NCBI RefSeq assembly: GCF_001192795.1
Contig: NZ_DF968179.1
Location: 270,311-334,310 of the forward strand
From: Flexilinea flocculi
Lineage (GTDB): Bacteria > Chloroflexota > Anaerolineae > Anaerolineales > Anaerolineaceae
Length of the DNA: 64,000 nucleotides
Reading direction: 5' to 3'
Shown here: piece after piece, positions 1-64,000 of the stretch
Position numbering within the stretch: the first letter of the stretch is position 1
Layout: the number at the start of each line of letters is the position of its first letter
Position numbers and translations under genes: made by a program
The notes under the pieces: generated by a model
Told to the model about the DNA's origin: nothing
What the model saw: only the letters and a program-made list of their open reading frames with translations
Database searches by the model: none

Positions 1-481
1 ATGCGGGCTTTCCCTTTTCGGGATCGGCATCCATTTCCAGCACGGACATGCCCAACACCGGTGAAGCAGCATAGGACTGAGACAATCCGCGGAAAGCGGT
101 GTGCCATTCACGCGTGGGTACGCGGCGTTTCATGCCGGTCATGATGGAAAATTTATGACCCAGCATGGCTGCCACATGCAGCGTGGATTCTTCAATGCCG
201 ATAACCGGAATTTTGGAGATTTCTTTTGCCGCGTCCAGTCCGGGATCGGAGAAACAGGCAATGATAATGGCATCAAAACCGTCTTCATTGGCTTTTTTGA
301 CCAGATCCATGATGTGATATGCGGCAAGCGTTTCATCATAGGCCGATTCAATCGAGACTGGCCCGTGTTCCGGACAGATCACCGTCAATTCGCAGTCTTG
401 CCGGCGGATCTTATTCAGTGTTTCGCGCAAGTGATTGGTCACACTTGTCGAAGAATTGGGGTTAATCACACAAATACGCAT
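1..481 (-). CDS. Asp/Glu/hydantoin racemase family protein (C-terminus cut by window edge)
   Basis: The frame reads from ATG at 481 down to base 1 without a stop, so 160 N-terminal residues are visible. It begins MRICVINPNSSTSVTN, the usual start of the Asp/Glu/hydantoin racemase fold. The first catalytic Cys lies in IIACFSDPGL (around residue 85), which matches the hydantoin racemase version of the motif. The second catalytic Cys should lie beyond the edge. The family racemises 5-substituted hydantoins or acidic amino acids without a cofactor, in the cytoplasm. The start is 3 nt after the iorB stop, so it is the third gene of the iorA-iorB operon. The link to aromatic amino-acid or 2-oxoacid breakdown is inference; the substrate cannot be told from the sequence. 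Confidence 0.85.
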   Translation of the reverse strand, partial: MRICVINPNSSTSVTNHLRETLNKIRRQDCELTVICPEHGPVSIESAYDETLAAYHIMDLVKKANEDGFDAIIIACFSDPGLDAAKEISKIPVIGIEESTLHVAAMLGHKFSIMTGMKRRVPTREWHTAFRGLSQSYAASPVLGMSVLEMDADPEKGKPA

Positions 482-484
482 TAT

Positions 485-1081
485 CTATTTTCCTTTCATC
501 CAATTGCGGCCTTCACGGAATGCCTGGATATTGAGTTCGGTGAACTTTTTCGGAACGCGTTCTTCCAGTACTTTTTCCCAGACTGCTGCCTCGATATCAA
601 ATAACGAGGATAACGCACCCAGCAGCACAATATTCAGAACCTTGGAATTGCCGATGCCCAGTGCCAGATCAACTGCCGGGATCTTGTAGATGGCTTTCGC
701 CGTGCGGTTCAGAGAAGTCTCAATGACTTCATCGGACGGGTATTCTGCCAGACCGCTGGAGACCAGCACCGGATAGATCTTCTGCTGATTGACCAGAATG
801 GTTCCGCTTGATTTGACCTGTCCCAGATGACGCAGCGCTTCCAATTGTTCAAAAGCGACGAGATAATCCACGCGGCCTTCCGGTACGATCGGTGAATAGA
901 CTGTTTCTCCCCAGCGCACATGCCCCAGCACGGCGCCGCCGCGTACGGACAAACCCAGCAGATCCGACTTTTTGACATCATATCCGGCTGCCAAACCGAC
1001 CGCAGCCATAATTTCACTTGCCAGGACAGTTCCCTGTCCGCCTACTCCGGTAATTAAGAAGTTGATTGTTTCCATTTTCAT
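485..1081 (-). CDS. iorB: Indolepyruvate ferredoxin oxidoreductase, beta subunit
   Basis: This is a 198-residue protein of the gamma/beta-type pyruvate-ferredoxin oxidoreductase domain. It opens with INFLITGVGGQGTVLASEI, the G-x-G-G-Q-G motif of IorB. Downstream are VRGGAVLGHVRWG and a typical length of about 190-200 residues. With IorA it oxidatively decarboxylates aryl pyruvates (from Trp, Phe, Tyr) to aryl-acyl-CoA and passes electrons to ferredoxin. An upstream in-frame ATG at 1165 would overlap iorA. I place the start at 1081 (or ATG 1075, which sits at a better distance from the AAAGGA box). It lies 14 nt after the iorA stop and 3 nt before the racemase gene. Confidence 0.93.
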   Translation of the reverse strand: MKMETINFLITGVGGQGTVLASEIMAAVGLAAGYDVKKSDLLGLSVRGGAVLGHVRWGETVYSPIVPEGRVDYLVAFEQLEALRHLGQVKSSGTILVNQQKIYPVLVSSGLAEYPSDEVIETSLNRTAKAIYKIPAVDLALGIGNSKVLNIVLLGALSSLFDIEAAVWEKVLEERVPKKFTELNIQAFREGRNWMKGK

Positions 1082-1095
1082 CCGTCCTTTTCCGT

Positions 1096-2883
1096 TCATG
1101 CAGCCTGGGTTGATACAATTGCTTTGCGTGGACATACCTGCGCGCAAATTGTACAGCCGACACACAGCACCGGATCGATCGACGACTTCTTCCTTCCGGT
1201 CTTCTCATCCACAATCTCCGACCTGGCAATGGCAGAGCATCCCAGTTTGAAACAGGTGCCGCATCCGTTGCAGTCTTGTGTCACCGTAAAAGCCGGTTTT
1301 GTGTTTTTCCCGACAAAGAAGCACGGACCTTCGACAATAATGAAGGACAGACCCTCATGATTCAGCCCTTCTTTGATGGCTGCATCAACCGATTTGACAT
1401 CAAACGCGTTCGCTTTGAGCACATGTTCGACACCGATCGCCCGTACCAGCTTCTCAATATCAACGCGCTTGCCTTTCCCTTCCAGTGTGTTCTCGGTGCC
1501 CGGATGGTCCTGATGGCCGGTCATGGCGGTGGTGGAATTGTCCAATACCATCAGCGTCACATTGCTGCCGTTGTGCACCATATTCAACAGCGGCGTCACA
1601 CCGTTATGGAAGAAAGTTGAATCGCCCACGATACCGATGATCTTCTGCCCCGTTTTTTCGATGCCGCCGATTTCAAATCCGTGCGCCACACCGAAACCAG
1701 CCCCCATGGAACCCATAAAATCGGTCGCATGAAAAGGCGCCAATGCGCCCAGGTTATAACAGCCGATATCGCTGACGATGATCAGGTCTTTGATTTTTGC
1801 CAGATTGAAGAACGTGCTGCGATGCGGACAGCCCGGACATAAGACGGGGGATCGTCCTGGAAGTCCCTGCGGTGTCAGAGCACGCTGTTCGGCGACTTTT
1901 TCCCAGGGGATGATACCGGCCTTGGCACAGGCTTTCTCAATGTCTCCGGTCAGCAATTCGCCATATCGCGGGAAGATGTCTTTGCCGATGCAATCAATGC
2001 CCATGGCTTTGACTTGCTGCTCAATAAAGGGATCCAATTCTTCGATGACCATCACCTTTTCAACACCTGCAGCCAGTTCACGGATCAGCCCTTCCGGCAG
2101 CGGATACGTCATGCCCAGTTTCAAAAAGGTTGCATCCGGGAAGATCTCTCTGGCATAGTGATAGACCGGTCCGGAGGCAATGATGCCCAGTTTCCGATCT
2201 CCCCACTCCAGGCGGTTGATCGCGATCTTGTTGGAGGTCTCGACCAGTTTGATCAGCCGTTCTTCGATCATGGGGCGTTTCTTCTGAGCAAACATTGCCG
2301 AACAGACATATTTTTCCTGATTTCGAACCCATTTCTCAGGAATCTTTTCATCATCCCAATTCCGTTCACCCAGTTCCACCGGAGAAGCGGAATGAGCAAC
2401 CCGCATACAAGTTCGATACAAAACCGGAACATCCCATTCTTCGGACATCTCCATCGCGATTTTGACAAAGTCTTTCGCTTCCTGACTGTCAGCCGGTTCG
2501 AGCATCGGCATCTTGGCGAATGGCGCATAATGACGGTTGTCCTGTTCATTTTGTGAACTGAACATGCCCGGATCATCTGCGACAATAATCATCAATCCGG
2601 CTCGCATTCCGGTGTAGACTGCGAAGAAAAAGGCATCCGCAGCGACATTCATGCCAACCTGTTTCATCGTTGTAATCGCCCGCCGTCCGGCATAGGCTGC
2701 CCCGATTGCTGCTTCTGTGGCCGTCTTTTCATTCGTTGACCACTCCGCGTAGATTTCTTTATATTGGACAATGTTCTCCAGTATTTCCGAACTGGGTGTA
2801 CCCGGATATCCGGTTGCTGCTTTCACTCCGGCTTCATAAGCCCCGCGTGCAAGCGCTTCATTGCCCGTCATCAATTTCTTCAT
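1096..2883 (-). CDS. iorA: Indolepyruvate ferredoxin oxidoreductase, alpha subunit
   Basis: At 595 residues this is the usual length for IorA. The N-terminal half holds the pyrimidine-binding region (AYEAGVKAATGYPGTPSSEI, early Glu in EKTATEAAIG). The thiamine diphosphate motif starts at GDSTFFHNG and ends near LDNSTTAMTGHQDHPG (about residues 415-450). Two C-terminal [4Fe-4S] ferredoxin motifs follow: CNGCGTCFKLGC and CVGCTICAQVCP. It forms the catalytic subunit with IorB, using oxygen-sensitive clusters, which fits an anaerobic amino-acid fermenter. AGGAG stands 5 nt before the ATG at 2883. It is the first gene of the iorA-iorB-racemase operon; its promoter must lie within 2884-3200 on the minus strand. 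Confidence 0.97.
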   Translation of the reverse strand: MKKLMTGNEALARGAYEAGVKAATGYPGTPSSEILENIVQYKEIYAEWSTNEKTATEAAIGAAYAGRRAITTMKQVGMNVAADAFFFAVYTGMRAGLMIIVADDPGMFSSQNEQDNRHYAPFAKMPMLEPADSQEAKDFVKIAMEMSEEWDVPVLYRTCMRVAHSASPVELGERNWDDEKIPEKWVRNQEKYVCSAMFAQKKRPMIEERLIKLVETSNKIAINRLEWGDRKLGIIASGPVYHYAREIFPDATFLKLGMTYPLPEGLIRELAAGVEKVMVIEELDPFIEQQVKAMGIDCIGKDIFPRYGELLTGDIEKACAKAGIIPWEKVAEQRALTPQGLPGRSPVLCPGCPHRSTFFNLAKIKDLIIVSDIGCYNLGALAPFHATDFMGSMGAGFGVAHGFEIGGIEKTGQKIIGIVGDSTFFHNGVTPLLNMVHNGSNVTLMVLDNSTTAMTGHQDHPGTENTLEGKGKRVDIEKLVRAIGVEHVLKANAFDVKSVDAAIKEGLNHEGLSFIIVEGPCFFVGKNTKPAFTVTQDCNGCGTCFKLGCSAIARSEIVDEKTGRKKSSIDPVLCVGCTICAQVCPRKAIVSTQAA

Positions 2884-3264
2884 AGAATCTCCTTTTTTTT
2901 ATTTATTCCTGAAAAATGAACCAATAAATTCAAAATACAAATAGACCCTCTGACCAGGTGAAAATTAAATATATATCACATCGCAAACCGCAGTTTGCCG
3001 GTTCAGAAAGGTAATTATTGTTTTAAACGAATTCTGATAATTTGAACGGTGGGGAGACTATTGGATTGTAAAGTATTGAACAGTAAAAGATCAGAGAATC
3101 GGGATTCCCCTTTTTCTCTCAGAGCAACGTCACTGACGGTCTGTATATTTTTTACTGTCATTTTCCCTATAAACCTTTAATAAAACCAGTTTAGTTTACA
3201 TATTTATTGAATGAATGTCAAGGTTTGCACATAGCAACCAGACTTGGAAACGCTGGAAAGATGA
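2884..3264. other. Intergenic region upstream of iorA
   Basis: AT-rich spacer between the divergent iorA and GNAT genes. It holds the unassigned iorA promoter. An 8-bp inverted repeat ACAGTAAA/TTTACTGT sits at 3080 and 3151, about 60 bp apart. I see no coding potential. The right part may be the worn left flank of the hairpin element at 3265. Confidence 0.4.
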
Positions 3265-3315
3265 TTTGTAATTGTGTTGTTTTTACATGGAGTGTAAAAA
3301 CAACACAATTACAAA
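3265..3315. repeat. Long perfect hairpin, degenerate member of the palindromic element family
   Basis: The arms 3265-3287 and 3293-3315 are perfectly complementary over 23 bp around a 5-nt loop (TGGAG). The arm contains TTGTTTTTACA next to the loop, as in the family's TTTT-CGC loop border. The outer flanks are too worn to show the usual CAGYAATTCGAAATA ends. It is followed by a T- and C-rich stretch, as in the plus-orientation copies. Confidence 0.7.
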
Positions 3316-3382
3316 CTTTCTCTCTTTTTTTCTATTATCTTCTTAACTTTTCGAATAATTATCCATAGATTATCAGCTTTAC

Positions 3383-3499
3383 CAGTAATTTGATTTATGA
3401 AAAGAAATCATTGTTGTACTGATAGCTTCGCGCGAAACCATAAGTACAACAAATTTTCTTGATTGATTCAAAAAGATAAATCCAGATTTCGAATTGCTG
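3383..3499 (+). repeat. Palindromic intergenic element, full copy
   Basis: A 117-bp copy starting CAGTAATTTGATTTA and ending GATTTCGAATTGCTG, which are imperfect inverted ends. The central stem TTGTTGTACT/AGTACAACAA (10 bp, 3411-3420 and 3442-3451) encloses a CGCG-containing loop. The right arm carries the family sequence GATTGATTCAAAAAG. It ends about 70 bp before the GNAT start. Confidence 0.85.
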
Positions 3500-3571
3500 C
3501 AACTTTACATTGTTTCTGCATAATGATATGATGTTCGACAATTACTAACAATATGACAGGAATAATATTTC

Positions 3572-4447
3572 ATGGAGATTAAACTCAGATTAGAAAGTGA
3601 AAAAGATCATAACGTTACAGAAAATGTTATCCGCGAATCATTTTGGAATCATGACCAGCCTGGTTGCGAGGAACATTTCATTTTGCATCAACTGCGACTG
3701 ACAGCATCTTTTATTCCAGACCTTTCCTGGGTTGCAGAAATAGGGGACCAAATTGTCGGAAGTATTGTATATAGCAAGGGAGAAGTGATCAATTACAATT
3801 CTGAAAAATTTGAAATCATCTTTCTCGGACCAATGGGTGTATTACCAGAATGGCGAAATCATGGGATTGAAGAAAAACTGATTGATCATACGCTGAAGTT
3901 GGCAGAGGAGCTGGGATTCAGCGTTGTTGCTACGTTTGGAGATTTAGAATTTTTCAGTCGTTTCGGATTTGTAAATTCCAATCAATATCGAATTAGAGCA
4001 ATCGATTACAAGAATTCCCATCCTTTATTGATCAAGGGATTTTTCCCAGATAAACTGGAAAAAATCAGCGGAAGACTCACCTTGAATCCGGTTTTTAATG
4101 TCGATCAACCTGCATTGGCTGAATTTGATGCAAATTTCCCACATAAAGAAAAAAAAGTAACACACCAATTGGATGAAATCTCGATGCATCATCAGGAGAT
4201 CAAGTGGAAGCGTTATAACCGGATTGGCGGTTTTTTTATGGGAGCTTTAATTGCATTAATTTTATTCGGAATTCCTGAGTCCTGGCTTGATGATGGATTG
4301 CGATTGACGATTATGCTGGTCGTGGTTCTTTTTGTCCCGCGATTTCTTGAAAAACGTCTGAAAAGGGATTTACGTCTTGGCAGGTATTGGATGGCTGGAA
4401 CGTTGGCTGCCGGTATCCTTTTCTATATACTTCTTCACTTTATCTGA
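3572..4447 (+). CDS. GNAT N-acetyltransferase with C-terminal membrane domain
   Basis: This protein has 291 residues. Residues 1-165 are a GNAT fold of the YhbS type: WVAEIGDQIVGSIVYS, then LGPMGVLPEWRNHGIEEKLI (acetyl-CoA loop, here R-x-x-G-I rather than the usual Q/R-x-x-G-x-G/A), then FFSRFGF. A linker and about 80 C-terminal residues follow, with three hydrophobic stretches (IGGFFMGALIALILFGI, LTIMLVVVLFVPRFL, WMAGTLAAGILFYILLHFI), so the enzyme is probably membrane-tethered. YhbS proteins are usually about 165 residues and soluble, so the fusion is unusual. Substrate unknown. It is a single gene flanked on both sides by palindromic elements. Confidence 0.8.
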   Translation: MEIKLRLESEKDHNVTENVIRESFWNHDQPGCEEHFILHQLRLTASFIPDLSWVAEIGDQIVGSIVYSKGEVINYNSEKFEIIFLGPMGVLPEWRNHGIEEKLIDHTLKLAEELGFSVVATFGDLEFFSRFGFVNSNQYRIRAIDYKNSHPLLIKGFFPDKLEKISGRLTLNPVFNVDQPALAEFDANFPHKEKKVTHQLDEISMHHQEIKWKRYNRIGGFFMGALIALILFGIPESWLDDGLRLTIMLVVVLFVPRFLEKRLKRDLRLGRYWMAGTLAAGILFYILLHFI

Positions 4448-4579
4448 AAAATCGAAAAATCAGTCCTGATTTCTTATTATTTAAGAATCATTCAGAAAAA
4501 AATGAATGAACGAGGTGATTAATCAGCAGTATTCATTTTGTGATTACCTGTAAAATAATTTGATTTTTTCCCTTATACA

Positions 4580-4707
4580 TCAACAACGATAATACGAATT
4601 TTGAAAAACTCTTTGGAAAAGAAAGGAAATTTGTTATTCTTTAATATTTACGCTCTGCGTAAAAACTACAGAATAACCAGTAATTCTTCCTGTATTTCGA
4701 ACTGCTG
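4580..4707 (-). repeat. Palindromic intergenic element, full copy
   Basis: The copy runs from ACAACGATAATACGAATTTT to TATTTCGAACTGCTG. The stem TTGTTATTCT/AGAATAAC at 4631-4640 and 4670-4677 flanks TTTACGCTCTGCGTAAA, the conserved loop border of the family. The rest of the 4448-4765 spacer shows nothing else except the promoter of the next gene. Confidence 0.75.
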
Positions 4708-4734
4708 TTATAAAAGTGATTCCTGATAAAAAGG

Positions 4735-4740
4735 TATAAT
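4735..4740 (+). promoter_or_regulatory. Predicted -10 box of the solute-binding protein gene
   Basis: A perfect TATAAT lies 25 nt before the ATG at 4766, with AAGGAG 4 nt before that start. No convincing -35 box is visible at 16-18 nt, because the palindromic element ends there. Confidence 0.5.
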
Positions 4741-4765
4741 CAAAAAAGATTGTCTAAGGAGTAAT

Positions 4766-6805
4766 ATGGGGAAAATATCGATTCGAAAAATCCTGTGGCT
4801 GTGTTTTTTTATCTGTGTAATTTCGGCTTGCAATATACCTTTATCGAGTACAGGCACAGAGAATCCGAAAAGTTCAACCAGTATTGAAACAATATTAACG
4901 GAAATGGCGATGAAGACGATGGAAGCTGCTCATAGTGGAACGAACGAAACCACTGGAAAAACGCCAGAACCGGAACCGAGTCAGGTTCATACGGTTGATC
5001 CTTCAAAAGTTCTGAACGTTTGCCTGGGAAAAGAACCCGAAAGCCTGTTTTTCTACAATTCTTCATCCAGATCCATGTGGTCAGTGCTTGAAAGCATCTA
5101 TGATGGACCTTTTGATGTGATGAATGGAGAGAGTTACCCGAGAATTTTTGAAGATATCCAAATTGAAAAAGAAGCAGTATCAGTTTCTGAAGGATCTCTG
5201 ATCACCAATGCAAGGGGTGAATTGGACTCTCTGAAAAAAGGAGTTGAGATGATTCCTGCTGAAGGCATTGGACTTTGCGGAGCCGATCAATGTGTTTTCA
5301 CATGGGATGGAGCAACTCCAGTTACCATGATCCAGACGACAATCATTTTTACAATCAAAGCCGGGATCAAGTGGTCAGATGGCGAATCACTAACCAGTAA
5401 TGATTCTGTTTTTTCCTGGAAAGTGGATGCTGACAAGAATGTGAAAACATCTAAAAAGTTTCAAAAATTAACTGAATCTTATACTGCTTTGGACGACCTT
5501 CGGATCGAATGGAAAGGTGTACCGGGGTTTATCCCGCAAAAGAGTTCTGACGTTTTTTGGATTCCGCTGCCAGAACATTTGTTGTCTGGAAAGGCAGTTG
5601 CCGACATTTTAAAAGACCCTGAGGTCAATACATCTCCGATCGGTTGGGGAGCTTATAAAATTCATAAATGGATTCCCGGCGATAGGATTACTGCGATTCG
5701 AAATGAATACTACAATAATTTTTCTGAAACAGAGCCATTTTTTGATCAAATCGTCTTTCGATTCTTAGGATCAGCCGGAGATAATAATCTTGCGGCTTTG
5801 GAAAGCGACAGTTGTGACATAATCGACACAACCGTTGAGCTTCGTAAGGATCTGGAACCAATTTTGGAAGATGTTCGTGATGGAAAGATGGCAGTTTATG
5901 TCGCACCTCAATCCTCATGGGAACAAATCACCTTTAATTTACAACCTGCTGCAGCGGATCAGATCCGTTTCTTCTCTGACATAAATGTCCGCACAGCGAT
6001 TGCCAAATGCATTGACCGGAACCAATTGATTCGGAAGGTTTTCTATGGTCAAACTGAAGTTCCATACGGTTTTTATCCGGGGGGACATGCGCTGTATGTT
6101 CCGGATGCTTCGGCATTATCCTATGATCGGGAAGGAGCTGACAGTTTACTGACAGCTGCAGGATGGGTCGACCATGATCAAAATCCAGAAACACCGAGAA
6201 TCGCGCAGGGAATTGAAGGAATTCCGGATGGAACAGAAATGATTTTGCGATTCGAGACTTCCAATTCAACACTCCGCCTTCAAATTGCGGAAAATATTTC
6301 AGAATCATTACAGACTTGCGGAATTGGTGTGTCATCGAATACGAATACTTTGGATCAGTTTTATGCTCAGGGACCGGATGGACCTCTTTTCGGAAGAAAA
6401 TTTGATATTGCGATGTTTGGTTGGTCTGGAGCAGACCAATTCCCTTGTTCGATTTATTTGAGCAACCAAATTCCGACTGATGAGAATTTTTGGATTGGTA
6501 CCAACGTGGGCGGTTATCAATCGAGTGAATACGATCGTCTATGCGGAGCAGCAAGAATGAGTAATCTTTTCTCGCCGGGAAAAAACGATGATCAATGGGC
6601 TGTTCAGAAAGTTTATGCCGCTGATCTTCCGGTAATTCCGCTGTATTTTGATTTTTCTATTGCCGTATCGGATGTTAATATCTGCGGGATACGCAATGAA
6701 TCTGGTTCAAGAAGTCTTTTATGGAATCTTGAAACGCTATCATCTTCAGAAGATTCCTGCGCAGTTTCACAATGGAATAATATCTATGCGGATAATCCGC
6801 AATGA
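4766..6805 (+). CDS. ABC transporter solute-binding lipoprotein, peptide-type (SBP family 5)
   Basis: This protein has 679 residues. It has a lipoprotein signal (IRKILWLCFFICVISAC, lipobox Cys near residue 22), then a Ser/Thr-rich linker to about residue 75. The mature domain resembles OppA/DppA family 5: VLNVCLGKEPESLF, ITAIRNEYY in the middle lobe, and INVRTAIAKCIDRNQLI, the usual family signature of a substrate-binding lobe helix. It binds oligopeptides or similar solutes at the outer face. No permease or ATPase gene is next to it, so it is an orphan that must use a transporter encoded elsewhere or act as a sensor. It is flanked by palindromic elements on both sides. Confidence 0.87.
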   Translation: MGKISIRKILWLCFFICVISACNIPLSSTGTENPKSSTSIETILTEMAMKTMEAAHSGTNETTGKTPEPEPSQVHTVDPSKVLNVCLGKEPESLFFYNSSSRSMWSVLESIYDGPFDVMNGESYPRIFEDIQIEKEAVSVSEGSLITNARGELDSLKKGVEMIPAEGIGLCGADQCVFTWDGATPVTMIQTTIIFTIKAGIKWSDGESLTSNDSVFSWKVDADKNVKTSKKFQKLTESYTALDDLRIEWKGVPGFIPQKSSDVFWIPLPEHLLSGKAVADILKDPEVNTSPIGWGAYKIHKWIPGDRITAIRNEYYNNFSETEPFFDQIVFRFLGSAGDNNLAALESDSCDIIDTTVELRKDLEPILEDVRDGKMAVYVAPQSSWEQITFNLQPAAADQIRFFSDINVRTAIAKCIDRNQLIRKVFYGQTEVPYGFYPGGHALYVPDASALSYDREGADSLLTAAGWVDHDQNPETPRIAQGIEGIPDGTEMILRFETSNSTLRLQIAENISESLQTCGIGVSSNTNTLDQFYAQGPDGPLFGRKFDIAMFGWSGADQFPCSIYLSNQIPTDENFWIGTNVGGYQSSEYDRLCGAARMSNLFSPGKNDDQWAVQKVYAADLPVIPLYFDFSIAVSDVNICGIRNESGSRSLLWNLETLSSSEDSCAVSQWNNIYADNPQ

Positions 6806-6835
6806 TGATACGATCGGATGAGCTCTGATTGAAAA

Positions 6836-6960
6836 CTGCAAATCGAAATATGAAAAATATTATTTTTATTGTTCTTATAGTTTTTCACTTCGAGTAAAAC
6901 TATAAGAACAATAAATTTTCTTTCTTTATTCAAAAAGTCAATCCAAATTTCAAATTGCTG
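6836..6960 (+). repeat. Palindromic intergenic element, full copy with 20-bp perfect stem
   Basis: The left end is CTGCAAATCGAAATATG and the right end ATTTCAAATTGCTG. The arms 6865-6884 and 6896-6915 are exactly complementary (20 bp) around CACTTCGAGT. The right arm shows the family core TTTCTTTATTCAAAAAGTCA. The remainder of the 6806-7135 spacer holds only the pspC leader. Confidence 0.9.
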
Positions 6961-7135
6961 GATAGAAAAACGATTGTTCGATGATTGACAGAATGATCCT
7001 GCATTTGCACAATGGAGCGATTGAGAATATCCTGGAGCCGGTTTAAGATTTGCATTGTAATCAGGTAAAATGAAAAAGACATGAAACGAAATAATCGCTT
7101 TTCCGTATACTTATGTAGGATACAGAGGAGTAAAT

Positions 7136-7363
7136 ATGAAAAAGAAACTATATCGTAGTGTAAAAAATCGAGTCGTTGCAGGTGTTTGCGGCGGTTTAGG
7201 AGATTTTTTTGAAATTGATGCCAACCTGATTCGAATTGGTGTCATTATCCTGAGTGTTGCGTCTGCTTTTATTCCGATTCTAATTGTTTATGTTGCTTGT
7301 GCATTATTAATCCCGTTGGAACCGGAAAAACCTGGCGACATGACGATAGATATCAAAGAATAA
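7136..7363 (+). CDS. PspC domain membrane protein
   Basis: A 75-residue protein matching a single PspC domain: KKLYRSVKNRVVAGVCGGLG, then FFEIDANLIRIG and a transmembrane segment (VIILSVASAFIPILIVYVA). Stand-alone PspC proteins of this size are common in Gram-positive-like bacteria and are thought to act in envelope stress or as anti-sigma-like membrane partners. The exact role here is unknown. AGAGGAG lies 6 nt before the ATG. The gene is monocistronic, with a terminator hairpin about 40 nt past the stop. Confidence 0.9.
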   Translation: MKKKLYRSVKNRVVAGVCGGLGDFFEIDANLIRIGVIILSVASAFIPILIVYVACALLIPLEPEKPGDMTIDIKE

Positions 7364-7400
7364 GGCCAAATCTTACTGCAATGTAAATAATACTTAATCA

Positions 7401-7430
7401 AACAATCCCGCTTTTTGAAGCGGGATTGTT
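7401..7430. terminator. Bidirectional terminator between pspC and gdhA
   Basis: AACAATCCCGCTT pairs with AAGCGGGATTGTT around TTTG. The two genes converge on it, so it can end both transcripts. The T-runs on either side are weak. Confidence 0.75.
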
Positions 7431-7463
7431 GTTGGAAAAACAATTGAAATTCAGTAACGGAAC

Positions 7464-8750
7464 CTATACCCAGCCGCGCAGCTTCATGGCTGTCACGACT
7501 CGTTGGATTGAGACCATATAAGCAGCATCCCGCATGTAAACTTTACGTTCTTTTGCCATTTCATAGACAGAATTGAAAGCAACGGACATCTTTTCATCTA
7601 ACTTACCGTTGACTTCTTCTTCTGACCAGTAGAAATTCGCATCATTTTGAACGCTCTCGAAATAGGAACAAGTGACGCCGCCGGCGTTGCAGAGGAAATC
7701 AGGAATAATAAAATACCCTTTTTGTTTGATGATTTCATCGGCATCCGTTGTAGTCGGACCATTTGCGGCTTCAGCAATAATTTTTACCTGGCTGCTGATC
7801 TTATCGACATTGTCTTTTGTGATCTGTCCTTCTAGAGCTGCAGGAACCAGTACATCAACATCCATGCTGAGCCATGCATCACCTGATAGGACTTCATATC
7901 CTTTTTCGCTTGCTTGTTTCTTGTCGATCATACCATATTGGTCTGTAATTTCCATCAGGAAATGCGGATCAATACCATCGGCTTTGTAAAATGTATAACT
8001 GGTTTTGTCGATACGATCCCAGCAGGAAACGCATTTGACAATACCTTGCAGTTTTTCAATAAAATTAATGGCTGTAAATTGAGCAACATTGCCGAATCCC
8101 TGAATGGAAGCAGTCATTCCTTTGGAAGCCAAATTTAATTTTTTCATCGCTTCGCGGATGCATACCACGACACCAAATCCTGTTGCCTGATTCCGGCCTA
8201 ATGAGCCACCGGCTCCTACCGGTTTACCAGTGACAACGCCCGGTGTATATTGCCCGGAGAGTTGTGAATATTCATCCATAAACCAGCACATCATTTGCGC
8301 ATTGGTTCCCATATCTGGTGCGGGAATATCCGTACGCGGTCCGAAATCTTTCCAAAGAAGCCGGCAATAATTGCGTAATAAACGTTCTTTTTCATGAACG
8401 CTCAGTGTTGTCGGATCAACTACTACACCACCTTTACCGCCACCCAGAGGGATATTCGCAACAGCGCATTTCCAAGTCATCCACATTGAAAGAGCACGGA
8501 CGGTGTCAAATGTTTCATGTTGATTAAAACGCAATCCGCCTTTATTCGGACCAAGTGCATCATTATGTTGTACACGAAAACCGTCAAAAATTTTCAATTC
8601 GCCATTATCCATCCTGACAGGAATTCGAACATGAAATTCTTTTTTTGGATAACGCAGATATGCCCGTACTTCTTCATCCAGATCCAGCATATCAGCAACA
8701 TGGTCAAATTGTTTTTGTGCCATTTCAAACGGATTTACTACTTCAGTCAT
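7464..8750 (-). CDS. gdhA: Glu/Leu/Phe/Val dehydrogenase (glutamate dehydrogenase)
   Basis: This 428-residue hexameric-type enzyme reversibly deaminates glutamate to 2-oxoglutarate and ammonia with NAD(P). The substrate-binding and catalytic region is visible as GPNKGGLRF and NIPLGGGKGGVVVDP (catalytic Lys), then PAPDMGTN. The Rossmann motif is ASIQGFGNVAQFTAINFI (about residue 230), and AEAANGPTT follows. Length and motifs fit the clostridial/thermophile GDH class; the coenzyme is not decided by sequence alone. GGGAG lies 11 nt before ATG 8750. Monocistronic, ending at the terminator near 7401. Confidence 0.96.
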   Translation of the reverse strand: MTEVVNPFEMAQKQFDHVADMLDLDEEVRAYLRYPKKEFHVRIPVRMDNGELKIFDGFRVQHNDALGPNKGGLRFNQHETFDTVRALSMWMTWKCAVANIPLGGGKGGVVVDPTTLSVHEKERLLRNYCRLLWKDFGPRTDIPAPDMGTNAQMMCWFMDEYSQLSGQYTPGVVTGKPVGAGGSLGRNQATGFGVVVCIREAMKKLNLASKGMTASIQGFGNVAQFTAINFIEKLQGIVKCVSCWDRIDKTSYTFYKADGIDPHFLMEITDQYGMIDKKQASEKGYEVLSGDAWLSMDVDVLVPAALEGQITKDNVDKISSQVKIIAEAANGPTTTDADEIIKQKGYFIIPDFLCNAGGVTCSYFESVQNDANFYWSEEEVNGKLDEKMSVAFNSVYEMAKERKVYMRDAAYMVSIQRVVTAMKLRGWV

Positions 8751-9200
8751 TTTAATTTATCTCCCTTTTTTTTATAATGAAAAACGGTATTCGAAAGAAT
8801 TGACCGCTAATCAACAACATAAGGACAGAAATACCGCTACAATTTTCTAAAAGAATTCATTGCCTGTCAACAATTCAATTCGGATAAATAACTTTCAATA
8901 GTGGTGAATTGCAACTGATTTGTCATGAGGCTGTACACAAAGAAGAATAAATCATCTGTTATAGATGTTATATTTTGTAGATGTCTGACAATTTTATCTA
9001 ACCACCAAGTTCAAATTATAGTACAAATTTTTATTATTTGAAAAATACGCAAGAACTTCACAATAGCAAAGTATCCCCGATTGATTCGAATCGTAAGCAA
9101 ATATTTCGAATTACTGAGGAATGATATCCTGCTGCTATTATTGATGCGAATCTGTTGGCAGAGTGCGTTGTAATACTCTGCAAAAATTTATCAAGAAAAA
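8751..9200. other. Intergenic spacer with a right-half palindromic element copy
   Basis: AT-rich and non-coding. The only recognisable structure is a half copy of the intergenic element at 9079-9116 (GATTGATTCGAATCG through ATATTTCGAATTACTG). The gdhA promoter is expected near 8760-8850 on the minus strand, but I do not see a clean one. Confidence 0.5.
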
Positions 9201-9234
9201 ACAGACAGCGGTTCATCTTTAAACCGCTGTCTGT
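9201..9234 (-). terminator. Rho-independent terminator of the aminotransferase gene
   Basis: ACAGACAGCGGTT pairs perfectly with AACCGCTGTCTGT around CATCTTT or so (13-bp stem). On the minus strand it is followed by TTTTTTCTTG, a proper T-tract. It lies about 95 nt past the aminotransferase stop. Confidence 0.85.
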
Positions 9235-9327
9235 TATTTTATTTTTTGGAAATTAATTCTGAAAACAGGTTTGTAAAGTAATTTTTTTGAAGTATCTACG
9301 AAAATCTTCCGCTTGGATGAATAAACG

Positions 9328-10476
9328 TCAGAGTCGATTAACAAAGCGGTCAATTCGCTGCAGCGCCTGTTCAATTTTTTCGTATGAAGTTGCATAAGAT
9401 ATTCTGACGCATTCTTCGCCTCCGGGTCCAAAACCGGCGCCAGGAATCAGCGCTACTTTTTCTTCTTTGAGCAGTCTCGTTGCAAACGTGTCACAATCTA
9501 ATCCCGTGTTTGAAATTTTTGGAAATGCGTAGAAAGCCCCTTTTGGTTCAACCATATCGAGACCGATTTCCTTCATACCTTTCACAACCAACTTCCTTCT
9601 GCGATCATATTCAGCAACCATTCGATCGACGTCTTCCTGTGTGTCTCTCATGGCTGCGATTGCAGCATGTTGTGAAATGGAAGGAGCGGACATGATGAGA
9701 TACTGATGCATTTTAAATGGACCTTCGATAATTTCAGCAGGTGCAGCAACATAACCGATTCGGAATCCTGTCATCGCATATGCTTTTGAAAATCCCCCAA
9801 GAAGGATTGTCCGATCATAAATTCGTTCAATTGCCGGAATACAAACGTGTTGGACACCATAGACTAATTGATCATAAATTTCATCGGAAATAATTGCCAG
9901 GTCATATTTTAAGGCGAGATCACATAATGCCTCGATGGTTTCTCTTGACGCAACTTTACCTGTTGGATTGCTGGGGAATCCTAAAAGAATTCCTTTCGTT
10001 CTTGGTGTGATGGCTGCTTCTACAGCTTTCAAATCCACATCAAAATTATCTTCAAATTTGCATGCCACTTCCACCGGTTTCCCGGACGCTAAAATAATTG
10101 CTCCCTGGTAAGAAACAAAACAAGGGGTAATAACGATCATCTCATCACCGGGATTGATTAATGAGGCTACTGCCAAATAGAGACCTTCAGAAGCACCGAC
10201 AGTAATTAAAATTTCTTTTTCTGGATGATAATAAACTCCATATTTCTTATAGAGGTGCTGGCTGATAGTCTCTCTTAATTCGAAAACACCGAATGATGAG
10301 GTGTAATGAGTTTTCCCGGTTTTCAGAGCATCGATTCCGGCATTGATTGTCGGTCCTGAAGCATCGAAATCAGGCTCACCAACCCCAAGGGAGATTACAT
10401 CTGCAGGAACATCAAAAAACTTTCTGATGGCAGAAGGTTTGATGTTTTTTGCCCGTTCGGAAAACTTATTCCACAT
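9328..10476 (-). CDS. Pyridoxal-phosphate aminotransferase, class I/II (aspartate-type)
   Basis: This 382-residue protein has fold-type I motifs: ISLGVGEPDFDASGP, VGASEGLYLA (PLP phosphate-binding loop), GFPSNPTGKV, IISDEIYDQLVY, and the Schiff-base Lys in LLGGFSKAYAMTGFRIG (about residue 235). The C-terminal Arg of ECVRISYAT binds the substrate carboxylate. It transfers amino groups between an amino acid and a 2-oxoacid. Family members include aspartate aminotransferase, PatA and alanine aminotransferases, and the specificity cannot be assigned by eye. The nearby gdhA could regenerate glutamate for it. Its terminator is at 9201. Confidence 0.92.
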   Translation of the reverse strand: MWNKFSERAKNIKPSAIRKFFDVPADVISLGVGEPDFDASGPTINAGIDALKTGKTHYTSSFGVFELRETISQHLYKKYGVYYHPEKEILITVGASEGLYLAVASLINPGDEMIVITPCFVSYQGAIILASGKPVEVACKFEDNFDVDLKAVEAAITPRTKGILLGFPSNPTGKVASRETIEALCDLALKYDLAIISDEIYDQLVYGVQHVCIPAIERIYDRTILLGGFSKAYAMTGFRIGYVAAPAEIIEGPFKMHQYLIMSAPSISQHAAIAAMRDTQEDVDRMVAEYDRRRKLVVKGMKEIGLDMVEPKGAFYAFPKISNTGLDCDTFATRLLKEEKVALIPGAGFGPGGEECVRISYATSYEKIEQALQRIDRFVNRL

Positions 10477-10696
10477 AGATCAAATCCTCACTTTGTTGTT
10501 AGATTTTTGAATAAAAACTAAATCACGATTTGTTGAAAATACCGGCAGAGTGCAGATTGGAAATTTCTTGTCTGGTCTATTAATCTCTCAGACTTGAAGA
10601 CAATCGGCTCTTTTAAACGGATCTCTGGCATGTTTTTTCAGCAAAAAAGCATACTGAAGTAATGAAATCACTGGTGATCATCGATTATCGGTTGAA

Positions 10697-11710
10697 TTAA
10701 TCGTCTCCCGTAATTGAATTGTCTCCAATAAATAGACGTTTTGAATGATTGTTAATTTGTGCTTTAGTTCCAACCATGCTGTCCTTCATCACAATATTGG
10801 ATATTACCGATTTCTCAGCAATGATGGTGTTTTCAATTACTGCATTTCGGATTTCACATCCCCCTGCAATCGATACATACGGGCCAATGCAAGCGTGTTC
10901 AATAATTGCATCCTCTGCAATGAACACCGGCGGAATAATGGCTACACTTTTTCTTTGGCTGGCTACGGATGAGTTGTCATTACCGTGATCCAAAAAATAT
11001 TGATTGGATGATAGGACAGTCTCGGGTACTCCTGTGTCCAACCATAGTTTTGTTTCTTCTGTTCGGAATTTTGCGCCGTGTTGAATCATGACGTTGATTG
11101 CATCAGCGATGTAATACTCATTTTTCAAGGAAATGTTTTTACTGATTTGTTCTTCAATTGCTGCGATTAAGTCTTTGCCTTCGCTGAAATAATAAAAACC
11201 TACAATTACTAATTTGTGTTCATCTGTGGCCGGTTTTTCAATAAACCGTTCAACCTGGTTGTTCGGGTCAGTGATGGCGACACCAAAACGTTGTGGCTCG
11301 GGATTCCATTGTACCCAGGCGATGCCATCCGATTTTTCATTTGCGAGAAAAGACAGGTCTCCTTCAATAATTGTGTCTGAAAAAGTCATCAGCATCGGAC
11401 CGTGGATTAACTCTCGCGCCAAATAGATCGCATGGGATTGTCCTTTCATTTCTTCCTGAACAACAAATCGGCATTTCACGTCAGGATAATGGGATTCCAT
11501 ATAAGATTTAATTTGCCAGCCATTTGGAGCAATGATGAAAATGAATTCCTGTTCAAAATCTTGATTAAGACTTGAAAATTCAGAAAGCAGATAATCTAAT
11601 GATGTTTTTCCAGCAATGTCGATCAAAGGTTTGGGTTTACTCCAGGTTAAAGGCCTCAAGCGGGATCCGAAACCTGCCATTGGAATAACAATTTGTATGT
11701 GCTTTTTCAT
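10697..11710 (-). CDS. Sugar-phosphate nucleotidyltransferase with left-handed beta-helix tail
   Basis: This is a 337-residue protein from ATG 11710; an in-frame ATG at 11734 would add 8 residues, and neither has a strong ribosome site. The N-terminal nucleotidyltransferase domain has IPMAGFGSRLRPLTWSKPKP (nucleotide-binding signature) and later MTFSDTIIEGD. The C-terminal roughly 90 residues are hexapeptide-like repeats (IAEDAIIEHACIGPYVSIAG and onward) forming a beta-helix. The family makes NDP-sugars from NTP and sugar-1-phosphate (RmlA/GlmU/ManC-like). Probably it supplies an activated sugar for surface glycans; the sugar is unknown. Monocistronic. Confidence 0.87.
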   Translation of the reverse strand: MKKHIQIVIPMAGFGSRLRPLTWSKPKPLIDIAGKTSLDYLLSEFSSLNQDFEQEFIFIIAPNGWQIKSYMESHYPDVKCRFVVQEEMKGQSHAIYLARELIHGPMLMTFSDTIIEGDLSFLANEKSDGIAWVQWNPEPQRFGVAITDPNNQVERFIEKPATDEHKLVIVGFYYFSEGKDLIAAIEEQISKNISLKNEYYIADAINVMIQHGAKFRTEETKLWLDTGVPETVLSSNQYFLDHGNDNSSVASQRKSVAIIPPVFIAEDAIIEHACIGPYVSIAGGCEIRNAVIENTIIAEKSVISNIVMKDSMVGTKAQINNHSKRLFIGDNSITGDD

Positions 11711-12240
11711 AATTTCAATTTGTCCTGTTTTCATATTAATCTTCGTCGAAAGATGAGAATAAGAGCTGTATTCTATTTTTTTTAGAATCTGTTCATCTTC
11801 GATGAGATAAAAAAAATTAAAGAATTTTACAATTATATTCTGTTTTAAACTTTTTCGAATTGGGTCGTTCCATGCCAGTGATTTGAAATATCGAGTATTT
11901 TTTCAAATGAAGAGATTCTTTGTAATGATTCTATGTATCTTGTGTAAAAACATCATCACAAAATTTTGCCTCACCCTGTTTTAAATATTGCGGAGTGATT
12001 CGTAAATAAAAAACCTTAGAATATCTCAATTATTTTAATGAAAATTACGGTTGGAGAAGACTGTTTATTTCAAATTTAGTTTTGATTATAACCGGTTGCT
12101 ATTATTTAGAAGTATTTCAATGATCAGCAATCCGAAATTGGGAATTCGGAGATACGAATAAAAAATGTCGCAAAAATATTAAAAACGCTTGTTTTATTAA
12201 TAATGGTATTTATGAAATTCTTTGAAAACTAGTTAAAGGT
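11711..12240. other. Long AT-rich spacer with a decayed palindromic element
   Basis: No gene is visible. A worn copy of the intergenic element may span about 12125-12220, beginning CAGCAATCCGAAATTGGG. Homopolymer-rich sequence makes anything else hard to support. Confidence 0.4.
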
Positions 12241-12368
12241 AATGGATGAAACCCGTCATTGTTATAACTCTGTAGAGGCAAAGCAATCTCCTGCTACAAG
12301 CAAGAATAGATTGCTTTGTCGGGCTACCGTCTCCTCACAATAACAGATTAATCCATGAATGATTCTTC
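12241..12368 (-). repeat. Second palindromic repeat family (AAGCAATCT type), copy 1
   Basis: About 128 bp with inverted ends ATGGAT at 12243 and ATCCAT at 12351. A perfect inner stem CAAAGCAATCT/AGATTGCTTTG lies at 12279-12289 and 12308-12318. The sequence resembles the dispersed CGTCATTGCGAGGAG...GAAGCAATCTC repeats seen in several bacterial phyla, including Chloroflexota. It is the reverse complement of the copy at 40623-40738. Confidence 0.75.
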
Positions 12369-12449
12369 CTATAAATCTTTGGTCCAAAGTATAAAAATTA
12401 ACTCACAACAAAAATTCCTGATGAATTGATGAACAGATCATCACTTTTC

Positions 12450-12479
12450 TTGACGAATTTATCAAATTGAGTGTATACT
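12450..12479 (+). promoter_or_regulatory. Sigma-70-type promoter of tRNA-Pro
   Basis: TTGACG (12450-12455), an 18-bp spacer and TATACT (12474-12479). Transcription would begin about 7 nt later, just before the mature tRNA at 12493. This is the clearest promoter in the window. Confidence 0.8.
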
Positions 12480-12492
12480 CTTACTGCATTTT

Positions 12493-12565
12493 CGGGGTGT
12501 AGCGCAGTTGGTAGCGCACCGCGTTTGGGACGCGGGGGTCCGCGGTTCGAGTCCGCGCACCCCGA
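12493..12565 (+). tRNA. tRNA-Pro (anticodon TGG)
   Basis: The acceptor stem CGGGGTG pairs with CACCCCG. There is a D-arm with AGCGCAGTTGGTAGCGC. The anticodon stem-loop CCGCG-TTTGGGA-CGCGG gives anticodon TGG. The T-arm is CCGCGGTTCGAGTCCGCG. The 73 nt include discriminator base A. CCA is not encoded (CTT follows). C1-G72 fits bacterial tRNA-Pro. Confidence 0.97.
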
Positions 12566-12717
12566 CTTTTTTGGACAGTTCTGAATTTTTCCATGAAAAA
12601 TTTGGAGCTGTTTTTATATCAAAAGAATCCTTGAGGATCTTTAGTCAGGACAAAACATAATCTGACAGGAGATGATTAAAAGCTTTATTGGTGCTTATTT
12701 TTTTTCAAACAATCGGC

Positions 12718-12838
12718 TCCATCATTTCGAACGATGGATCTGATATTCAGATCAAACGAGAAAACCTATTGTTCTTGCGCGGAACAAAAATAATACCACA
12801 ACAATATATTCATTTTTTCCAAATTGCGAAACACTGAT
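12718..12838 (-). repeat. Palindromic intergenic element, worn copy
   Basis: Its right part, ACAACAATATATTCATTTTT through CCAAATTGCGAAACACTG, is close to the copy at 24265. The centre has TTCTTGCGCGGAAC and the left end CATCATTTCGAAC. It sits directly upstream of the glycosyltransferase and overlaps its upstream in-frame ATG, which argues for a later start. Confidence 0.6.
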
Positions 12839-12901
12839 CAGTATCGGAATTGTTTCTATGGTAATATTTGTACATATACTATCGAAAAAACAGGTTATTT
12901 C

Positions 12902-13636
12902 TTGAACACAGACGTTTTATTATCGATCATTCTCCCTGCATATAATGAAGAAGAAAGACTTCCGGACTGTATGGAAAAAGTAGCCGGATTTATTTCCCGC
13001 CAGAACTTCCCTGTCGAAGTATTGATCATTGAAAACGGGAGTAAAGACAAGACGTACGAGTTGGCAAAGAAATTTGCAGAAAAATACGATTGGCTGCGCG
13101 TATTTCGTGAGGAAAAACCGGGGAAAGGTCGTGCAGTTCGCCGTGGAATGTTAGAATCTCATGGACAATATCGATTTTTCGCGGATGTCGATTTTTCTAT
13201 GCCGATCGATGAAATATTGCATTTTCTGCCTCCGGCTTTGTCAAATTATGATGTGGCTATCGGTTCTCGTGAGGGAAAAGGTGCTATCCGATATAATGAA
13301 CCTCCATTTCGCCATTTTACCGGACGCGTATTTAATTGGATTGTCAGAATTATGGCAGTTCATAAAATTCAGGATACGCAATGTGGATTTAAGTGTTTCC
13401 GTGCGGATACTGCTGAAAAACTATTTTCCGTTCAGTTATTGGATGGCTGGGCTTTTGATGCGGAAGTTTTATTTATTGCGCAGCATTATGGCTTTAAAAT
13501 CATTGAAGTTCCGGTTCAGTGGTACTATAACGGGCAAAGCAAAATCAATGTTGTGAAAGATTCATGGCGGATGTTTAAAGAATTAATACAAATACGGAAA
13601 AATTACTATAAAGGTCGTTATCAGATTCAGAAATGA
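12902..13636 (+). CDS. Family 2 glycosyltransferase (polyprenol-phosphate sugar synthase-like)
   Basis: Start chosen at TTG 12902 (244 residues), because the ATG at 12824 lies in a repeat element and the family begins right at LLSIILPAYNEEERLP. Motifs: IIENGSKDKT, FREEKPGKGRAVRRGM, the metal-binding FADVDFSMP (DxD-like), and the DTQCGFKCF and GWAFDAEVLF signatures of DPM1/ALG5-like enzymes. It probably loads a sugar from a nucleotide sugar onto a polyprenyl phosphate at the inner membrane face. No transmembrane helices are visible. Its stop overlaps the rnhB start (ATGA), so the two are co-transcribed. Confidence 0.85.
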   Translation: MNTDVLLSIILPAYNEEERLPDCMEKVAGFISRQNFPVEVLIIENGSKDKTYELAKKFAEKYDWLRVFREEKPGKGRAVRRGMLESHGQYRFFADVDFSMPIDEILHFLPPALSNYDVAIGSREGKGAIRYNEPPFRHFTGRVFNWIVRIMAVHKIQDTQCGFKCFRADTAEKLFSVQLLDGWAFDAEVLFIAQHYGFKIIEVPVQWYYNGQSKINVVKDSWRMFKELIQIRKNYYKGRYQIQK

Positions 13637-14268
13637 TTGAGAAACCAACCTTAGATCTTGAGAAAGCCTTGTGGGAACAGGGTTTTTTTTATATTGCAGG
13701 GATTGATGAAGCTGGCCGCGGCGCCTGGGCGGGACCGGTGATGGCTGGCGCAGTCATCCTTCCTGTTGATCAGGATTTACTGAACATCATGGATGGCGTA
13801 CGTGACAGCAAACAAATGACTGCATCGGAACGCGATTATATGACAGCGGTTATTATGGAACATGCGCTAAGCTGGGCAGTCGGTTCTGCAGATCATCAGG
13901 AGATAGACCAATTTGGGATTCTACCGGCAACACGCCTGGCGATGGAACGTGCAATCCAGGGTTTATCCATAAAACCGCAATATTTATTGTTGGATTATGT
14001 CTGGCTTCCCCGTCAGATGACACCTCAGCAATCGATGCCGAAAGGTGATGTCCATTCACTCAGTATTGCGTCTGCATCCATCCTCGCAAAAGTATTTCGG
14101 GATCGCTGGATGACAAATGAAGCGGCGGTGAGATATCCGGTTTATGGGTTCGATCAGCATAAAGGATACGGAACGCAACTGCATCAGTCACGTCTTGAGG
14201 AATATGGTCCGTGTGAAATCCATCGGAAAACATTTCATCCGATTTTGAAAGACCTTTCGTTGTATTAA
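13633..14268 (+). CDS. rnhB: Ribonuclease HII
   Basis: A 211-residue enzyme that nicks the RNA strand of RNA-DNA hybrids and removes misincorporated ribonucleotides. The signature IAGIDEAGRGAWAGPVMAGA (about residues 19-38) holds the DEAGRG catalytic pair. VRDSKQMTASER, the Asp in LLLDYVWL, and the SIASASILAKVFRDRWM stretch with its catalytic Asp follow. GYGT-x-H is also present (KGYGTQLHQ). The 4-nt ATGA overlap with the glycosyltransferase implies translational coupling. It ends 1 nt before a perfect 17-bp terminator stem. Confidence 0.97.
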   Translation: MIEKPTLDLEKALWEQGFFYIAGIDEAGRGAWAGPVMAGAVILPVDQDLLNIMDGVRDSKQMTASERDYMTAVIMEHALSWAVGSADHQEIDQFGILPATRLAMERAIQGLSIKPQYLLLDYVWLPRQMTPQQSMPKGDVHSLSIASASILAKVFRDRWMTNEAAVRYPVYGFDQHKGYGTQLHQSRLEEYGPCEIHRKTFHPILKDLSLY

Positions 14269-14304
14269 ACAAAATTCCAGACAAACATTGTCTGGAATTT
14301 TGTT
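14268..14304. terminator. Bidirectional terminator between rnhB and glgC
   Basis: A perfect 17-bp stem AACAAAATTCCAGACAA/TTGTCTGGAATTTTGTT with a 3-nt loop (ACA), between convergent genes. The A/T-rich base of the stem supplies the U-tract in both directions. Confidence 0.85.
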
Positions 14305-14381
14305 ACAATTCTGCCGATTATAGACGAATTTTCTGTACTTTTCGTATTTAAAATTGCAAGAGAAAATTTTGTGTATCGTTC

Positions 14382-15668
14382 CTATTTACTGGCAGGTTCA
14401 ATCACAGTACCGGCTTTAATGACAGTATTTTTAGGGATGATTACGATGCCATCTCGAACATAATATTTTTTAATAGGATCCGGATCATCGAATTCCGCAT
14501 CATCAGGGAACGGGCGGATGATCACATTGTCTCCAATTCTTGCATTTTTATCGATAATTGCTTTCTCAATAAAACAATTCTTTCCGATTCCAAGCGGAAT
14601 ATTAAAATACTTCTTGTCGGTTGAACTCTTTTCGAAAACATCATCATCCACACCCATAATAATCGTATCTTTAATTTCTGTACCGCTATCGATTGAACTG
14701 CGAAGACCAACTATGGAATGCTCAATTCGTGCTGCCCGTATCTTACAGCCTTTTGAAATCAGCGCTTTCTGGATAACCGTATTATCGACAGTCGTGATTG
14801 GCATGGTTGTATTGTAGGTATAAATCGGATATCGCGGATCATAAAAATTAAAATTCGGTTTATCTTCTGTTAATTGAAGATTTGTCTCATAAAATGCACG
14901 AATGGTTCCAATATCTTCCCAGTAGTCATTAAAAATCCATCCGTAAACATCGTAGCGATCAATGGTATATGGTATTAAATGTTTACCAAAATCTGAATAG
15001 TCCAACGAACTTAGCAGACCCACCAGAAGATCTTTGTTAAAAAGGTATATACCCATAGAACCTAAATAGGGCTTTTCTTCATCCTCTAAACTTCTGAGAT
15101 CTTTCAGTATTTCCGGATCATTCGGCTTTTCTTTGAAATCCGTAATCTTGTCTTCTGGATTGCGTTTTAGAATGCCGTACCGATTCGCTTCATTTTTGTG
15201 AACAGGCTGAGTTGCTACAGTTACATCTGCATTGTGGTCGATGTGAAACTGCAGCATCTCGGCATAATTGCAACGATATAGATGATCTCCGGAAAGGATC
15301 AGGACATAATCTGTTCTGGCAGTGATGATCTCACTGAGCTGTTTTCGAACCGCGTCCGCAGTTCCTTGATACCAATCATTATTATCAGCCCTTTGTTCTG
15401 CAGCCCAGATTTGGACCCATCCAGGATGAAATGTATCGAAGTGATACGTACCGGAGATGTGCCGATGCAAAGAGACAGAGTTAAATTGCGTCAATACAGC
15501 AATTTTATATATTCCGGAATTAATGCAATTGCTGATTGGAATATCGATCAGGCGATATTGCCCTGCAATCGGAACTGCCGGCTTTGCTCTCATTTGAGTC
15601 AGGGGGAAGAGACGCGTCCCCCTGCCTCCTCCAAGAATTACAGCTAATACTTCATCTAAAGGCAACAT
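14382..15668 (-). CDS. glgC: Glucose-1-phosphate adenylyltransferase
   Basis: This 428-residue enzyme makes ADP-glucose for glycogen from ATP and glucose-1-P. The start is ATG 15668 because AGGAGG lies 6 nt upstream; the longer in-frame extension starts inside a repeat element. Motifs: VILGGGRGTRLFPLT (ATP loop), KPAVPIAGQYRLIDIPISNC, YQGTADAVRKQL, LILSGDHLYRCNY (catalytic Asp) and TDFKEKP (glucose-1-P binding). The C-terminus is a beta-helix (ARIGDNVIIRPFPDDA). glgA is not in the window, but glgP is at 35531, so a storage glucan is likely. Monocistronic. Confidence 0.97.
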   Translation of the reverse strand: MLPLDEVLAVILGGGRGTRLFPLTQMRAKPAVPIAGQYRLIDIPISNCINSGIYKIAVLTQFNSVSLHRHISGTYHFDTFHPGWVQIWAAEQRADNNDWYQGTADAVRKQLSEIITARTDYVLILSGDHLYRCNYAEMLQFHIDHNADVTVATQPVHKNEANRYGILKRNPEDKITDFKEKPNDPEILKDLRSLEDEEKPYLGSMGIYLFNKDLLVGLLSSLDYSDFGKHLIPYTIDRYDVYGWIFNDYWEDIGTIRAFYETNLQLTEDKPNFNFYDPRYPIYTYNTTMPITTVDNTVIQKALISKGCKIRAARIEHSIVGLRSSIDSGTEIKDTIIMGVDDDVFEKSSTDKKYFNIPLGIGKNCFIEKAIIDKNARIGDNVIIRPFPDDAEFDDPDPIKKYYVRDGIVIIPKNTVIKAGTVIEPASK

Positions 15669-15709
15669 AATCATCCTCCTGAAATATACTGTGATGCGAT
15701 CAATTGGAT

Positions 15710-15830
15710 CAGTAATCCGAAATTTTGAAAAAATTTTTTTCAAAAGAGAGAAAATTTATTGTTATTTATTTTACGCTCCAGAAAAAAACAACACAATAGG
15801 TCTTAATCTTTCGCTGATTTCGAATTCCTG
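15710..15830 (-). repeat. Palindromic intergenic element, copy upstream of glgC
   Basis: It begins CAGTAATCCGAAATT and ends GATTTCGAATTCCTG. The centre TATTGTT...TTTTACGCTCCAGAAAAA...AACAACACAATA retains the loop border but the stem is imperfect. The remaining 15831-15986 spacer shows nothing coding. Confidence 0.75.
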
Positions 15831-15986
15831 CTGTATTGATTTGATTCTATCAAAGATTTGTTATTTCGAGGTATTCTTTTATAGCAATTTGAAGAGCATA
15901 TTCATATTGTGAACTGCTGATTCTTTTAAGGCAATTTTATTCCAGTATTGAACTTGATCGATTACCTGTTTTGGGGGATATGATTT

Positions 15987-18278
15987 TCAGTAAGCTATCC
16001 CATCATATAACCAGAGATCATTTCCATTTGAGTAAATTTCCATATCCTGGTTTTTTACCGCTTCAACGATGACAGGGAAAGCATTACAAATGCCTTCTTT
16101 GCAGGTAAAGCTTTGAATGAAATTCTTCCAATCATCATAATTATCATTCTTGCCCAATAAAATTATGGTTGTCTGCTCGATGATATCTTCTCTGTTTTGT
16201 TTTTGAATTTGACGAACTGTAATGCCCATCGGGATGAAGAGCTGCATCTTTTTGTAGCCTATCATCCATCCATGATGATGCAAGTAGGCAATAGGATTAC
16301 TTAGGGTCATATCTTCCGTTTTCATTTCAAATCCCTGCGATATTTTTGGCAGATTAAAATGGAATAAATCCATCTTTTGATTGGCCGACACGCCATCCAG
16401 GTAAATGATTTCGGGCATATCGTGAATATTTTTCAAGAAGTTGTCTTTCATCCAGACCTCTGAAAAATCGAAAACAACTGCTCGTACGGTATCCACATCA
16501 AAGATGCGTCTTTCCAGCAGATTCTGAGCAGCGTAGTTGGAAATATTGGATGCAATCAGAATTTTCTGATGAAATGGTGTCTGAATTTGAATCTGCTGTG
16601 ATTCGCTATTCTCAGAATATACAATCTTTAGCCGGTGATCATTTTGATCCAAAGCCTTTTTCCAGATCATGACTGACAAGAGGAACAATAAAAACAAACC
16701 TTTTTCAATCAATTTTTCTTTTTCCCATCGAAAGATATTTTTCCGGAAGATCCAGAGAAAAAGAATTACGGCGATAATAAGCCAGGCAGATTTTTCAGTG
16801 AGTTTGACAAATCGGGACGCATCCGGCAAACCAGCACAGAGCTGGACAACGCGGATTGTATATGCTGGTGCAACCCATACCAATCCTGCAACAAGCGTTC
16901 CCAACGGCTCGAAAAGGTAACTTACAGCGACAGAAAGGATACCCCCGAGCATAATCATTGACTGAAACGGGGTGATCAAGAAATTGGCGAACAGAGAGAC
17001 CATCGAACATTGCTGAAAAGCAGATGCCGAAATCCAAACTGTGAATATTTGTGCTGTCAATGAAATCAACAACATCTCATCAAGAAAATTGATAAGAAAT
17101 GTTCTTGCTTCTTCCGGTAATTTGCGGATTTTTTTTAGTAAATAACTGAAGCGTGTTAGCACCGGATCTTTAAACAGCAGAATCCCTAACGTAGCCATGA
17201 CGGATAGCTGTAAGCTGATCTCCAGCAATGATTTTGGATTTGCAATACCGATCAAACATACCGAGAACAGCAATGAATGAACTCCGCTTTTTGAACGTCC
17301 GATTGTCATACCGATAATTGTGATGGAACACATGATCGCAGCACGGAGAATCGCGGATTTGCCACCAGTGATCAACGCGTACAGAAAAATCAGCGGAATG
17401 GTCACCAGGGGCGACCACCAGCGATGAAACAGCGCTTTGGATAATTTAAGCAGCAGCCAGGTTAAAACCGCGAAATTAGCGCCGCTGATTGCTATGATAT
17501 GCGCTGTTCCGGTTCTTTGAAATGCTTCTTCAATATCCGGCGAAATTTTGCTTTCGTCTCCTAAAATAATCCCTGCCATTAATGCACTTTCAGGAGCCGG
17601 ATAGAGCTGATAAACGCGATTTAAAAGCTGTTTTCTGATTTTATAAATTCCAGCCAGAAAGCGGCTACCCTGATTTTGGGCATTTCTTTCTATCGCGGGG
17701 CTGTACATCAGCGCATCGACATTTTGAGAATCCAGATATCTTTGATAGGACGATAAATTATCTGTTCCAATTAAGGTGATTTTACCGCTGAGGCGAACTC
17801 GATCGCCATATGAAATTTCGTCGTCAGCCTGATAGAGAATTGCCAGGATCGTTCCTTTGATCGGAATTTCGGATTCCTGATGGATGGAATCCGCCTGGAC
17901 TCGCAGATAGGTTCGATTGGTTTTTACTTCAGGCGGACGTATAACGATTCCTGTGACAGATATTTTTTCATCCAAATTGATCTCTGCGAAACCGGTAAAA
18001 GGGTTTTTTAAATCCGAATACTGAAAAGTTGTTCGAGACGCAGCCATGCAGAATAAAACCAGCAACAAAGCGATGCGGGCGGCTTTTTTGGATGGTTGTT
18101 CCAGAATATATTGAGCGGATTTTCTACGAAACAGAAAAAAGAGAATGAGTGACAAACAACCTGTGATCATCCAGACAGCGACAGCGATTTTAATTTGCTG
18201 CGCAATCAAGAGACCGGCAAGAATTGACAGATAAAAATATATTGCGTCGGAAGGTTTGAAAAGCTTATTGTCTGTCAC
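15987..18278 (-). CDS. comEC: ComEC/Rec2-family DNA uptake channel with degenerate C-terminal MBL domain
   Basis: This 763-residue polytopic membrane protein belongs to the DNA-internalisation channel family. N-terminal helices (residues 10-75) and an OB-like DUF4131 region (ISVTGIVIRPPEV, YGDRVRLSGKITLIG) precede the competence domain. That domain has AGIILGDESKI, RTGTAHIIAISGANFAVL, GGKSAILRAAIMCSI and several later helices up to about residue 545. The family normally ends with a metallo-beta-lactamase nuclease domain. Here the 215 C-terminal residues align only in outline (VYSENSESQQ, ILIASN) and lack any H-x-H-x-D-H. It overlaps gtrA by 14 nt as the last gene of suhB-gtrA-comEC. No other competence gene is near. 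Confidence 0.87.
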   Translation of the reverse strand: MTDNKLFKPSDAIYFYLSILAGLLIAQQIKIAVAVWMITGCLSLILFFLFRRKSAQYILEQPSKKAARIALLLVLFCMAASRTTFQYSDLKNPFTGFAEINLDEKISVTGIVIRPPEVKTNRTYLRVQADSIHQESEIPIKGTILAILYQADDEISYGDRVRLSGKITLIGTDNLSSYQRYLDSQNVDALMYSPAIERNAQNQGSRFLAGIYKIRKQLLNRVYQLYPAPESALMAGIILGDESKISPDIEEAFQRTGTAHIIAISGANFAVLTWLLLKLSKALFHRWWSPLVTIPLIFLYALITGGKSAILRAAIMCSITIIGMTIGRSKSGVHSLLFSVCLIGIANPKSLLEISLQLSVMATLGILLFKDPVLTRFSYLLKKIRKLPEEARTFLINFLDEMLLISLTAQIFTVWISASAFQQCSMVSLFANFLITPFQSMIMLGGILSVAVSYLFEPLGTLVAGLVWVAPAYTIRVVQLCAGLPDASRFVKLTEKSAWLIIAVILFLWIFRKNIFRWEKEKLIEKGLFLLFLLSVMIWKKALDQNDHRLKIVYSENSESQQIQIQTPFHQKILIASNISNYAAQNLLERRIFDVDTVRAVVFDFSEVWMKDNFLKNIHDMPEIIYLDGVSANQKMDLFHFNLPKISQGFEMKTEDMTLSNPIAYLHHHGWMIGYKKMQLFIPMGITVRQIQKQNREDIIEQTTIILLGKNDNYDDWKNFIQSFTCKEGICNAFPVIVEAVKNQDMEIYSNGNDLWLYDGIAY

Positions 18279-18660
18279 CGAATGCTGCCAACCGGTTTAT
18301 GAAAAACTGAACCAAAGCAACAAAAACGATTGAGAATAATTTGGTTAAGAAAATATCAACCTCCAATAAATTTCCAAGGAACAAGATTAAAGATGATAAT
18401 CCAAGGCCAAAAAGACCGGTCAGGTAAAACAAAGTAAATCTTTTTTTTATTTTATCGGTTTTTCGAAAATTATATCGGCTGTTCAGAAAAAAGCTTAGAA
18501 AAATGCCGCAGTGAACACTGAAAATATTTGCAATAAATTCATCGATACGAAATCCTTTATAAAGGGATGCAAACACAGCAGCATCAAAACCGGCGCTGAT
18601 TCCACCAATAATTCCATAAAGTATCAAATTACGTAGAAATAACTTCTTATCTTTCATCAT
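18265..18660 (-). CDS. GtrA family membrane protein
   Basis: A 131-residue protein with four predicted membrane segments (NLILYGIIGGISAGFDAAVF; FIANIFSVHCGIFLSFFLN; FTLFYLTGLFGLGLSSLILF; LFSIVFVALVQFFINR) and the family's NSRYNFRK motif between helices 2 and 3. GtrA-like proteins help move polyprenyl-linked sugars across the membrane and usually pair with a GT2. The GT2 at 50429 could be a partner, which is a guess. It overlaps suhB by 4 nt and comEC by 14 nt. Confidence 0.88.
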   Translation of the reverse strand: MMKDKKLFLRNLILYGIIGGISAGFDAAVFASLYKGFRIDEFIANIFSVHCGIFLSFFLNSRYNFRKTDKIKKRFTLFYLTGLFGLGLSSLILFLGNLLEVDIFLTKLFSIVFVALVQFFINRLAAFGDRQ

Positions 18661-19454
18661 TCGTTATTGCTTTCATTCATAGCAGTTCTAAGTTCCTGCA
18701 ACAAAAGTGGATGAAGCGTTTTGTTGGATAACAGATATTCATAGGGCGGCTGAAAACAATTTGGATTCCCATCCAGATCGGTTATAACGGCTCCGCTTTC
18801 TTTTGCAATCACAAAACCGGCTGCCACATCCCAGGCAGAAAGACGCATCTCCCACATCGCATCCAGTCTGCCAGCTGCCACATAGGCAATTTCAAGGGCG
18901 GCGGATCCCATTCTTCTGACACCGGCAGTATGTAGCATAAAGTGTTTGAAGACAGAAAAATTATCTTTTCCCATTTCAATAAGTTTCATGCTGAATCCAG
19001 TTGCCATTAATGCCATGCTGATTTCGGTTTCTCCGGACGTTTGAATCTTTCGCCCATTGCAATATGCACCCTTGCCTTTTTCCGCATAAAAGCATTCATC
19101 CCGCATGGGATCGTAAATAACGCCCATTGTTAATGAATGATTCTTTGCGTATCCGATGGAAACACAGAAGAAAGGAACACCATGGGCATAATTCATCGTT
19201 CCATCCAACGGGTCAATATACCATACATGTTCTCCATCCCCGTCATGCAATCCAGTTTCTTCTGAAAGGATTGTATGGTCAGGAAACATCGATTTTAAAC
19301 GTTCCAATATGAATTTCTCTGACTTTTTATCAATCTCAGTCACAGGATCCTGAATACCTTTTTGTGTTACTTGATGAATTTTTCCAATTCCATCCGAAAG
19401 GATCTGTCCGGCTTGTCTGGCAAGAATGCAAATATCCTCGAGATTTGGTTCCAT
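18657..19454 (-). CDS. suhB: Inositol monophosphatase family protein
   Basis: A 265-residue Mg-dependent phosphatase. The metal site is visible as ILSEETGLHDG and WYIDPLDGTMNYAHG (D-P-L-D-G-T). The second signature is SAWDVAAGFVIAKESGAVI, with WDVAAG. The family dephosphorylates inositol-1-P and related sugar phosphates, and some members hydrolyse fructose-1,6-bisphosphate or act on rRNA antitermination. It is first in the suhB-gtrA-comEC operon. Confidence 0.93.
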   Translation of the reverse strand: MEPNLEDICILARQAGQILSDGIGKIHQVTQKGIQDPVTEIDKKSEKFILERLKSMFPDHTILSEETGLHDGDGEHVWYIDPLDGTMNYAHGVPFFCVSIGYAKNHSLTMGVIYDPMRDECFYAEKGKGAYCNGRKIQTSGETEISMALMATGFSMKLIEMGKDNFSVFKHFMLHTAGVRRMGSAALEIAYVAAGRLDAMWEMRLSAWDVAAGFVIAKESGAVITDLDGNPNCFQPPYEYLLSNKTLHPLLLQELRTAMNESNNE

Positions 19455-19521
19455 TTTTCATCCGTCTCTTATATTTTTTGAGAAAATTATAATCCACTGT
19501 GTAATACTTCTCTCGCTTTCC

Positions 19522-19643
19522 CAGAAATTCGAAATGTTAAGATGTTATTCGAATCAATCGGTAAAAACTTGTAGTTGTGACGGTTTTATGCGAAGCGAAA
19601 ACCGTCACAACTACAAAGAACCCTTTCAAAATTTTGAATTGCT
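19522..19643 (-). repeat. Palindromic intergenic element, full copy (first of a tandem pair)
   Basis: It begins CAGAAATTCGAAATG and ends TTTTGAATTGCTG. The 19-bp arms 19569-19587 and 19598-19616 are fully complementary around ATGCGAAGCG. The stem body GTAGTTGTGACGG is unlike any other copy. It lies between the divergent suhB and MBL genes. Confidence 0.9.
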
Positions 19644-19706
19644 GGTAAATAGGTTATAAAAATTCTATGAACACAAGTAAAATAATTACCATACCGTGTT
19701 CTTTGA

Positions 19707-19829
19707 CAGCAATTCGAAATACGGATTGACTTTTTGAATATAGAATGAAAGTTTGTTGTTCCTATGGTTTTGCACGAAACGCAAAACCATAGGATCAACA
19801 AAGAATACTTTTCGTATTACGAATTACTG
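19707..19829 (-). repeat. Palindromic intergenic element, full copy (second of a tandem pair)
   Basis: A well-preserved 123-bp copy, from CAGCAATTCGAAATACGG to ATTACGAATTACTG, with the long arm GATTGACTTTTTGAATA on the left. The inner stem CCTATGGTTTTGC/GCAAAACCATAGG (19761-19773, 19781-19793) continues outward as TTTGTTG/CAACAAA after a small mismatch. It is in the same orientation as its neighbour, 63 bp away. Confidence 0.92.
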
Positions 19830-19878
19830 ATTCATTGCCTTCTCTATAAAAAATATTTCAACAGACACCGAGGGTGAA

Positions 19879-20628
19879 ATGATCAAAATCACTGCTTTAG
19901 GAACCAATGGCTGGTTTGATACGCAAACCGGCAGTACGACCTGTATGATGATTCAAACAAGTGAATACACGATTGTATTGGATGCCGGATATGGAATTAC
20001 GAAAATAAAACAGTTAGTCGATTTTTCAAAGCCTGCCTATATCTTTCTATCCCACCTGCATCTGGATCATATCATTGGACTGCATACGTTAGACTATGTC
20101 AAATTTGAACTTCCCTTGACAATTGTGGCTCCTTTACAAGGGAAAAAAGCATTATTGGAAATTCTCCGTCCTCCTTATACCACTGATTGGAAACGTGTTC
20201 CATATGAAGTTAAAGTGCTGGAAGCTGAGGAGATTGCATCCAGTGGATTCCCGTTTCAGGTAAAGGCATTGCCGTTGATTCATGCGGTACCGGATACCGG
20301 ATATCGATTTGAAATCGAAGGTAAGGTGATTGCTTTTCTATTGGATACCGGTTATTGTGAAAATGCGGTTGCGCTGGCGAAAGATGCTGATTTTGTGATC
20401 ACCGAGTGCGGGATGCTGCCTGGGGATGTCCAACCAGGCTGGCCGCATATGAATCCGGAAGTGGCGGCAAAATTAGCTGTCGATTCTGGAGCCAGGCAGA
20501 TGCTGTTAATTCATTTCGGCGCCGGTGCTTATGACACCATCGAAAAACGTCAACATGCTGTGGATACAGGACGATCTATTTATCCCAATCTGATCATGGG
20601 ATTAGATAATATGGAATTCATTCTTTAA
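19879..20628 (+). CDS. MBL-fold metallo-hydrolase (RNase Z / PhnP-like)
   Basis: This 249-residue protein has an intact zinc site: IFLSHLHLDHIIGL (H-x-H-x-D-H), His in PLIHAVPDTGYRF, bridging Asp in LLDTGYCENA, and a final His in LLIHFGAGAYD. The layout resembles the RNase Z/ElaC and phosphodiesterase branches, but it is shorter than RNase Z and lacks its exosite arm as far as I can tell. The substrate is unknown; nucleotide phosphodiester cleavage is the family expectation. GAGGGTG precedes the ATG. Monocistronic, with a strong terminator after it. Confidence 0.85.
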   Translation: MIKITALGTNGWFDTQTGSTTCMMIQTSEYTIVLDAGYGITKIKQLVDFSKPAYIFLSHLHLDHIIGLHTLDYVKFELPLTIVAPLQGKKALLEILRPPYTTDWKRVPYEVKVLEAEEIASSGFPFQVKALPLIHAVPDTGYRFEIEGKVIAFLLDTGYCENAVALAKDADFVITECGMLPGDVQPGWPHMNPEVAAKLAVDSGARQMLLIHFGAGAYDTIEKRQHAVDTGRSIYPNLIMGLDNMEFIL

Positions 20629-20653
20629 TCAGCAGAAGAATATTTAAAAAAAA

Positions 20654-20694
20654 GAGCGCTCTTGCGAAAACCGATTGGTTTTACGCAAGAGCGT
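20654..20694. terminator. Bidirectional terminator between the MBL gene and gpmI
   Basis: GCGCTCTTGCG-AAAACC pairs with GGTTTTACGCAAGAGCGT around GATT, with an A-run before it and an AT-rich stretch after. The flanking genes converge on it. Confidence 0.85.
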
Positions 20695-20766
20695 TCAAAC
20701 AATTATAGCAAAAACAACACTACAACAAATAATCCTTCCCGTAGGTCAAATCGCTGATTGTAAAAT

Positions 20767-22335
20767 TTAAATCATTGGCTTTTCCCAAATTTCGGGAATA
20801 TCCAATCCCATCATCTTCGCGATCGTTGGCGCTACATTGGAAAGGCCATAAGTGCCATCAAGAATTGTATAACTGGTTTCTTTATCATAAATGATAAAAG
20901 GTACCGGATTCAGTGAATGTGCCGTTTTCGGCTGAAGTTTGCCTGATTTTGTCTTTTCAATCATGTCATCGGCATTGCCATGGTCTGCCGTCACAATCAA
21001 CGTAAAATCATGTTCATCCATAGCTTTAATGATTCGTGTCAAACCCAGATCCACTGATTCAACGCCAATGATGGTTGAATTGAAATCACCGGTATGTCCG
21101 ACCATATCTCCGTTTGGATAATTACAGCGAATAAAGCCGTATTCTTCCGAAGCGATTGCTTCCAAAACTTTATCTGTGATTTCTGCGGATTTCATCCATG
21201 GACGCTGATCAAAAGAGACTTTATCGGAAGGTACTTCACAGAAAACTTCCAATTCCTCGCTTGTCTTACCGCTTCTGTTTCCATTCCAGAAATACGTGAC
21301 GTGCCCGAACTTTTGGGTCTCAGAGATTGCATACTGTTTAATACCGTACTTAACCAACAGTTCGGATAAAGTATATTTAATTTCAGGGGGATTGACCAGG
21401 AAAAGGTTTGGAATTTTCAGATCTCCGTCATATTGGAGCATTCCGGCATAGATAACATTGGGAACTCTGACTCGGTCAAAACGATTAAAATCCGGGTAAT
21501 CGAAAGCCATACTGATTTCAATCGCGCGATCTCCGCGGAAGTTAAACAGAATGAAGCTGTCATGATCTTCCACTGTTCCGACCGGTTTTCCGTTTTCCGC
21601 TATAACAAAAGCCGGAAGATCCTGATCAATTACGTTCAATTCTTTACGATAACTTTGAATCGCTTCGGTTGCGCTGGAAAATTGCGATCCGATCCCGAGC
21701 ACATGCGTATCCCAGCCTTTTTTAACCATATTCCAGTCAGCCTGATACCGATCCATGGTGATTTTCATTCTACCGCCGCCAGAAGCAATTCGTGCATCAA
21801 ATGCTTCATCATTCAAAGAAGCCATGAATGATTCGATATCATCGATGTATTGAAGTGCGGAAGTTGCTGGAACATCCCGTCCGTCCAGAAGAACATGAAT
21901 TCGAACTTTGTGGACATTTTGCTTTTTGGCTTCTTGTATCATCGCTTTTAAATGATTGATGTTGGAATGAACATTTCCATCGGAAAGTAATCCCAGAAAA
22001 TGAAGTGTCGATTGATGATCAATGACATTCGTAATCAGTTTTTTCCAGGTTTCTGATCGAAACATAGCGCCGGACTCAATGCTTTCATTGACCAACTTGG
22101 CTCCCTGAGAGTAAATTTGTCCGCATCCGAGTGCGTTATGGCCGACTTCACTGTTCCCCATATCGTCATCTGACGGTAAACCCACAGCGATTCCGTGTGC
22201 TTTTATTTGAGTATTGGGACAATGCTCTCTCAGCCAATCCAGAGTCGGGGTATTGGCTTTTTTTACCGCATCACCCAAATCATTTTTCCCTATTCCTATA
22301 CCATCCATTACGACGAGAACAATCGGTTTTTTCAT
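20767..22335 (-). CDS. gpmI: 2,3-bisphosphoglycerate-independent phosphoglycerate mutase
   Basis: This 522-residue glycolytic enzyme interconverts 3- and 2-phosphoglycerate using a phosphoserine intermediate and Mn. Motifs: VLVVMDGIGIG (metal Asp), DMGNSEVGHNALG (catalytic Ser), HVLLDGRDVPATSALQYI, GRMKITMDRY, IRCNYPNGDMVGHTGDF and LIVTADHGNADDM. The length is typical (510-530), and the protein appears complete. It is monocistronic on the minus strand. The LCP gene lies upstream, separated by a terminator. Confidence 0.97.
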   Translation of the reverse strand: MKKPIVLVVMDGIGIGKNDLGDAVKKANTPTLDWLREHCPNTQIKAHGIAVGLPSDDDMGNSEVGHNALGCGQIYSQGAKLVNESIESGAMFRSETWKKLITNVIDHQSTLHFLGLLSDGNVHSNINHLKAMIQEAKKQNVHKVRIHVLLDGRDVPATSALQYIDDIESFMASLNDEAFDARIASGGGRMKITMDRYQADWNMVKKGWDTHVLGIGSQFSSATEAIQSYRKELNVIDQDLPAFVIAENGKPVGTVEDHDSFILFNFRGDRAIEISMAFDYPDFNRFDRVRVPNVIYAGMLQYDGDLKIPNLFLVNPPEIKYTLSELLVKYGIKQYAISETQKFGHVTYFWNGNRSGKTSEELEVFCEVPSDKVSFDQRPWMKSAEITDKVLEAIASEEYGFIRCNYPNGDMVGHTGDFNSTIIGVESVDLGLTRIIKAMDEHDFTLIVTADHGNADDMIEKTKSGKLQPKTAHSLNPVPFIIYDKETSYTILDGTYGLSNVAPTIAKMMGLDIPEIWEKPMI

Positions 22336-22362
22336 AATTTAACCATCCAAAAAAAATAATAT

Positions 22363-22399
22363 GTTTGAAGTTCTCTCTGAAAAGAGAGAACTTCAAAAC
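22363..22399 (-). terminator. Terminator of the LCP gene
   Basis: GTTTGAAGTTCTCTC pairs with GAGAGAACTTCAAAAC around TGAAAA (15 bp). On the minus strand it is followed by ATATTATTTTTTTTGG, a clear T-tract. It separates the LCP gene from gpmI. Confidence 0.88.
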
Positions 22400-22410
22400 C
22401 TTTTTATAAA

Positions 22411-23964
22411 TTACATTGGATTATTTGCTGCCCAGGCATCCGTGATCGTCAGTACCAGATCAACGCCGTTATTGGGGATGTAATTCATCGTTATTGCACC
22501 TGTTGGAATTGCCATCAATTCAGTAAGGAATTTAGCGGTAAATGGTTTTCCGCTGTTGATTTCCAGTGAGTTATAAGCGGAATTGGCGCCTTGTCCTGTA
22601 TTGACGATTGTGATTCCAAATGATTGCAGGTATGCGATTGTACGGTCTAAAATATCAGGATTCGAAGAACCATTGATCAAGGTGATCCGTGCTCCTTCGG
22701 CTTTTATCAGTGATGCGCGATCCTCGCTAACTGTAACGGGTGATGCTGCGATGCTGGTACTGAAGATGACATCTCGTGCCTCGCGAATTTTATCCGGAAT
22801 CGGGATTAAGATTTGCTGTGTTCCATCAGCTGTTTTCCCATACTCTACTTGATACGGTGGAGCTATCACGCTTTTAATAATCTGATATGGCTTGAGGTCG
22901 ACAACTGTCCAGGCGATTTTCATCATATCTTCGAAGGTCAGATTCGTAATCAGCGCTTTCGATAAACTGGCATAGAGCTGGTCTGATTTCATCAGCATTT
23001 TCGGAAGCTGCCATACCATTTGCTCGTAAAGTGCATATAAAACATCCTGCTGTCGTTGTGCACGCTCAAAATCACCGCCTTCACTGTATCGAAACCGAGC
23101 GTAAGCAAGCGCAGTTTTTCCGTCCAGGTCCTGAACACCCGGCAGTAATGTAACCGTATTTCCTGGCCCGATCGGATCAACTGTAATGCCTTCTTTAACG
23201 TTGATTGCCAGTTTATCAATTGAGTCGATAAAATCGACAAAACCTTCAAAACTGATCACGGCATAATATTGAATGTCGACTCCCAATAAAAGTTCCACGG
23301 TATCTGTGGCAAGCTGCGGGCCGCCTCCCGGCAGATGTTCTGCTTCACCCAGAAAATATGCTGTATTAATTCTGCCATAACCGTGATTCGGAATTGAAAC
23401 CCATAAATCACGCGGAATGGAAAGCATTCCCGCATATTTCGTAATCGGATCATAGGTGAGCAGCATCATCGAATCTGTACGTGAATATTTTTCGCCTGCT
23501 TCCCAGTCACGATAATCCATTCCCATGGCGAGACAGGTAATCCGCGTGCTTCCATCCCAGGATTGTCCTTTTTCAGCGCCTAATTGGGACATATCCAATT
23601 CTGAGTCGATGTCCGGCTGCAGTGTTCCAAGAGACTCTTCAGTAGGATTTACAGCCTGTTTTCCTGAATCATCAATTACAGGCGCACCAGGAAGGCTGAT
23701 GATTGTCATCGATTTCGCATATTTATTTACCTGCAAAAAAACAAGGGATCCGATTAAAAGACCAATCCCGGCAAAGATTCCCAGAATGATGAATTTCTTG
23801 TTCTTTTTGGGTTGTTTCCCTTTTGGATTTTGTTGAGGAGGGAATGACACCGGTTGTCCGGGTTTTTGGGGATGCTGTGGATATTGCATCGGATTTTGCG
23901 GCGCATTATTCTGAGGCATCGGTTTTTGACCGTAAGGATTTTGAGGAAATTGCTTTTGTTCCAT
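22411..23964 (-). CDS. LytR-CpsA-Psr (LCP) family wall-polymer ligase
   Basis: This protein has 517 residues. Residues 1-55 are a Pro/Gln/Asn-rich cytoplasmic tail, followed by a membrane anchor (FIILGIFAGIGLLIGSLVFL). The LCP catalytic domain (about 135-310) has YSRTDSMMLLTYDP, GMLSIPRDLWVSIP (catalytic Arg-Asp), GRINTAYFLG, and LDGKTALAYARFRYS followed by DFERAQRQQ. A LytR_C-like domain closes it (ARITLINGSSNPD). LCP enzymes attach undecaprenyl-linked glycopolymers to peptidoglycan outside the cell. It is 19 nt downstream of the Trm112 gene. Its presence supports a peptidoglycan-bearing monoderm-like envelope. Confidence 0.94.
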   Translation of the reverse strand: MEQKQFPQNPYGQKPMPQNNAPQNPMQYPQHPQKPGQPVSFPPQQNPKGKQPKKNKKFIILGIFAGIGLLIGSLVFLQVNKYAKSMTIISLPGAPVIDDSGKQAVNPTEESLGTLQPDIDSELDMSQLGAEKGQSWDGSTRITCLAMGMDYRDWEAGEKYSRTDSMMLLTYDPITKYAGMLSIPRDLWVSIPNHGYGRINTAYFLGEAEHLPGGGPQLATDTVELLLGVDIQYYAVISFEGFVDFIDSIDKLAINVKEGITVDPIGPGNTVTLLPGVQDLDGKTALAYARFRYSEGGDFERAQRQQDVLYALYEQMVWQLPKMLMKSDQLYASLSKALITNLTFEDMMKIAWTVVDLKPYQIIKSVIAPPYQVEYGKTADGTQQILIPIPDKIREARDVIFSTSIAASPVTVSEDRASLIKAEGARITLINGSSNPDILDRTIAYLQSFGITIVNTGQGANSAYNSLEINSGKPFTAKFLTELMAIPTGAITMNYIPNNGVDLVLTITDAWAANNPM

Positions 23965-23983
23965 AATCTTCCATCTTCTTAAT

Positions 23984-24199
23984 TTATTTTTCTGGCGGAA
24001 TTTTGAGGTCTTCCGGTTTGGTTTCGATCCATTTTGATCCTTCGCTGATCAACATGATCGGAATATCTTCCACGATTGGATATTTTCGATGGCAATTTTC
24101 ACAAATTAACCAGGAATCTTTATAGAGCGTCAGATTTCCTTCTCCGTTTTTTACACAAACCGGACATCGTAAAATTTCCATCAATTTTTCTTGTATCAT
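23984..24199 (-). CDS. Trm112 family zinc-ribbon protein
   Basis: A 71-residue protein with two cysteine pairs, LRCPVCVKNGEG and WLICENCHRKYP, followed by IVEDIPIMLI, the typical Trm112/YcaR layout. Eukaryotic Trm112 activates methyltransferases; bacterial members of 55-70 residues have poorly known roles, often near glycan genes. GGAGG stands 5 nt before ATG 24199. It is co-directional with the LCP gene 19 nt further on. Confidence 0.9.
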   Translation of the reverse strand: MIQEKLMEILRCPVCVKNGEGNLTLYKDSWLICENCHRKYPIVEDIPIMLISEGSKWIETKPEDLKIPPEK

Positions 24200-24264
24200 G
24201 ATTTCCTCCGATTCATTTCACTTTGTACGAATTTTACCATATTGGATTTTTCCGTTTTGGTATC

Positions 24265-24387
24265 AACAATTCGAAATAGGGATAAGCTTTTCGAATAAAA
24301 AAAGGAAATCGGTTGATGTAATGTTTTTGCGTTTTGCACAGAAGCGCCACAACAACAATATATTTTTTCCAAATTTCACTTTTCTGC
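24265..24387 (-). repeat. Palindromic intergenic element, worn copy
   Basis: The left end CAACAATTCGAAATAGGG and arm TAAGCTTTTCGAATAAAAA are clear. The centre TTTTTGCGTTTTGCACAGAAGC no longer forms a long stem. The right side resembles the copy at 12718. The rest of the 24200-24517 spacer shows nothing recognisable. Confidence 0.7.
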
Positions 24388-24517
24388 CTGGTAATCATCG
24401 ACAAGACAGCCCGTTAAATTATATGCAAGAATCAGGTGATTTCGCACAAGGATATAATTTTTGGTAACGACAAAAAAATAATTACGAAATCAAATTTTCA
24501 TTTTCACCGTTTCTTTC

Positions 24518-26392
24518 TTACGGAGTTTCCTGATCCTTTTTGGATTCTTCTTCCGGCGGCATGCCCTCTGTTCCTGGTCCATATTCAAAAATTGCCTGCC
24601 ATGGCCGATATTGTGTCTCAAAAACATCCTGAATATGAATCAGACCATCCTGATAGACAGTTCGCTTGATTGTGACATCAGCTCCTTTTACGGCATAATC
24701 AACCTGTTTAATTTCACCGGGAGCCAATGTCTGATTTTCACGATAGATCGGGTCTTCTGGTTCTGTAATATTAATGGGACCGGTAGATTCCCACTCAACG
24801 TATCGATTGACGTCGGTGCTATAAAATTTCCATTGTATCGAAGACGTATTTGGATTAACATAGGTTTCCATCAATATCCAGTACGGTGTGTCATTCTTAA
24901 ATTTCAAATCCAGAATCGGCACATAAACAGATGCATCCAGTCCGGAAAGTTTGGGATCAATATTGCCATTGGCAATTCTTTCGTAATAAAAAACCCGATA
25001 GGCATGAGCATGTCTTTCTACGATGGGCAGCCCGTAGAAAAAAGCAGTTCTAAAAAGTGTTGTTGAAACCTGACAGACACCGCCGCCGATTCCCTGAACT
25101 GTTTCGTTTCCGAAAATAACCGGCGCTTCCGCATAACCGTTGTCGATGTCGATATCTCCAATCTGATTAACCATGGAAAAAGTTTCACCAGGGGCTATCA
25201 GAACGCCATGAAAACTGGCTGCTGCTGCGGTAATGTTCTGGACTCTTGCCGGATCGGAATAAAAAAAGTATGTGTATTGCGATTCGACTAATTGCGTGAT
25301 TCCGAGGTCTTTTCCATCCGCGTTGCTGGTAACAACGGGTTGTGTGATGATCATGGCAATTTCCGCCTCATGCTGACCAGTCTGGATTGCTGCAGCAATA
25401 TTTGCCATTGTCTGTTCCGGATCTGCTTTTGTACCGATAACTGCTTCAGCGATTGGTTCAATAATGTGTGTTGTGTCATTAAACACAAAGCGCGCATTTT
25501 GCGGTTTTTTTTCAAGCTGGACGGCAATTTCAACCAGCCGATTATAAAAAAGGTCACGTTTAGGACTCATTTGGATCTTGACCAGTCCATTTTCAATAAC
25601 AGGTTCAAAAAGGATCCATCTGGCGAGCGCATCTGCCTGAATAGTTTCAATTGGCTGATGTACTCCGTTTTGATTAACATAAAGAACGAAATCCTGTCCA
25701 ATCATTGATTCCAGTTTCGATTTTTCCTCCTCAAGATTCGAAACAGTCGGTTCAAAAATCGCAACAGGCAATTCAATCTGCGCAGTTTGAAGATTTTCTC
25801 CCAGTATCTGGAGTTGAGTCATTGTCATCAATTTGTCAACTGCTTTCCCCGCCTTCCCCGGTTCGATGATCACCCGGGATCCTTGCAGTGTGATCGAAGG
25901 CAGTTCATAAGGCACATCGATATATCCGGACAGTGAAGAAATGAAGTTGTATGCAACTCTTTCATCGAACATTAACACCGGTTCGAGGTCATACGAAAAG
26001 AGTAGTGCTGCCATACAAATCCGCAAATTTTCGAATATATCCGGAGTTCGACCAATCGTCCAGGCTTTTTCAATTGTTTTGCCGAATTGAATCTGCATAC
26101 CTAATTCTTCAGGAATAGCGTGCCATACGTCCGAACCATAGGTAAATGCGAAAGCTGCTTCGGTCGGGTATTTTAGATTCTCCCTCAGTTTTTGTTCAGC
26201 TTCTTCTCTGGTCAACCCGCCAATGTTGATTCCTGAAACGGATATCCCCCGATAGATTTTTTGCTGAAATTCCCGGTTGTAGAAAATCAGAAAAATGAAA
26301 AAAAACAGGATTCCTAAAAGAATACTGCTCGTAAAAATCAATAAGAATTTTTGAAATAGAGATGATTTGTTCCTTTTTGATACTTCCTGCAT
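24518..26392 (-). CDS. VanW family protein with peptidoglycan-binding repeats
   Basis: This protein has 624 residues with an N-terminal membrane anchor (FLLIFTSSILLGILFFFIF, about 15-35). Two PG_binding_4-like repeats follow (GINIGGLTREEAEQKLRENL at about 50-70, and a second near 200-330). The VanW domain lies at about 375-510, with APGETFSMVNQIGDIDID, GGVCQVSTTLFRTAF and GLPIVERHAHAYRV. The tail has a G5-like region and an acidic end. The family (YoaR-like) is exported and cell-wall associated; the molecular activity is unproven, though the conserved Cys and His hint at catalysis. It lies 16 nt downstream of the GT-C-like gene. Confidence 0.9.
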   Translation of the reverse strand: MQEVSKRNKSSLFQKFLLIFTSSILLGILFFFIFLIFYNREFQQKIYRGISVSGINIGGLTREEAEQKLRENLKYPTEAAFAFTYGSDVWHAIPEELGMQIQFGKTIEKAWTIGRTPDIFENLRICMAALLFSYDLEPVLMFDERVAYNFISSLSGYIDVPYELPSITLQGSRVIIEPGKAGKAVDKLMTMTQLQILGENLQTAQIELPVAIFEPTVSNLEEEKSKLESMIGQDFVLYVNQNGVHQPIETIQADALARWILFEPVIENGLVKIQMSPKRDLFYNRLVEIAVQLEKKPQNARFVFNDTTHIIEPIAEAVIGTKADPEQTMANIAAAIQTGQHEAEIAMIITQPVVTSNADGKDLGITQLVESQYTYFFYSDPARVQNITAAAASFHGVLIAPGETFSMVNQIGDIDIDNGYAEAPVIFGNETVQGIGGGVCQVSTTLFRTAFFYGLPIVERHAHAYRVFYYERIANGNIDPKLSGLDASVYVPILDLKFKNDTPYWILMETYVNPNTSSIQWKFYSTDVNRYVEWESTGPINITEPEDPIYRENQTLAPGEIKQVDYAVKGADVTIKRTVYQDGLIHIQDVFETQYRPWQAIFEYGPGTEGMPPEEESKKDQETP

Positions 26393-26408
26393 AAATGTAT
26401 GTTTTCCT

Positions 26409-27950
26409 TTAGTTTTTCGATGAAAGAACAGCAGAAAGATTTATATCGTAAATATAAATATCATTTTCGTGTAGATTCAGGTGCTCGCGATAATTTCCAA
26501 ATTCAGCCACAATCAGTGCTTCATTCAGACCGAATTTCTTGTTTTGACTGACAATGATGAATCTGGCATCGTAATCGGATGAATACCAGTCAGTTTTGGA
26601 TGCCCAACTGGAGGGAATTATTTTTCCGTCGCTTGTTTCAATCGGAGCTACCTGCAGTTCATTCCCTGCGTAGTAATTCATTGCATGTGTTTCCCAGTAA
26701 GTGCCATAACCGTTTGCCAACCCGCGATCTCGCAAGACTTCTGCTATTTCGATATACCTGCGGTTATTTTCCGGAGAAGACCGGAAATTGAGCGAAATAT
26801 TGCTGGCAGCGAAGATGATGAGCGGGATGTAAATAATAAAAGCGGCTTTTCTCATTTTCGGGAGCTGTTCCTGGAAAGTGCGTGAGACTAGAATGATGGC
26901 AATGAAAAAAGTGGGGCTCAAATAACGGACTGCCGGTTCCCCGTTGGTTATTTGTGTGAATGTGAAACTTCCGATAACAAATGCGAAACCGACGGCCATA
27001 ACCTGTGTTGTCAGGTCTGATTTAAAATAATGCAAAAAAATTGGAATTAAAGCGGCTAAGACGATCAATGCTGACAGAAATCCTGCCATTTGTCCGATAG
27101 AATGGAAAGGATTTGAATTTTCATACCGGTTGAAGCCGAAAATGATCAGCCATGTATTGTATGTGTTCTGAATATATTGAAAGATGTTTTCGAACGAAAT
27201 CATTTGAAGTTCCGTTGATCCGGTTTTTAAAAATCCGAAAACATTAAAAAGACTTGTTGATGTTTTCCCGATGACTGCTGCCAAAAAAGCCAGGAGTGCA
27301 AGCCAAATTTCATCAATCGATTTTGAACGAAATTGTCTGATGATAATTGACAGAATTAATGGCAGAATAAAGTAATAGAGGACGAATCCGTCAGCGATAC
27401 AGCCGGCAACAGCGATCAGAAAGAACAACCCAAACAGCCATTTTTTCTTAAAGTCAGACTGAATCGATGAAATTCTTTGCGTCAATAGCAACAGGATCAG
27501 CATATATGCAACCGCTATTCCATGCATGCCAACCGTCATGAAAGGGTGACGCAGTGCTGGCGGTACAAAAAGGATCAGCAGCAGCAAAATCAGGTTGCCT
27601 ATCCTGAATTTCCGATTGTTGTGGAATGGCATTAAAAACCAGGAACAATATACAATGATGGCATACGCAATTGGCCCGATCAGGTAAAGAACAATCTTTC
27701 TGCTGAAGAACAACCTTAGCGTGGCTGCCCATAGAAGATCACCGGTGAAAGCAGAAAAAAAACCGCCATTCCAATTTTTCAAGAATGGATTTCCAGTGAT
27801 CATTTCTTCAGCTGCCCGAATGAAATAGGCATTATCCGAGTTGACGGAGAAGGCAAAACTATAAAAATAGATGTAATAAAAGATGAGAGCAAAGAATGGC
27901 AGAATAAGGATGGTAGCGTAAAGCCAGGTCTTTTTGTTAAGAATTATCAT
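26409..27950 (-). CDS. Polytopic membrane protein, GT-C glycosyltransferase-like
   Basis: A 513-residue protein with about ten hydrophobic helices over residues 10-390, an early periplasmic loop (SVNSDNAYFIRAAEEMITGN) and a soluble C-terminal domain of about 110 residues. The outline, with an acidic residue in the first loop and a C-terminal soluble domain, resembles polyprenol-phosphate-sugar-dependent GT-C enzymes. I see no diagnostic motif, so this is a weak assignment. No ribosome site is obvious before ATG 27950. It is followed after 16 nt by the VanW gene, suggesting an envelope operon. Confidence 0.6.
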   Translation of the reverse strand: MIILNKKTWLYATILILPFFALIFYYIYFYSFAFSVNSDNAYFIRAAEEMITGNPFLKNWNGGFFSAFTGDLLWAATLRLFFSRKIVLYLIGPIAYAIIVYCSWFLMPFHNNRKFRIGNLILLLLILFVPPALRHPFMTVGMHGIAVAYMLILLLLTQRISSIQSDFKKKWLFGLFFLIAVAGCIADGFVLYYFILPLILSIIIRQFRSKSIDEIWLALLAFLAAVIGKTSTSLFNVFGFLKTGSTELQMISFENIFQYIQNTYNTWLIIFGFNRYENSNPFHSIGQMAGFLSALIVLAALIPIFLHYFKSDLTTQVMAVGFAFVIGSFTFTQITNGEPAVRYLSPTFFIAIILVSRTFQEQLPKMRKAAFIIYIPLIIFAASNISLNFRSSPENNRRYIEIAEVLRDRGLANGYGTYWETHAMNYYAGNELQVAPIETSDGKIIPSSWASKTDWYSSDYDARFIIVSQNKKFGLNEALIVAEFGNYREHLNLHENDIYIYDINLSAVLSSKN

Positions 27951-28008
27951 GGGATTAAGTATAGTATATAGATTTCAAAATATAAATTTCGCTGTTTGAA
28001 TTATTGAC

Positions 28009-28111
28009 CAGCATTTCGGATCAATTGAGGGATTTTTTTTAATACTGTTGCTTTACGTATAGCGCAAAAACTGCAGAATGGCAATGAATACTCCTGATAT
28101 TTCAAATTACC
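28009..28111 (-). repeat. Palindromic intergenic element, worn copy
   Basis: CAGCATTTCGGATC opens the copy and GATATTTCAAATTACCG closes it. The centre is TTGCTTTACGTATAGCGCAAAAACTGCAG split by the conserved loop border, with a weak stem. It lies in the 27951-28372 spacer between divergent genes; the rest of that spacer is featureless AT-rich sequence. Confidence 0.65.
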
Positions 28112-28372
28112 GGGCTTTTATTGTTTGCAACATTTTGATATGATTATTTGTAATCAGTATCGAAAAAAATGCATATTTTCAGTAATTATAAAAATAGAAA
28201 AACCTTTTAAAAATCGAGCAAAGAATCTCTCTCGTAGTACGTATTTCAGATTTATTGATTGGTGATTTTACAAGATTTACTGCGACTTTTTATAGTGGTT
28301 GTTCGTAAAGCTGCATCGTTTGATTTGTATAGTTAGTGTCCAAATGCGCAAATTGCCGGGAGTGTAACGATT

Positions 28373-29599
28373 ATGAAACGGGCATGTAAATTGATCCTAT
28401 TTTTTATCTTCATGATTGGAATACAATCTTTCAGTTTCTATGATCCTGATAAAGAAGCAAATCGTGTGGTAACAAGTGTCGTACAAAAAGCACAGATACT
28501 CGATGATGATAATGCATCGCTTGCATTGCTGCGCCTGGATGGAAGAGTATATTTTTTCCAAAATATGTATGGCTTGCAGCCGATCGATCTTCAAATCCCG
28601 ACAGAATTCTCTATGCCGTACTTTGCCAGTAGAATTCTGACAGATTCTCACTTTATTTATTTTTTGCAAACGTCTCCTTTTTCGGAAGGTCTGACGCTGA
28701 TCAATAAGGCAGGTGATCGAAGATTTATTTCTTCCCCTTTACCGAATTCCATTTTGTATGCAGCTTTTCCCTCGCCATTGGGAGATCGTTTGTTTTGGAT
28801 TTATGATGCCTCTCCGGTTCCGATCAGTTTGTCTGCTCCCTGTGATGAGAATCCGGATTGCCCGGGTTATGTTTTTGAAGTAATTTCCAGCGATTTGTCC
28901 GGTAGCGATACTCAGCCGATTATCCGGATTGAAACCGGTGTGAAAGAATATGGCTTGCAAGTATTTTTTGATGGTTGGAATCTGCAACGGGATGCTTTTC
29001 GAATAAATGTCAGTTTTTCACAGCCAAGTGCTTTATATTTACCGGAACAAGGGCTCGTTTATGAAATAAATCCTCTCAGTAAAGAAATAATCACTCATGG
29101 AGATCCTTTTCAAGGATTATTGCTCAGTCCGGATGGGTTATGGTCGGCGAATGCATACTGGGGAGATCAAAGTATTTTTGAAATTCGTCAGAAAATTACG
29201 AATGAAATACGACGTCCTGAATTGATTTTTGGAGAATCGACCCTGGTTGATCAGCTCTCCTTCTCCCCTTCCGGGAGTTCTCTGGCATGGATTGCATTAA
29301 GTTGGGATTCCAGCCAAAGTCTACTGAAAGAGATTGCACTTCAGGTGATGGGTATGGAATCCGGAGAAATCTGCAGTTTGCTTTTACCATTGCCAGAAAA
29401 AGATCAATATGGGAGATTGAATCTTCCGTATTTGCCAAAATGGATCAATGAAAAATTTCTGGTTGTGAATTCGGAAAACGGCAGCCGAATATTCAATATA
29501 CAGTCAATGGATTGGGAAATTGAATGGGATACGGTTCTGCATGGAGAGGATGACTTTCTGGCGCTTGGTTCTTTGACTGAAATGGTTGACTTTTCTTAG
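28373..29599 (+). CDS. Secreted beta-propeller-like protein of unknown function
   Basis: This protein has 408 residues with a signal peptide (ACKLILFFIFMIGIQSFSF). Repeated beta-rich blades carry motifs such as FPSPLGDRLFWIYDA, LLLSPDGLWSANAYWG and SFSPSGSSLAWIAL, spaced like PD40/WD40-type propeller strands. No catalytic motif is recognised. It may be a surface sensor or binding protein. It shares the style of the lipoprotein at 47200 but the two are not obviously paralogous. GGGAG lies 9 nt before the ATG. The gene is single, with gmd starting 74 nt downstream. Confidence 0.7.
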   Translation: MKRACKLILFFIFMIGIQSFSFYDPDKEANRVVTSVVQKAQILDDDNASLALLRLDGRVYFFQNMYGLQPIDLQIPTEFSMPYFASRILTDSHFIYFLQTSPFSEGLTLINKAGDRRFISSPLPNSILYAAFPSPLGDRLFWIYDASPVPISLSAPCDENPDCPGYVFEVISSDLSGSDTQPIIRIETGVKEYGLQVFFDGWNLQRDAFRINVSFSQPSALYLPEQGLVYEINPLSKEIITHGDPFQGLLLSPDGLWSANAYWGDQSIFEIRQKITNEIRRPELIFGESTLVDQLSFSPSGSSLAWIALSWDSSQSLLKEIALQVMGMESGEICSLLLPLPEKDQYGRLNLPYLPKWINEKFLVVNSENGSRIFNIQSMDWEIEWDTVLHGEDDFLALGSLTEMVDFS

Positions 29600-29673
29600 A
29601 TTTGCTGGAATAGCTGTGCCGGATCGATCTCAGATGGCTCGCTATGATACAATAAAAAAACGGAGATAAGAAT

Positions 29674-30744
29674 ATGAAAAAAGCATTGATTACGGGAATA
29701 ACCGGTCAAGATGGTTCATACCTGGCAGAATTGCTGCTGGATAAAGGATATGAGGTGCACGGAATTATTCGACGTGCCAGTTCATTTAATACACGCAGAA
29801 TTGATCATATTTATGCGCTTTCTCAATCCGGCGATGCATCGATTCCATTTTTCTTGCATTACGGCGATATGACTACATCGGAAGCCTTGCTGGACATCAT
29901 CTACAACGTCATTCCGGATGAAATCTATAATCTGGCGGCGCAAAGTCAGGTTCGTGTCAGCTTTGACATCCCGGAATATACAGCTGATACAACCGGTCTG
30001 GGAACCATTCGCATTTTGGAAGCCATGCGCAAAACGCGATGCCATGCACGCTTTTATCAGGCCTCAACCAGTGAACTATTCGGCAGCGCAAAGCCGCCGC
30101 AAAATGAAAATACGCCTTTTGAGCCACAGAGCCCATATGCTGCAGCGAAACTATACGCTTATTGGATTACCCGAAATTATCGGGATGGTTACAATATGTT
30201 TGCCTGTAACGGGATTCTATTCAATCATGAATCACCCCGAAGAGGTGAAACCTTTGTTACGCGGAAGATCACGCGCGCGATTGCGATGATCATGGCTGGC
30301 CTTCAAAAGACTTTATATCTGGGAAATTTGGATTCAAAACGTGATTGGGGTTATGCGCCAGAATTTGTTGAAGCCATGTGGAAAATATTACAGCAAGAAA
30401 AACCGGACGATTTTGTATTAGGTACCGGAGAATCTCATACGATTCGCGAGTTTCTGGATGAAGCTTTTGGATATGTCGGATTAGACTGGAATGAATATGT
30501 CCGATTAGATACTCGGTATTTTCGCCCGACTGAAGTGGATTATCTGCTTGCAGATACAACCAAGGCAAAAGAAGTGCTGCAATGGGAACCGAAAATAAAA
30601 TTTCATGATTTGGTACGAATTATGGTGGACGCAGATCTTGAATCGCTGGGTATGGAATGTCCGGGAGAAGGCAAGAAAATCTTGTTGAAGAATTTTGGTA
30701 ACTGGCACCGTTGGGAAGACCAGATTATCAGTATGGAGCGCTAA
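29674..30744 (+). CDS. gmd: GDP-mannose 4,6-dehydratase
   Basis: This 356-residue short-chain dehydrogenase-type enzyme converts GDP-mannose to GDP-4-keto-6-deoxymannose, the precursor of GDP-fucose, rhamnose or colitose. Motifs: [19 protein letters not shown] (NADP loop), [18 protein letters not shown] (typical Gmd), the STSELFG segment (catalytic Ser/Thr and Glu), [13 protein letters not shown] (YxxxK) and [19 protein letters not shown]. No fcl/rmd partner is in the window, so the end product is unknown. GGAG precedes the ATG. polA follows after 17 nt. Confidence 0.97.
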
Positions 30745-30761
30745 TTATTGCGAATGATATT

Positions 30762-33548
30762 ATGGGAAAGAATCTGACACTCATTGATGGACATGCGATT
30801 GCATATCGCTCCTATTATGCATTAACATCAGGGACAAATACGGAGCGATGGCATACGTCCCAGGGAGAACCGACCGCAGGTATTTTTGGATTTTCCAGTA
30901 TCCTGTTGAGCCTCCTTGAAAAGGATCGACCGGATTATCTGGTGATTGCTTTCGATACCGGTAAAACATTCCGCAATGATTTGTTTGAGGGATATAAAGC
31001 AACACGCGCAAAAATGCCGGATGACCTTCGGCCGCAGATCGATCGGATGCGTGAATTAGTAGATTCTTTTCGTATTCCCAGGTTGGAATTGGAGGGATTC
31101 GAAGCAGATGACGTTCTTGGAAGTCTGGCTTTTGCTGCAGCAGAGCAAGGATACCAGGTGAAAATCATCACAGGTGATCGCGATTTGTTGCAGCTTGTTA
31201 ACTCCCAAGTCACTGTAAAGTTGGCGGGTAGCAAACTTTCTGACTCTGTAGAATATTCTCCCGCAATGGTAAAAGATTTTCTGGGTATTCCACCGGAACT
31301 GGTCGTAGATTATAAAGCGCTGGTCGGTGATCCTTCAGATAATTATCCCGGTGTTCCCGGCGTCGGTCCGAAAACAGCCGTGAAACTGCTGGAAGATTAC
31401 GGATCATTGGACGGAATTTATGAAAACCTTTCTTTGATAAAAGATTCTATCCGAATGAAACTTGAAAGTCATAAAGAGGATGCATATCTCAGCAGGACTT
31501 TGGCAAAAATTCGCACAGACTTGAAATTGACCATTGATTTTCATGAAGCTTCCACAGAAAAACTGAATTTTCGTGCAGTTGAAGAGCTCTTCAAAACACT
31601 TGAATTTAAGGTTCTTCTTCCGAGACTGAAGGCGATCGCACCGTCCTTCCTGCCAGCAGATCACCAACTGTCATTTTTTGGAGTTCCTGTTGCCTCAGAA
31701 AGTCGAACAGACATAGAGACCTATTCGCCGCAGTTTCAGATCATTGATGATGAAGAGGAACTGAAAAAGCTCATCCAAAAGTTGAATGCTGCTGAGTTGA
31801 TCGGACTGGATACTGAAACAACCGGAATTGACGCAATGAGCTGTCGATTGGTTGGTATATCACTTTCAGTCGAACCAGGCAAAGGTTTTTATATACCGGT
31901 AGGACATGTGACTGGTGAAAAACAACTGCCTTTGTCCACCATATGTGATGCACTGCGTCCAATTTTACAGAATCCGAAAATCGGGAAAGCCGGTCACAAT
32001 ATTAAGTTCGATGCGCTGGTTTTGAAAAACCATGGACTGGATATTTCTGGAATCGTCTTCGATTCAATGATTGCAGGATGGGTTATCGATCCGACTTCAA
32101 AGAATTTGGGGTTAAAACCGATGGCGGAGTCATTGCTTGGAATAAAAATGATGATGATTCAATCGCTGATCGGAAAAGGGAAAGAACAGAGAACGATGGC
32201 TGAAGTTTCGGTGCAGGAAGTAGCGCCTTATGCATCAGCAGATGCCGAAGTAGTGTTGCAGCTCATGCCGATTTTGCAAAAAAAGCTGCAAGAGTTGGGA
32301 ACGGCACATATCCTGACAGAAATGGAAATTCCGTTAATCCCAGTTTTGATCGAAATGGAATACAACGGAATTAAATTGGACGCTTCCTTTTTAAAGGAAA
32401 TGTCTAAGAAGCTTGCAATCCGATTAAACGAAATTGAAGAAGAAATTTACCAGTTGGTCGGATATCGATTTAATATCAATTCCACGCAGCAGCTCTCGCG
32501 TGTACTGTTTGAAACGTTGCGATTACCACAGCCATCCCTGGGAAAGAAAACGGTTTCCGGTCATTTTTCTACTGCTGCGGATGTTTTGGAAGAAATGCAG
32601 GGAATTCATCCGGTGATTGATCTGATTCTCGAAAACAGGGAATTATCGAAATTAAAAAGTACCTATGTTGATGCCCTGCCGTCCAGTATGAATCCTGTGA
32701 CACACCGTATCCATACATCCTTTAACCAGACTGGAACAGTAACCGGTCGTCTTGCCTCTGCAGCACCGAATTTGCAGAACATACCGACCCGTACCGAACT
32801 TGGGCGTCAGGTACGCACTGCTTTTGTGGCGGATCAGGGAAAAGTTCTCCTGTCAGTCGATTACAGTCAAATTGAACTGCGAATCGTTGCCCATATGGCA
32901 CAAGATGAAGGGATGCTGAGCGCTTTCCGTGCAAACCAGGATATCCATGCTGCAACTGCTGCGGCGATTTATAATTGCGATATCCACGCGGTCACAAAGG
33001 AAATGCGACGGCATGCAAAAGCCATCAATTTCGGATTACTTTATGGGATGAATTCTTTTGGATTGAGTCGATCTGCCAAATTGTCCCGAAAAGATGCCAG
33101 TGATTTTGTCGCTGCGTATTATGCCCGTTTCCCTGGTGTGAAACGATTTTTAGATGGCATCCGAGTACAGGCAGCCAATGACGGGTATGTAGAGACGATG
33201 ATGGGAAGGAAACGATATTTTCCCGGCCTTGGAAGGCAGATGAACCACCTGATTCGCGATCGCGAAGAACGAGAGGCGATTAATGCTCCTGTCCAGGGAA
33301 CGGCAGCGGACATATTAAAAATTGCCATGATCCGGCTCCCGTCCGCTTTGGACCAGGCAGGATTGAAATCGAAAATTCTGCTGCAAGTACATGATGAACT
33401 CTTGCTGGAGTGCGCATCTGAAGAATTGGATGAAACCAGAAAAATTGTACAGTCTGTCATGGAAAGCGCTGTCAGTCTATCCATTCCGCTTCTGACAGAA
33501 GCACGCAGCGGTATTAACTGGGGTGCATTAACGACTGTTGAAAATTAA
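30762..33548 (+). CDS. polA: DNA polymerase I (with intact proofreading)
   Basis: This protein has 928 residues from ATG 30762 (GKNLTLIDGHAIAYRSYYAL, the usual beginning); an in-frame ATG at 30711 overlaps gmd and is less likely. The 5'-3' exonuclease domain covers residues 1-300 (FEADDVLGSLA, ITGDRDLLQL, GVPGVGPKTA). The 3'-5' exonuclease has all three motifs (LDTETTGID, GHNIKFDALV, YASADAEVVLQL), so proofreading should work, unlike Taq or Bacillus homologues. Polymerase motifs are A VDYSQIELRI, B RRHAKAINFGLLYGM and C QVHDELLLE. It acts in replication gap filling and repair. Probably co-transcribed with gmd. Confidence 0.97.
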   Translation: MGKNLTLIDGHAIAYRSYYALTSGTNTERWHTSQGEPTAGIFGFSSILLSLLEKDRPDYLVIAFDTGKTFRNDLFEGYKATRAKMPDDLRPQIDRMRELVDSFRIPRLELEGFEADDVLGSLAFAAAEQGYQVKIITGDRDLLQLVNSQVTVKLAGSKLSDSVEYSPAMVKDFLGIPPELVVDYKALVGDPSDNYPGVPGVGPKTAVKLLEDYGSLDGIYENLSLIKDSIRMKLESHKEDAYLSRTLAKIRTDLKLTIDFHEASTEKLNFRAVEELFKTLEFKVLLPRLKAIAPSFLPADHQLSFFGVPVASESRTDIETYSPQFQIIDDEEELKKLIQKLNAAELIGLDTETTGIDAMSCRLVGISLSVEPGKGFYIPVGHVTGEKQLPLSTICDALRPILQNPKIGKAGHNIKFDALVLKNHGLDISGIVFDSMIAGWVIDPTSKNLGLKPMAESLLGIKMMMIQSLIGKGKEQRTMAEVSVQEVAPYASADAEVVLQLMPILQKKLQELGTAHILTEMEIPLIPVLIEMEYNGIKLDASFLKEMSKKLAIRLNEIEEEIYQLVGYRFNINSTQQLSRVLFETLRLPQPSLGKKTVSGHFSTAADVLEEMQGIHPVIDLILENRELSKLKSTYVDALPSSMNPVTHRIHTSFNQTGTVTGRLASAAPNLQNIPTRTELGRQVRTAFVADQGKVLLSVDYSQIELRIVAHMAQDEGMLSAFRANQDIHAATAAAIYNCDIHAVTKEMRRHAKAINFGLLYGMNSFGLSRSAKLSRKDASDFVAAYYARFPGVKRFLDGIRVQAANDGYVETMMGRKRYFPGLGRQMNHLIRDREEREAINAPVQGTAADILKIAMIRLPSALDQAGLKSKILLQVHDELLLECASEELDETRKIVQSVMESAVSLSIPLLTEARSGINWGALTTVEN

Positions 33549-33597
33549 CGAGAACCTGGAAATTTCTTGTATTTGACTGATCCAGCTGATTGATTCC

Positions 33598-33698
33598 AGT
33601 TATCATCAATGTGAAAAGAATTATTTATTGTTGTGTTGTTTTTGCGTTCCGCGAGAAAAAGTACAATAAAAGGAATTCTTCTCTTATTTCGAATCAAT
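33598..33698 (-). repeat. Palindromic intergenic element, worn copy
   Basis: Located between polA and the sigma-factor gene. It has TTGTTGTGTTGTTTTTGCG, TTCC, GCGAGAAAAAGTACAATAA in the centre and ends TTATTTCGAATCAATG. The left end is degraded. Confidence 0.65.
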
Positions 33699-33733
33699 GA
33701 CTCTGTTGTATATTAATATGGATTGAAATAATC

Positions 33734-34348
33734 ATGGATCTTAAAGAATCTAAGCTGATTATGCGGGCGATCCAGGGGAATCTGGATGCTTTCAATCAGC
33801 TTGTCGTCATCTATCAGACAGCCGTATATAATACGGCTTTACGCATCATGAACGACAGTGAAGCAGCAGATGATATAACCCAGACTGCTTTTATTTCTGC
33901 CTGGCAGCATATGGAATCCTTTAAAGGAGATTCTTTTAAACCTTGGATCTTACGTATAACGATTAATGCCTGTTATGATGAAATTAGGCGATTGCGGCGT
34001 CACCCTTCGACACCACTTGAGCCTGTTACAGAGGAAAATGAAGAAAACGAAGATGCGGTTTGGCTGATTGATCCCAATTTACAGCCCGATGAGGTTTCAC
34101 TTCAAAAAGATACCATGGCGGCAGTAGCAGAATGTATGGGATCTCTGCCCGAAGAATATCGGACAGTACTTATGCTGATTGATGTTCACGAATTTAATTA
34201 TCAGGATGCTGCTGATATGATCAGCAAACCGTTGGGTACCATAAAAAGCAGACTGCTTCGAGCGCGATTGAGGATGCGGACCTGTCTTGAATCCAAAGGG
34301 GAACTTTATCGTTCTCAGAATCGTACCGATAATAAGGATTTATCGTAG
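33734..34348 (+). CDS. ECF-type RNA polymerase sigma factor
   Basis: A 204-residue sigma-70 family protein with region 2 (FNQLVVIYQTAVYNTALRI, EAADDITQTAFISAW) and region 4 (LPEEYRTVLMLIDVHEFNY, KPLGTIKSRLLRARLRMR). Region 1.1 and 3 are absent, as in RpoE-like ECF factors. It directs RNA polymerase to a stress or envelope regulon. The next gene begins 0 nt after its stop and encodes a one- or two-helix membrane protein, a typical anti-sigma arrangement. Confidence 0.94.
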   Translation: MDLKESKLIMRAIQGNLDAFNQLVVIYQTAVYNTALRIMNDSEAADDITQTAFISAWQHMESFKGDSFKPWILRITINACYDEIRRLRRHPSTPLEPVTEENEENEDAVWLIDPNLQPDEVSLQKDTMAAVAECMGSLPEEYRTVLMLIDVHEFNYQDAADMISKPLGTIKSRLLRARLRMRTCLESKGELYRSQNRTDNKDLS

Positions 34349-35158
34349 ATGAAAAAGAATAATCATACCAGAGAGCTTGAATGGGCTAGCAGTTATTTGG
34401 ATCAGGCGCTGAATGCAGATGAACTGGCAGACTTTGCGCAGCAATTGTCTCAGAATCCAGAAATAAGCCAAACGATTTCAGATTTTGCACAGATAAGACA
34501 GTTGGTCAGATCCATTCCTCAAGAAAAACCGCCCCGCAGTTATATCCTGACCAGACAAATGGCATCTGAAGCCAGAAAGCCAGGAATATTGGAGCGTTTT
34601 TTCCCTGCGTTTCGGACGGCAGCCATCTTATGTGCACTGGGTTTGATTTTTACCTTTATTCTTCCTTTCGCACAAACACAGCAGCCGGCTTCCTTACCGG
34701 CAGAATACTCGAAAAAATCTATCGATCCGTTGCTTCTGGAGCAATCTTCTGATCTTGAATTCACGAAACAGGCAGAGATTACGACAGCAGTAAGCGGATC
34801 CGAAAAAGAACCGCAGCCTGTTTCTGAAACTCAGGCAGATCCGCTTGAAGTCAGAAAACCATCTCACGGATTTAAAGGTGGTAGCCCCAAGAATGAGTTA
34901 TTAATGGTCTCAACTCGTATACTTCCGGATGATCATCAAGAAGAACAGTCTACTGTGATTGCGGATCTTGCTGCAGAGAATCAGGCGAAAAAGAAATCCG
35001 AGAACACTGTAAATCCCGTAATATCATCGTTTTTGACCAATGAAGTGAATTTTTTGGATGCAATTCTTCAAATCATCCGCTTTGTTTTTATCATCGTCCT
35101 GGGTCTCAGTTTTATCTGGATTCTCCTTACGCTATACGAGCGAAAAAGAACCTTTTGA
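34349..35158 (+). CDS. Putative membrane anti-sigma factor
   Basis: This protein has 269 residues. The N-terminal roughly 70 residues (LEWASSYLDQALNADELADF, then ARQLVRSIP-like helices) look like an anti-sigma domain. No H-x3-C-x2-C zinc motif is present. Two membrane segments are seen: AAILCALGLIFTFILPF (about 88-105) and FVFIIVLGLSFIWILLTLY (about 245-263), with a polar Gln/Glu-rich region between them, presumably outside the cell. The assignment rests mostly on its position directly after the ECF sigma gene (adjacent stop/start). Confidence 0.72.
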   Translation: MKKNNHTRELEWASSYLDQALNADELADFAQQLSQNPEISQTISDFAQIRQLVRSIPQEKPPRSYILTRQMASEARKPGILERFFPAFRTAAILCALGLIFTFILPFAQTQQPASLPAEYSKKSIDPLLLEQSSDLEFTKQAEITTAVSGSEKEPQPVSETQADPLEVRKPSHGFKGGSPKNELLMVSTRILPDDHQEEQSTVIADLAAENQAKKKSENTVNPVISSFLTNEVNFLDAILQIIRFVFIIVLGLSFIWILLTLYERKRTF

Positions 35159-35159
35159 T

Positions 35160-35301
35160 CAGTGATTCGAGAATAAACATACTTTTCAAATATTGCGAGA
35201 AAGTTTGTTGTTGTTTTGTTTTGTACTGAAACTACAAAACAAAACAACAACATTTTTTTTGCAGATTGATTCGAAAGTCTGGTTCATATTTCGAATTGCT
35301 G
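35160..35301 (+). repeat. Palindromic intergenic element, full copy with 20-bp perfect stem
   Basis: It starts CAGTGATTCGAGAATA immediately after the anti-sigma stop and ends CATATTTCGAATTGCTG. The arms 35206-35225 and 35233-35252 match over 20 bp around CTGAAAC. The arms are made of TTGTTTTG-type repeats. At 142 bp it is the longest copy. The rest of the 35159-35530 spacer is the glgP leader with no clear promoter. Confidence 0.9.
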
Positions 35302-35530
35302 CTTGATCATGTTTTGAAAAAAATCGTGTATGATTAAAAAACTGGCTGTATTTGTATAGTGGCAGGAGGTGAAATTGTATTTTTCTGCCGGTAAATACTT
35401 CAGGAAAAGAAAAAATGGGTAGAATCCGTTCATAATTAACGAATGGTATCGATTTTAGAACGGTTTCTTGATAAACTGAATTTTTTACCGATTGTATCGG
35501 CAAGAATTCGGATTCGTAATAGGGAGTTTT

Positions 35531-37687
35531 ATGATTTCAAAAAATATAACTTGTACAGTTCCAAAGGCAAACTTTCTTCCGGAAAGAATTGAACGGTTAA
35601 ATGATTTAGCGTACAACTTATGGTGGTCCTGGAATCCGGAGGCGGTCACTGTCTTTTCAAAAATTAACCCTGTTCTCTGGGATTCAGTATCGCACAATCC
35701 GGTTGCTTTCTTGCAGCAAGTATCACGATCCATGCTCAATCAGGTTTCAAATGACAAACAATACCTGATACTTTTCGATCAGACCATTGAGGCATTTGAT
35801 GCTTACATGAACAAAAAAGAAACCTGGTTTATGCAGAAGTATCCGAACATAAAGGATAAGACGATAACCTATTTATCCTTTGAATTCGGATTGCATGAAT
35901 CGATTCCAGCTTATGCCGGGGGATTAGGAATTCTTGCCGGGGATCATCTGAAAGAATCCAGCGATATGGGTCTGCCTCTGGTTGCTATCGGATTTATTTA
36001 TAATCAGGGCTATTTTGTACAAAAAATCACAGAAGATGGATGGCAGGAAACATCCAACTTTTATCTGGATTATAAAAAACTTCCGATGATTCCATTGCAG
36101 GATGAAAAAGGCAAAGATGTTTTGATTGCTGTTCAGCTTCCTGGAAGAGAAATAAAAGCCCGTGTCTGGCAGATTAATGTCGGTCGTATTCCACTGTATT
36201 TGCTGGATACAACTGTCAATGAAAATACACCTTATGATCAACAATTAACAGCCAAATTGTATACTTCTGATCTCGAAACGCGGATTTCTCAGGAAATCCT
36301 TCTCGGAGTGGGCGGTGTACGGCTCATGCGCCTGCTGGGATACAATCCGGCTGTCTGGCATATGAATGAAGGCCATTCAGCATTCCTTTCCATTGAACGC
36401 TGTCTGGAATTGGTAAAACAGGGAAAAACTTTTGATGAGGCGGCAGAAATTGTACGCAAGGGAAATGTTTTTACTACCCACACTCCAGTACCCGCTGGAA
36501 ATGACCGATTTCCTGTATGGTTGGTCGAAAAATATTTCCATCAAATATGGCCGGAACTGGGATTGACCCATGATCAGTTTATCAATCTGGCAAAAGAAGA
36601 AAGCAGTTATGGCGATCAGTTCACCATGCCGATTCTGGCGTTGCGACTTTCGGATCATTGTAACGCAGTGTCAGAATTACATGGAATGGTATCCCGTGAT
36701 ATGTGGCACTTCCTCTGGCCGGATCGGAAAGTGGCGGATGTTCCGATTACACACATTACAAACGGTGTCCATTCCTTCAGTTGGCTTTCCAGAAGAATGG
36801 GGATCCTTTTTGACCGGTATTTGGGTACAGAATGGCGGGAAAATCCGGACAATCCCGAAATCTGGGAAAAAGTTGATTTAATTCCGGATGCTGAAATCTG
36901 GGCTGTGAAACGACATCAAAAACGAAAAATGGCGCGATTCATCAATGACCGGGCTCGAGCGCAATGGCTGACGGGAACTGTTCATCCGGTGCAGACACTC
37001 GCGGCAGGCGTTTTGCTGGATTCCGATGCATTGACGATTGGATTTGCTCGCCGATTCCCGACGTATAAACGCGGTTATCTGATCCTGCATGATTATGAGC
37101 GATTGCTGCGATTAATCAATAATGTAGACACTCCTGTTCAGATTCTGTTTTCAGGAAAAGCTCATCCGGCTGATGAACCGGGGAAGTTGATTGTTCAACA
37201 GCTTTATCGGGCAATTAAGGATCATCGATCCGGCGGCCGGCTGGTTTTCATTGAAGACTACAATATGGAAATTGCACGTTATCTGGTGCAGGGTGTCGAT
37301 GTCTGGTTGAATACTCCGCGCAGACCGAATGAAGCTTCCGGTACTTCCGGAATGAAATCAGCGATGAATGGTGGGTTGAATTTTTCCATTTTAGATGGAT
37401 GGTGGCACGAAGGATATAACGGGAAGAACGGTTGGTCAATTGGCTCGGAAAAACAATATGATTCGACTGAAAAACAGGATGCCGAGGATGCACTGAGTCT
37501 GTATGAGATTCTGGAAGAGCGAATCGTCCCGCTATATTATTCCAATCGGAGCGATGCCAATATTCCGACAGGCTGGATGATGAAGGTGAAGAATGCAATA
37601 CGAACACTATCACCGCAGTTTTGCACCCGCAGAATGGTCAGTGATTATGTGAGGAATATGTATATTCCAGCCATTGAAGAGCGTTAA
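35531..37687 (+). CDS. glgP: Alpha-glucan (glycogen) phosphorylase, short DUF3417 type
   Basis: This protein has 718 residues from ATG 35531, which follows AGGGAG by 4 nt; an in-frame ATG at 35492 lacks such a site. The N-terminal DUF3417 region (RIERLNDLAYNLWWSWNPEA) is typical of bacterial and archaeal short phosphorylases. The core has FGLHESIPAYAGGLGILAGD, HMNEGHSAFL, FSGKAHPADEPGK and the PLP-lysine segment PNEASGTSGMKSAMNGGLN. It releases glucose-1-phosphate from storage glucan, balancing GlgC. A strong terminator follows. Confidence 0.96.
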   Translation: MISKNITCTVPKANFLPERIERLNDLAYNLWWSWNPEAVTVFSKINPVLWDSVSHNPVAFLQQVSRSMLNQVSNDKQYLILFDQTIEAFDAYMNKKETWFMQKYPNIKDKTITYLSFEFGLHESIPAYAGGLGILAGDHLKESSDMGLPLVAIGFIYNQGYFVQKITEDGWQETSNFYLDYKKLPMIPLQDEKGKDVLIAVQLPGREIKARVWQINVGRIPLYLLDTTVNENTPYDQQLTAKLYTSDLETRISQEILLGVGGVRLMRLLGYNPAVWHMNEGHSAFLSIERCLELVKQGKTFDEAAEIVRKGNVFTTHTPVPAGNDRFPVWLVEKYFHQIWPELGLTHDQFINLAKEESSYGDQFTMPILALRLSDHCNAVSELHGMVSRDMWHFLWPDRKVADVPITHITNGVHSFSWLSRRMGILFDRYLGTEWRENPDNPEIWEKVDLIPDAEIWAVKRHQKRKMARFINDRARAQWLTGTVHPVQTLAAGVLLDSDALTIGFARRFPTYKRGYLILHDYERLLRLINNVDTPVQILFSGKAHPADEPGKLIVQQLYRAIKDHRSGGRLVFIEDYNMEIARYLVQGVDVWLNTPRRPNEASGTSGMKSAMNGGLNFSILDGWWHEGYNGKNGWSIGSEKQYDSTEKQDAEDALSLYEILEERIVPLYYSNRSDANIPTGWMMKVKNAIRTLSPQFCTRRMVSDYVRNMYIPAIEER

Positions 37688-37706
37688 CAGGTACTGTCGA
37701 TTATAT

Positions 37707-37747
37707 ACCGGTCGATAGTCAGGACGTCTTATCGACCGGTTTTTTTC
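37707..37747 (+). terminator. Terminator of glgP
   Basis: ACCGGTCGATA pairs with TATCGACCGGT around GTCAGGACGTCT, immediately followed by TTTTTTTCTT. Classic rho-independent form. Confidence 0.9.
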
Positions 37748-37764
37748 TTAAGGGAGGAGACATC

Positions 37765-38295
37765 ATGGAGATGTTGTTTACGAAAGAGATTCTGGTAGGT
37801 GGATTATTAATTTTTGTATTAAGAGTATTGGACACATCTATGGACACGCTGCGTGTTCTGTTTGTCGTCCGCGGAAAAAAAGTCCTTGTATGGCTGCTGG
37901 GCGCAACGCAAGCTACGCTATTTATTCTGGCGATCAGCAGAGTATTGAGCGGTGAAAACAACCTGATCACGATTTTAGGATATTCGCTTGGTTTTGCAAC
38001 CGGCAATATCATCGGAATGACGATTGAAGAACGTCTGGCTGTCGGCTATAAGAAGATCAGTATTATATCCCGCGATTCCGGATCCGAAATTGCATCAGCT
38101 TTGCGCGATGCCGGGTACGGTGTAACAGAACTATGTGGTAAAGGAAAAGACGGTGATGTTTGCATGTTGCATGCGAATATTAAGCGGAAACATGTGAAAG
38201 ATGTGGAAAAAATTGTCAACGGTATTGACAAAAATGCCTTTATTACCTCAGACGATTTTAATCCTGTCAATCGCAGTGGATTTTGGCGCAAATAA
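37765..38295 (+). CDS. DUF5698/DUF2179 (UPF0316) membrane protein
   Basis: This 176-residue protein has an N-terminal membrane part (three helices, LVGGLLIFVLRVLDTSMDTL, VWLLGATQATLFILAIS, LITILGYSLGFATGNIIGM) with the family motif LRVLFVVRGKK. The C-terminal DUF2179 domain (ISIISRDSGSEIASALRDAG, KDGDVCMLHANIKRK) resembles small ligand-binding domains found in YitT-type proteins. The function is not established; a membrane receptor or transporter regulator is possible. GGGAGGAG lies 9 nt before the ATG, followed by its own terminator. Confidence 0.88.
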   Translation: MEMLFTKEILVGGLLIFVLRVLDTSMDTLRVLFVVRGKKVLVWLLGATQATLFILAISRVLSGENNLITILGYSLGFATGNIIGMTIEERLAVGYKKISIISRDSGSEIASALRDAGYGVTELCGKGKDGDVCMLHANIKRKHVKDVEKIVNGIDKNAFITSDDFNPVNRSGFWRK

Positions 38296-38308
38296 GGGAT
38301 AGAACAGA

Positions 38309-38335
38309 AATCAGCCATCTTTATGATGGCTGATT
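38309..38335 (+). terminator. Terminator of the DUF2179 gene
   Basis: AATCAGCCATC/GATGGCTGATT stem with TTTAT or so in the loop, followed by ATTCTTTCC. It could also end a minus-strand transcript from the candidate small RNA. Confidence 0.7.
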
Positions 38336-38415
38336 ATTCTTTCCTTGCAGTCTTTTTCGTTGGAAAAGGCTGCTTATAGTTCTCACTTCGCCCCCTCCTG
38401 GAGAACCCCTTGCAT
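38309..38415 (-). ncRNA. Candidate small transcript, possibly carrying a 21-codon ORF
   Basis: On the minus strand an extended -10 promoter points into this stretch. The predicted RNA of about 105 nt can fold as GTTCTC/GAGAAC (loop containing AGGAGG), then an imperfect GCAGCCTTTTC/GAAAAAGACTGC hairpin, then the AATCAGCC terminator stem. The AGGAGG lies 7 nt before GTG 38386, which opens a 21-codon frame ending at 38321 (M-R-T-I-S-S-L-F-Q-R-K-R...). It matches no RNA family I know; SRP RNA and 6S were considered and do not fit. Weak call. Confidence 0.3.
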
Positions 38416-38421
38416 ATATTT

Positions 38422-38449
38422 ATCTTAGCATAATCATTTTTTTTTACAA
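38422..38449 (-). promoter_or_regulatory. Predicted promoter of the candidate small transcript
   Basis: Minus strand: TTGTAA (38449-38444), a 16-nt spacer and TAAGAT (38427-38422) preceded by TGC, an extended -10. It is not associated with any annotated gene start. Confidence 0.4.
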
Positions 38450-38533
38450 GTTCATGAATTACATATATCCAACACAAACGGGATTATTGTAATATATGAG
38501 CTATTTTTCACAAAAGTAACGGTAATGGTATTT

Positions 38534-38597
38534 AGTAACTCGGAATATGAAAAAATTCTTTATTGGTTCGAAAAGTCAATCTAAATTTTGAATCACT
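38534..38597 (+). repeat. Palindromic intergenic element, hairpin-less derivative
   Basis: Only 64 bp: AGTAACTCGGAATATG on the left joins almost directly to TTCGAAAAGTCAATC and TTTTGAATCACTG on the right. Both ends survive but the whole central stem-loop is missing. Confidence 0.75.
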
Positions 38598-38648
38598 GAA
38601 TCGTATTATCCCTCTTTTTCAAACATTTAAAAATCAGCAGAAAAAAAA

Positions 38649-38690
38649 GAGCCATTTATTTACCTGTACAGGTGAAAAATGGCTCTCATT
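38649..38690 (-). terminator. Terminator of hcp
   Basis: AGAGCCATTT pairs with AAAATGGCTCT around a nested ACCTGTACAGGT palindrome. On the minus strand it is followed by a T-run (TTTTTTTTCTGC). It lies about 30 nt beyond the hcp stop. Confidence 0.85.
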
Positions 38691-38718
38691 TTAAATAGAT
38701 GCTCGCGTTATCGCAGTA

Positions 38719-40356
38719 TTATCCACAAAAAATCTTTACGTCTTCTTCCACGGTGGAGATACCACTGATGCCAAATGAGCTGACCAGGACATTGGCGACA
38801 TTGGGAGAAAGGAATGCCGGGAGGGTTGGTCCCAAATGGATGTTTTTGATCCCAAGCGCTAATAATGCCAACAACACAATGACCGCTTTTTGTTCATACC
38901 AGGCGACATTGAATTCAATCGGCAAATCATTGATATCTGCGGCCTGGAAGATTTCTTTCAGTTTCAGCGCAATAATTGCCCAGGAGTATGAATCGTTGCA
39001 TTGTCCCGCATCCAGAACGCGCGGAATACCTTGAATATCTCCCAGTGGAAGTTTCAAATAGCGATATTTTGCACATCCGGAGGTGAGAATCACAGTATCT
39101 TTTGGCAGTGCTTTTGCAAAATCCGTGTAGTATTCTCGAGATTTCATGCGACCGTCACAACCGCTCATGACGATGAATTTCTTGATGGCGCCTGATTTGA
39201 CTGCTTCAACCACTTTTTCAGCAAGCGCTTCCACCTGGTGATGCGCAAAACCACCGATTATTTCACCGCTTTCAATTTCAATCGGTGGCTGGCATGTTTT
39301 TGCCAGATTGATGATATCGCTGAAATCTTTTTGTTCACCGATTTCACCTGCGATATGCTTACATCCGGGATATCCTGCAGCACCAGTTGTGAACAATCTG
39401 TCTTTGTAGCTGTCTTTCACTGGAACAATGCAGTTGGTAGTCATCAGAATTGGACCGTTGAAGCTTTCAAATTCTTCTTTTTGTTTCCACCATGCATTCC
39501 CATAATTACCGGCGAAATTGTCATATTTCTTAAATGCCGGATAATACTGTGCGGGCAGCATTTCGGAATGGGTATAAACGTCCACACCCGTTCCTTTCGT
39601 CTGTTCCAGCAGCATTTCAAGATCGCGCAGGTCATGTCCTGAAATAAGAATACCCGGGTTTTTTCGTACACCGATATTGACTTTGGTAATTTCCGGATTC
39701 CCGTATGTGGAAGTGTTTGCTTCATCCAGCAAAGCCATGCCGGCAACGCCCTGATTTCCGGTCTCAAGCGTCAATGCGATCAGCTCATCAACAGACAGAG
39801 AGTTGTCTCGGATTTTGACTAATGCGCTTTGAATGAACGCATCGATTTTTTCATTTTCTTTACCAAGCACATTGGCATGTTTTACATAAGCTGCGAGACC
39901 TTTCAATCCATAGGCAATCAGCTCACGCAAACTGCGGACATCTTCATTTTCTGTCGATAAAACGCCAATCGTTTTGGCTTTTTCTTCCATTTCAGATAAT
40001 TCACCGGCATCCCAGAGGGCTGCTTCTGAAAATTTGGATTTGTCGGCTACATGAGCAAGCAGTTCCTTCTTGATAGCCGATGTGTTGCGGATTCTTTTCA
40101 CAATTGCATCTGCATCGAAATTGGCATTTGTAATCGTAGTGAAAAGATTCGTTGTGACCAGATGGTTCACTTTTACGTCCACTTTTTTCCCTTCATTACG
40201 CAGTGCGGTGGTGACCTCGGATAATCCGGATGTAACATAGCGGAGAAGATCCTGTAGATTTGCGACCTGCGCATTTTTGCCGCAGACGCCTGCTTTTACA
40301 CAGCCTTTATTCCCGGCAGTCTCCTGGCATTGAAAACAAAACATTGAATTTTCCAT
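38719..40356 (-). CDS. hcp: Hybrid-cluster protein (hydroxylamine reductase)
   Basis: This protein has 545 residues from ATG 40356, with AGGAG 5 nt upstream; a longer in-frame ATG at 40437 lies in the promoter. The N-terminal cluster ligands are [15 protein letters not shown] and VCGK (C-x2-C-x8-C-x5-C), as in class I enzymes. Hybrid-cluster ligands occur in GHDLRDLE, the TNCIVP region, GYPGCKHI and SGCAKYRYL. The family reduces hydroxylamine in vitro and acts in nitric oxide detoxification and S-nitrosylation in anaerobes. Monocistronic, with its own terminator. A CRP/FNR-type palindrome sits at the promoter, fitting HcpR or FNR-like control. Confidence 0.96.
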
Positions 40357-40428
40357 CATAGCTCCTGTTAGCATGTTTTCCTGTACAAAACTTGTTAGAC
40401 GATTTATTTTTTCATATTCGTTATTGCC

Positions 40429-40471
40429 ATTATACAAAAAATCCTTTGCTTATTATGTTGTTTCTACAACA
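40429..40471 (-). promoter_or_regulatory. hcp promoter with CRP/FNR-type operator
   Basis: On the minus strand the -10 box TATAAT covers 40434-40429, predicting a start near 40422. The palindrome TGTTG-TAGAAA-CAACA (40471-40456) has the 16-bp half-site spacing of CRP/FNR regulators. It is centred at 40463.5, which is -41.5 from the predicted start, the class II activator position. No TTGACA-like -35 is present, as expected for an activated promoter. The same bases could also be a remnant stem of the neighbouring repeat element. Confidence 0.5.
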
Positions 40472-40520
40472 ATAACCAACGATCTATCAGAATTGGATTT
40501 TGTAACGGCGGAAAGAATCC

Positions 40521-40566
40521 AAACAAAAAAATTTTCTTTCTTTATTCAAAAAGTGAATCCGAATTA
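40521..40566 (+). repeat. Palindromic intergenic element, right-half fragment
   Basis: AAATTTTCTTTCTTTATTC and AAAAAGTGAATCCGAATTA match the right arm of the family (as at 6916-6950). The left half and hairpin are absent or unrecognisable. Confidence 0.6.
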
Positions 40567-40622
40567 GGTAAAAAAATGATGGTGAGTTGATCTTTGCGCT
40601 TTGTGCCAAAGATTTATCATAT

Positions 40623-40738
40623 GAATCATTCATGGATAGATCTTTCATTGCGATCATAAATAAGCATTGGATTCCTGCAAGTGGCTGGAGATTGCTTCAC
40701 CCCAATGGCGTAATAACAATGACAGGTTTCAATCATTC
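40623..40738 (+). repeat. Second palindromic repeat family (AAGCAATCT type), copy 2
   Basis: It starts GAATCATTCATGGAT, contains TTTCATTGCGATCAT and GGAGATTGCTTCACC, and ends TAACAATGACAGGTTTC. Each block matches the reverse complement of 12241-12368 in the same order, though the internal stem is decayed here. It lies upstream of the CPBP protease gene. Confidence 0.65.
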
Positions 40739-40931
40739 CAATTGACTTGTTTTCTGATGATTTCAAATAAAACATCATTTATTAAGGTAAAGATTTTTAA
40801 ATTATTTGGACGAGACTTATTCGTTTCTCATAATTCTTCTATTACGGATTGCAGTATCTGCGCTTTAAACAATGACTGTGTATTATGATAAGATAAATCT
40901 ATTCTTATACGAGGATATATTGAGGAGTCAT

Positions 40932-41846
40932 ATGAAGCGTGTATCAATTTTTCTCATTATCACATTTGTGCTTACCTGGACAGTTGAATTTTTCATGTGG
41001 AAAAATGGAGGCCTTGAGAACCCTGCAACCCAAATGCTTCTGACCGGAGTGATGATGATTCCGGCATTCAGCGTTCTACTGACCAAATGGTTCACTAAAG
41101 AATCCTTTCATCTGAAACCACTCAGACTGGAATTCAAGAAGTATTTTCGCTACTACCTGATCGCCTGGCTGGGTCCATTTTTTCTGATCATTATTGGTAC
41201 AGCACTCTATTTTTTGATCTTCCGATCCAATTTTGATCCTGAGTTGACGCTGCTGCGAAAATCGATGCAGGCAGCTCAAACACAACAGCCCATCGAGATT
41301 ACCAGTCAAATGCTGATCACTACGATATTAATCCAAAGTCTGATCAGCATGATTTTTGCTCCTGTGTTGAATATTTTCCCAACACTGGGAGAAGAAATTG
41401 GATGGCGAGGTTACCTGCTCCCCAAATTGGATTCACAAATGAATCGCCGGATGGCTGTTTTACTCACAGGTATCATCTGGGGTTTGTGGCACGCTCCAAT
41501 TATCGCCATGGGACACAATTATGGAAAGGAATATGCCGGCTATCCGTTTTGGGGTATTCTGGCGATGATTGTTTTCTGTGTTTTTGTCGGATCCTTCTTT
41601 TCCTGGCTTACGTTTCATGTTCATAATCCCGTTCCGGCTGCAATTGCTCATGGGGCTTTGAACGGATTTGCCAGTATCGGATTAATCTTCATAAAAAATG
41701 CACCCTCCGTTTTTGTCGGACCATTTCCGACAGGAATTATCGGTGGTATCGGTTTTGTAATCGTTGGTATCTGGTGTTGGCTGAAAATTGGAAAAGCCGG
41801 AGTTGAAAAGGCAGCGGATACAGAAATTGATTCCAGTATGGCTTAA
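40932..41846 (+). CDS. CPBP family intramembrane metalloprotease
   Basis: This protein has 304 residues from ATG 40932 (GAGGAG 4-5 nt upstream). It has about eight membrane segments. The Abi/CPBP signature is clear: LGEEIGWRGYLLPKL (E-E-x3-R), IWGLWHAPI (first His), and AAIAHGALNGFASI (second His/Asn). These are Rce1-like membrane endopeptidases. In bacteria they act in prenyl-protein-like processing, bacteriocin immunity or unknown signalling; the substrate here is unknown. Monocistronic. Confidence 0.9.
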   Translation: MKRVSIFLIITFVLTWTVEFFMWKNGGLENPATQMLLTGVMMIPAFSVLLTKWFTKESFHLKPLRLEFKKYFRYYLIAWLGPFFLIIIGTALYFLIFRSNFDPELTLLRKSMQAAQTQQPIEITSQMLITTILIQSLISMIFAPVLNIFPTLGEEIGWRGYLLPKLDSQMNRRMAVLLTGIIWGLWHAPIIAMGHNYGKEYAGYPFWGILAMIVFCVFVGSFFSWLTFHVHNPVPAAIAHGALNGFASIGLIFIKNAPSVFVGPFPTGIIGGIGFVIVGIWCWLKIGKAGVEKAADTEIDSSMA

Positions 41847-41971
41847 TTCTTGCAACAAATAGCAGTATAGTCAGAAAGTTCGGCGAAATTGCAGTGAACG
41901 TTGATGAAACAAGATCAGGCAGTTAAATTTCTATACTGCGTATTTTTTACAAAATTATGCCGGAGGCAACG

Positions 41972-43249
41972 ATGAAACACAAAAATATCCAAGTTTTATT
42001 TCTTATCATATTGGTATTTCTTCTGAGTATCAGTATGACTGCTGTAAACGCGGAAGGCGAGCAGGTTTTTCCGTCTTATACAATCACCGATGTAATCCCC
42101 GGTGCAAGTGTCACGTTAATCACACGAGATTTTCCGGCTAATTCGGATTTTGTCGTGAGTATGAAAGATATGAACAGCACAGGAGATTTTGTCGATGTCG
42201 TTAAATTTAATACACAGGCTGGCGGCAGCTTCTCTGTGAAGATTGAGATTCCAGAGGATCTGAAGTCAACCAGAGAAATTGCCATGCTGGTCAGCAACAC
42301 GGATGGAATTCAAATCCCCAGTTCTTTCCATAATCATACGCCGGATCAGGAATCGAATCCAGTTATCAGCGGCGGTATTTATACCGGTACACCCTCCTTT
42401 ACGATAACAGAAGTGATTCCGGGAGAGAGCGTCACCATCAGTGCGATAAATTTCCCTGCCAATGTGGTCTTTAATGTAACGATGGGATCTTACAATCCCT
42501 GCGGATTTGGGCAACTGGTTGAATCCTTTAATTCAGAAGCAGGCGGTTCCTTTGAACGGACTATCGCAATACCGGCCAACCTGAAATCCGTAACACCGAT
42601 TTCTATCCGACTGGATAGTGTAGAAGGGTTTTACGCTTTCAACTGGTTTGGTAACGTCGCTCCGGCAACAGTCGAAGGAGCAGAAGGCTCACCAGCAGTG
42701 GTGGAGCCGGCAGCTCAATGTAATTTCAGTGTTTTCCCGTCCTTTACTATTCAGAGTGTTGTCAAAGGAGAAAGCGTTACCATTGATACGCTTAATTTCC
42801 CCGCAAACAGCAGCTTCACCGTAAAAATGGGATACTATGTTAAAGGATCTCATCCATTCTTTGGATATCATGACTGTGGTCCGGATTGCGGTTTCGGTCC
42901 GACATCATTCAATTTCCAGTCATATAACGGATATTTCACAGGCTCTGGACCGATGGGAGGGTTTAATCCGTTCCATTCGGATCACATGAATCCGCCATTC
43001 AATGGACACAGAAGCAATCTGGCTTTTGTCGGAATTGAAGTCGGAACCTATGATACCGGTGACGGCGCTCCTCAGACTTTGACCTATCAAATTCCTGCTG
43101 ATCTAAAAGCATATGATCCGATTATTGTCTGGATTGAGGACAAAGGAGCTTGCGGTTTTTATGCATTCAACTACTTCTGGAATAGAACGACCGGAACAGC
43201 GCCTGCTGCGAATATTCCAGTTGTCGAAGTGGAACAGATTGCGAAATAG
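41972..43249 (+). CDS. Secreted protein with three tandem beta-domain repeats
   Basis: This protein has 425 residues from ATG 41972 (GGAGG 5 nt upstream). The signal peptide IQVLFLIILVFLLSISMTA ends near VNA. Three repeats follow at about residues 32-112, 135-220 and 245-410. Each opens F/TPSxTIxxVxxGxSVT, then NFPANxxFxVxM, and closes with IPxDLKxxxPI. The third is enlarged by a Gly/Phe/His-rich insert containing paired Cys (HDCGPDCGFGP). No known enzyme motif. It is probably a surface adhesin-like or structural protein. A strong terminator follows; no partner genes. Confidence 0.8.
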   Translation: MKHKNIQVLFLIILVFLLSISMTAVNAEGEQVFPSYTITDVIPGASVTLITRDFPANSDFVVSMKDMNSTGDFVDVVKFNTQAGGSFSVKIEIPEDLKSTREIAMLVSNTDGIQIPSSFHNHTPDQESNPVISGGIYTGTPSFTITEVIPGESVTISAINFPANVVFNVTMGSYNPCGFGQLVESFNSEAGGSFERTIAIPANLKSVTPISIRLDSVEGFYAFNWFGNVAPATVEGAEGSPAVVEPAAQCNFSVFPSFTIQSVVKGESVTIDTLNFPANSSFTVKMGYYVKGSHPFFGYHDCGPDCGFGPTSFNFQSYNGYFTGSGPMGGFNPFHSDHMNPPFNGHRSNLAFVGIEVGTYDTGDGAPQTLTYQIPADLKAYDPIIVWIEDKGACGFYAFNYFWNRTTGTAPAANIPVVEVEQIAK

Positions 43250-43279
43250 CCGATCGAATTCAGCATAAGAAAACGATAC

Positions 43280-43327
43280 AAAAGACTGCCAATAACTTCG
43301 GAGAACCGGAGTCGTTGGCAGTCTTTT
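43280..43327 (+). terminator. Terminator of the triple-repeat secreted protein gene
   Basis: AAAAGACTGCCAA-TAACTTCGG pairs with CCGGAGTCGTTGGCAGTCTTTT around AGAA, with the T-run in the right base of the stem. It begins 31 nt after the stop codon. Confidence 0.88.
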
Positions 43328-43369
43328 CTGTTGTCAAAGAATACAAGAGAATACTGCTGAATAAAAAAG

Positions 43370-43413
43370 AAAAAAAGAACAACAATGAATTCTTTTCATA
43401 TTTCGAATCGCTG
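43370..43413 (-). repeat. Palindromic intergenic element, right-end fragment
   Basis: AAAGAACAACAATGAATTC then TTTTCATATTTCGAATCGCTG matches the right end of minus-orientation copies such as 19707-19829. The hairpin's left arm is missing. Confidence 0.65.
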
Positions 43414-43551
43414 GATGAATTGGACGACTGTCTTTTTCATTCAGATAAGGTAAAATGATTGATTAGTGAAACGGATTATAAAAATATTTGGGTGATATCT
43501 TCAGCGGAAAACCTGTCATCCAATTCAATTGAACAGGAGGTCAGACACTGC

Positions 43552-44874
43552 ATGGCAGAAAAGCTAATCAAAACAATTTTAGACAATGGTTTGAAAGTCA
43601 TGTTAAAAGAAATTCACTCAGCTCCGATCATCACCCATTGGGTCTGGTATCGGGTGGGATCCAGGAACGAAATCCCCGGATTAACGGGAATTTCACATTG
43701 GGTGGAACATATGCAGTTTAAAGGTACGCCAAAATACCCGGCGGGTGTGTTGGACAAGGAAATCTCCCGTGATGGTGGTTATTGGAATGCGTTTACGTAT
43801 ATTGACTGGACTGCATTCTATACAACCATGCCGGCGGATAAAATCTGGCTTCCGATTGATCTGGAAGCTGATCGGATGCAGAACAGTTTGTATTTACCGG
43901 AAGAAGTAGATTCGGAGCGTACGGTGATAATCTCTGAACGGGAAGGTTCAGAGAATGAACCAATGTTCCGTCTGGAAGAAGCCATTGCCAAAGCAGCGTT
44001 TATGCACCATCCTTATGGTGTGGAAGTAATCGGTGAAAAAGAGGATTTGCTGAAAATTTCACGGGATGATCTGTTCCGGTATTACCGCAGCTATTATGCT
44101 CCGAATAATGCTGTGTTAGCAATGGCGGGTGATTTTAATGCGGAAAAAATGCTGGACCATTTGAAAAAAGTATATCAAGATATTCCGGCACGAGAAATTC
44201 CAGATTCAAAGATTAAGCCGGAAGGTTTCATTCAAGGTGAAAAACGCGTAGAGATTTCAGGTCCGGGGGATGTAACATATCTGAATATCGTCTGGCGAGC
44301 TCCGCAGGGAAGCAGCAGAGATTTCTTCCCGCTTGTCATTTTAGATAGTATTCTGACCGGTCCGCGCAGTTTAAACATGTTTGGCGGAGGCAGTATTCCG
44401 AATAAAACCAGCCGCCTCTATCGATCCCTGGTTGAAAGCCAGATTGCTGTTGCTTTCAGCGGAGATTACGTTGCATCCATCGATCCATATCTCTTTACGA
44501 TTTCTGTAATCATGAATCCGGATCATTCTGTAACAGAAGCGCTGGACGTAATTGATTCCGAAATTCAACGAATCAAGGACGGGGACATTCAGGAAAGCGA
44601 ACTGCAAAGAGCAGCAAAACAGGCTCGAGCGCTTTTTGCTTACGGTTGTGACAACATCACAAACCAGGGTTACTGGCTTGGATATTCAGAAATGTTCGAT
44701 TCATATAGCTGGTTTGAAAATTTTGTTTCATCATTGGAAAAGGTTTCAAAGGAGGATGTTATCAACATTGCGAATCAGTATTTAGGGAAAAATCAGCGCG
44801 TTATCGGTGTTTATACGCCATCTTCATCTGAAACTTCGCATATGGAAGGAGAAATGACCGATGAATTCGCATAA
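43552..44874 (+). CDS. M16B zinc peptidase, catalytic subunit
   Basis: This protein has 440 residues from ATG 43552 (AGGAGG 11 nt upstream); a longer frame to 43459 has no family similarity. The inverted zinc motif is intact, GISHWVEHMQFKGTPKYP (H-x-x-E-H), and the third ligand Glu is in IISEREGSENEP about 75 residues on. The C-terminal half is the matching non-catalytic M16 domain. It overlaps the next gene by 14 nt, and the two form the usual active/inactive M16B pair that makes a clam-shell peptidase for oligopeptides. No signal peptide, so it is cytoplasmic. Confidence 0.94.
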   Translation: MAEKLIKTILDNGLKVMLKEIHSAPIITHWVWYRVGSRNEIPGLTGISHWVEHMQFKGTPKYPAGVLDKEISRDGGYWNAFTYIDWTAFYTTMPADKIWLPIDLEADRMQNSLYLPEEVDSERTVIISEREGSENEPMFRLEEAIAKAAFMHHPYGVEVIGEKEDLLKISRDDLFRYYRSYYAPNNAVLAMAGDFNAEKMLDHLKKVYQDIPAREIPDSKIKPEGFIQGEKRVEISGPGDVTYLNIVWRAPQGSSRDFFPLVILDSILTGPRSLNMFGGGSIPNKTSRLYRSLVESQIAVAFSGDYVASIDPYLFTISVIMNPDHSVTEALDVIDSEIQRIKDGDIQESELQRAAKQARALFAYGCDNITNQGYWLGYSEMFDSYSWFENFVSSLEKVSKEDVINIANQYLGKNQRVIGVYTPSSSETSHMEGEMTDEFA

Positions 44875-46144
44875 CTCGCTGCCAGGTCCTGATGATATTT
44901 TGCGTGAAGAATTGCCAAATGGCATCGTAGTTTTAGCTCGAGCTAATTTTGCAAGCCCTTCGGTTGCGATCAGTGGATATATGCCCTGTGGATCCATTTT
45001 AGATCCAGCTGAAAAAACAGGATTATGCGGTTTTTTATCTGCCTGTCTGATGCGTGGCACTGCCAGCCATGATTTTTTTCAGATTTACAATCAAATTGAA
45101 TCCAGCGGCGCCTCGTTGAATTTTAATGCCAGTACACATAGTGTTTTGTTCAGTGGAAGGTCTTTGTCAGAAGATCTTGCCATGATTTTGGAACTTATTG
45201 CAGAAGTATTGAAATCTCCGACCTTCCCGGAAACCCATATCGAACAGATTCGAAGCCAGATTTTGGCTTCGCTCTCGATTCGAAGCCAAAGTACGCAGGA
45301 TATGGCGGAAGTCATTTTTGATCGCGAACTTTTTGGCGCTCATCCGTATGGCAGAGATGATGCCGGTACTCCAGACAGTATTCGTTCGATTAACCAGGAG
45401 GATATGCTACGGTTTCACAGTGACTATTTTGGACCGAAAGGAATGGTCATTTGTGTTGTCGGCGGCGTTGAACCGGCTGAGGCTGTGCAGCAAGTACGCA
45501 ATGCGTTTGCATCCTGGACGAAAGAAACTGTTCAATTTCCTTCTTTTGATAATCTGCCTATGGTTCAAAATCCGAATAAACTTAAAAAAGTTCATTTAGA
45601 AATTGCAGAAAAAAGTCAGATGGATCTTATTATCGGCGGTATCGGGCCTGAACGGAAATCGCCATTTTTTCAGGCTGCCCAAGTGGGAAATTGCATTTTG
45701 GGACAGTTTGGCATGATGGGCAGGATCGGAAAAATTGTGCGGGATGATCATGGACTCGCATATTATGCAGGATCAAATTTAAACAGCAGCTTGTTAAGCG
45801 GATCCTGGGAAGTTTCTGCCGGTGTCAATCCAAAAAACCGGAAAAAAGCGTCAGAGCTGATCATTGCTGAGCTTAAAAGATTTGTGGATTCACCGGTTTC
45901 TTTGGAAGAGCTTGAAGATGTCAAATCTTACTATATTGGACGACTTCCGCTGGATATGGAAAACAATGCAGGTGTTGTTTATTATTTATTAAATATGGAA
46001 CGTTATAGTCTTGGATTGAATTATTATCGGGATTATGAGAACCTCATTCGCTCGGTTACAGCAGAAGATGTTTTATCAACTGCACGAAAATATCTTGATC
46101 CGGAGCGGTTGCTGATCGTTTCTGCAGGGACGAAGAACGGATAA
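44861..46144 (+). CDS. M16B peptidase, non-catalytic partner subunit
   Basis: This 427-residue protein is homologous in layout to the preceding gene (LPNGIVVLARANFASPSVAI at the start, HSDYFGPKGMVICVVGG in the middle). At the expected zinc site it reads GLCGFLSACLMRGT, with no H-x-x-E-H, so it cannot bind zinc. Such partners supply the conserved Arg/Tyr pair that orients substrate. The 14-nt overlap with the catalytic subunit gene suggests matched translation. acpS begins 2 nt after its stop. Confidence 0.92.
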   Translation: MNSHNSLPGPDDILREELPNGIVVLARANFASPSVAISGYMPCGSILDPAEKTGLCGFLSACLMRGTASHDFFQIYNQIESSGASLNFNASTHSVLFSGRSLSEDLAMILELIAEVLKSPTFPETHIEQIRSQILASLSIRSQSTQDMAEVIFDRELFGAHPYGRDDAGTPDSIRSINQEDMLRFHSDYFGPKGMVICVVGGVEPAEAVQQVRNAFASWTKETVQFPSFDNLPMVQNPNKLKKVHLEIAEKSQMDLIIGGIGPERKSPFFQAAQVGNCILGQFGMMGRIGKIVRDDHGLAYYAGSNLNSSLLSGSWEVSAGVNPKNRKKASELIIAELKRFVDSPVSLEELEDVKSYYIGRLPLDMENNAGVVYYLLNMERYSLGLNYYRDYENLIRSVTAEDVLSTARKYLDPERLLIVSAGTKNG

Positions 46145-46146
46145 AG

Positions 46147-46518
46147 ATGGCTTCCGTATTGAGGACGGGCATTGACTTGATTGAGGTACATCGCATCGCA
46201 AATCTGAAACCAGAAATCCGCAGCCGTTTTCTTGCCCGTGTCTATACAGAAGCAGAACTGGAGTATTGCGGAGGTCGGAATGAACGGTTATCAGGGCGCT
46301 TTGCATGCAAAGAAGCTGTATCGAAAGCACTTGGCACTGGTATTGGAACCATCGGCTGGCAGGAGATTGAAATTTTGAATGACAGTAATGGGATGCCGAT
46401 TTTATTCCTGCATGGAAAGGCAACTCAGATATCCGAAACGTTAGGGATCCTTCAATGGTCAGTCAGCATCAGCCATATACGGAATCTTGCAGTAGCGATG
46501 GCAGTCGGGACAGGCTGA
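46147..46518 (+). CDS. acpS: Holo-[acyl-carrier-protein] synthase
   Basis: A 123-residue transferase that loads 4'-phosphopantetheine from CoA onto ACP for fatty-acid synthesis. Signatures: RTGIDLIEVHRI (metal Asp), FLARVYTEAELEYC and GRFACKEAVSKALGTGIG (F-x-x-K-E-A-x-x-K). Trimeric AcpS-type length. It follows the M16 pair by 2 nt and precedes the metallophosphoesterase gene by 2 nt, so all four are likely co-transcribed. Confidence 0.96.
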   Translation: MASVLRTGIDLIEVHRIANLKPEIRSRFLARVYTEAELEYCGGRNERLSGRFACKEAVSKALGTGIGTIGWQEIEILNDSNGMPILFLHGKATQISETLGILQWSVSISHIRNLAVAMAVGTG

Positions 46519-46520
46519 AA

Positions 46521-47203
46521 ATGACGGAAATGGCTGGAAAGCAGTTAAAAATTCTGTCGATTTCGGATGTGGAACTCAGTTTGCTTTATTGTTCCCAAAC
46601 GGCAGAGCGTTTTTCGGATGTTGATCTGGTGATCAGTTGTGGTGATTTACCTGCTTCATATTTGGATTACATTTCAAGTTCCATCAATGCCCCGCTGTAT
46701 TATGTATTCGGAAATCACCAAAACTGGAATGAAATACATCAGGAAAGAGGCGAAAACCCATCTTTATCGGTTGGATATGATTTACATCGACGCTGTCGCC
46801 AGTATAATGGACAGCTTCTGATTGCCGGTATTGAAGGGTCGATCTGTTACAATCAGGGTCCAAAACAATACACACAGTTTCAGATGTGGATGAATATCTT
46901 CGCTTTATTCCCTGTTCTTTTCTGGAATAAATTACGAATGGGCGTTTTCTGGATATTTTTGTCACGCATGCATCCCCTTGGAAAATTCATGACCAGGAAG
47001 ATTCGGCTCATATCGGTATTAAAGCTTTTCGATGGTTTGACAGGGTTTTCAAGCCGTTATATCATCTGCATGGACACATCCATGTCTATCGTACATCCAC
47101 CGTTACCGAGACAATGTATTACCAGACAAGAATCGTCAATACGTATGGATATCGTGAAATATTTTTGGATCCATCGATGCTGCATAGGAAGGAGCGACGA
47201 TGA
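46521..47203 (+). pseudogene. Metallophosphoesterase gene with a -1 frameshift
   Basis: Reading from ATG 46521, the first frame gives a calcineurin-type phosphoesterase: ILSISDVEL (first metal Asp), VISCGDLPASYLDY, YYVFGNHQNWN, LIAGIEGSICYNQGPKQYTQ. After NKLRMG near 46944 the homology moves to another frame, which gives DIFVTHASPWKIHDQEDSAH, YHLHGHIHVYRTSTV and VNTYGYREIFLDPSML with a stop at 47201-47203. One base is missing, most simply in the T-run 46945-46948 (GTT-TTT-CTG expected). All metal ligands survive across the two frames. It is either a recent pseudogene, a sequencing/assembly error, or slippage-dependent. Its stop overlaps the next ATG (ATGA). Confidence 0.85.
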
Positions 47204-48186
47204 AGAAAAAAACGATCAAAAGCCTGTTACTTCTGATGGTTGGGAGTCTTTTAATCTTGATCGCTATTGCTGCTTGCAGCGTTTTTTCTGTTTATCAGGC
47301 GGTGGATCCCCAGAATGCAACCTTAACTGCTTTAATAACTCCGACATCGGTTGAACCGACTCTGGATTTAAAAGGAAATCGCGTGTTAGAAGATCAATCC
47401 TGTCTGATCACATCGCTGGCCAGCATTTCAACATTTGAAAATGCGGAAGATGGTGGTATTTTTCGTTGGGCAGATGATCAGAACCTGTTTGCTTTTGTTG
47501 CACCGGAAAATCGCTATTGGGGGTGGTTTTCCGGTGCAGCTGTTGTTTTAGATTTTCGAAATAATCCAAAACAACCGGTCGAGATGATAACCAGCGGAAT
47601 CCATGTTTTTGGAGATTTTGCATTCAGTCCGGATAACAGCAAACTGGCTTTTACAGCATTTCGTCCTTCTGATAATGTTTATACTGTGATGGTTGCTGAC
47701 CTCGATTCCGGCCTTCGAACCGTTACGGATTTATTCCCCGGTTTGGTTGCGGACACGGACGATTTCAGCAGTTCCAAATCAGTGATTGAATGGGTCAACG
47801 AGACGGAACTGCGCCTGACGACAAGCTGCGGTGTGGATTGCGAGCGAATCCTGGTCGCAAACACAAAAAGCGGAACCCTTTCGCAACAGGAAGAAGTCCG
47901 CAAGAAAGGTCATTCTGGGAGAACGTTTCCTCAGCATGTGATTGAATATGACGACCGGTTATACCCGGCGATGAGTAAAGCGAACTGGTCTCCGGCGGAT
48001 ACATATGTCTTCTACACTGACACGCAGAATAAAACGTGGATTTTGAATGACCGGGAGAATTACCAATTCGCATTGCCGATCAGCGGGGACACCGTTTTAC
48101 AATCCCTTTGGTCAGCGGATGAAAGATTTCTTGCACTGCGTTTTTCTGAAAAGATTTCGATTTATGATGTAAAATGTAAACAATAA
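47200..48186 (+). CDS. Lipoprotein with propeller-like repeats, function unknown
   Basis: A 328-residue protein. The lipoprotein signal LLLLMVGSLLILIAIAAC has its lipobox Cys near residue 26, followed by a Thr/Pro-rich linker. The body has WD40/PD40-like strands, such as FAFSPDNSKLAFTAFRPSDN, and WSADERFLALRF near the end. Two Cys in TTSCGVDCE may form a disulfide. No enzyme motif. It starts with a 4-nt overlap after the frameshifted phosphoesterase frame. Confidence 0.7.
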   Translation: MKKKTIKSLLLLMVGSLLILIAIAACSVFSVYQAVDPQNATLTALITPTSVEPTLDLKGNRVLEDQSCLITSLASISTFENAEDGGIFRWADDQNLFAFVAPENRYWGWFSGAAVVLDFRNNPKQPVEMITSGIHVFGDFAFSPDNSKLAFTAFRPSDNVYTVMVADLDSGLRTVTDLFPGLVADTDDFSSSKSVIEWVNETELRLTTSCGVDCERILVANTKSGTLSQQEEVRKKGHSGRTFPQHVIEYDDRLYPAMSKANWSPADTYVFYTDTQNKTWILNDRENYQFALPISGDTVLQSLWSADERFLALRFSEKISIYDVKCKQ

Positions 48187-48209
48187 CTCATCCATTTTCG
48201 ATTTTGAAC

Positions 48210-48341
48210 CAGTAATTTGAAATAGAAACATGCTTTTTTGGTTGAAAGAGAGTACTTATCGAAGTATTGTTGCACGGAGCGTAATAACATTATGATGAAT
48301 AATTATTTTCCATATTCTAAATTTTTAATTTCGAACGGCAG
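48210..48341 (-). repeat. Palindromic intergenic element, moderately worn copy
   Basis: CAGTAATTTGAAATAG at the left, TTAATTTCGAACGGCAG at the right, with AAGTATTGTTGCACGGAGCG in the centre. The stem is reduced. It lies between the lipoprotein and EFR1 genes, which are on the same strand. Confidence 0.7.
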
Positions 48342-48372
48342 TTTCCATTTTTAAGAATCAGGGGGTTGTCAA

Positions 48373-49125
48373 ATGATCTATTATTTTTCAGGCACAGGAA
48401 ATTCTGAATGGGTTGCCAGACAGATCGCTGTCGGAACAGGCATGAATCTGGGAAACATTGCGCAATTGAGCAACACAACGGCTGTATCGTTTCCCTCCCA
48501 AACAAATGGCGTGATCGGATTTGTTTTTCCGGTTCATGCATGGGGAGCTCCCGAAGTTGTACTTGAATTTACGGAACGGCTGCAAATTCAGGAGAGTACC
48601 TACCGTTTTGCGGTTGCCACCTGCGGGGATGAGGCAGGTTTTGCACTCGATGATTTTTCGAAAAAATTCTCGCTTCAAAGCGCCTGGTCAATAAAAATGC
48701 CGAATAACTATATTCCCATGGCGGATATTGATACACCTGAACAAATCCGGCAGAAAATAGCTGAAGCCCGTCGTCTGATACCGGAAATATGCAGCCATAT
48801 CCAGGCACGGAATCCTGTATGGCAGGTTCATAAAGGAAGTTTTGCCAGACTTAAATCCCGCATCATCAATCCATTATTCCGCAGCTATGCACTTTCGGCT
48901 AAAGGATTTTACGCTGAGGATCATTGCACGTCTTGCGGTATCTGTGTAAAAGCCTGTCCGATGGAAAACATAGAACTGAAAGAAGGACGGCCGGTATGGA
49001 ACGATCGTTGTGTTCAATGCATGTCCTGTATTCATCGTTGTCCAGTGCGGGCGATTCAGATTGGAAACGCTACAAAGAAACGCGGCCGGTATACCTTTGA
49101 GGCATTTGAGTCCGGCAATTTCTGA
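48373..49125 (+). CDS. EFR1-type flavodoxin-ferredoxin fusion
   Basis: This protein has 250 residues. The flavodoxin-like domain begins with the FMN phosphate loop FSGTGNSEWVARQIA (residues 5-19) and includes GVIGFVFPVHAWGAP. Two C-terminal [4Fe-4S] motifs are HCTSCGICVKACPM and RCVQCMSCIHRCPV. The EFR1 family is an electron-transfer protein of anaerobes with unknown partners. Monocistronic. The only possible terminator after it is the hairpin of the palindromic element at 49165-49203. Confidence 0.92.
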   Translation: MIYYFSGTGNSEWVARQIAVGTGMNLGNIAQLSNTTAVSFPSQTNGVIGFVFPVHAWGAPEVVLEFTERLQIQESTYRFAVATCGDEAGFALDDFSKKFSLQSAWSIKMPNNYIPMADIDTPEQIRQKIAEARRLIPEICSHIQARNPVWQVHKGSFARLKSRIINPLFRSYALSAKGFYAEDHCTSCGICVKACPMENIELKEGRPVWNDRCVQCMSCIHRCPVRAIQIGNATKKRGRYTFEAFESGNF

Positions 49126-49131
49126 TGTTGT

Positions 49132-49232
49132 AGCACTTCGAAATGAAAGAAAGATTGATTTGCTGTACGTTACTTTTTGCACAAAGCGCTAAAAGTAACG
49201 TACACTGTGTTTACACGCTTTATTCAAAATGA
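49132..49232 (+). repeat. Palindromic intergenic element between convergent genes, right end truncated in galE
   Basis: The left end AGCACTTCGAAATG begins 6 nt after the EFR1 stop. The arms 49165-49177 and 49191-49203 (GTACGTTACTTTT) are perfect over 13 bp around TGCACAAAGCGCT. The right arm reaches TTTATTCAAAA, in which the galE stop codon (49220-49222) lies, so the repeat abuts or overlaps the galE 3' end. It probably serves as the shared terminator hairpin. Confidence 0.7.
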
Positions 49233-50233
49233 AGAATGCTTTCGCGGATTTTTCCCCATTCCAACGCCGATCGAATTCCTTCATCAATGCTCAATTTCGC
49301 TTCCCATCCCAGCAATTTTTTAGCTTTATCGGCATTTGCATACGCACCGGCAATATCGCCAGGACGCGGTTCTGCAGTTCGTTTGTTGATTTTCTGTCCA
49401 TAGACACGCTCAAACGCTTCGACCAGTTCAAAAACCGTCACACCTTTTCCAGATCCGAGGTTGATTACCAGATAATTATCTTCCGGATTTCCTGCCCTTT
49501 CGAATGCCCGATCAAAATTTGTCAGTGCTTGCAGATGCGCTGACGCCAGATCCCAGACGTGAATATAATCCCGAATACCTGATCCGTCGCGCGTCGGCCA
49601 ATTTGTGCCGGTGATTGTAAAATACTCCTGTTTTCCCAAGGCTGTATCAACCAGTTTACCGAGCACATGCGAAGGTTCTTTGATATGTATACCGGTGCGG
49701 TATTTGGGATCCGCCCCGATCGGATTAAAATAACGGAGGGCAATTCCTTTCATTCCATAAGCACGGCAGGTATCTTTCAGTACCATTTCCATGATGAATT
49801 TCGTTCGGGCATATGGGCTGCTCGGAGCCAGCGGTGCTTCTTCAGTCACCATGAATTGGTCTACCTTATCGTAAATGGCGGCTGAAGAACTGAATACAAT
49901 TCGTTTACAACCCAATTCGTTAAGGATATGGAACATCTCGTTCGATTTGGAAACATTTTCTCGATAGTATTCATAGGGTTTGGTGACCGATTCCGGTACT
50001 ACAATCAATGCAGCGCAATGCAGAACCGCATAAATATCCGGATGGTCGGAAAAAATTTTTTCAATGACGTTCCGATCTGCAATATCTCCCTGATAAAAAA
50101 TTCTGCCTTTTGTAAATTCCATTCTGCCGGTGACCAGAGAATCAAGAATGACAGGAGTATGTCCTGCGTCTTCCAATGCTGAGGCAACAGTTGAACCAAT
50201 ATAGCCGGCACCGCCGGTAATGAGGAATTTCAT
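49220..50233 (-). CDS. galE: UDP-glucose 4-epimerase
   Basis: This 337-residue extended short-chain dehydrogenase interconverts UDP-glucose and UDP-galactose. NAD loop ITGGAGYIGSTVASAL, then GDIADRN, catalytic Ser in IVFSSSAAIYDK, YxxxK in SPYARTKFIMEM, ALRYFNPIGADP, and a C-terminal RPGDIAGAYANADKAKKLLG. Length and motifs are canonical. It feeds galactose into surface glycans or the Leloir pathway; no galK/galT is in view. Monocistronic. Confidence 0.95.
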   Translation of the reverse strand: MKFLITGGAGYIGSTVASALEDAGHTPVILDSLVTGRMEFTKGRIFYQGDIADRNVIEKIFSDHPDIYAVLHCAALIVVPESVTKPYEYYRENVSKSNEMFHILNELGCKRIVFSSSAAIYDKVDQFMVTEEAPLAPSSPYARTKFIMEMVLKDTCRAYGMKGIALRYFNPIGADPKYRTGIHIKEPSHVLGKLVDTALGKQEYFTITGTNWPTRDGSGIRDYIHVWDLASAHLQALTNFDRAFERAGNPEDNYLVINLGSGKGVTVFELVEAFERVYGQKINKRTAEPRPGDIAGAYANADKAKKLLGWEAKLSIDEGIRSALEWGKIRESILHFE

Positions 50234-50262
50234 AATTTTTTGCCTTCCTTGTCCTTTATATG

Positions 50263-50378
50263 CAGTAATTCGAAAGAAGAGAAGGATTCTTTTTTGTTTT
50301 GTGTTTTATCGGATATAGAAAAAGACAATACAATAACGGTTTCCTCTCTTTTTTAAGCTTTTCAGAATTTCAAATTCC
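50263..50378 (+). repeat. Palindromic intergenic element, worn copy
   Basis: CAGTAATTCGAAAGAAG at the left and TCAGAATTTCAAATTCC at the right. The centre has TTTTGTGTTTTATCGGATAT with only a partial stem. It lies just upstream of galE. Confidence 0.65.
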
Positions 50379-50428
50379 TTTTTTATCAGCAGATATTTTA
50401 TGCCGAATACATCCTTAGCCAGAATGTT

Positions 50429-51397
50429 TCATTTTTTCGTCAAGTTGCTGTTTTGTCGGGTATGGATTTGTCCAATTTCTTTTTGTATCACATAATTCGG
50501 TCTGTGTTTGACTTCCTGGAAAATATACCCGACATAAACTCCAATAAAGCCGAGAATAATCATCAAAACAGCTCCGATGATTAACAACATAAACATGAGA
50601 GAACTCCAACCTGGTTCAAGTGCAGTAATATCCCCTCGAATCCAAAAGCTCAGTACATAAACAACTTCCACGACAGCCAATATCAGGAAGAACAACCCTG
50701 CGGATAAGCCAATATACAACGGAACCATGGAGAATGAAAAGATGGCATCAGAAGCCAGCCTCAGCATCTTTTTCAGCGAATATTTGGTTTTTCCGGCGAT
50801 ACGTTGTGCCGGTACAAATGGAAGAATGACTGATTTAAAACCAAGCCATGCAACCATCCCGCGAAGAAAGCGATGATATTCCGGCATTGCCAGCAAATTG
50901 TCCAACACCTGTCTTGTCAGCAGGCGGAAATCCGCTCCCCCCGGCAATGTCTGCGTGTCGCTTATCCAGTTAATCACACGGTAGAAAAGTCTGGAGGTGC
51001 CCATTTTTATCAGGTTCTGACCTTTTTCATCCAGACGTTGAGTCAGTACAATATCATATCCTGATTCTGCCATTCGGATCATTTCTGGAATCAATTCAGG
51101 CGGATGCTGCCCGTCACCGTCCATAGTGATAATCAGATCCCCTTCGGCATGTTCCATTCCGGCGCATAAAGCACTTTGATGTCCAAAATTTCGGCTGAGT
51201 TGGATAATCTGAGCTCTTGGATCTTTAGCCTGAATTTCTTCCAGTTTGTTCTGAGTCTGATCTGTGGAGCCGTCATTGACGAACCAGAACTCAAATGAAT
51301 ACGGTTGTGTATGAATCACCGCTGTCAGTCTATCGAAAAATGATTGAATCAGTTCCTGTTCGTTAAAAAAAGGGATCACGATAGATACCAGCTTCAT
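50429..51397 (-). CDS. Family 2 glycosyltransferase with two C-terminal membrane helices (GtrB-like)
   Basis: A 322-residue protein. The GT2 domain (1-215) has SIVIPFFNEQELIQSFF, WFVNDGSTDQTQ, RNFGHQSALCAGMEHAEGD, the metal motif MDGDGQHPPELI, and GGADFRLLTRQV. Two helices, PLYIGLSAGLFFLILAVVEV and LMFMLLIIGAVLMIILGFIG, end the protein. This is the layout of bactoprenol-phosphate glucosyltransferases (GtrB/ArnC), which build polyprenyl-P-sugar donors for GT-C enzymes. The GT-C-like proteins at 26409 and 56940 and the GtrA at 18265 could act downstream; this is inference. Confidence 0.92.
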   Translation of the reverse strand: MKLVSIVIPFFNEQELIQSFFDRLTAVIHTQPYSFEFWFVNDGSTDQTQNKLEEIQAKDPRAQIIQLSRNFGHQSALCAGMEHAEGDLIITMDGDGQHPPELIPEMIRMAESGYDIVLTQRLDEKGQNLIKMGTSRLFYRVINWISDTQTLPGGADFRLLTRQVLDNLLAMPEYHRFLRGMVAWLGFKSVILPFVPAQRIAGKTKYSLKKMLRLASDAIFSFSMVPLYIGLSAGLFFLILAVVEVVYVLSFWIRGDITALEPGWSSLMFMLLIIGAVLMIILGFIGVYVGYIFQEVKHRPNYVIQKEIGQIHTRQNSNLTKK

Positions 51398-51474
51398 AAA
51401 TCTCCCTCGATTATGCTGTCTTCGATTTTTTCAGTATACTCGATTTCCAAAAATTTTAAGTCAATTTTTCATGA

Positions 51475-51545
51475 AAAATCGAAATATACAGAGGGATAAT
51501 TGCCGGAACAACAACACGTAATCCCTCCCATATTTCAAATTGCTG
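51475..51545 (-). repeat. Palindromic intergenic element, short derivative
   Basis: Both ends are present (AATCGAAATATAC; CATATTTCAAATTGCTG) but the centre is reduced to GAGGGAT...ATCCCTC with AACAACAACACG in the loop. It is a 71-bp deletion form between two same-strand genes. Confidence 0.65.
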
Positions 51546-51583
51546 CCTGAGAATCCAGGCATAATAACCATGGAATGTCGTGA

Positions 51584-53851
51584 TCAGCTCACTTTTCGAA
51601 TTTTCGAAAGGGGAACAATCAGTCGTTTTAGACCGACTGAATGGAAATTTACACTGACGACTTCTTCCCCGTCTTCAATCTTGCTTTCGATGATGGTTCC
51701 TTCGCCCCACAGCGGATGCGCCACTGTATCGGACGGTTTGAATTGCATTTCTGTTGTTTTACGCTGTTCAGCAGAGCCGTTTCTGATTCTGCTGCCAGAG
51801 CTGTGGAAACCGGATGAAGAGAATGAAGAACCGGCAGCCTGCGCCCAGACCGGTTGGTTTTCCCATCGCGTATCGCAGCCTGCGCTTCTGGGGGATTTTT
51901 GTTTCCCCGAGTCATTCATTTCGCGCAGTAATTGGCGCGGGATATCTGCAAGGAAACGGGATGGAATGGTTGTCTCAGGAATACCAAAATTTATGCGCTG
52001 ATTGGCTCGTACCAGGGTCACATGGTTGCGGGCTCGGGTGATTCCGACATAAAAGAGCCGTCGTTCTTCAGCCATTTCCTCCGGATCATTGAGGCTCCGG
52101 CTGTGCGGTAGGACACCGTCATCCAATCCGATAATAAATACGCGATTAAACTCAAGCCCTTTCACAGCGTGCAGCGTCATTAGTGTCGGCGCATCTGCAT
52201 TTTCGGTAATTGTATCCTGATCGGAAACCAACGCGAGATTCTGCAGAAAATCAGCAATACCACGCTCTTCATATTCAAAAGCCATTTTCCTAAGCTCTTC
52301 AACATTTTCCCAACGGTCAATATCGTCACTGTCATCGGATTCTACATAAGTCTGAAAATTTGTTTCCAGAATAATTCTTTCCATCAGAGAAGAAATACTG
52401 GCATGAGAAACAAGCTCCGTCTGCCAATCGATCAATTTTGACCCAAAATCAGCCAACGCCAGCGCTCCGCGTCCTAAATCAGGCCAAAAAACGGAATCCG
52501 GTCCGTTCTTCCCTAAATCCAGGAGAATTTCACCGGATGCTTTACCGGCTTCTGCTGCGGTAACCCGCAGATTTTGCAGTGTTTTCCCGCCGATGCCACG
52601 AGGAGGTGTGTTAATCACTCGGGTCAGGCTGATTTCATCCTGCGGGTTGTAAACCAGACGCAGATAAGCGATCATATCTTTGACTTCACGTCTGCCATAA
52701 AAGCGCTGAGCACCAACCAATCGGTATGGCATTCCGCGGTATAAGAAAGCGTCTTCCAATAATCTGGATTGCGCGTTGGTGCGGTACAGAATGGCGAAAT
52801 CACTACCTTTGGCATTTCCGTTGTCGATCAGACGGGAAATCGTTTCCGCAACATAATGTGCTTCTTTACGGTCATCTTCTGCTTCATAATAATCGATCTT
52901 GTCACCACAGCCGCGATCAGAGACCAGGTTCTTTTTGGTGCGATTTCGATTCAGGTCAATCACACTACGCGCAACATCAAGCACATTTTGGGTCGAGCGA
53001 TAATTTTGTTCGAGTAAGATTTTCTGATGGTTTGGATAATCCTGTTCAAACAACTGAATATTTCGATAATCAGCTCCCCGCCATCGGTAAATTGACTGAT
53101 CTTCATCACCAACGACAAAAATATTTTGATTGGCAGAAGCCAGCAGACGCAATAGACCGTATTGTGCCGTATTGGTGTCTTGAAACTCATCAACCAGAAT
53201 GTGACGGAATCTGCGGCTGTAGCGATTTCGAATTTCCGGGTTGTTTTCCAGTAATTTGTATGCCCATAACAACAGATCATCGAAATCCACTGCATTGCTG
53301 TTTTCCAGTGCCTGTTGATATTTTTCATAGATTCGGAATAGTGTCTCTTCGTGATAGTTGGAACGAGGCAGATCTTTTGGAAATTGCAGATTATTCTTGG
53401 CACTGGAGATTTCGTTGTGCAGTGAATTAGCACGATACAGTTTTTCATCCAGATTGAGTTCTTTCACAATTTGTTTGACCAGAGAAACCTGGTCATCAGC
53501 ATCCATGATGACGAAATTGTGATCAAAAGGTAGCGCTGATGCTTCTCGCCGCAGAATGCGGGCACAAATTGCATGGAAGGTGCCCAGCCACATATTACCT
53601 TGCAGACTTGCACCATATAAATCTTCAACGCGATCCTGCATCTCACGGGCAGCTTTATTAGTAAAAGTAACTGCTAAAATTTCGTTAGGCCGAATTCCCA
53701 TATCTTTCATCAGATAAAGAATACGCTGAGTAAGAACGCGGGTTTTGCCGGATCCAGGACCAGCCAAAACCAAAATTTGACCGTTTCCGGCGGTTACAGC
53801 CTGATATTGCTGCGGATTTAATTTTTCCAGATAATTCATTCCATCTTCCAT
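51584..53851 (-). CDS. pcrA: UvrD/PcrA-type ATP-dependent DNA helicase
   Basis: This 755-residue superfamily 1A 3'-5' helicase acts in excision repair and clearing replication conflicts. Motifs in order: LNPQQYQAVTAGNGQILVLA (Q motif), GPGSGKTRVLTQRI (Walker A), VDEFQDTNTAQY (Walker B), GDEDQSIYRWRGAD (III), LEQNYRST (IV), MTLHAVKGLEFNRVFI (V), and EERRLFYVGITRAR (VI). The C-terminal Tudor-like PcrA domain is present (HPLWGEGTIIESKIEDGEE), which binds RNA polymerase in other species. AAGGA lies 8 nt before ATG 53851. It lies 58 nt downstream of mutY, perhaps a repair operon. Confidence 0.96.
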   Translation of the reverse strand: MEDGMNYLEKLNPQQYQAVTAGNGQILVLAGPGSGKTRVLTQRILYLMKDMGIRPNEILAVTFTNKAAREMQDRVEDLYGASLQGNMWLGTFHAICARILRREASALPFDHNFVIMDADDQVSLVKQIVKELNLDEKLYRANSLHNEISSAKNNLQFPKDLPRSNYHEETLFRIYEKYQQALENSNAVDFDDLLLWAYKLLENNPEIRNRYSRRFRHILVDEFQDTNTAQYGLLRLLASANQNIFVVGDEDQSIYRWRGADYRNIQLFEQDYPNHQKILLEQNYRSTQNVLDVARSVIDLNRNRTKKNLVSDRGCGDKIDYYEAEDDRKEAHYVAETISRLIDNGNAKGSDFAILYRTNAQSRLLEDAFLYRGMPYRLVGAQRFYGRREVKDMIAYLRLVYNPQDEISLTRVINTPPRGIGGKTLQNLRVTAAEAGKASGEILLDLGKNGPDSVFWPDLGRGALALADFGSKLIDWQTELVSHASISSLMERIILETNFQTYVESDDSDDIDRWENVEELRKMAFEYEERGIADFLQNLALVSDQDTITENADAPTLMTLHAVKGLEFNRVFIIGLDDGVLPHSRSLNDPEEMAEERRLFYVGITRARNHVTLVRANQRINFGIPETTIPSRFLADIPRQLLREMNDSGKQKSPRSAGCDTRWENQPVWAQAAGSSFSSSGFHSSGSRIRNGSAEQRKTTEMQFKPSDTVAHPLWGEGTIIESKIEDGEEVVSVNFHSVGLKRLIVPLSKIRKVS

Positions 53852-53909
53852 TCAAAAAGTTCCTTCGGCAGTTTTATTGTATAGTTGTGCGACCGGAGAA
53901 ATACTTATT

Positions 53910-54974
53910 TTAAATATTTTTAATCCGTTCTGAGATAAGTCGGTCAATTTTTCCCATCGGAAAGCGATCCAGTTCATCTGCTGCAGCCCAGGCGATTGCC
54001 TGTGCTTCCACTGGCCGAGGAATCTGTCCATTGATATCACAGAGGAAAGCCTGCAATGTCACACGGAAATGGGTATACGCATGGCGGTACGTTCCAAAAG
54101 GTTCTCGGATGGTAACTGTTGTATCCAGTTCTTCTCTGATTTCTCTTTGCAGACACTCCTGTACGGTTTCATCCGCTTCGATTTTTCCACCAGGGAATTC
54201 CCATAAGTTTCCAAGCAGTCCTTTGGCAGGCCGCTGAGCCAAAAGGTAACGATCAGGCTGATTGTCTTCTGCTTTACGGATCACAGCTGCGGCAACCTGG
54301 TAATGCGGAATCGATTTAACCGCAGTCTGTACCGGGCGAATTGCTACAGTATGGTTGCGATATGCAAGACAGAAAGATGTAATCGGGCAGCTCTCACAAT
54401 GCGGGTTCGTCGATGTGCAAACCGCATTTCCCAAGTCCATTAATGCTTCATTATAATCACCGGGACGATCGGGATCCAGCAGCTCTTCAGCCATATTCCA
54501 GAGAATTTTTTCGCACTCGGATGTTCTCTGCGGCAGGGAAATATCTCCTGTACGGGAATAAATGCGTCGGATATTTCCATCCAAAGCTGCAGCCGGAATC
54601 CCAAATCCTATTGAGGCGATGGCTCCGGCTGTATATCTTCCGATACCCGGAAGTTTTTGCATGACTTTGGGATCAGAAGGAAAGATTCCATCCATCGTTT
54701 GATTGATCGTGATTGCTGTATGATGGAGCGATCTGGCACGATGGTAATACCCAAGACCTTCCCAGCATTTTAGAACAGTTTGTTCATCCGATTCTGCAAG
54801 CGCCGCGATATCCGGAAATTTCTCCATCCAACGCAGAAAGTATGGAATGACTGTCTCCACTCGGGTTTGTTGGAGCATAATTTCCGAAATCCAGGTACGA
54901 TACGGTGTTCTCTCTACACGCCAGGGCAGTAATCGTTTGTTTTGATCAAACCAGTCCAGCAGGTCTTTTTGCAT
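53910..54974 (-). CDS. mutY: A/G-specific adenine DNA glycosylase
   Basis: This 354-residue enzyme removes adenine mispaired with 8-oxoguanine. N-terminal LLPWRVERTPYRTWISEIML (catalytic Glu in SEIMLQQT), helix-hairpin-helix LPGIGRYTAGAIASI, catalytic Asp in AALDGNIRRIYSR, and the [4Fe-4S] loop CTSTNPHCESCPITSFC. The C-terminal NUDIX-like domain that reads 8-oxoG is present (EFPGGKIEADETVQECLQRE; more Nudix-box-like than many MutY tails). It precedes pcrA on the same strand. Confidence 0.95.
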   Translation of the reverse strand: MQKDLLDWFDQNKRLLPWRVERTPYRTWISEIMLQQTRVETVIPYFLRWMEKFPDIAALAESDEQTVLKCWEGLGYYHRARSLHHTAITINQTMDGIFPSDPKVMQKLPGIGRYTAGAIASIGFGIPAAALDGNIRRIYSRTGDISLPQRTSECEKILWNMAEELLDPDRPGDYNEALMDLGNAVCTSTNPHCESCPITSFCLAYRNHTVAIRPVQTAVKSIPHYQVAAAVIRKAEDNQPDRYLLAQRPAKGLLGNLWEFPGGKIEADETVQECLQREIREELDTTVTIREPFGTYRHAYTHFRVTLQAFLCDINGQIPRPVEAQAIAWAAADELDRFPMGKIDRLISERIKNI

Positions 54975-54999
54975 AGTCTTACTATCTCAAAAAAAACCA

Positions 55000-55046
55000 A
55001 CAGGCTGAATCGGAAAGTATGTTCTTTTATTCCTCTGCCAGCCTGT
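55000..55046 (-). terminator. Possible terminator of the 56249-55235 gene pair
   Basis: On the minus strand ACAGGCTG pairs with CAGCCTGT over a 31-nt loop and is followed by TGGTTTTTTTTGAG. The loop is long, so this is a weak call. Confidence 0.35.
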
Positions 55047-55064
55047 CGATGTTCTGAAAAATTT

Positions 55065-55186
55065 TATCAATTCGAAATAAGAATTAACCTTTCGGACAAA
55101 AAGAGGAGATTCGTTGTTCTTATGATTTTTCGCTCGGCGTAAAACGATAAGAACAACAAGGCTTCTTTTTATATTTCGAATTACTG
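55065..55186 (-). repeat. Palindromic intergenic element, full copy
   Basis: TATCAATTCGAAATAAG at the left, ATATTTCGAATTACTGG at the right. The arms 55113-55123 and 55147-55157 (GTTGTTCTTAT) match over 11 bp, then mismatch, then TTTT/AAAA around CGCTCGGCG, the conserved loop. Confidence 0.88.
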
Positions 55187-55234
55187 GAAATAAACTGTAT
55201 CAGGAGTCTATTCCTGCCAGTAATATTATGGAAG

Positions 55235-55537
55235 CTAAAACTGAAATCCCTGTTTTGCAGGAACCAACTTGTATTCAAAATTTTGGATATACTTTTGCAG
55301 TTGTTCCAATAATTCCATCCATTCGTTTTTTGCCATCCGCTGTTCTGCTTCCAATTCATCCGGAAGAAGCGCACAGATCATTACTTGCGGTTGTTCCCCG
55401 TAAATTGTCGCCCAGGCATCCGAAAGCTCGAAACCCATACGATTCAGGCTTGGAACGAATTCGCGAACAAGAAAATCAAAATACTCTTGTTCATGATTCG
55501 GGAGAATATCCCAGGTCATGATCAGTTTAACCGGCAT
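55235..55537 (-). CDS. Small protein of unknown function, coupled to the MBL-like gene
   Basis: A 100-residue protein from ATG 55537, chosen because GAGGAAA lies 5 nt upstream; the in-frame ATG at 55549 would place that site inside the gene. It begins MPVKLIMTWDILPNHEQEYF and has an amphipathic, ferredoxin-like (dimeric alpha-beta barrel) feel with WATIYGEQPQVMICAL in the middle and a helical end. No family recognised with confidence. Its start overlaps the upstream MBL-like gene by 11 nt, so the pair is translationally coupled. Confidence 0.7.
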   Translation of the reverse strand: MPVKLIMTWDILPNHEQEYFDFLVREFVPSLNRMGFELSDAWATIYGEQPQVMICALLPDELEAEQRMAKNEWMELLEQLQKYIQNFEYKLVPAKQGFQF

Positions 55538-56249
55538 GGCTTTCCTCATTCAGAATGGGTTCTGAGGCACTGCTTTCATCTGCCGCACTTTCATCGATGG
55601 TCCCCATTTCATCACGTTGCGGATGATTGAGGATGATTACTTTCGTCTCTTCCGGAAGCTGAGCGATGTTGGTGATCTTGTAGGAAGAATAAACGTCTTC
55701 GGTTTGCGTGATTCCCATTTCTTTAAGAAATTTTGATAAAGGGTCGAGATTGGGTTTGGTCAGCGGTACCGCATAGTGCATTGGGATCACTACATTGGGT
55801 TTAATCATACTGATCAGCTCTACAGCTTTCGAAGAATTTAGCGCATTGCCGCCGCCGACAGGGATGAGCAAGATGTGTGTAGTACCAACATTCTCCAGCT
55901 CAGACAGTGTCGGTATGCGATTTAAATTACCCAAATGTGCTATAAAAATACCATTATATTCAATGATGTATATGGTATTGGATTCTTCATCCTTCTGATT
56001 TGTTTTATAACCGTTAATAAAAACGTTATTGATTTCGTATTCACCGGGGCCATCAATGATAAACGGTTCACCTTTGATGCCGGCAGTAAAACTATGCCCG
56101 GGTTTATTGCAGCTGATAGTGACGATGTCGCTTTTCAGCTTTAATGGTTCATATCCGATTGCTTGGTAATCATATGGGTCGCAGACGACACTGCCCATTC
56201 CGCGTTCTGAAATTCGAAAACAGGAATGCCCGTACCAGGTTATTTCCAT
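55527..56249 (-). CDS. MBL-fold protein with degenerate metal site
   Basis: A 240-residue protein from ATG 56249 (GGAGG 4 nt upstream). It follows the UlaG-like small MBL layout: EITWYGHSCFRISERG, then the loop where H-x-H-x-D-H is expected reads VTISCNKPGHS, only the last His remaining. The usual metal-bridging Asp position reads FIAHLGNLNRI, with Asn, while VVIPMHYAV keeps its His. It probably does not bind two metals and may be a binding or regulatory relative. It has an acidic, Ser/Glu-rich tail. It overlaps the 100-residue gene downstream by 11 nt. Confidence 0.82.
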   Translation of the reverse strand: MEITWYGHSCFRISERGMGSVVCDPYDYQAIGYEPLKLKSDIVTISCNKPGHSFTAGIKGEPFIIDGPGEYEINNVFINGYKTNQKDEESNTIYIIEYNGIFIAHLGNLNRIPTLSELENVGTTHILLIPVGGGNALNSSKAVELISMIKPNVVIPMHYAVPLTKPNLDPLSKFLKEMGITQTEDVYSSYKITNIAQLPEETKVIILNHPQRDEMGTIDESAADESSASEPILNEESHAG

Positions 56250-56346
56250 GGATCCTCCAAAATTCATTGTTCGATCGAAAAAACACTTATTTTGTTTTCC
56301 GATCTTCCCTAATTATACTGCCACACAAGAGTTAGCCTGTAAAAAC

Positions 56347-56470
56347 GTAATAATTCGAAATATGGATAGAAGTATTTGTTGTTATTATCGTTTTACGCGA
56401 ACCGCAAAACGATAATAACAACAAATTATCTTGATTGATTTGAAGAGTCAACCTATATTTTTAATTGCTG
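56347..56470 (+). repeat. Palindromic intergenic element, best-preserved copy
   Basis: The left end is GTAATAATTCGAAATATGG and the right TATTTTTAATTGCTG. The arms 56375-56394 and 56406-56425 (TTTGTTGTTATTATCGTTTT) are perfectly complementary over 20 bp around ACGCGAACCGC. The right arm TTGATTGATTTGAAGAGTCA keeps the family pattern. A left-end fragment, CAACAATTCGAAATATGG, follows at 56489. The remaining 56250-56577 spacer is otherwise empty. Confidence 0.93.
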
Positions 56471-56488
56471 GCATAAACGTGAATTGCC

Positions 56489-56519
56489 AACAATTCGAAA
56501 TATGGAAAGAATTATTAGA
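56489..56519. repeat. Palindromic intergenic element, left-end fragment
   Basis: CAACAATTCGAAATATGG followed by AAAGAATTATTAG, a lone end 18 bp after the full copy at 56347-56470. Confidence 0.55.
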
Positions 56520-56577
56520 ATCAAATGCGAAAGACTTGATGCACTGTCCATCCATCTTTGCCGTTATTGAGATCGCA

Positions 56578-56943
56578 TCATTTTGAGACGATCGATGCAC
56601 CGAAGGGCATCAATGCCAACTGAGCCAGTTTGAAGCATTGTTTTCCAAAGGGAATTCCAATAATGGTGAGACAGAAAATCAATCCATTGAGGGCAGAGGT
56701 AGCTGCCAAAGGAAGTCCGCTTGTCACCAGCCAGATGATGTTCAACAGCAAAGAAACGGGTCCTCCTCCAAAGACAACTTCTTTACCAAAAGGGAAAAAT
56801 GAAAGTCTGGCAAATTTGAAACATTGTTTTCCTACCGGAATGCCAATAATCGTGATACACCATACAATACCATAAAGAAACCAACCCATCCCTTGCAGCA
56901 ATCCGCCAAACAGAAACCATAGCAAATTTCCTATAAATTTCAT
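56578..56943 (-). CDS. YccF domain membrane protein
   Basis: This 121-residue protein has two tandem YccF units. Each pairs a hydrophobic helix with the signature GIPVGKQCFKFARLSFFPFG (first) and GIPFGKQCFKLAQLALMPFG (second), the family's repeated motif. The function is unknown; the domain is found in small inner-membrane proteins. It is the last gene of the polysaccharide operon, overlapping the previous gene by 4 nt (ATGA), so a link with glycan export is possible but unproven. Confidence 0.92.
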   Translation of the reverse strand: MKFIGNLLWFLFGGLLQGMGWFLYGIVWCITIIGIPVGKQCFKFARLSFFPFGKEVVFGGGPVSLLLNIIWLVTSGLPLAATSALNGLIFCLTIIGIPFGKQCFKLAQLALMPFGASIVSK

Positions 56944-58496
56944 CTTTTCTCCTTATTTTTTCTGATCTTCTTTAAAATCGGCTGGACAAGACCGCTTGCA
57001 AATACTACTGTGCTGCAGATCACAATATAGACAACCGTTTTCCAGAAAGGAAAGCGGTGGATAATGTCTGCATAGTAACGGCTGAAATACCATTGCGAAA
57101 AGAATCCGACAAAAATAATCTCGATGAGAATCCAGCGGATCAGCCATCCGTCTTTGATCTGTTTTGCATAGCGGAATCCCCAGGCTGTAAAAAACGCCAG
57201 CCAAGGTAGAAAGATGACCCGGTAGCGGGGATTATCCCATTGATCACCGCCAGCTCGCAGTGAACTGACGAAAATCCATCCGATCAGGAAAAGGGTGTTG
57301 ATTATCAGCAATCCGCGCTCTTTGCTGTTTTTTGCTCTCAGAGTGGTAAAAAATGCATAGAAAAGGAACGGAACCATGGCATACCAGCCGACAGCCCGGA
57401 AAATTCCGACTGCTTTCCAGAAAGGTGTGGTTGGTCGATAAAAAAGAATTGCAGGCAGCACCGGCTGAGTGATTCCATAAACTGCCAGAAAAACTGTTCT
57501 GAACCGGCCTCCGATTTCACCAACGACTTTCTCCACCCAGCCTGAGTTGATTTCGGTTGTGTGAATATCGTAATGGATAAATTCCTGGATTGACGGTAAC
57601 GCAGCCACCAGGATTACCAGACCGGCCAGTGCGATTCCGATCACACCTGCCCAGAGCCATTTTTTGGAGCGGGATACCAGGCTTTCAATCCAAATCCAAA
57701 GCACAGTACAAATGGCAAGCGCTCCGGCAACGAATGTGGAAAGCGGGAGAATGGCAAAAAAACAAAGGAGCAGGACTATGCCAGATTTTTTCCAATGATC
57801 GTGCAGTGTGCAGAGTGCCCAGAAAGCAATAGCCAGAATACCAGTCAGGAACGGTTCACGCATCGGTGAACCTGCATATACGATGCTGTCCGGATATAAA
57901 ACGAAAATCCAGGCGGCGATGTTTGCCATTGGCAAGTCCCAGCGATTTTTAATGGCTTTCCATAAAAACGGTACGCCGGCTGCCGTCAGGAATGCGCCCA
58001 GGAGAATTATGAGAGAAAATCGGCGTTCGTCAGGAGATAAATATTGATAGATCCAAATCCCCAAAATTTCCATTCCGCCATATTGATCGTTGTTAAATTT
58101 ACGTGTTAATGGTTCGAAAAATGTGGGATCCTCATCCTGGACGATACGCCATGCTTCTTCATCCCGTCGGTAGGCATCATCAAAAAGATACCCCTGTTTT
58201 TGTTGAGGTTCCTCTCTGTATCCATATATGGGGAGCAGTTTTTGTGCAGTCATTCCGAAACCCAGTCGCAGAATCCAGGCGGCAAGCATCATTCCAGCCA
58301 GCATACGGCTTCTGCCGCCCCAATTCCACACAATCTGAAGCAATATAAAAGCAGGAATGCAAAGAACAAACGCTGCGAACCATCCTTTATAAAAGTCACC
58401 CCCCTGAACAAAGGCATATAAAATTGCTGTTATTGCAGAAAGGAAAATGGAAATCAACAGAATGATGACAACGCTGGTCCGATTGTTGTGTTTCAT
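56940..58496 (-). CDS. Polytopic membrane protein, GT-C glycosyltransferase-like
   Basis: A 518-residue protein with about 11 membrane helices. The first extracellular loop holds acidic residues (YLFDDAYRRDEEAWRIVQDE), in line with the Asp/Glu of GT-C catalytic loops. PRYRVIFLPWLAFFTAWGFRY in the C-terminal part is common in dolichyl-phosphate-mannose-type transferases. A soluble tail as in ArnT is not obvious. Likely role: transfer of a polyprenyl-P sugar to a surface polymer, inferred mainly from the operon. It lies 7 nt after the GT4 gene and overlaps the YccF start by 4 nt. Confidence 0.7.
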   Translation of the reverse strand: MKHNNRTSVVIILLISIFLSAITAILYAFVQGGDFYKGWFAAFVLCIPAFILLQIVWNWGGRSRMLAGMMLAAWILRLGFGMTAQKLLPIYGYREEPQQKQGYLFDDAYRRDEEAWRIVQDEDPTFFEPLTRKFNNDQYGGMEILGIWIYQYLSPDERRFSLIILLGAFLTAAGVPFLWKAIKNRWDLPMANIAAWIFVLYPDSIVYAGSPMREPFLTGILAIAFWALCTLHDHWKKSGIVLLLCFFAILPLSTFVAGALAICTVLWIWIESLVSRSKKWLWAGVIGIALAGLVILVAALPSIQEFIHYDIHTTEINSGWVEKVVGEIGGRFRTVFLAVYGITQPVLPAILFYRPTTPFWKAVGIFRAVGWYAMVPFLFYAFFTTLRAKNSKERGLLIINTLFLIGWIFVSSLRAGGDQWDNPRYRVIFLPWLAFFTAWGFRYAKQIKDGWLIRWILIEIIFVGFFSQWYFSRYYADIIHRFPFWKTVVYIVICSTVVFASGLVQPILKKIRKNKEKR

Positions 58497-58503
58497 AGGT
58501 TCT

Positions 58504-59628
58504 CTATTTCATTGAAGACAGGATTTTTTCCTGTCTTTGTTTCCAGGAATATTTTTTACTTTCTTCGAAGGCAGCGGAGGCTAACGATTCACGCAAGGAT
58601 GGATCGTCAAGCAGTTTTTTCACCCCATCTGTCCAGGATTCAATATTTTCAGGTTCGCAGAAAAGCGCTGTATTCGCGTTTAAAACTTCGTGAATAACTG
58701 GCAGATCACTCGAAATGATCGGTTTGCCTGCAGCCATGTATTCAAACATTTTCATCGGACTGCAGATATCGGCTGAATTTCCTCCGCTGCTTCCTGCGAT
58801 TTCCCTGCCATAGGGCATGAGCACAATATCAGAGGCTGCGAGTGCCAGAGGCAATTCACTTTTTGGAATAAAGCCGGTGAAGAAAACATTTTCCAGCCCG
58901 AGCTTTTCCGCTTTGGAACGATAATTTGTAACATCCTCTGCATTGCCCCCAAACCAACAGAAAGAAGCTTCTGGGAATCGTTTTGCCAACTCCAGAAAAA
59001 GATCCGTACCTCGTCCTGCATAGAGATGCCCACAACAGGATACAACCAGCTTATCCGGAAAATCCATTTCTTTCTTCGCATCCGCAGTACTTGGCAAGCT
59101 CTGATAATCTTCCAAATTCACACCGTTGGGAGCAACCAGACAGTCCTCTTCTTTTAATTCCGGGAATATCTGACAGACGTGTTTTTTTAATTCATGCGAA
59201 ATGAAGACTACTTTTTTTGGTGTGGATGATTGGATATAATAACGGAACCAGCGGACACCCCATTTTCCGGAAGGGATATCATGTGCTTCAAAGATGGAGC
59301 TGCATCCAACCCAGGCTGCGAATGTTGCAATCTGGATATTCCACGTATATTCATAGGTCGGATTGAAAAAAAACGTTCGAAGAATCGTCAGGATACTGAA
59401 ATCAATTCGATGTAAAAATTTCAGAGATGGCAATTCGTATAGTCTAAATGCGCGGCAGGTTAATCCATAATGGCTACGCAGGGCTTCAAATCGATTCACT
59501 TTCAGATGTGGAACCCACAGACGGACTTCATGTCCGTTTTCCACCATACCTTGACAAGCCATTAGCACTTGAATTGAATTTGCCGTTTCTGAAGGAATTT
59601 TTGATGTACTGCTGACAGCGATTTTCAT
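58504..59628 (-). CDS. GT4-type glycosyltransferase (family 1 superfamily)
   Basis: This 374-residue GT-B fold enzyme has an N-terminal acceptor domain (NGHEVRLWVPHLKVNRFEAL) and a C-terminal donor domain with VAPNGVNLEDYQSLP, LVVSCCGHLYAGRGTDLFLE and FTGFIPKSELPLALAASDIV. The E-x7-E region is MKMFEYMAAGKPIISSDLPV. It adds a sugar to a lipid-linked or surface glycan on the cytoplasmic side. It lies 3 nt after the flippase gene and is part of the long minus-strand operon. Confidence 0.93.
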   Translation of the reverse strand: MKIAVSSTSKIPSETANSIQVLMACQGMVENGHEVRLWVPHLKVNRFEALRSHYGLTCRAFRLYELPSLKFLHRIDFSILTILRTFFFNPTYEYTWNIQIATFAAWVGCSSIFEAHDIPSGKWGVRWFRYYIQSSTPKKVVFISHELKKHVCQIFPELKEEDCLVAPNGVNLEDYQSLPSTADAKKEMDFPDKLVVSCCGHLYAGRGTDLFLELAKRFPEASFCWFGGNAEDVTNYRSKAEKLGLENVFFTGFIPKSELPLALAASDIVLMPYGREIAGSSGGNSADICSPMKMFEYMAAGKPIISSDLPVIHEVLNANTALFCEPENIESWTDGVKKLLDDPSLRESLASAAFEESKKYSWKQRQEKILSSMK

Positions 59629-59631
59629 GAA

Positions 59632-61032
59632 TCATCTTCCTTTATGTTTTGTTTGATATGGTTCGCGAAGAACTTCTGTTTCTTTCTGGATTGATCTATG
59701 CAGTAAGAGCAGACCATAAAATGTCATGATGATTACTGATCCCGCCAGATAGGCGGAAAGTAGGATGCTTTCCGTGATGTACGGACCACGTGGAACCAAT
59801 ACGATTGTTCCAAAAACTTTTATCAGCATCGCATAGAAGCTGACATCTGTTGCATAACCGGCTTTGCTGAATGCCAGTAATAAAGTCCGATTCCAGAATA
59901 GAATGTTGGCGATGCCGTAACCGCCCATGAGGATCATGATGATTTGGAAGGAAGGTAAAAAATCTGTTGAAAAGATCTGGAATGAATAACCGAAAAAGTT
60001 GACCGGATGAAAAAGCAGTATTTTCCCGAAAAACAGTAATCCGATGAACGTCCCTGCTGTCCAACTGAAGGAGACTAACGTTACTTTCGAAAGCAAGCGT
60101 TTGATTCGGTTCCATTTTCGATTGACAATCGCTCGCATGATCTCCGGATAGGTTGTATCGATGAACGGGTTGATCGGAGTGAGAACCATATTAATGACCG
60201 TCATAGCCGTTTTATAATAACCGGCATAAAGCGGACTAAGCAACGCGCCGATCCAAAGCACTTCACCATCCCGGGCGAACAGATTGATGGTGCTGCTGAT
60301 ATTCGTGGATACGGTAAATTTAAGTATTTCTTTCTTATTCGTAATGAGACTGAGTGGCGCTTTCCACCATTTCTTTCCGAGAAAACCCGGCAGCCAAGCC
60401 AGATCAAGGATTACCGGTGCGATACCAAGAATCATCTTACCAAAAAAATAAGCAAAGAGGATTGCTTTCAAACCGAGACCGGCTTTCGCTGCGATCAACA
60501 CCAAAATGGCGACCAGTACATTTTGGATCAGGCTGACGATTGCTATCGCGCGATAGCGGTTAATGACGCGCAGGACACCATTTGCTGTTTCCATGGCGAT
60601 TCCGGTCAGAATGGTTAAACCATAGAAGATGATTGAACCGGAAAGAGCAGCATCATCCAGGAAAATTCTCGCACCGAATTTTGCGGTAATTACCAGGAAT
60701 GAAAATGCAGCCAACGATGTGACGGTTTCAATCACGGCTGCAAATTTGATTAAGGCGCCTGCTTTTGCCAGATTGCGCTGCTCGTAAGCTTCACTGACAA
60801 AACGAACGACCATCTCATTCATTCGGAAAGAGAAAAACTTATTGATGTTCGTGACATAACTGGTAATGATTCCAAGAACCCCATAGTCGTAAACACCCAA
60901 AAGCCGGGTGATGTAAACCGTCAGAAAGACGCTGATCAGATTACTGATGATCAAGTAAAAAGAATTTCTGACAACACGTTTAAAAACATGGTCATTGAAC
61001 CAGTTTTGGATGCTTTTTAACAATGATTTCAT
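59632..61032 (-). CDS. Polysaccharide (Wzx-type) flippase
   Basis: This 466-residue MATE/MVF-clan transporter has 12-14 membrane helices, starting NSFYLIISNLISVFLTVYIT followed by LLGVYDYGVLGIITSY, typical of Wzx/RfbX (polysaccharide biosynthesis) proteins. It moves an undecaprenyl-PP-linked repeat unit to the outer face. The neighbours (nucleotide-sugar enzymes, GT4) support that role. The stop directly abuts the flanking epimerase gene (no spacer). Confidence 0.92.
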   Translation of the reverse strand: MKSLLKSIQNWFNDHVFKRVVRNSFYLIISNLISVFLTVYITRLLGVYDYGVLGIITSYVTNINKFFSFRMNEMVVRFVSEAYEQRNLAKAGALIKFAAVIETVTSLAAFSFLVITAKFGARIFLDDAALSGSIIFYGLTILTGIAMETANGVLRVINRYRAIAIVSLIQNVLVAILVLIAAKAGLGLKAILFAYFFGKMILGIAPVILDLAWLPGFLGKKWWKAPLSLITNKKEILKFTVSTNISSTINLFARDGEVLWIGALLSPLYAGYYKTAMTVINMVLTPINPFIDTTYPEIMRAIVNRKWNRIKRLLSKVTLVSFSWTAGTFIGLLFFGKILLFHPVNFFGYSFQIFSTDFLPSFQIIMILMGGYGIANILFWNRTLLLAFSKAGYATDVSFYAMLIKVFGTIVLVPRGPYITESILLSAYLAGSVIIMTFYGLLLLHRSIQKETEVLREPYQTKHKGR

Positions 61033-62004
61033 CTATATACGAAGATCCGCCAGCCAACTGCGTTCCTTGCGATACCAGTCAACGGTTCTTTCCAATCCTG
61101 TTGATAGATTGATTTCCGGCTGCCAGCCAAGAATTTTTTTTGCCTTGGATATGTCAGCCAGATTGGCGGACATATCCGCCTTGAAAGCAGGTTTGTATTC
61201 GAGGATAGCTTTTTTGCCAATGATTTGTTCCAATTTGGAGATCAGATCATTAATGGAGATCGTCTCATGTCCGCCGAGATTCATAATTTCATATCCGACT
61301 TTTTTTAGCCCCAGAATGGTTCCGCGAGCGATATCATCGACATAGGTAAATCCGCGCGTCTGATTCCCGTCCCCGTTGATTTTCAGCGGGGTTTCTTCAG
61401 AAATCCATTTAATAAATCGCAGCATTGCCATATCCGGTCTGCCGGCTGGTCCGTAGACAGTGAAAAACCGGAAAATGGTCACGTCAATTCCATACAGATA
61501 ATGGTACGCATGACACATCGCTTCAGCGCCTTTTTTACTGGCTGCATACGGCTGAAGCGGATGATCAGAATCAGCGGTTTCCGGAGTGGGATAGGGGGCA
61601 TTTTCGCCATAAATACTGGATGTGGAAGCCTGGATAAACTTATGAATGTCATGTTTGCGACATTCCTCAAGCAGGTTCAGGCAGCCTTTGGTGTTGGTTT
61701 CTAGGAAGATCCATGGATTTTCAACGCTCAATCGAACGCCTGGAACTCCGGCAATGTTGATTACTGCATCAAATTGCGTTTGTTGAAACAAAGACTCCAA
61801 TTGGCAGGAATCAGTGATGTCCCCATGAAAAAAATGGAAACCATCCAATGTCTGCAATTTTTTCAGTCGGTATTCTTTAAGAATTGGGTCATAGACCGGA
61901 TTGAGATTATCTATTCCGGTGACCTGAATTCCATCATTTAGTAAAAATTCGGCTATTTTTGAGCCAATAAAACCGGCAGCACCGGTAATCAGGACATGAT
62001 TCAT
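61033..62004 (-). CDS. NAD-dependent nucleotide-sugar epimerase (UDP-hexuronate 4-epimerase-like)
   Basis: A 323-residue extended SDR protein. VLITGAAGFIGSKIAEFLL (NAD loop), INIAGVPGVRLSVENPWIFL (the V-R-x-S/Y feature of UDP-uronate 4-epimerases), IQASTSSIYGENAPYP, YAASKKGAEAMCHAYHYLYG (YxxxK), FRFFTVYGPAGRPDMAM. With the adjacent UDP-sugar dehydrogenase it fits conversion of a UDP-GlcA or UDP-GlcNAcA to its 4-epimer; which sugar is not decided. It is 3 nt after the dehydrogenase stop. Confidence 0.92.
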   Translation of the reverse strand: MNHVLITGAAGFIGSKIAEFLLNDGIQVTGIDNLNPVYDPILKEYRLKKLQTLDGFHFFHGDITDSCQLESLFQQTQFDAVINIAGVPGVRLSVENPWIFLETNTKGCLNLLEECRKHDIHKFIQASTSSIYGENAPYPTPETADSDHPLQPYAASKKGAEAMCHAYHYLYGIDVTIFRFFTVYGPAGRPDMAMLRFIKWISEETPLKINGDGNQTRGFTYVDDIARGTILGLKKVGYEIMNLGGHETISINDLISKLEQIIGKKAILEYKPAFKADMSANLADISKAKKILGWQPEINLSTGLERTVDWYRKERSWLADLRI

Positions 62005-62007
62005 AGC

Positions 62008-63327
62008 TTACAGCCTTACGACTTTCGGATTATTTTTTCCAAGTTTGCCCATTCCATTGCGTGTATCAACAATTAACCTGGCTTGATCATTGATTTTTTC
62101 ATAGTCATAGCAGGAATGATTGGTTATGATGACAGTGCAATCCGCTTCTCTGATGGCCTGGTCAAGGTCTTTGACACTTTGATAATTTTCGTTTTCCAGG
62201 CTTAGATTTGGCACATAAGGATCGTGATAAACTACGTTTGCCCCTTTCTGCCGCAGCAGATGGATGACGTCCAAAGCCGGGCTTTCCCGCATGTCATCGA
62301 TATTTGGTTTATATGCAACACCAAGGATGAGAATTTTCGATCCTTTCAGACATTTTTCACGCGTATTGAGCGCATCCTGAATTTTTGTGACGGTGTATCG
62401 CGGCATACCGGTGTTGATTTCCGAAGCCAGATCGATGAATCGAGCCGTGTAATGCAGCGATTTCAATTTCCAGGATAAATAGATCGGATCGATGGGAATA
62501 CAGTGCCCGCCCAGTCCTGGACCAGGCTGAAATTTCATAAAACCAAAAGGTTTTGTCGCTGCGGCATCAATCACTTCCCAAACGTCAATATTCAGACGAT
62601 CGCACATCAGCGCCAATTCATTGACCAGCCCGATATTGATCATTCGAAACGTATTTTCCAGCAATTTTGCCATTTCAGCCACTTCCGGTGAAGAAACCGG
62701 AATGATCGTATCCAGCGCCTTTTTGTACCATAGCGCGGCAATTTCAGTGCATCGATCGGTCATTCCTCCGATGATTTTCGGAGTATTCTTTGTCGTCCAA
62801 TCCTTGCGTCCCGGATCAATCCGCTCTGGAGAAAAGATCAGGAAAAAATCTTCACCCACGACAAAATGGTTTTTTTCAACCAGACGGGGAAGGACCATTT
62901 CGCGTGTTGTTCCGGGGTAAGTGCTGGATTCAAAAACGATGGCCATGTTTTTATGTATATAAGGAGCAATTTTTTCAGTTGCTGAAATAATAAAAGAAAG
63001 ATCCGGATCTCCTGTTTTTCGCAGCGGTGTCGGAACGCAGATACTCACCAGATCAATGTCCTGAAGAACACTGAAGTCATTTACGGCTTTCAGACTGCCT
63101 TGTTCTGTCAATTTTTTCAGCCTGGCGGACTCGATATCCGGAATATAACTGATCCCTTGATTGATCATGGTTGTTTTTTTCTCATCCAGATCAATGCCGG
63201 TCACCTGGAATCCGGCTTCGGCGAAAACAACAGCCAATGGCAGACCGACATAACCCATTCCGATTAAGGCCATTTTGGCTTCGTTTTTGATAATTTTCTC
63301 TTTCAGTATATCAAATGAACGATTCAT
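62008..63327 (-). CDS. UDP-sugar 6-dehydrogenase (WbpA/WecC-like)
   Basis: This 439-residue enzyme oxidises C6 of a UDP-sugar to the uronic acid in two NAD steps. Rossmann motif LIGMGYVGLPLAVVFAEAG, SSTYPGTTREMVLP, LENTFRMINIGLVNELALM (conserved Lys replaced region), catalytic Cys in GPGLGGHCIPIDPIYLSWK, and ILGVAYKPNIDDMRESPALD. GGHCIPIDPxYLSWK and length favour the UDP-N-acetylglucosamine/mannosamine branch over UDP-glucose dehydrogenase. Adjacent nagA also deals with GlcNAc. It overlaps nagA's stop by 4 nt. Confidence 0.93.
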   Translation of the reverse strand: MNRSFDILKEKIIKNEAKMALIGMGYVGLPLAVVFAEAGFQVTGIDLDEKKTTMINQGISYIPDIESARLKKLTEQGSLKAVNDFSVLQDIDLVSICVPTPLRKTGDPDLSFIISATEKIAPYIHKNMAIVFESSTYPGTTREMVLPRLVEKNHFVVGEDFFLIFSPERIDPGRKDWTTKNTPKIIGGMTDRCTEIAALWYKKALDTIIPVSSPEVAEMAKLLENTFRMINIGLVNELALMCDRLNIDVWEVIDAAATKPFGFMKFQPGPGLGGHCIPIDPIYLSWKLKSLHYTARFIDLASEINTGMPRYTVTKIQDALNTREKCLKGSKILILGVAYKPNIDDMRESPALDVIHLLRQKGANVVYHDPYVPNLSLENENYQSVKDLDQAIREADCTVIITNHSCYDYEKINDQARLIVDTRNGMGKLGKNNPKVVRL

Positions 63328-64000
63328 ACAAGGCCTTTGGAAAAGACGATTTCACCTTCAATCATCGTCATCTTTACATCATAGTTTTCATCCATCAGGA
63401 TGAGATCCGCAAGTTTTCCTTTTTCAATACTGCCGGTATCACTGGAAATTCCCAGATTAATGGCAGCATTCAGACTGCTGCAGCGCCAGGTTTCTTCAAG
63501 TGAAGCGCCGGTATTTTGTGTAAAGTTGCGTAAAGCCTTGTTCATGGTAAGGGCACTTCCGGCAAGGTTACCGCTGGATAACCGGAGATTGGTTCCATTT
63601 TCGCTTACAATGACACTTTCATTGTCTGTGAACGGGTAACTGCCATCTGGCAACCCGGAAGGACGGATGGTATCGGTGATTAATGTAATTTTTTCATTCC
63701 CCTTAGCCAGCCATGCGAGTTTTTGAGCCGCAGGATGAGAATGGACGTTATCGCAGATTAATTCACAGGAGTACTCCGGAATGGTTAATGCACCCCCGAT
63801 TGTTCCCGGTTCACGATGGCTAAAGGCTCCCATACCGTTGAAAAGATGCGTAATTACAGAATATCCATGCTCAACAGCCTTTAAGAGCTGATCATAATTG
63901 GCATTCGTATGCCCAGCTGCGACTGTAATTCCTTTCGCTGCAAACAAATCACCGGCTAAGAGATTCTCTTCAAATTCAGGCGCCATTGAAATCAGCTTAA
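63324..64000 (-). CDS. nagA: N-acetylglucosamine-6-phosphate deacetylase (N-terminus beyond window edge)
   Basis: The 225 visible C-terminal residues read in frame to the end of the window; the internal KLISMAPEFEENLL is the family's L-x-x-x-A-P-E motif, so the ATG at 63986 is not the start. GITVAAGHTNANYDQ, ITHLFNGMGAFSHREPGTIG (metal His), ICDNVHSHP (second His), and the catalytic Asp in LITDTIRPSGLPDG. It deacetylates GlcNAc-6-P in amino-sugar recycling. Its stop overlaps the UDP-sugar dehydrogenase ATG by 4 nt, so it begins or precedes the visible polysaccharide operon. Confidence 0.95.
   Translation of the reverse strand, partial: KLISMAPEFEENLLAGDLFAAKGITVAAGHTNANYDQLLKAVEHGYSVITHLFNGMGAFSHREPGTIGGALTIPEYSCELICDNVHSHPAAQKLAWLAKGNEKITLITDTIRPSGLPDGSYPFTDNESVIVSENGTNLRLSSGNLAGSALTMNKALRNFTQNTGASLEETWRCSSLNAAINLGISSDTGSIEKGKLADLILMDENYDVKMTMIEGEIVFSKGLV

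Follow-up and report, generated by a model that had tools for sequence, protein, structure and literature searches.

A palindrome upstream of hcp in Flexilinea flocculi is very probably an operator for an HcpR-like CRP/FNR regulator

Very probably, an HcpR-like regulator binds the palindrome upstream of hcp in Flexilinea flocculi; this regulator likely switches on nitrosative-stress defence genes, and many other anaerobic bacteria share the promoter layout. We consider it highly probable that this palindrome serves as operator for an activator of the HcpR type, a CRP/FNR protein of 225 residues, that it occupies the class II position centred at −41.5, and that it acts to raise hcp expression under nitrosative or related redox stress. 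The computations establish the site, its geometry and uniqueness, the linked targets and the conservation; binding, the direction of regulation, the signal and the transcription start are what we infer. Regulation of this type is ordinary and has long been predicted for HcpR in general; what is new is its place and an operator whose sequence departs from the consensus letters readable in print. The window, that is, the whole stretch of 64,000 nucleotides that was analysed, contains the following features at hcp.

38719..40356, minus strand: hcp, hybrid cluster protein/hydroxylamine reductase, 545 residues (NCBIfam hydroxylamine reductase, 844.8 bits with a cut-off of 367; Pfam Prismane, 585.2 bits)
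40362..40366, minus strand: ribosome-binding site AGGAG, read by eye
38642..38692, minus strand: hairpin 3′ of the hcp stop (inverted repeat I22), with a T run behind it on the hcp strand (by eye); probable terminator
40456..40471, minus strand: operator TGTTGT-AGAA-ACAACA, centre 40463.5; predicted HcpR-type CRP/FNR site on the basis of the exact-unit genome search
40429..40434, minus strand: −10 box TATAAT, separated from the operator by 21 bp; gap and hexamer also present in the relative G044
40422..40422, minus strand: predicted transcription start, an A on the hcp strand, deduced from the −10 box

On the hcp strand the operator reads TGTTGTAGAAACAACA (40471-40456), which is TGTTGTTTCTACAACA on the plus strand (40456-40471). 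The preliminary description of this DNA had noted a TGTTG-N6-CAACA palindrome before hcp; it is present, and its arms are longer, 6 bp each (TGTTGT-N4-ACAACA). The TATAAT reported at 40434-40429 was re-read there on the minus strand as a perfect hexamer. The operator 16-mer and this hexamer are separated by 21 bp, so that by arithmetic a start at the predicted position 40422 places the operator centre at −41.5, in agreement with the earlier claim. Reading of the hcp promoter revealed no −35 box, likewise as described before. Because the hcp stop is followed by the probable terminator hairpin and T run, hcp looks like a single-gene transcript.

TGTTG-N6-CAACA has one exact match in the window. 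When one mismatch was allowed, four window matches were obtained against a mean of 2.78 in shuffled sequence, and the short motif alone therefore says little. Genome-wide, the motif with 5-bp arms occurs at 11 places (reversed control, 1; ∼4.9 expected), and the form with 6-bp arms at three of these 11, where ∼0.22 would be expected (Poisson P ∼0.0015, calculated by hand); expected counts were derived from a first-order model of the fetched sequence stretches. All three copies with 6-bp arms precede functionally linked genes. With both strands of the 3.51 Mb searched, the combined pattern YGTTG-N6-CAACR-N21-TANNNT matched exactly at three places and its reversed control at none. These matches and the regulator gene are located as follows.

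C1:310739-310781: exact operator-21-TANNNT unit before hcp, in the window
C2:587883-587925: exact operator-21-TANNNT unit before the gene of an FrdX-like ferredoxin
C3:1566944-1566986: exact operator-21-TANNNT unit between the regulator gene and a divergent cupin gene of 121 residues
C3:1566258-1566932, minus strand: regulator gene, CRP/FNR protein of 225 residues (Pfam cNMP_binding, 60.4 bits, and HTH_Crp_2, 34.5 bits, both over the cut-off)

The search for the same motif upstream of related genes, which the preliminary description had proposed, thus finds the exact unit at hcp, frdX and the regulator gene. With up to two mismatches, the operator-plus-−10 pattern gave 138 forward and 139 reverse matches in the genome, compared with 154 and 144 for the reversed control; since this is no excess, we claim no regulon members beyond the three exact units. 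Six of the eight other exact palindromes with 5-bp arms lie inside ORFs of 242 residues or more, and the palindrome at C1:406760 lies in no ORF of at least 80 residues. The eighth, at C3:1969380-1969395, reads TGTTGATCCAACAACA.

The window also harbours a family of hairpins (3256-3324, 3411-3452, 19752-19802, 35206-35252, 55100-55170 and 56374-56426). Among the 25 of 31 pairs listed, these have TTGTTGT/ACAACAA-like stretches in the arms or at the arm tips, arms of about 20-34 nt and loops of 0-7 nt. A similar TTGTTGT/ACAACAA hairpin is located upstream of the regulator in G044 (L026). We rejected the idea that the operator is part of such hairpins: the window's one exact TGTTG-N6-CAACA lies outside them among the 25 of 31 pairs listed, and the palindrome is hence not confined to the repeat stems, a case for which the preliminary description had allowed.

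A single protein with a cNMP-binding domain was found in the genome search, namely the 225-residue regulator. It contains both the sensor domain and a Crp-type HTH, which assigns it to the CRP/FNR superfamily, and it is a relative of HcpR, the kind of homologue that the preliminary description had suggested looking for. A second HTH_Crp_2 match, at C2:611309, is just over the cut-off and has no sensor domain. Through the exact operator unit common to all three, the regulator is linked to hcp and frdX in its own genome, which is the linkage expected of an HcpR. An NCBIfam search of the regulator gave no model naming HcpR and no equivalog fit, and general CRP/FNR models scored far below the cut-off. 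The nearest PDB sequences are, in this order, Lmo0753, Porphyromonas gingivalis HcpR (9day) and 1o5l, which we take to be the HcpR2 protein TM1171. The recognition helix of the regulator, DRSALSNEM, carries Arg180, Ser181 and Asn185 (CRP numbering according to our own alignment).

The ferredoxin gene encodes 239 residues from the first start and 231 from the likely Met, with two 4Fe-4S motifs at the N terminus. The name FrdX-like reflects its position in relatives, where it lies next to the regulator and hcp, and the gene description for Clostridioides difficile, not a family model (PMC12915319; this and the other papers are cited for the portions of their text that were accessible). The −10 of this frdX, TAAACT, is weak (4/6 versus TATAAT), and its operator overlaps a mechanical ORF of 86 residues on the opposite strand.

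We searched 147 genomes of the family for the regulator, and 18 of them for hcp and frdX: the 14 with aligned regulator rows and four more of the same genus. The site precedes all 14 frdX genes that were matched over nearly their full length (13 genomes). The frdX operators are of the TGTTGT or CGTTGT type in F. flocculi (G000), G044, G043, G038 and G049, of the CGTTGG type in G039, and of CGTGG/TGTGG types in G042, G045, G046 (two copies) and G047; G111, G059 and G130 display the printed HcpR2 motif GTAACnnnnGTTAC at frdX together with Pro at position 181 of the regulator. By a lax limit (at least 4/6 versus TATAAT), a hexamer is present at gap 21 in 11 of the 14 family frdX promoters; for frdX of G043, G038 and G049, a gap of 20 gives the best hexamer.

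In G044, which belongs to the same genus and has an hcp 94% identical to that of F. flocculi, the operator, the gap of 21 and TATAAT are all kept before hcp. Nine of the 18 family genomes have an hcp match. None was found in the other nine, including G042, G045, G046 and G047; because these four possess frdX with the site, hcp is not the core target. No such operator was found upstream of hcp in G038, G039 and G043. In G111, G059 and G130, hcp lies close behind frdX (in G111 with a cupin-like reading frame in between, by eye), and in G049 the contig ends. Given these contexts, operator control of a free-standing hcp is indicated only for F. flocculi (G000) and G044. About 95-125 nt upstream of hcp in G039 (L058) and G038 (L059) there is a CGTTGG-N4-CCAACG palindrome followed by a T run; it looks like an operator-mimicking terminator hairpin, which a motif scan would mistake for a site. 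In the tree, the regulators of two genomes of the same genus, G045 (L033) and G047 (L034), group with Lachnospiraceae proteins, apart from the clade of the F. flocculi protein, a hint that the module was transferred horizontally.

With an alignment of eight FrdX proteins as the query, we retrieved frdX loci from named genomes and kept the best 80 of 502 confirmed. As the best 80 of 502, these loci favour near relatives of the query; since the alignment excludes the regulator, their choice does not select for the regulator helix. They are mostly from Bacillota, with a few from Spirochaetota, Synergistota, Kiritimatiellota and Myxococcota. Among the best 80, at least nine of the ten operator letters are present within 300 nt upstream of frdX at 60 loci (34 with all 10), compared with one of 80 for the reversed pattern; a good site is absent at 20. 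At a gap of exactly 21, 49 of the 60 site-bearing loci have a hexamer of at least 5/6 versus TATAAT (mean 5.07 of 6), whereas all other gaps between 10 and 39 give means of 0.38 to 4.08, with the maximum at gap 16. Upon removal of promoters at least 70% alike, the gap-21 hexamer of at least 5/6 persists in 19 of 27; the best hexamer in these 27 dissimilar promoters is at gap 21 in 15 and at gap 16 in six (ties assigned to the smaller gap). The best −35 scores of the 60 promoters are no higher than those of a shuffled control. Judged from these promoters, the geometry of operator, 21 bp and −10 is widespread in this regulator branch.

A CRP/FNR relative of the regulator is encoded at 65 of the best 80 loci, that of C. 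difficile included, and 55 of these 65 are divergent, with their start less than 400 nt from the frdX start (one of the 65 has no placed start). hcp was seen in the fetched flank of 19 of the 80 loci, some flanks being short, and cupin relatives were seen at four of the 80. Taken with the hcp matches in nine of 18 family genomes, this makes the association with hcp a loose one. At the C. difficile locus (L114) the operator TGTTGCATATGCAACC is followed after 21 bp by TATACT, and the L114 regulator falls, together with that of F. flocculi, inside a supported group of 75 of the 79 tree rows (99/99). Of the best 80 loci, 49 have both a regulator and a good site; in these, all 13 loci with a Gly182 regulator carry A at base −3, and none of the 35 with Ala does. 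A specificity code between base −3 and residue 182 is not claimed: all 13 are in one supported clade of the tree and may represent one event.

At the F. flocculi regulator gene, 12 bp separate the operator from the start codon that follows it, and the operator lies 14 bp downstream of a −10 of sequence TATACT; on the opposite strand, TACAAT at gap 21 faces the cupin gene. The latter (121 residues) is faced by the divergent promoter that in relatives serves frdX (L013 9933-10192 and 10192-10557). No opposite −10 at 14 bp was seen by eye in the F. flocculi promoters of hcp and frdX. Forty-six of the best 80 loci combine a good site with a divergent regulator. In 36 of them a TATAAT-like hexamer (at least 5/6) on the regulator side ends 14 bp before the operator; a second register, at 19 bp, scores in 32 of the 46, so the −10 of the regulator gene could be in either. 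The operator is 12-16 bp from the regulator start codon in 24 of the 46 (starts were picked by rule, and negative distances are probably wrong starts). Both registers place the operator downstream of the regulator's −10; the regulator should therefore repress its own gene, and from the same site it should activate the other direction.

The opposite −10 boxes, at distances of 14 and 21 bp from a shared operator, adjoin so closely that polymerase would serve one direction at a time. We tentatively propose that the junction between regulator and frdX, here between regulator and cupin, is a one-operator direction switch, that its sensor is a metal or Fe-S site formed by Cys28, Cys119, Cys123 and His126 rather than heme, and that hcp carries a copy of the output half; we regard this combined picture as less likely than not. 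In the unbound state the regulator gene would fire; the signal-bound regulator would block that promoter and recruit polymerase in the opposite direction.

P. gingivalis HcpR, in which Met68 is a heme ligand, activates hcp in response to nitric oxide (PMC12750200). The Met68 position, which we located through the neighbouring residues named in that paper, is Lys64 in the F. flocculi regulator; among the 65 relatives from the best 80 loci it is Met in none and His in three. The complete set of Cys28, Cys119, Cys123 and His126 is present in 55 of these 65 and in 11 of the 14 family rows. Because Met68 is replaced while these four residues are kept, a cluster or metal site formed by them is a fair guess. 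The set is incomplete in 10 of the 65, and eight of these 10 regulators (L108, L125, L130, L140, L152, L153, L154 and L157) have a good frdX operator. The set is accordingly not needed for site recognition, and the evolution of the sensor seems uncoupled from that of DNA recognition. An AlphaFold model of the relative L146 (alignment of 34 of the 65 regulators) has a mean pLDDT of 93.4. In a fold search P. gingivalis HcpR ranks second and third, which at a TM score of ∼0.5 and an rmsd of ∼12 Å supports the fold class only.

The earlier proposal that a CRP/FNR-type protein, HcpR or FNR-like, controls hcp gains support from the regulator gene with the same operator, from the frdX operator and from conservation elsewhere. 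In the mechanism we favour, a stress signal, most likely nitric oxide, would alter the sensor domain of the regulator. The dimer would then bind TGTTGTnnnnACAACA at −41.5, contact polymerase and bring it to a promoter with a perfect −10 and no −35. Expression of hcp and of the FrdX-like ferredoxin, and perhaps of the cupin, would rise together, and binding at the regulator gene would repress it and thereby limit the regulator's own supply. The same regulator and operator might, however, respond to a signal other than nitric oxide, the protein being a general sensor of redox or Fe-S status with the FrdX ferredoxin as its core target and hcp as a later recruit. Genomes that have frdX with the operator and no detected hcp would fit such a sensor, as would Lys64 at the heme-ligand position, the absence of Met from it among the 65 relatives from the best 80 loci, and the four residues kept in 55 of them. 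His at that position in three of the 65 is, on the other hand, a possible heme ligand, and the tolerance of C. difficile to reactive nitrogen species depends on its hcpR (PMC12915319), whose protein belongs to the same tree. Moreover, nitric oxide also attacks Fe-S clusters, so that the two readings may be one. We regard a signal other than nitric oxide as somewhat unlikely.

It is improbable that the site represses hcp, with an Fe-S regulator leaving the DNA when damaged by nitric oxide. Such a model is stated for Desulfovibrio HcpR2 (PMC5701242), and the conserved cysteines of the regulator relatives would fit a cluster, but a site centred, as predicted here, at −41.5 of a promoter that has a good −10 and lacks a −35 represents the activator arrangement; this is conserved, and a repressor does not need a fixed gap of 21 bp. 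Least credible of all is a palindrome that arose by chance or belongs to a TTGTTGT/ACAACAA hairpin, with hcp controlled by an unrelated regulator such as an Rrf2 protein. The genome does encode one Rrf2 protein over the cut-off, and enrichment of the motif with 5-bp arms is by itself mild (11 places versus ∼4.9 expected). Against this stand the three exact units at three linked genes, with none in the control, and their conservation in other genomes; the printed NsrR motif, gATGyAT-N5-ATrCATc, is also unlike the site (PMC1274295).

Activation by the HcpR-like regulator, our preferred reading, places what was only a palindrome in a small regulon whose parts can be named. It also provides a readable operator for the Ser181 HcpR branch, which is common in the sampled Clostridia, and suggests that this branch may sense stress through cysteines and a histidine and not through the heme methionine of P. 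gingivalis HcpR. The layout of two promoters around one operator is precise enough for direct laboratory testing.

None of the titles and abstract openings listed in searches of open PMC papers reports the operator of F. flocculi; figures or RegPrecise could carry its letters. In the class II promoters of E. coli CRP and FNR, the operator is centred at −41.5 and has half-sites TGTGA or TTGAT. The hcp promoter resembles them in its predicted operator centre, in the presence of a −10 and in the lack of a good −35, and differs in its half-site, TGTTGT. The printed HcpR2 motif, GTAACnnnnGTTAC, goes with Pro181; the Ser181 species C. thermocellum and C. difficile are exceptions inside HcpR2 with different motifs, the letters of which are in a figure (PMC1274295). 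As in HcpR2, a CRP/FNR protein is linked to hcp and frdX, and the palindrome has a 4-bp centre; in contrast to HcpR2, the F. flocculi operator is TGTTGTnnnnACAACA and residue 181 is Ser, whereas G111, G059 and G130 have both the HcpR2 motif and Pro. For Desulfovibrio HcpR2 an Fe-S cluster is mentioned alongside the repressor model (PMC5701242), and Bacteroides HcpR is said to bind heme (preprint PMC13370916). P. gingivalis HcpR, the second-best PDB sequence match of the F. flocculi regulator, does not have the Cys119-Cys123-His126 stretch, which falls in an alignment gap. The hcpR of C. difficile controls both hcp and frdX during nitrosative stress (PMC12915319); from its neighbours, we take the L114 regulator to be this published HcpR. 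The L114 regulator is divergent from frdX, hcp lies behind frdX, and the Cys/Cys/Cys/His set is kept. The L114 operator, TGTTGC...GCAACC, differs from that of F. flocculi at −3 and in one outer letter, and whereas hcpR, frdX and hcp lie together in C. difficile, they occupy three separate places in F. flocculi.
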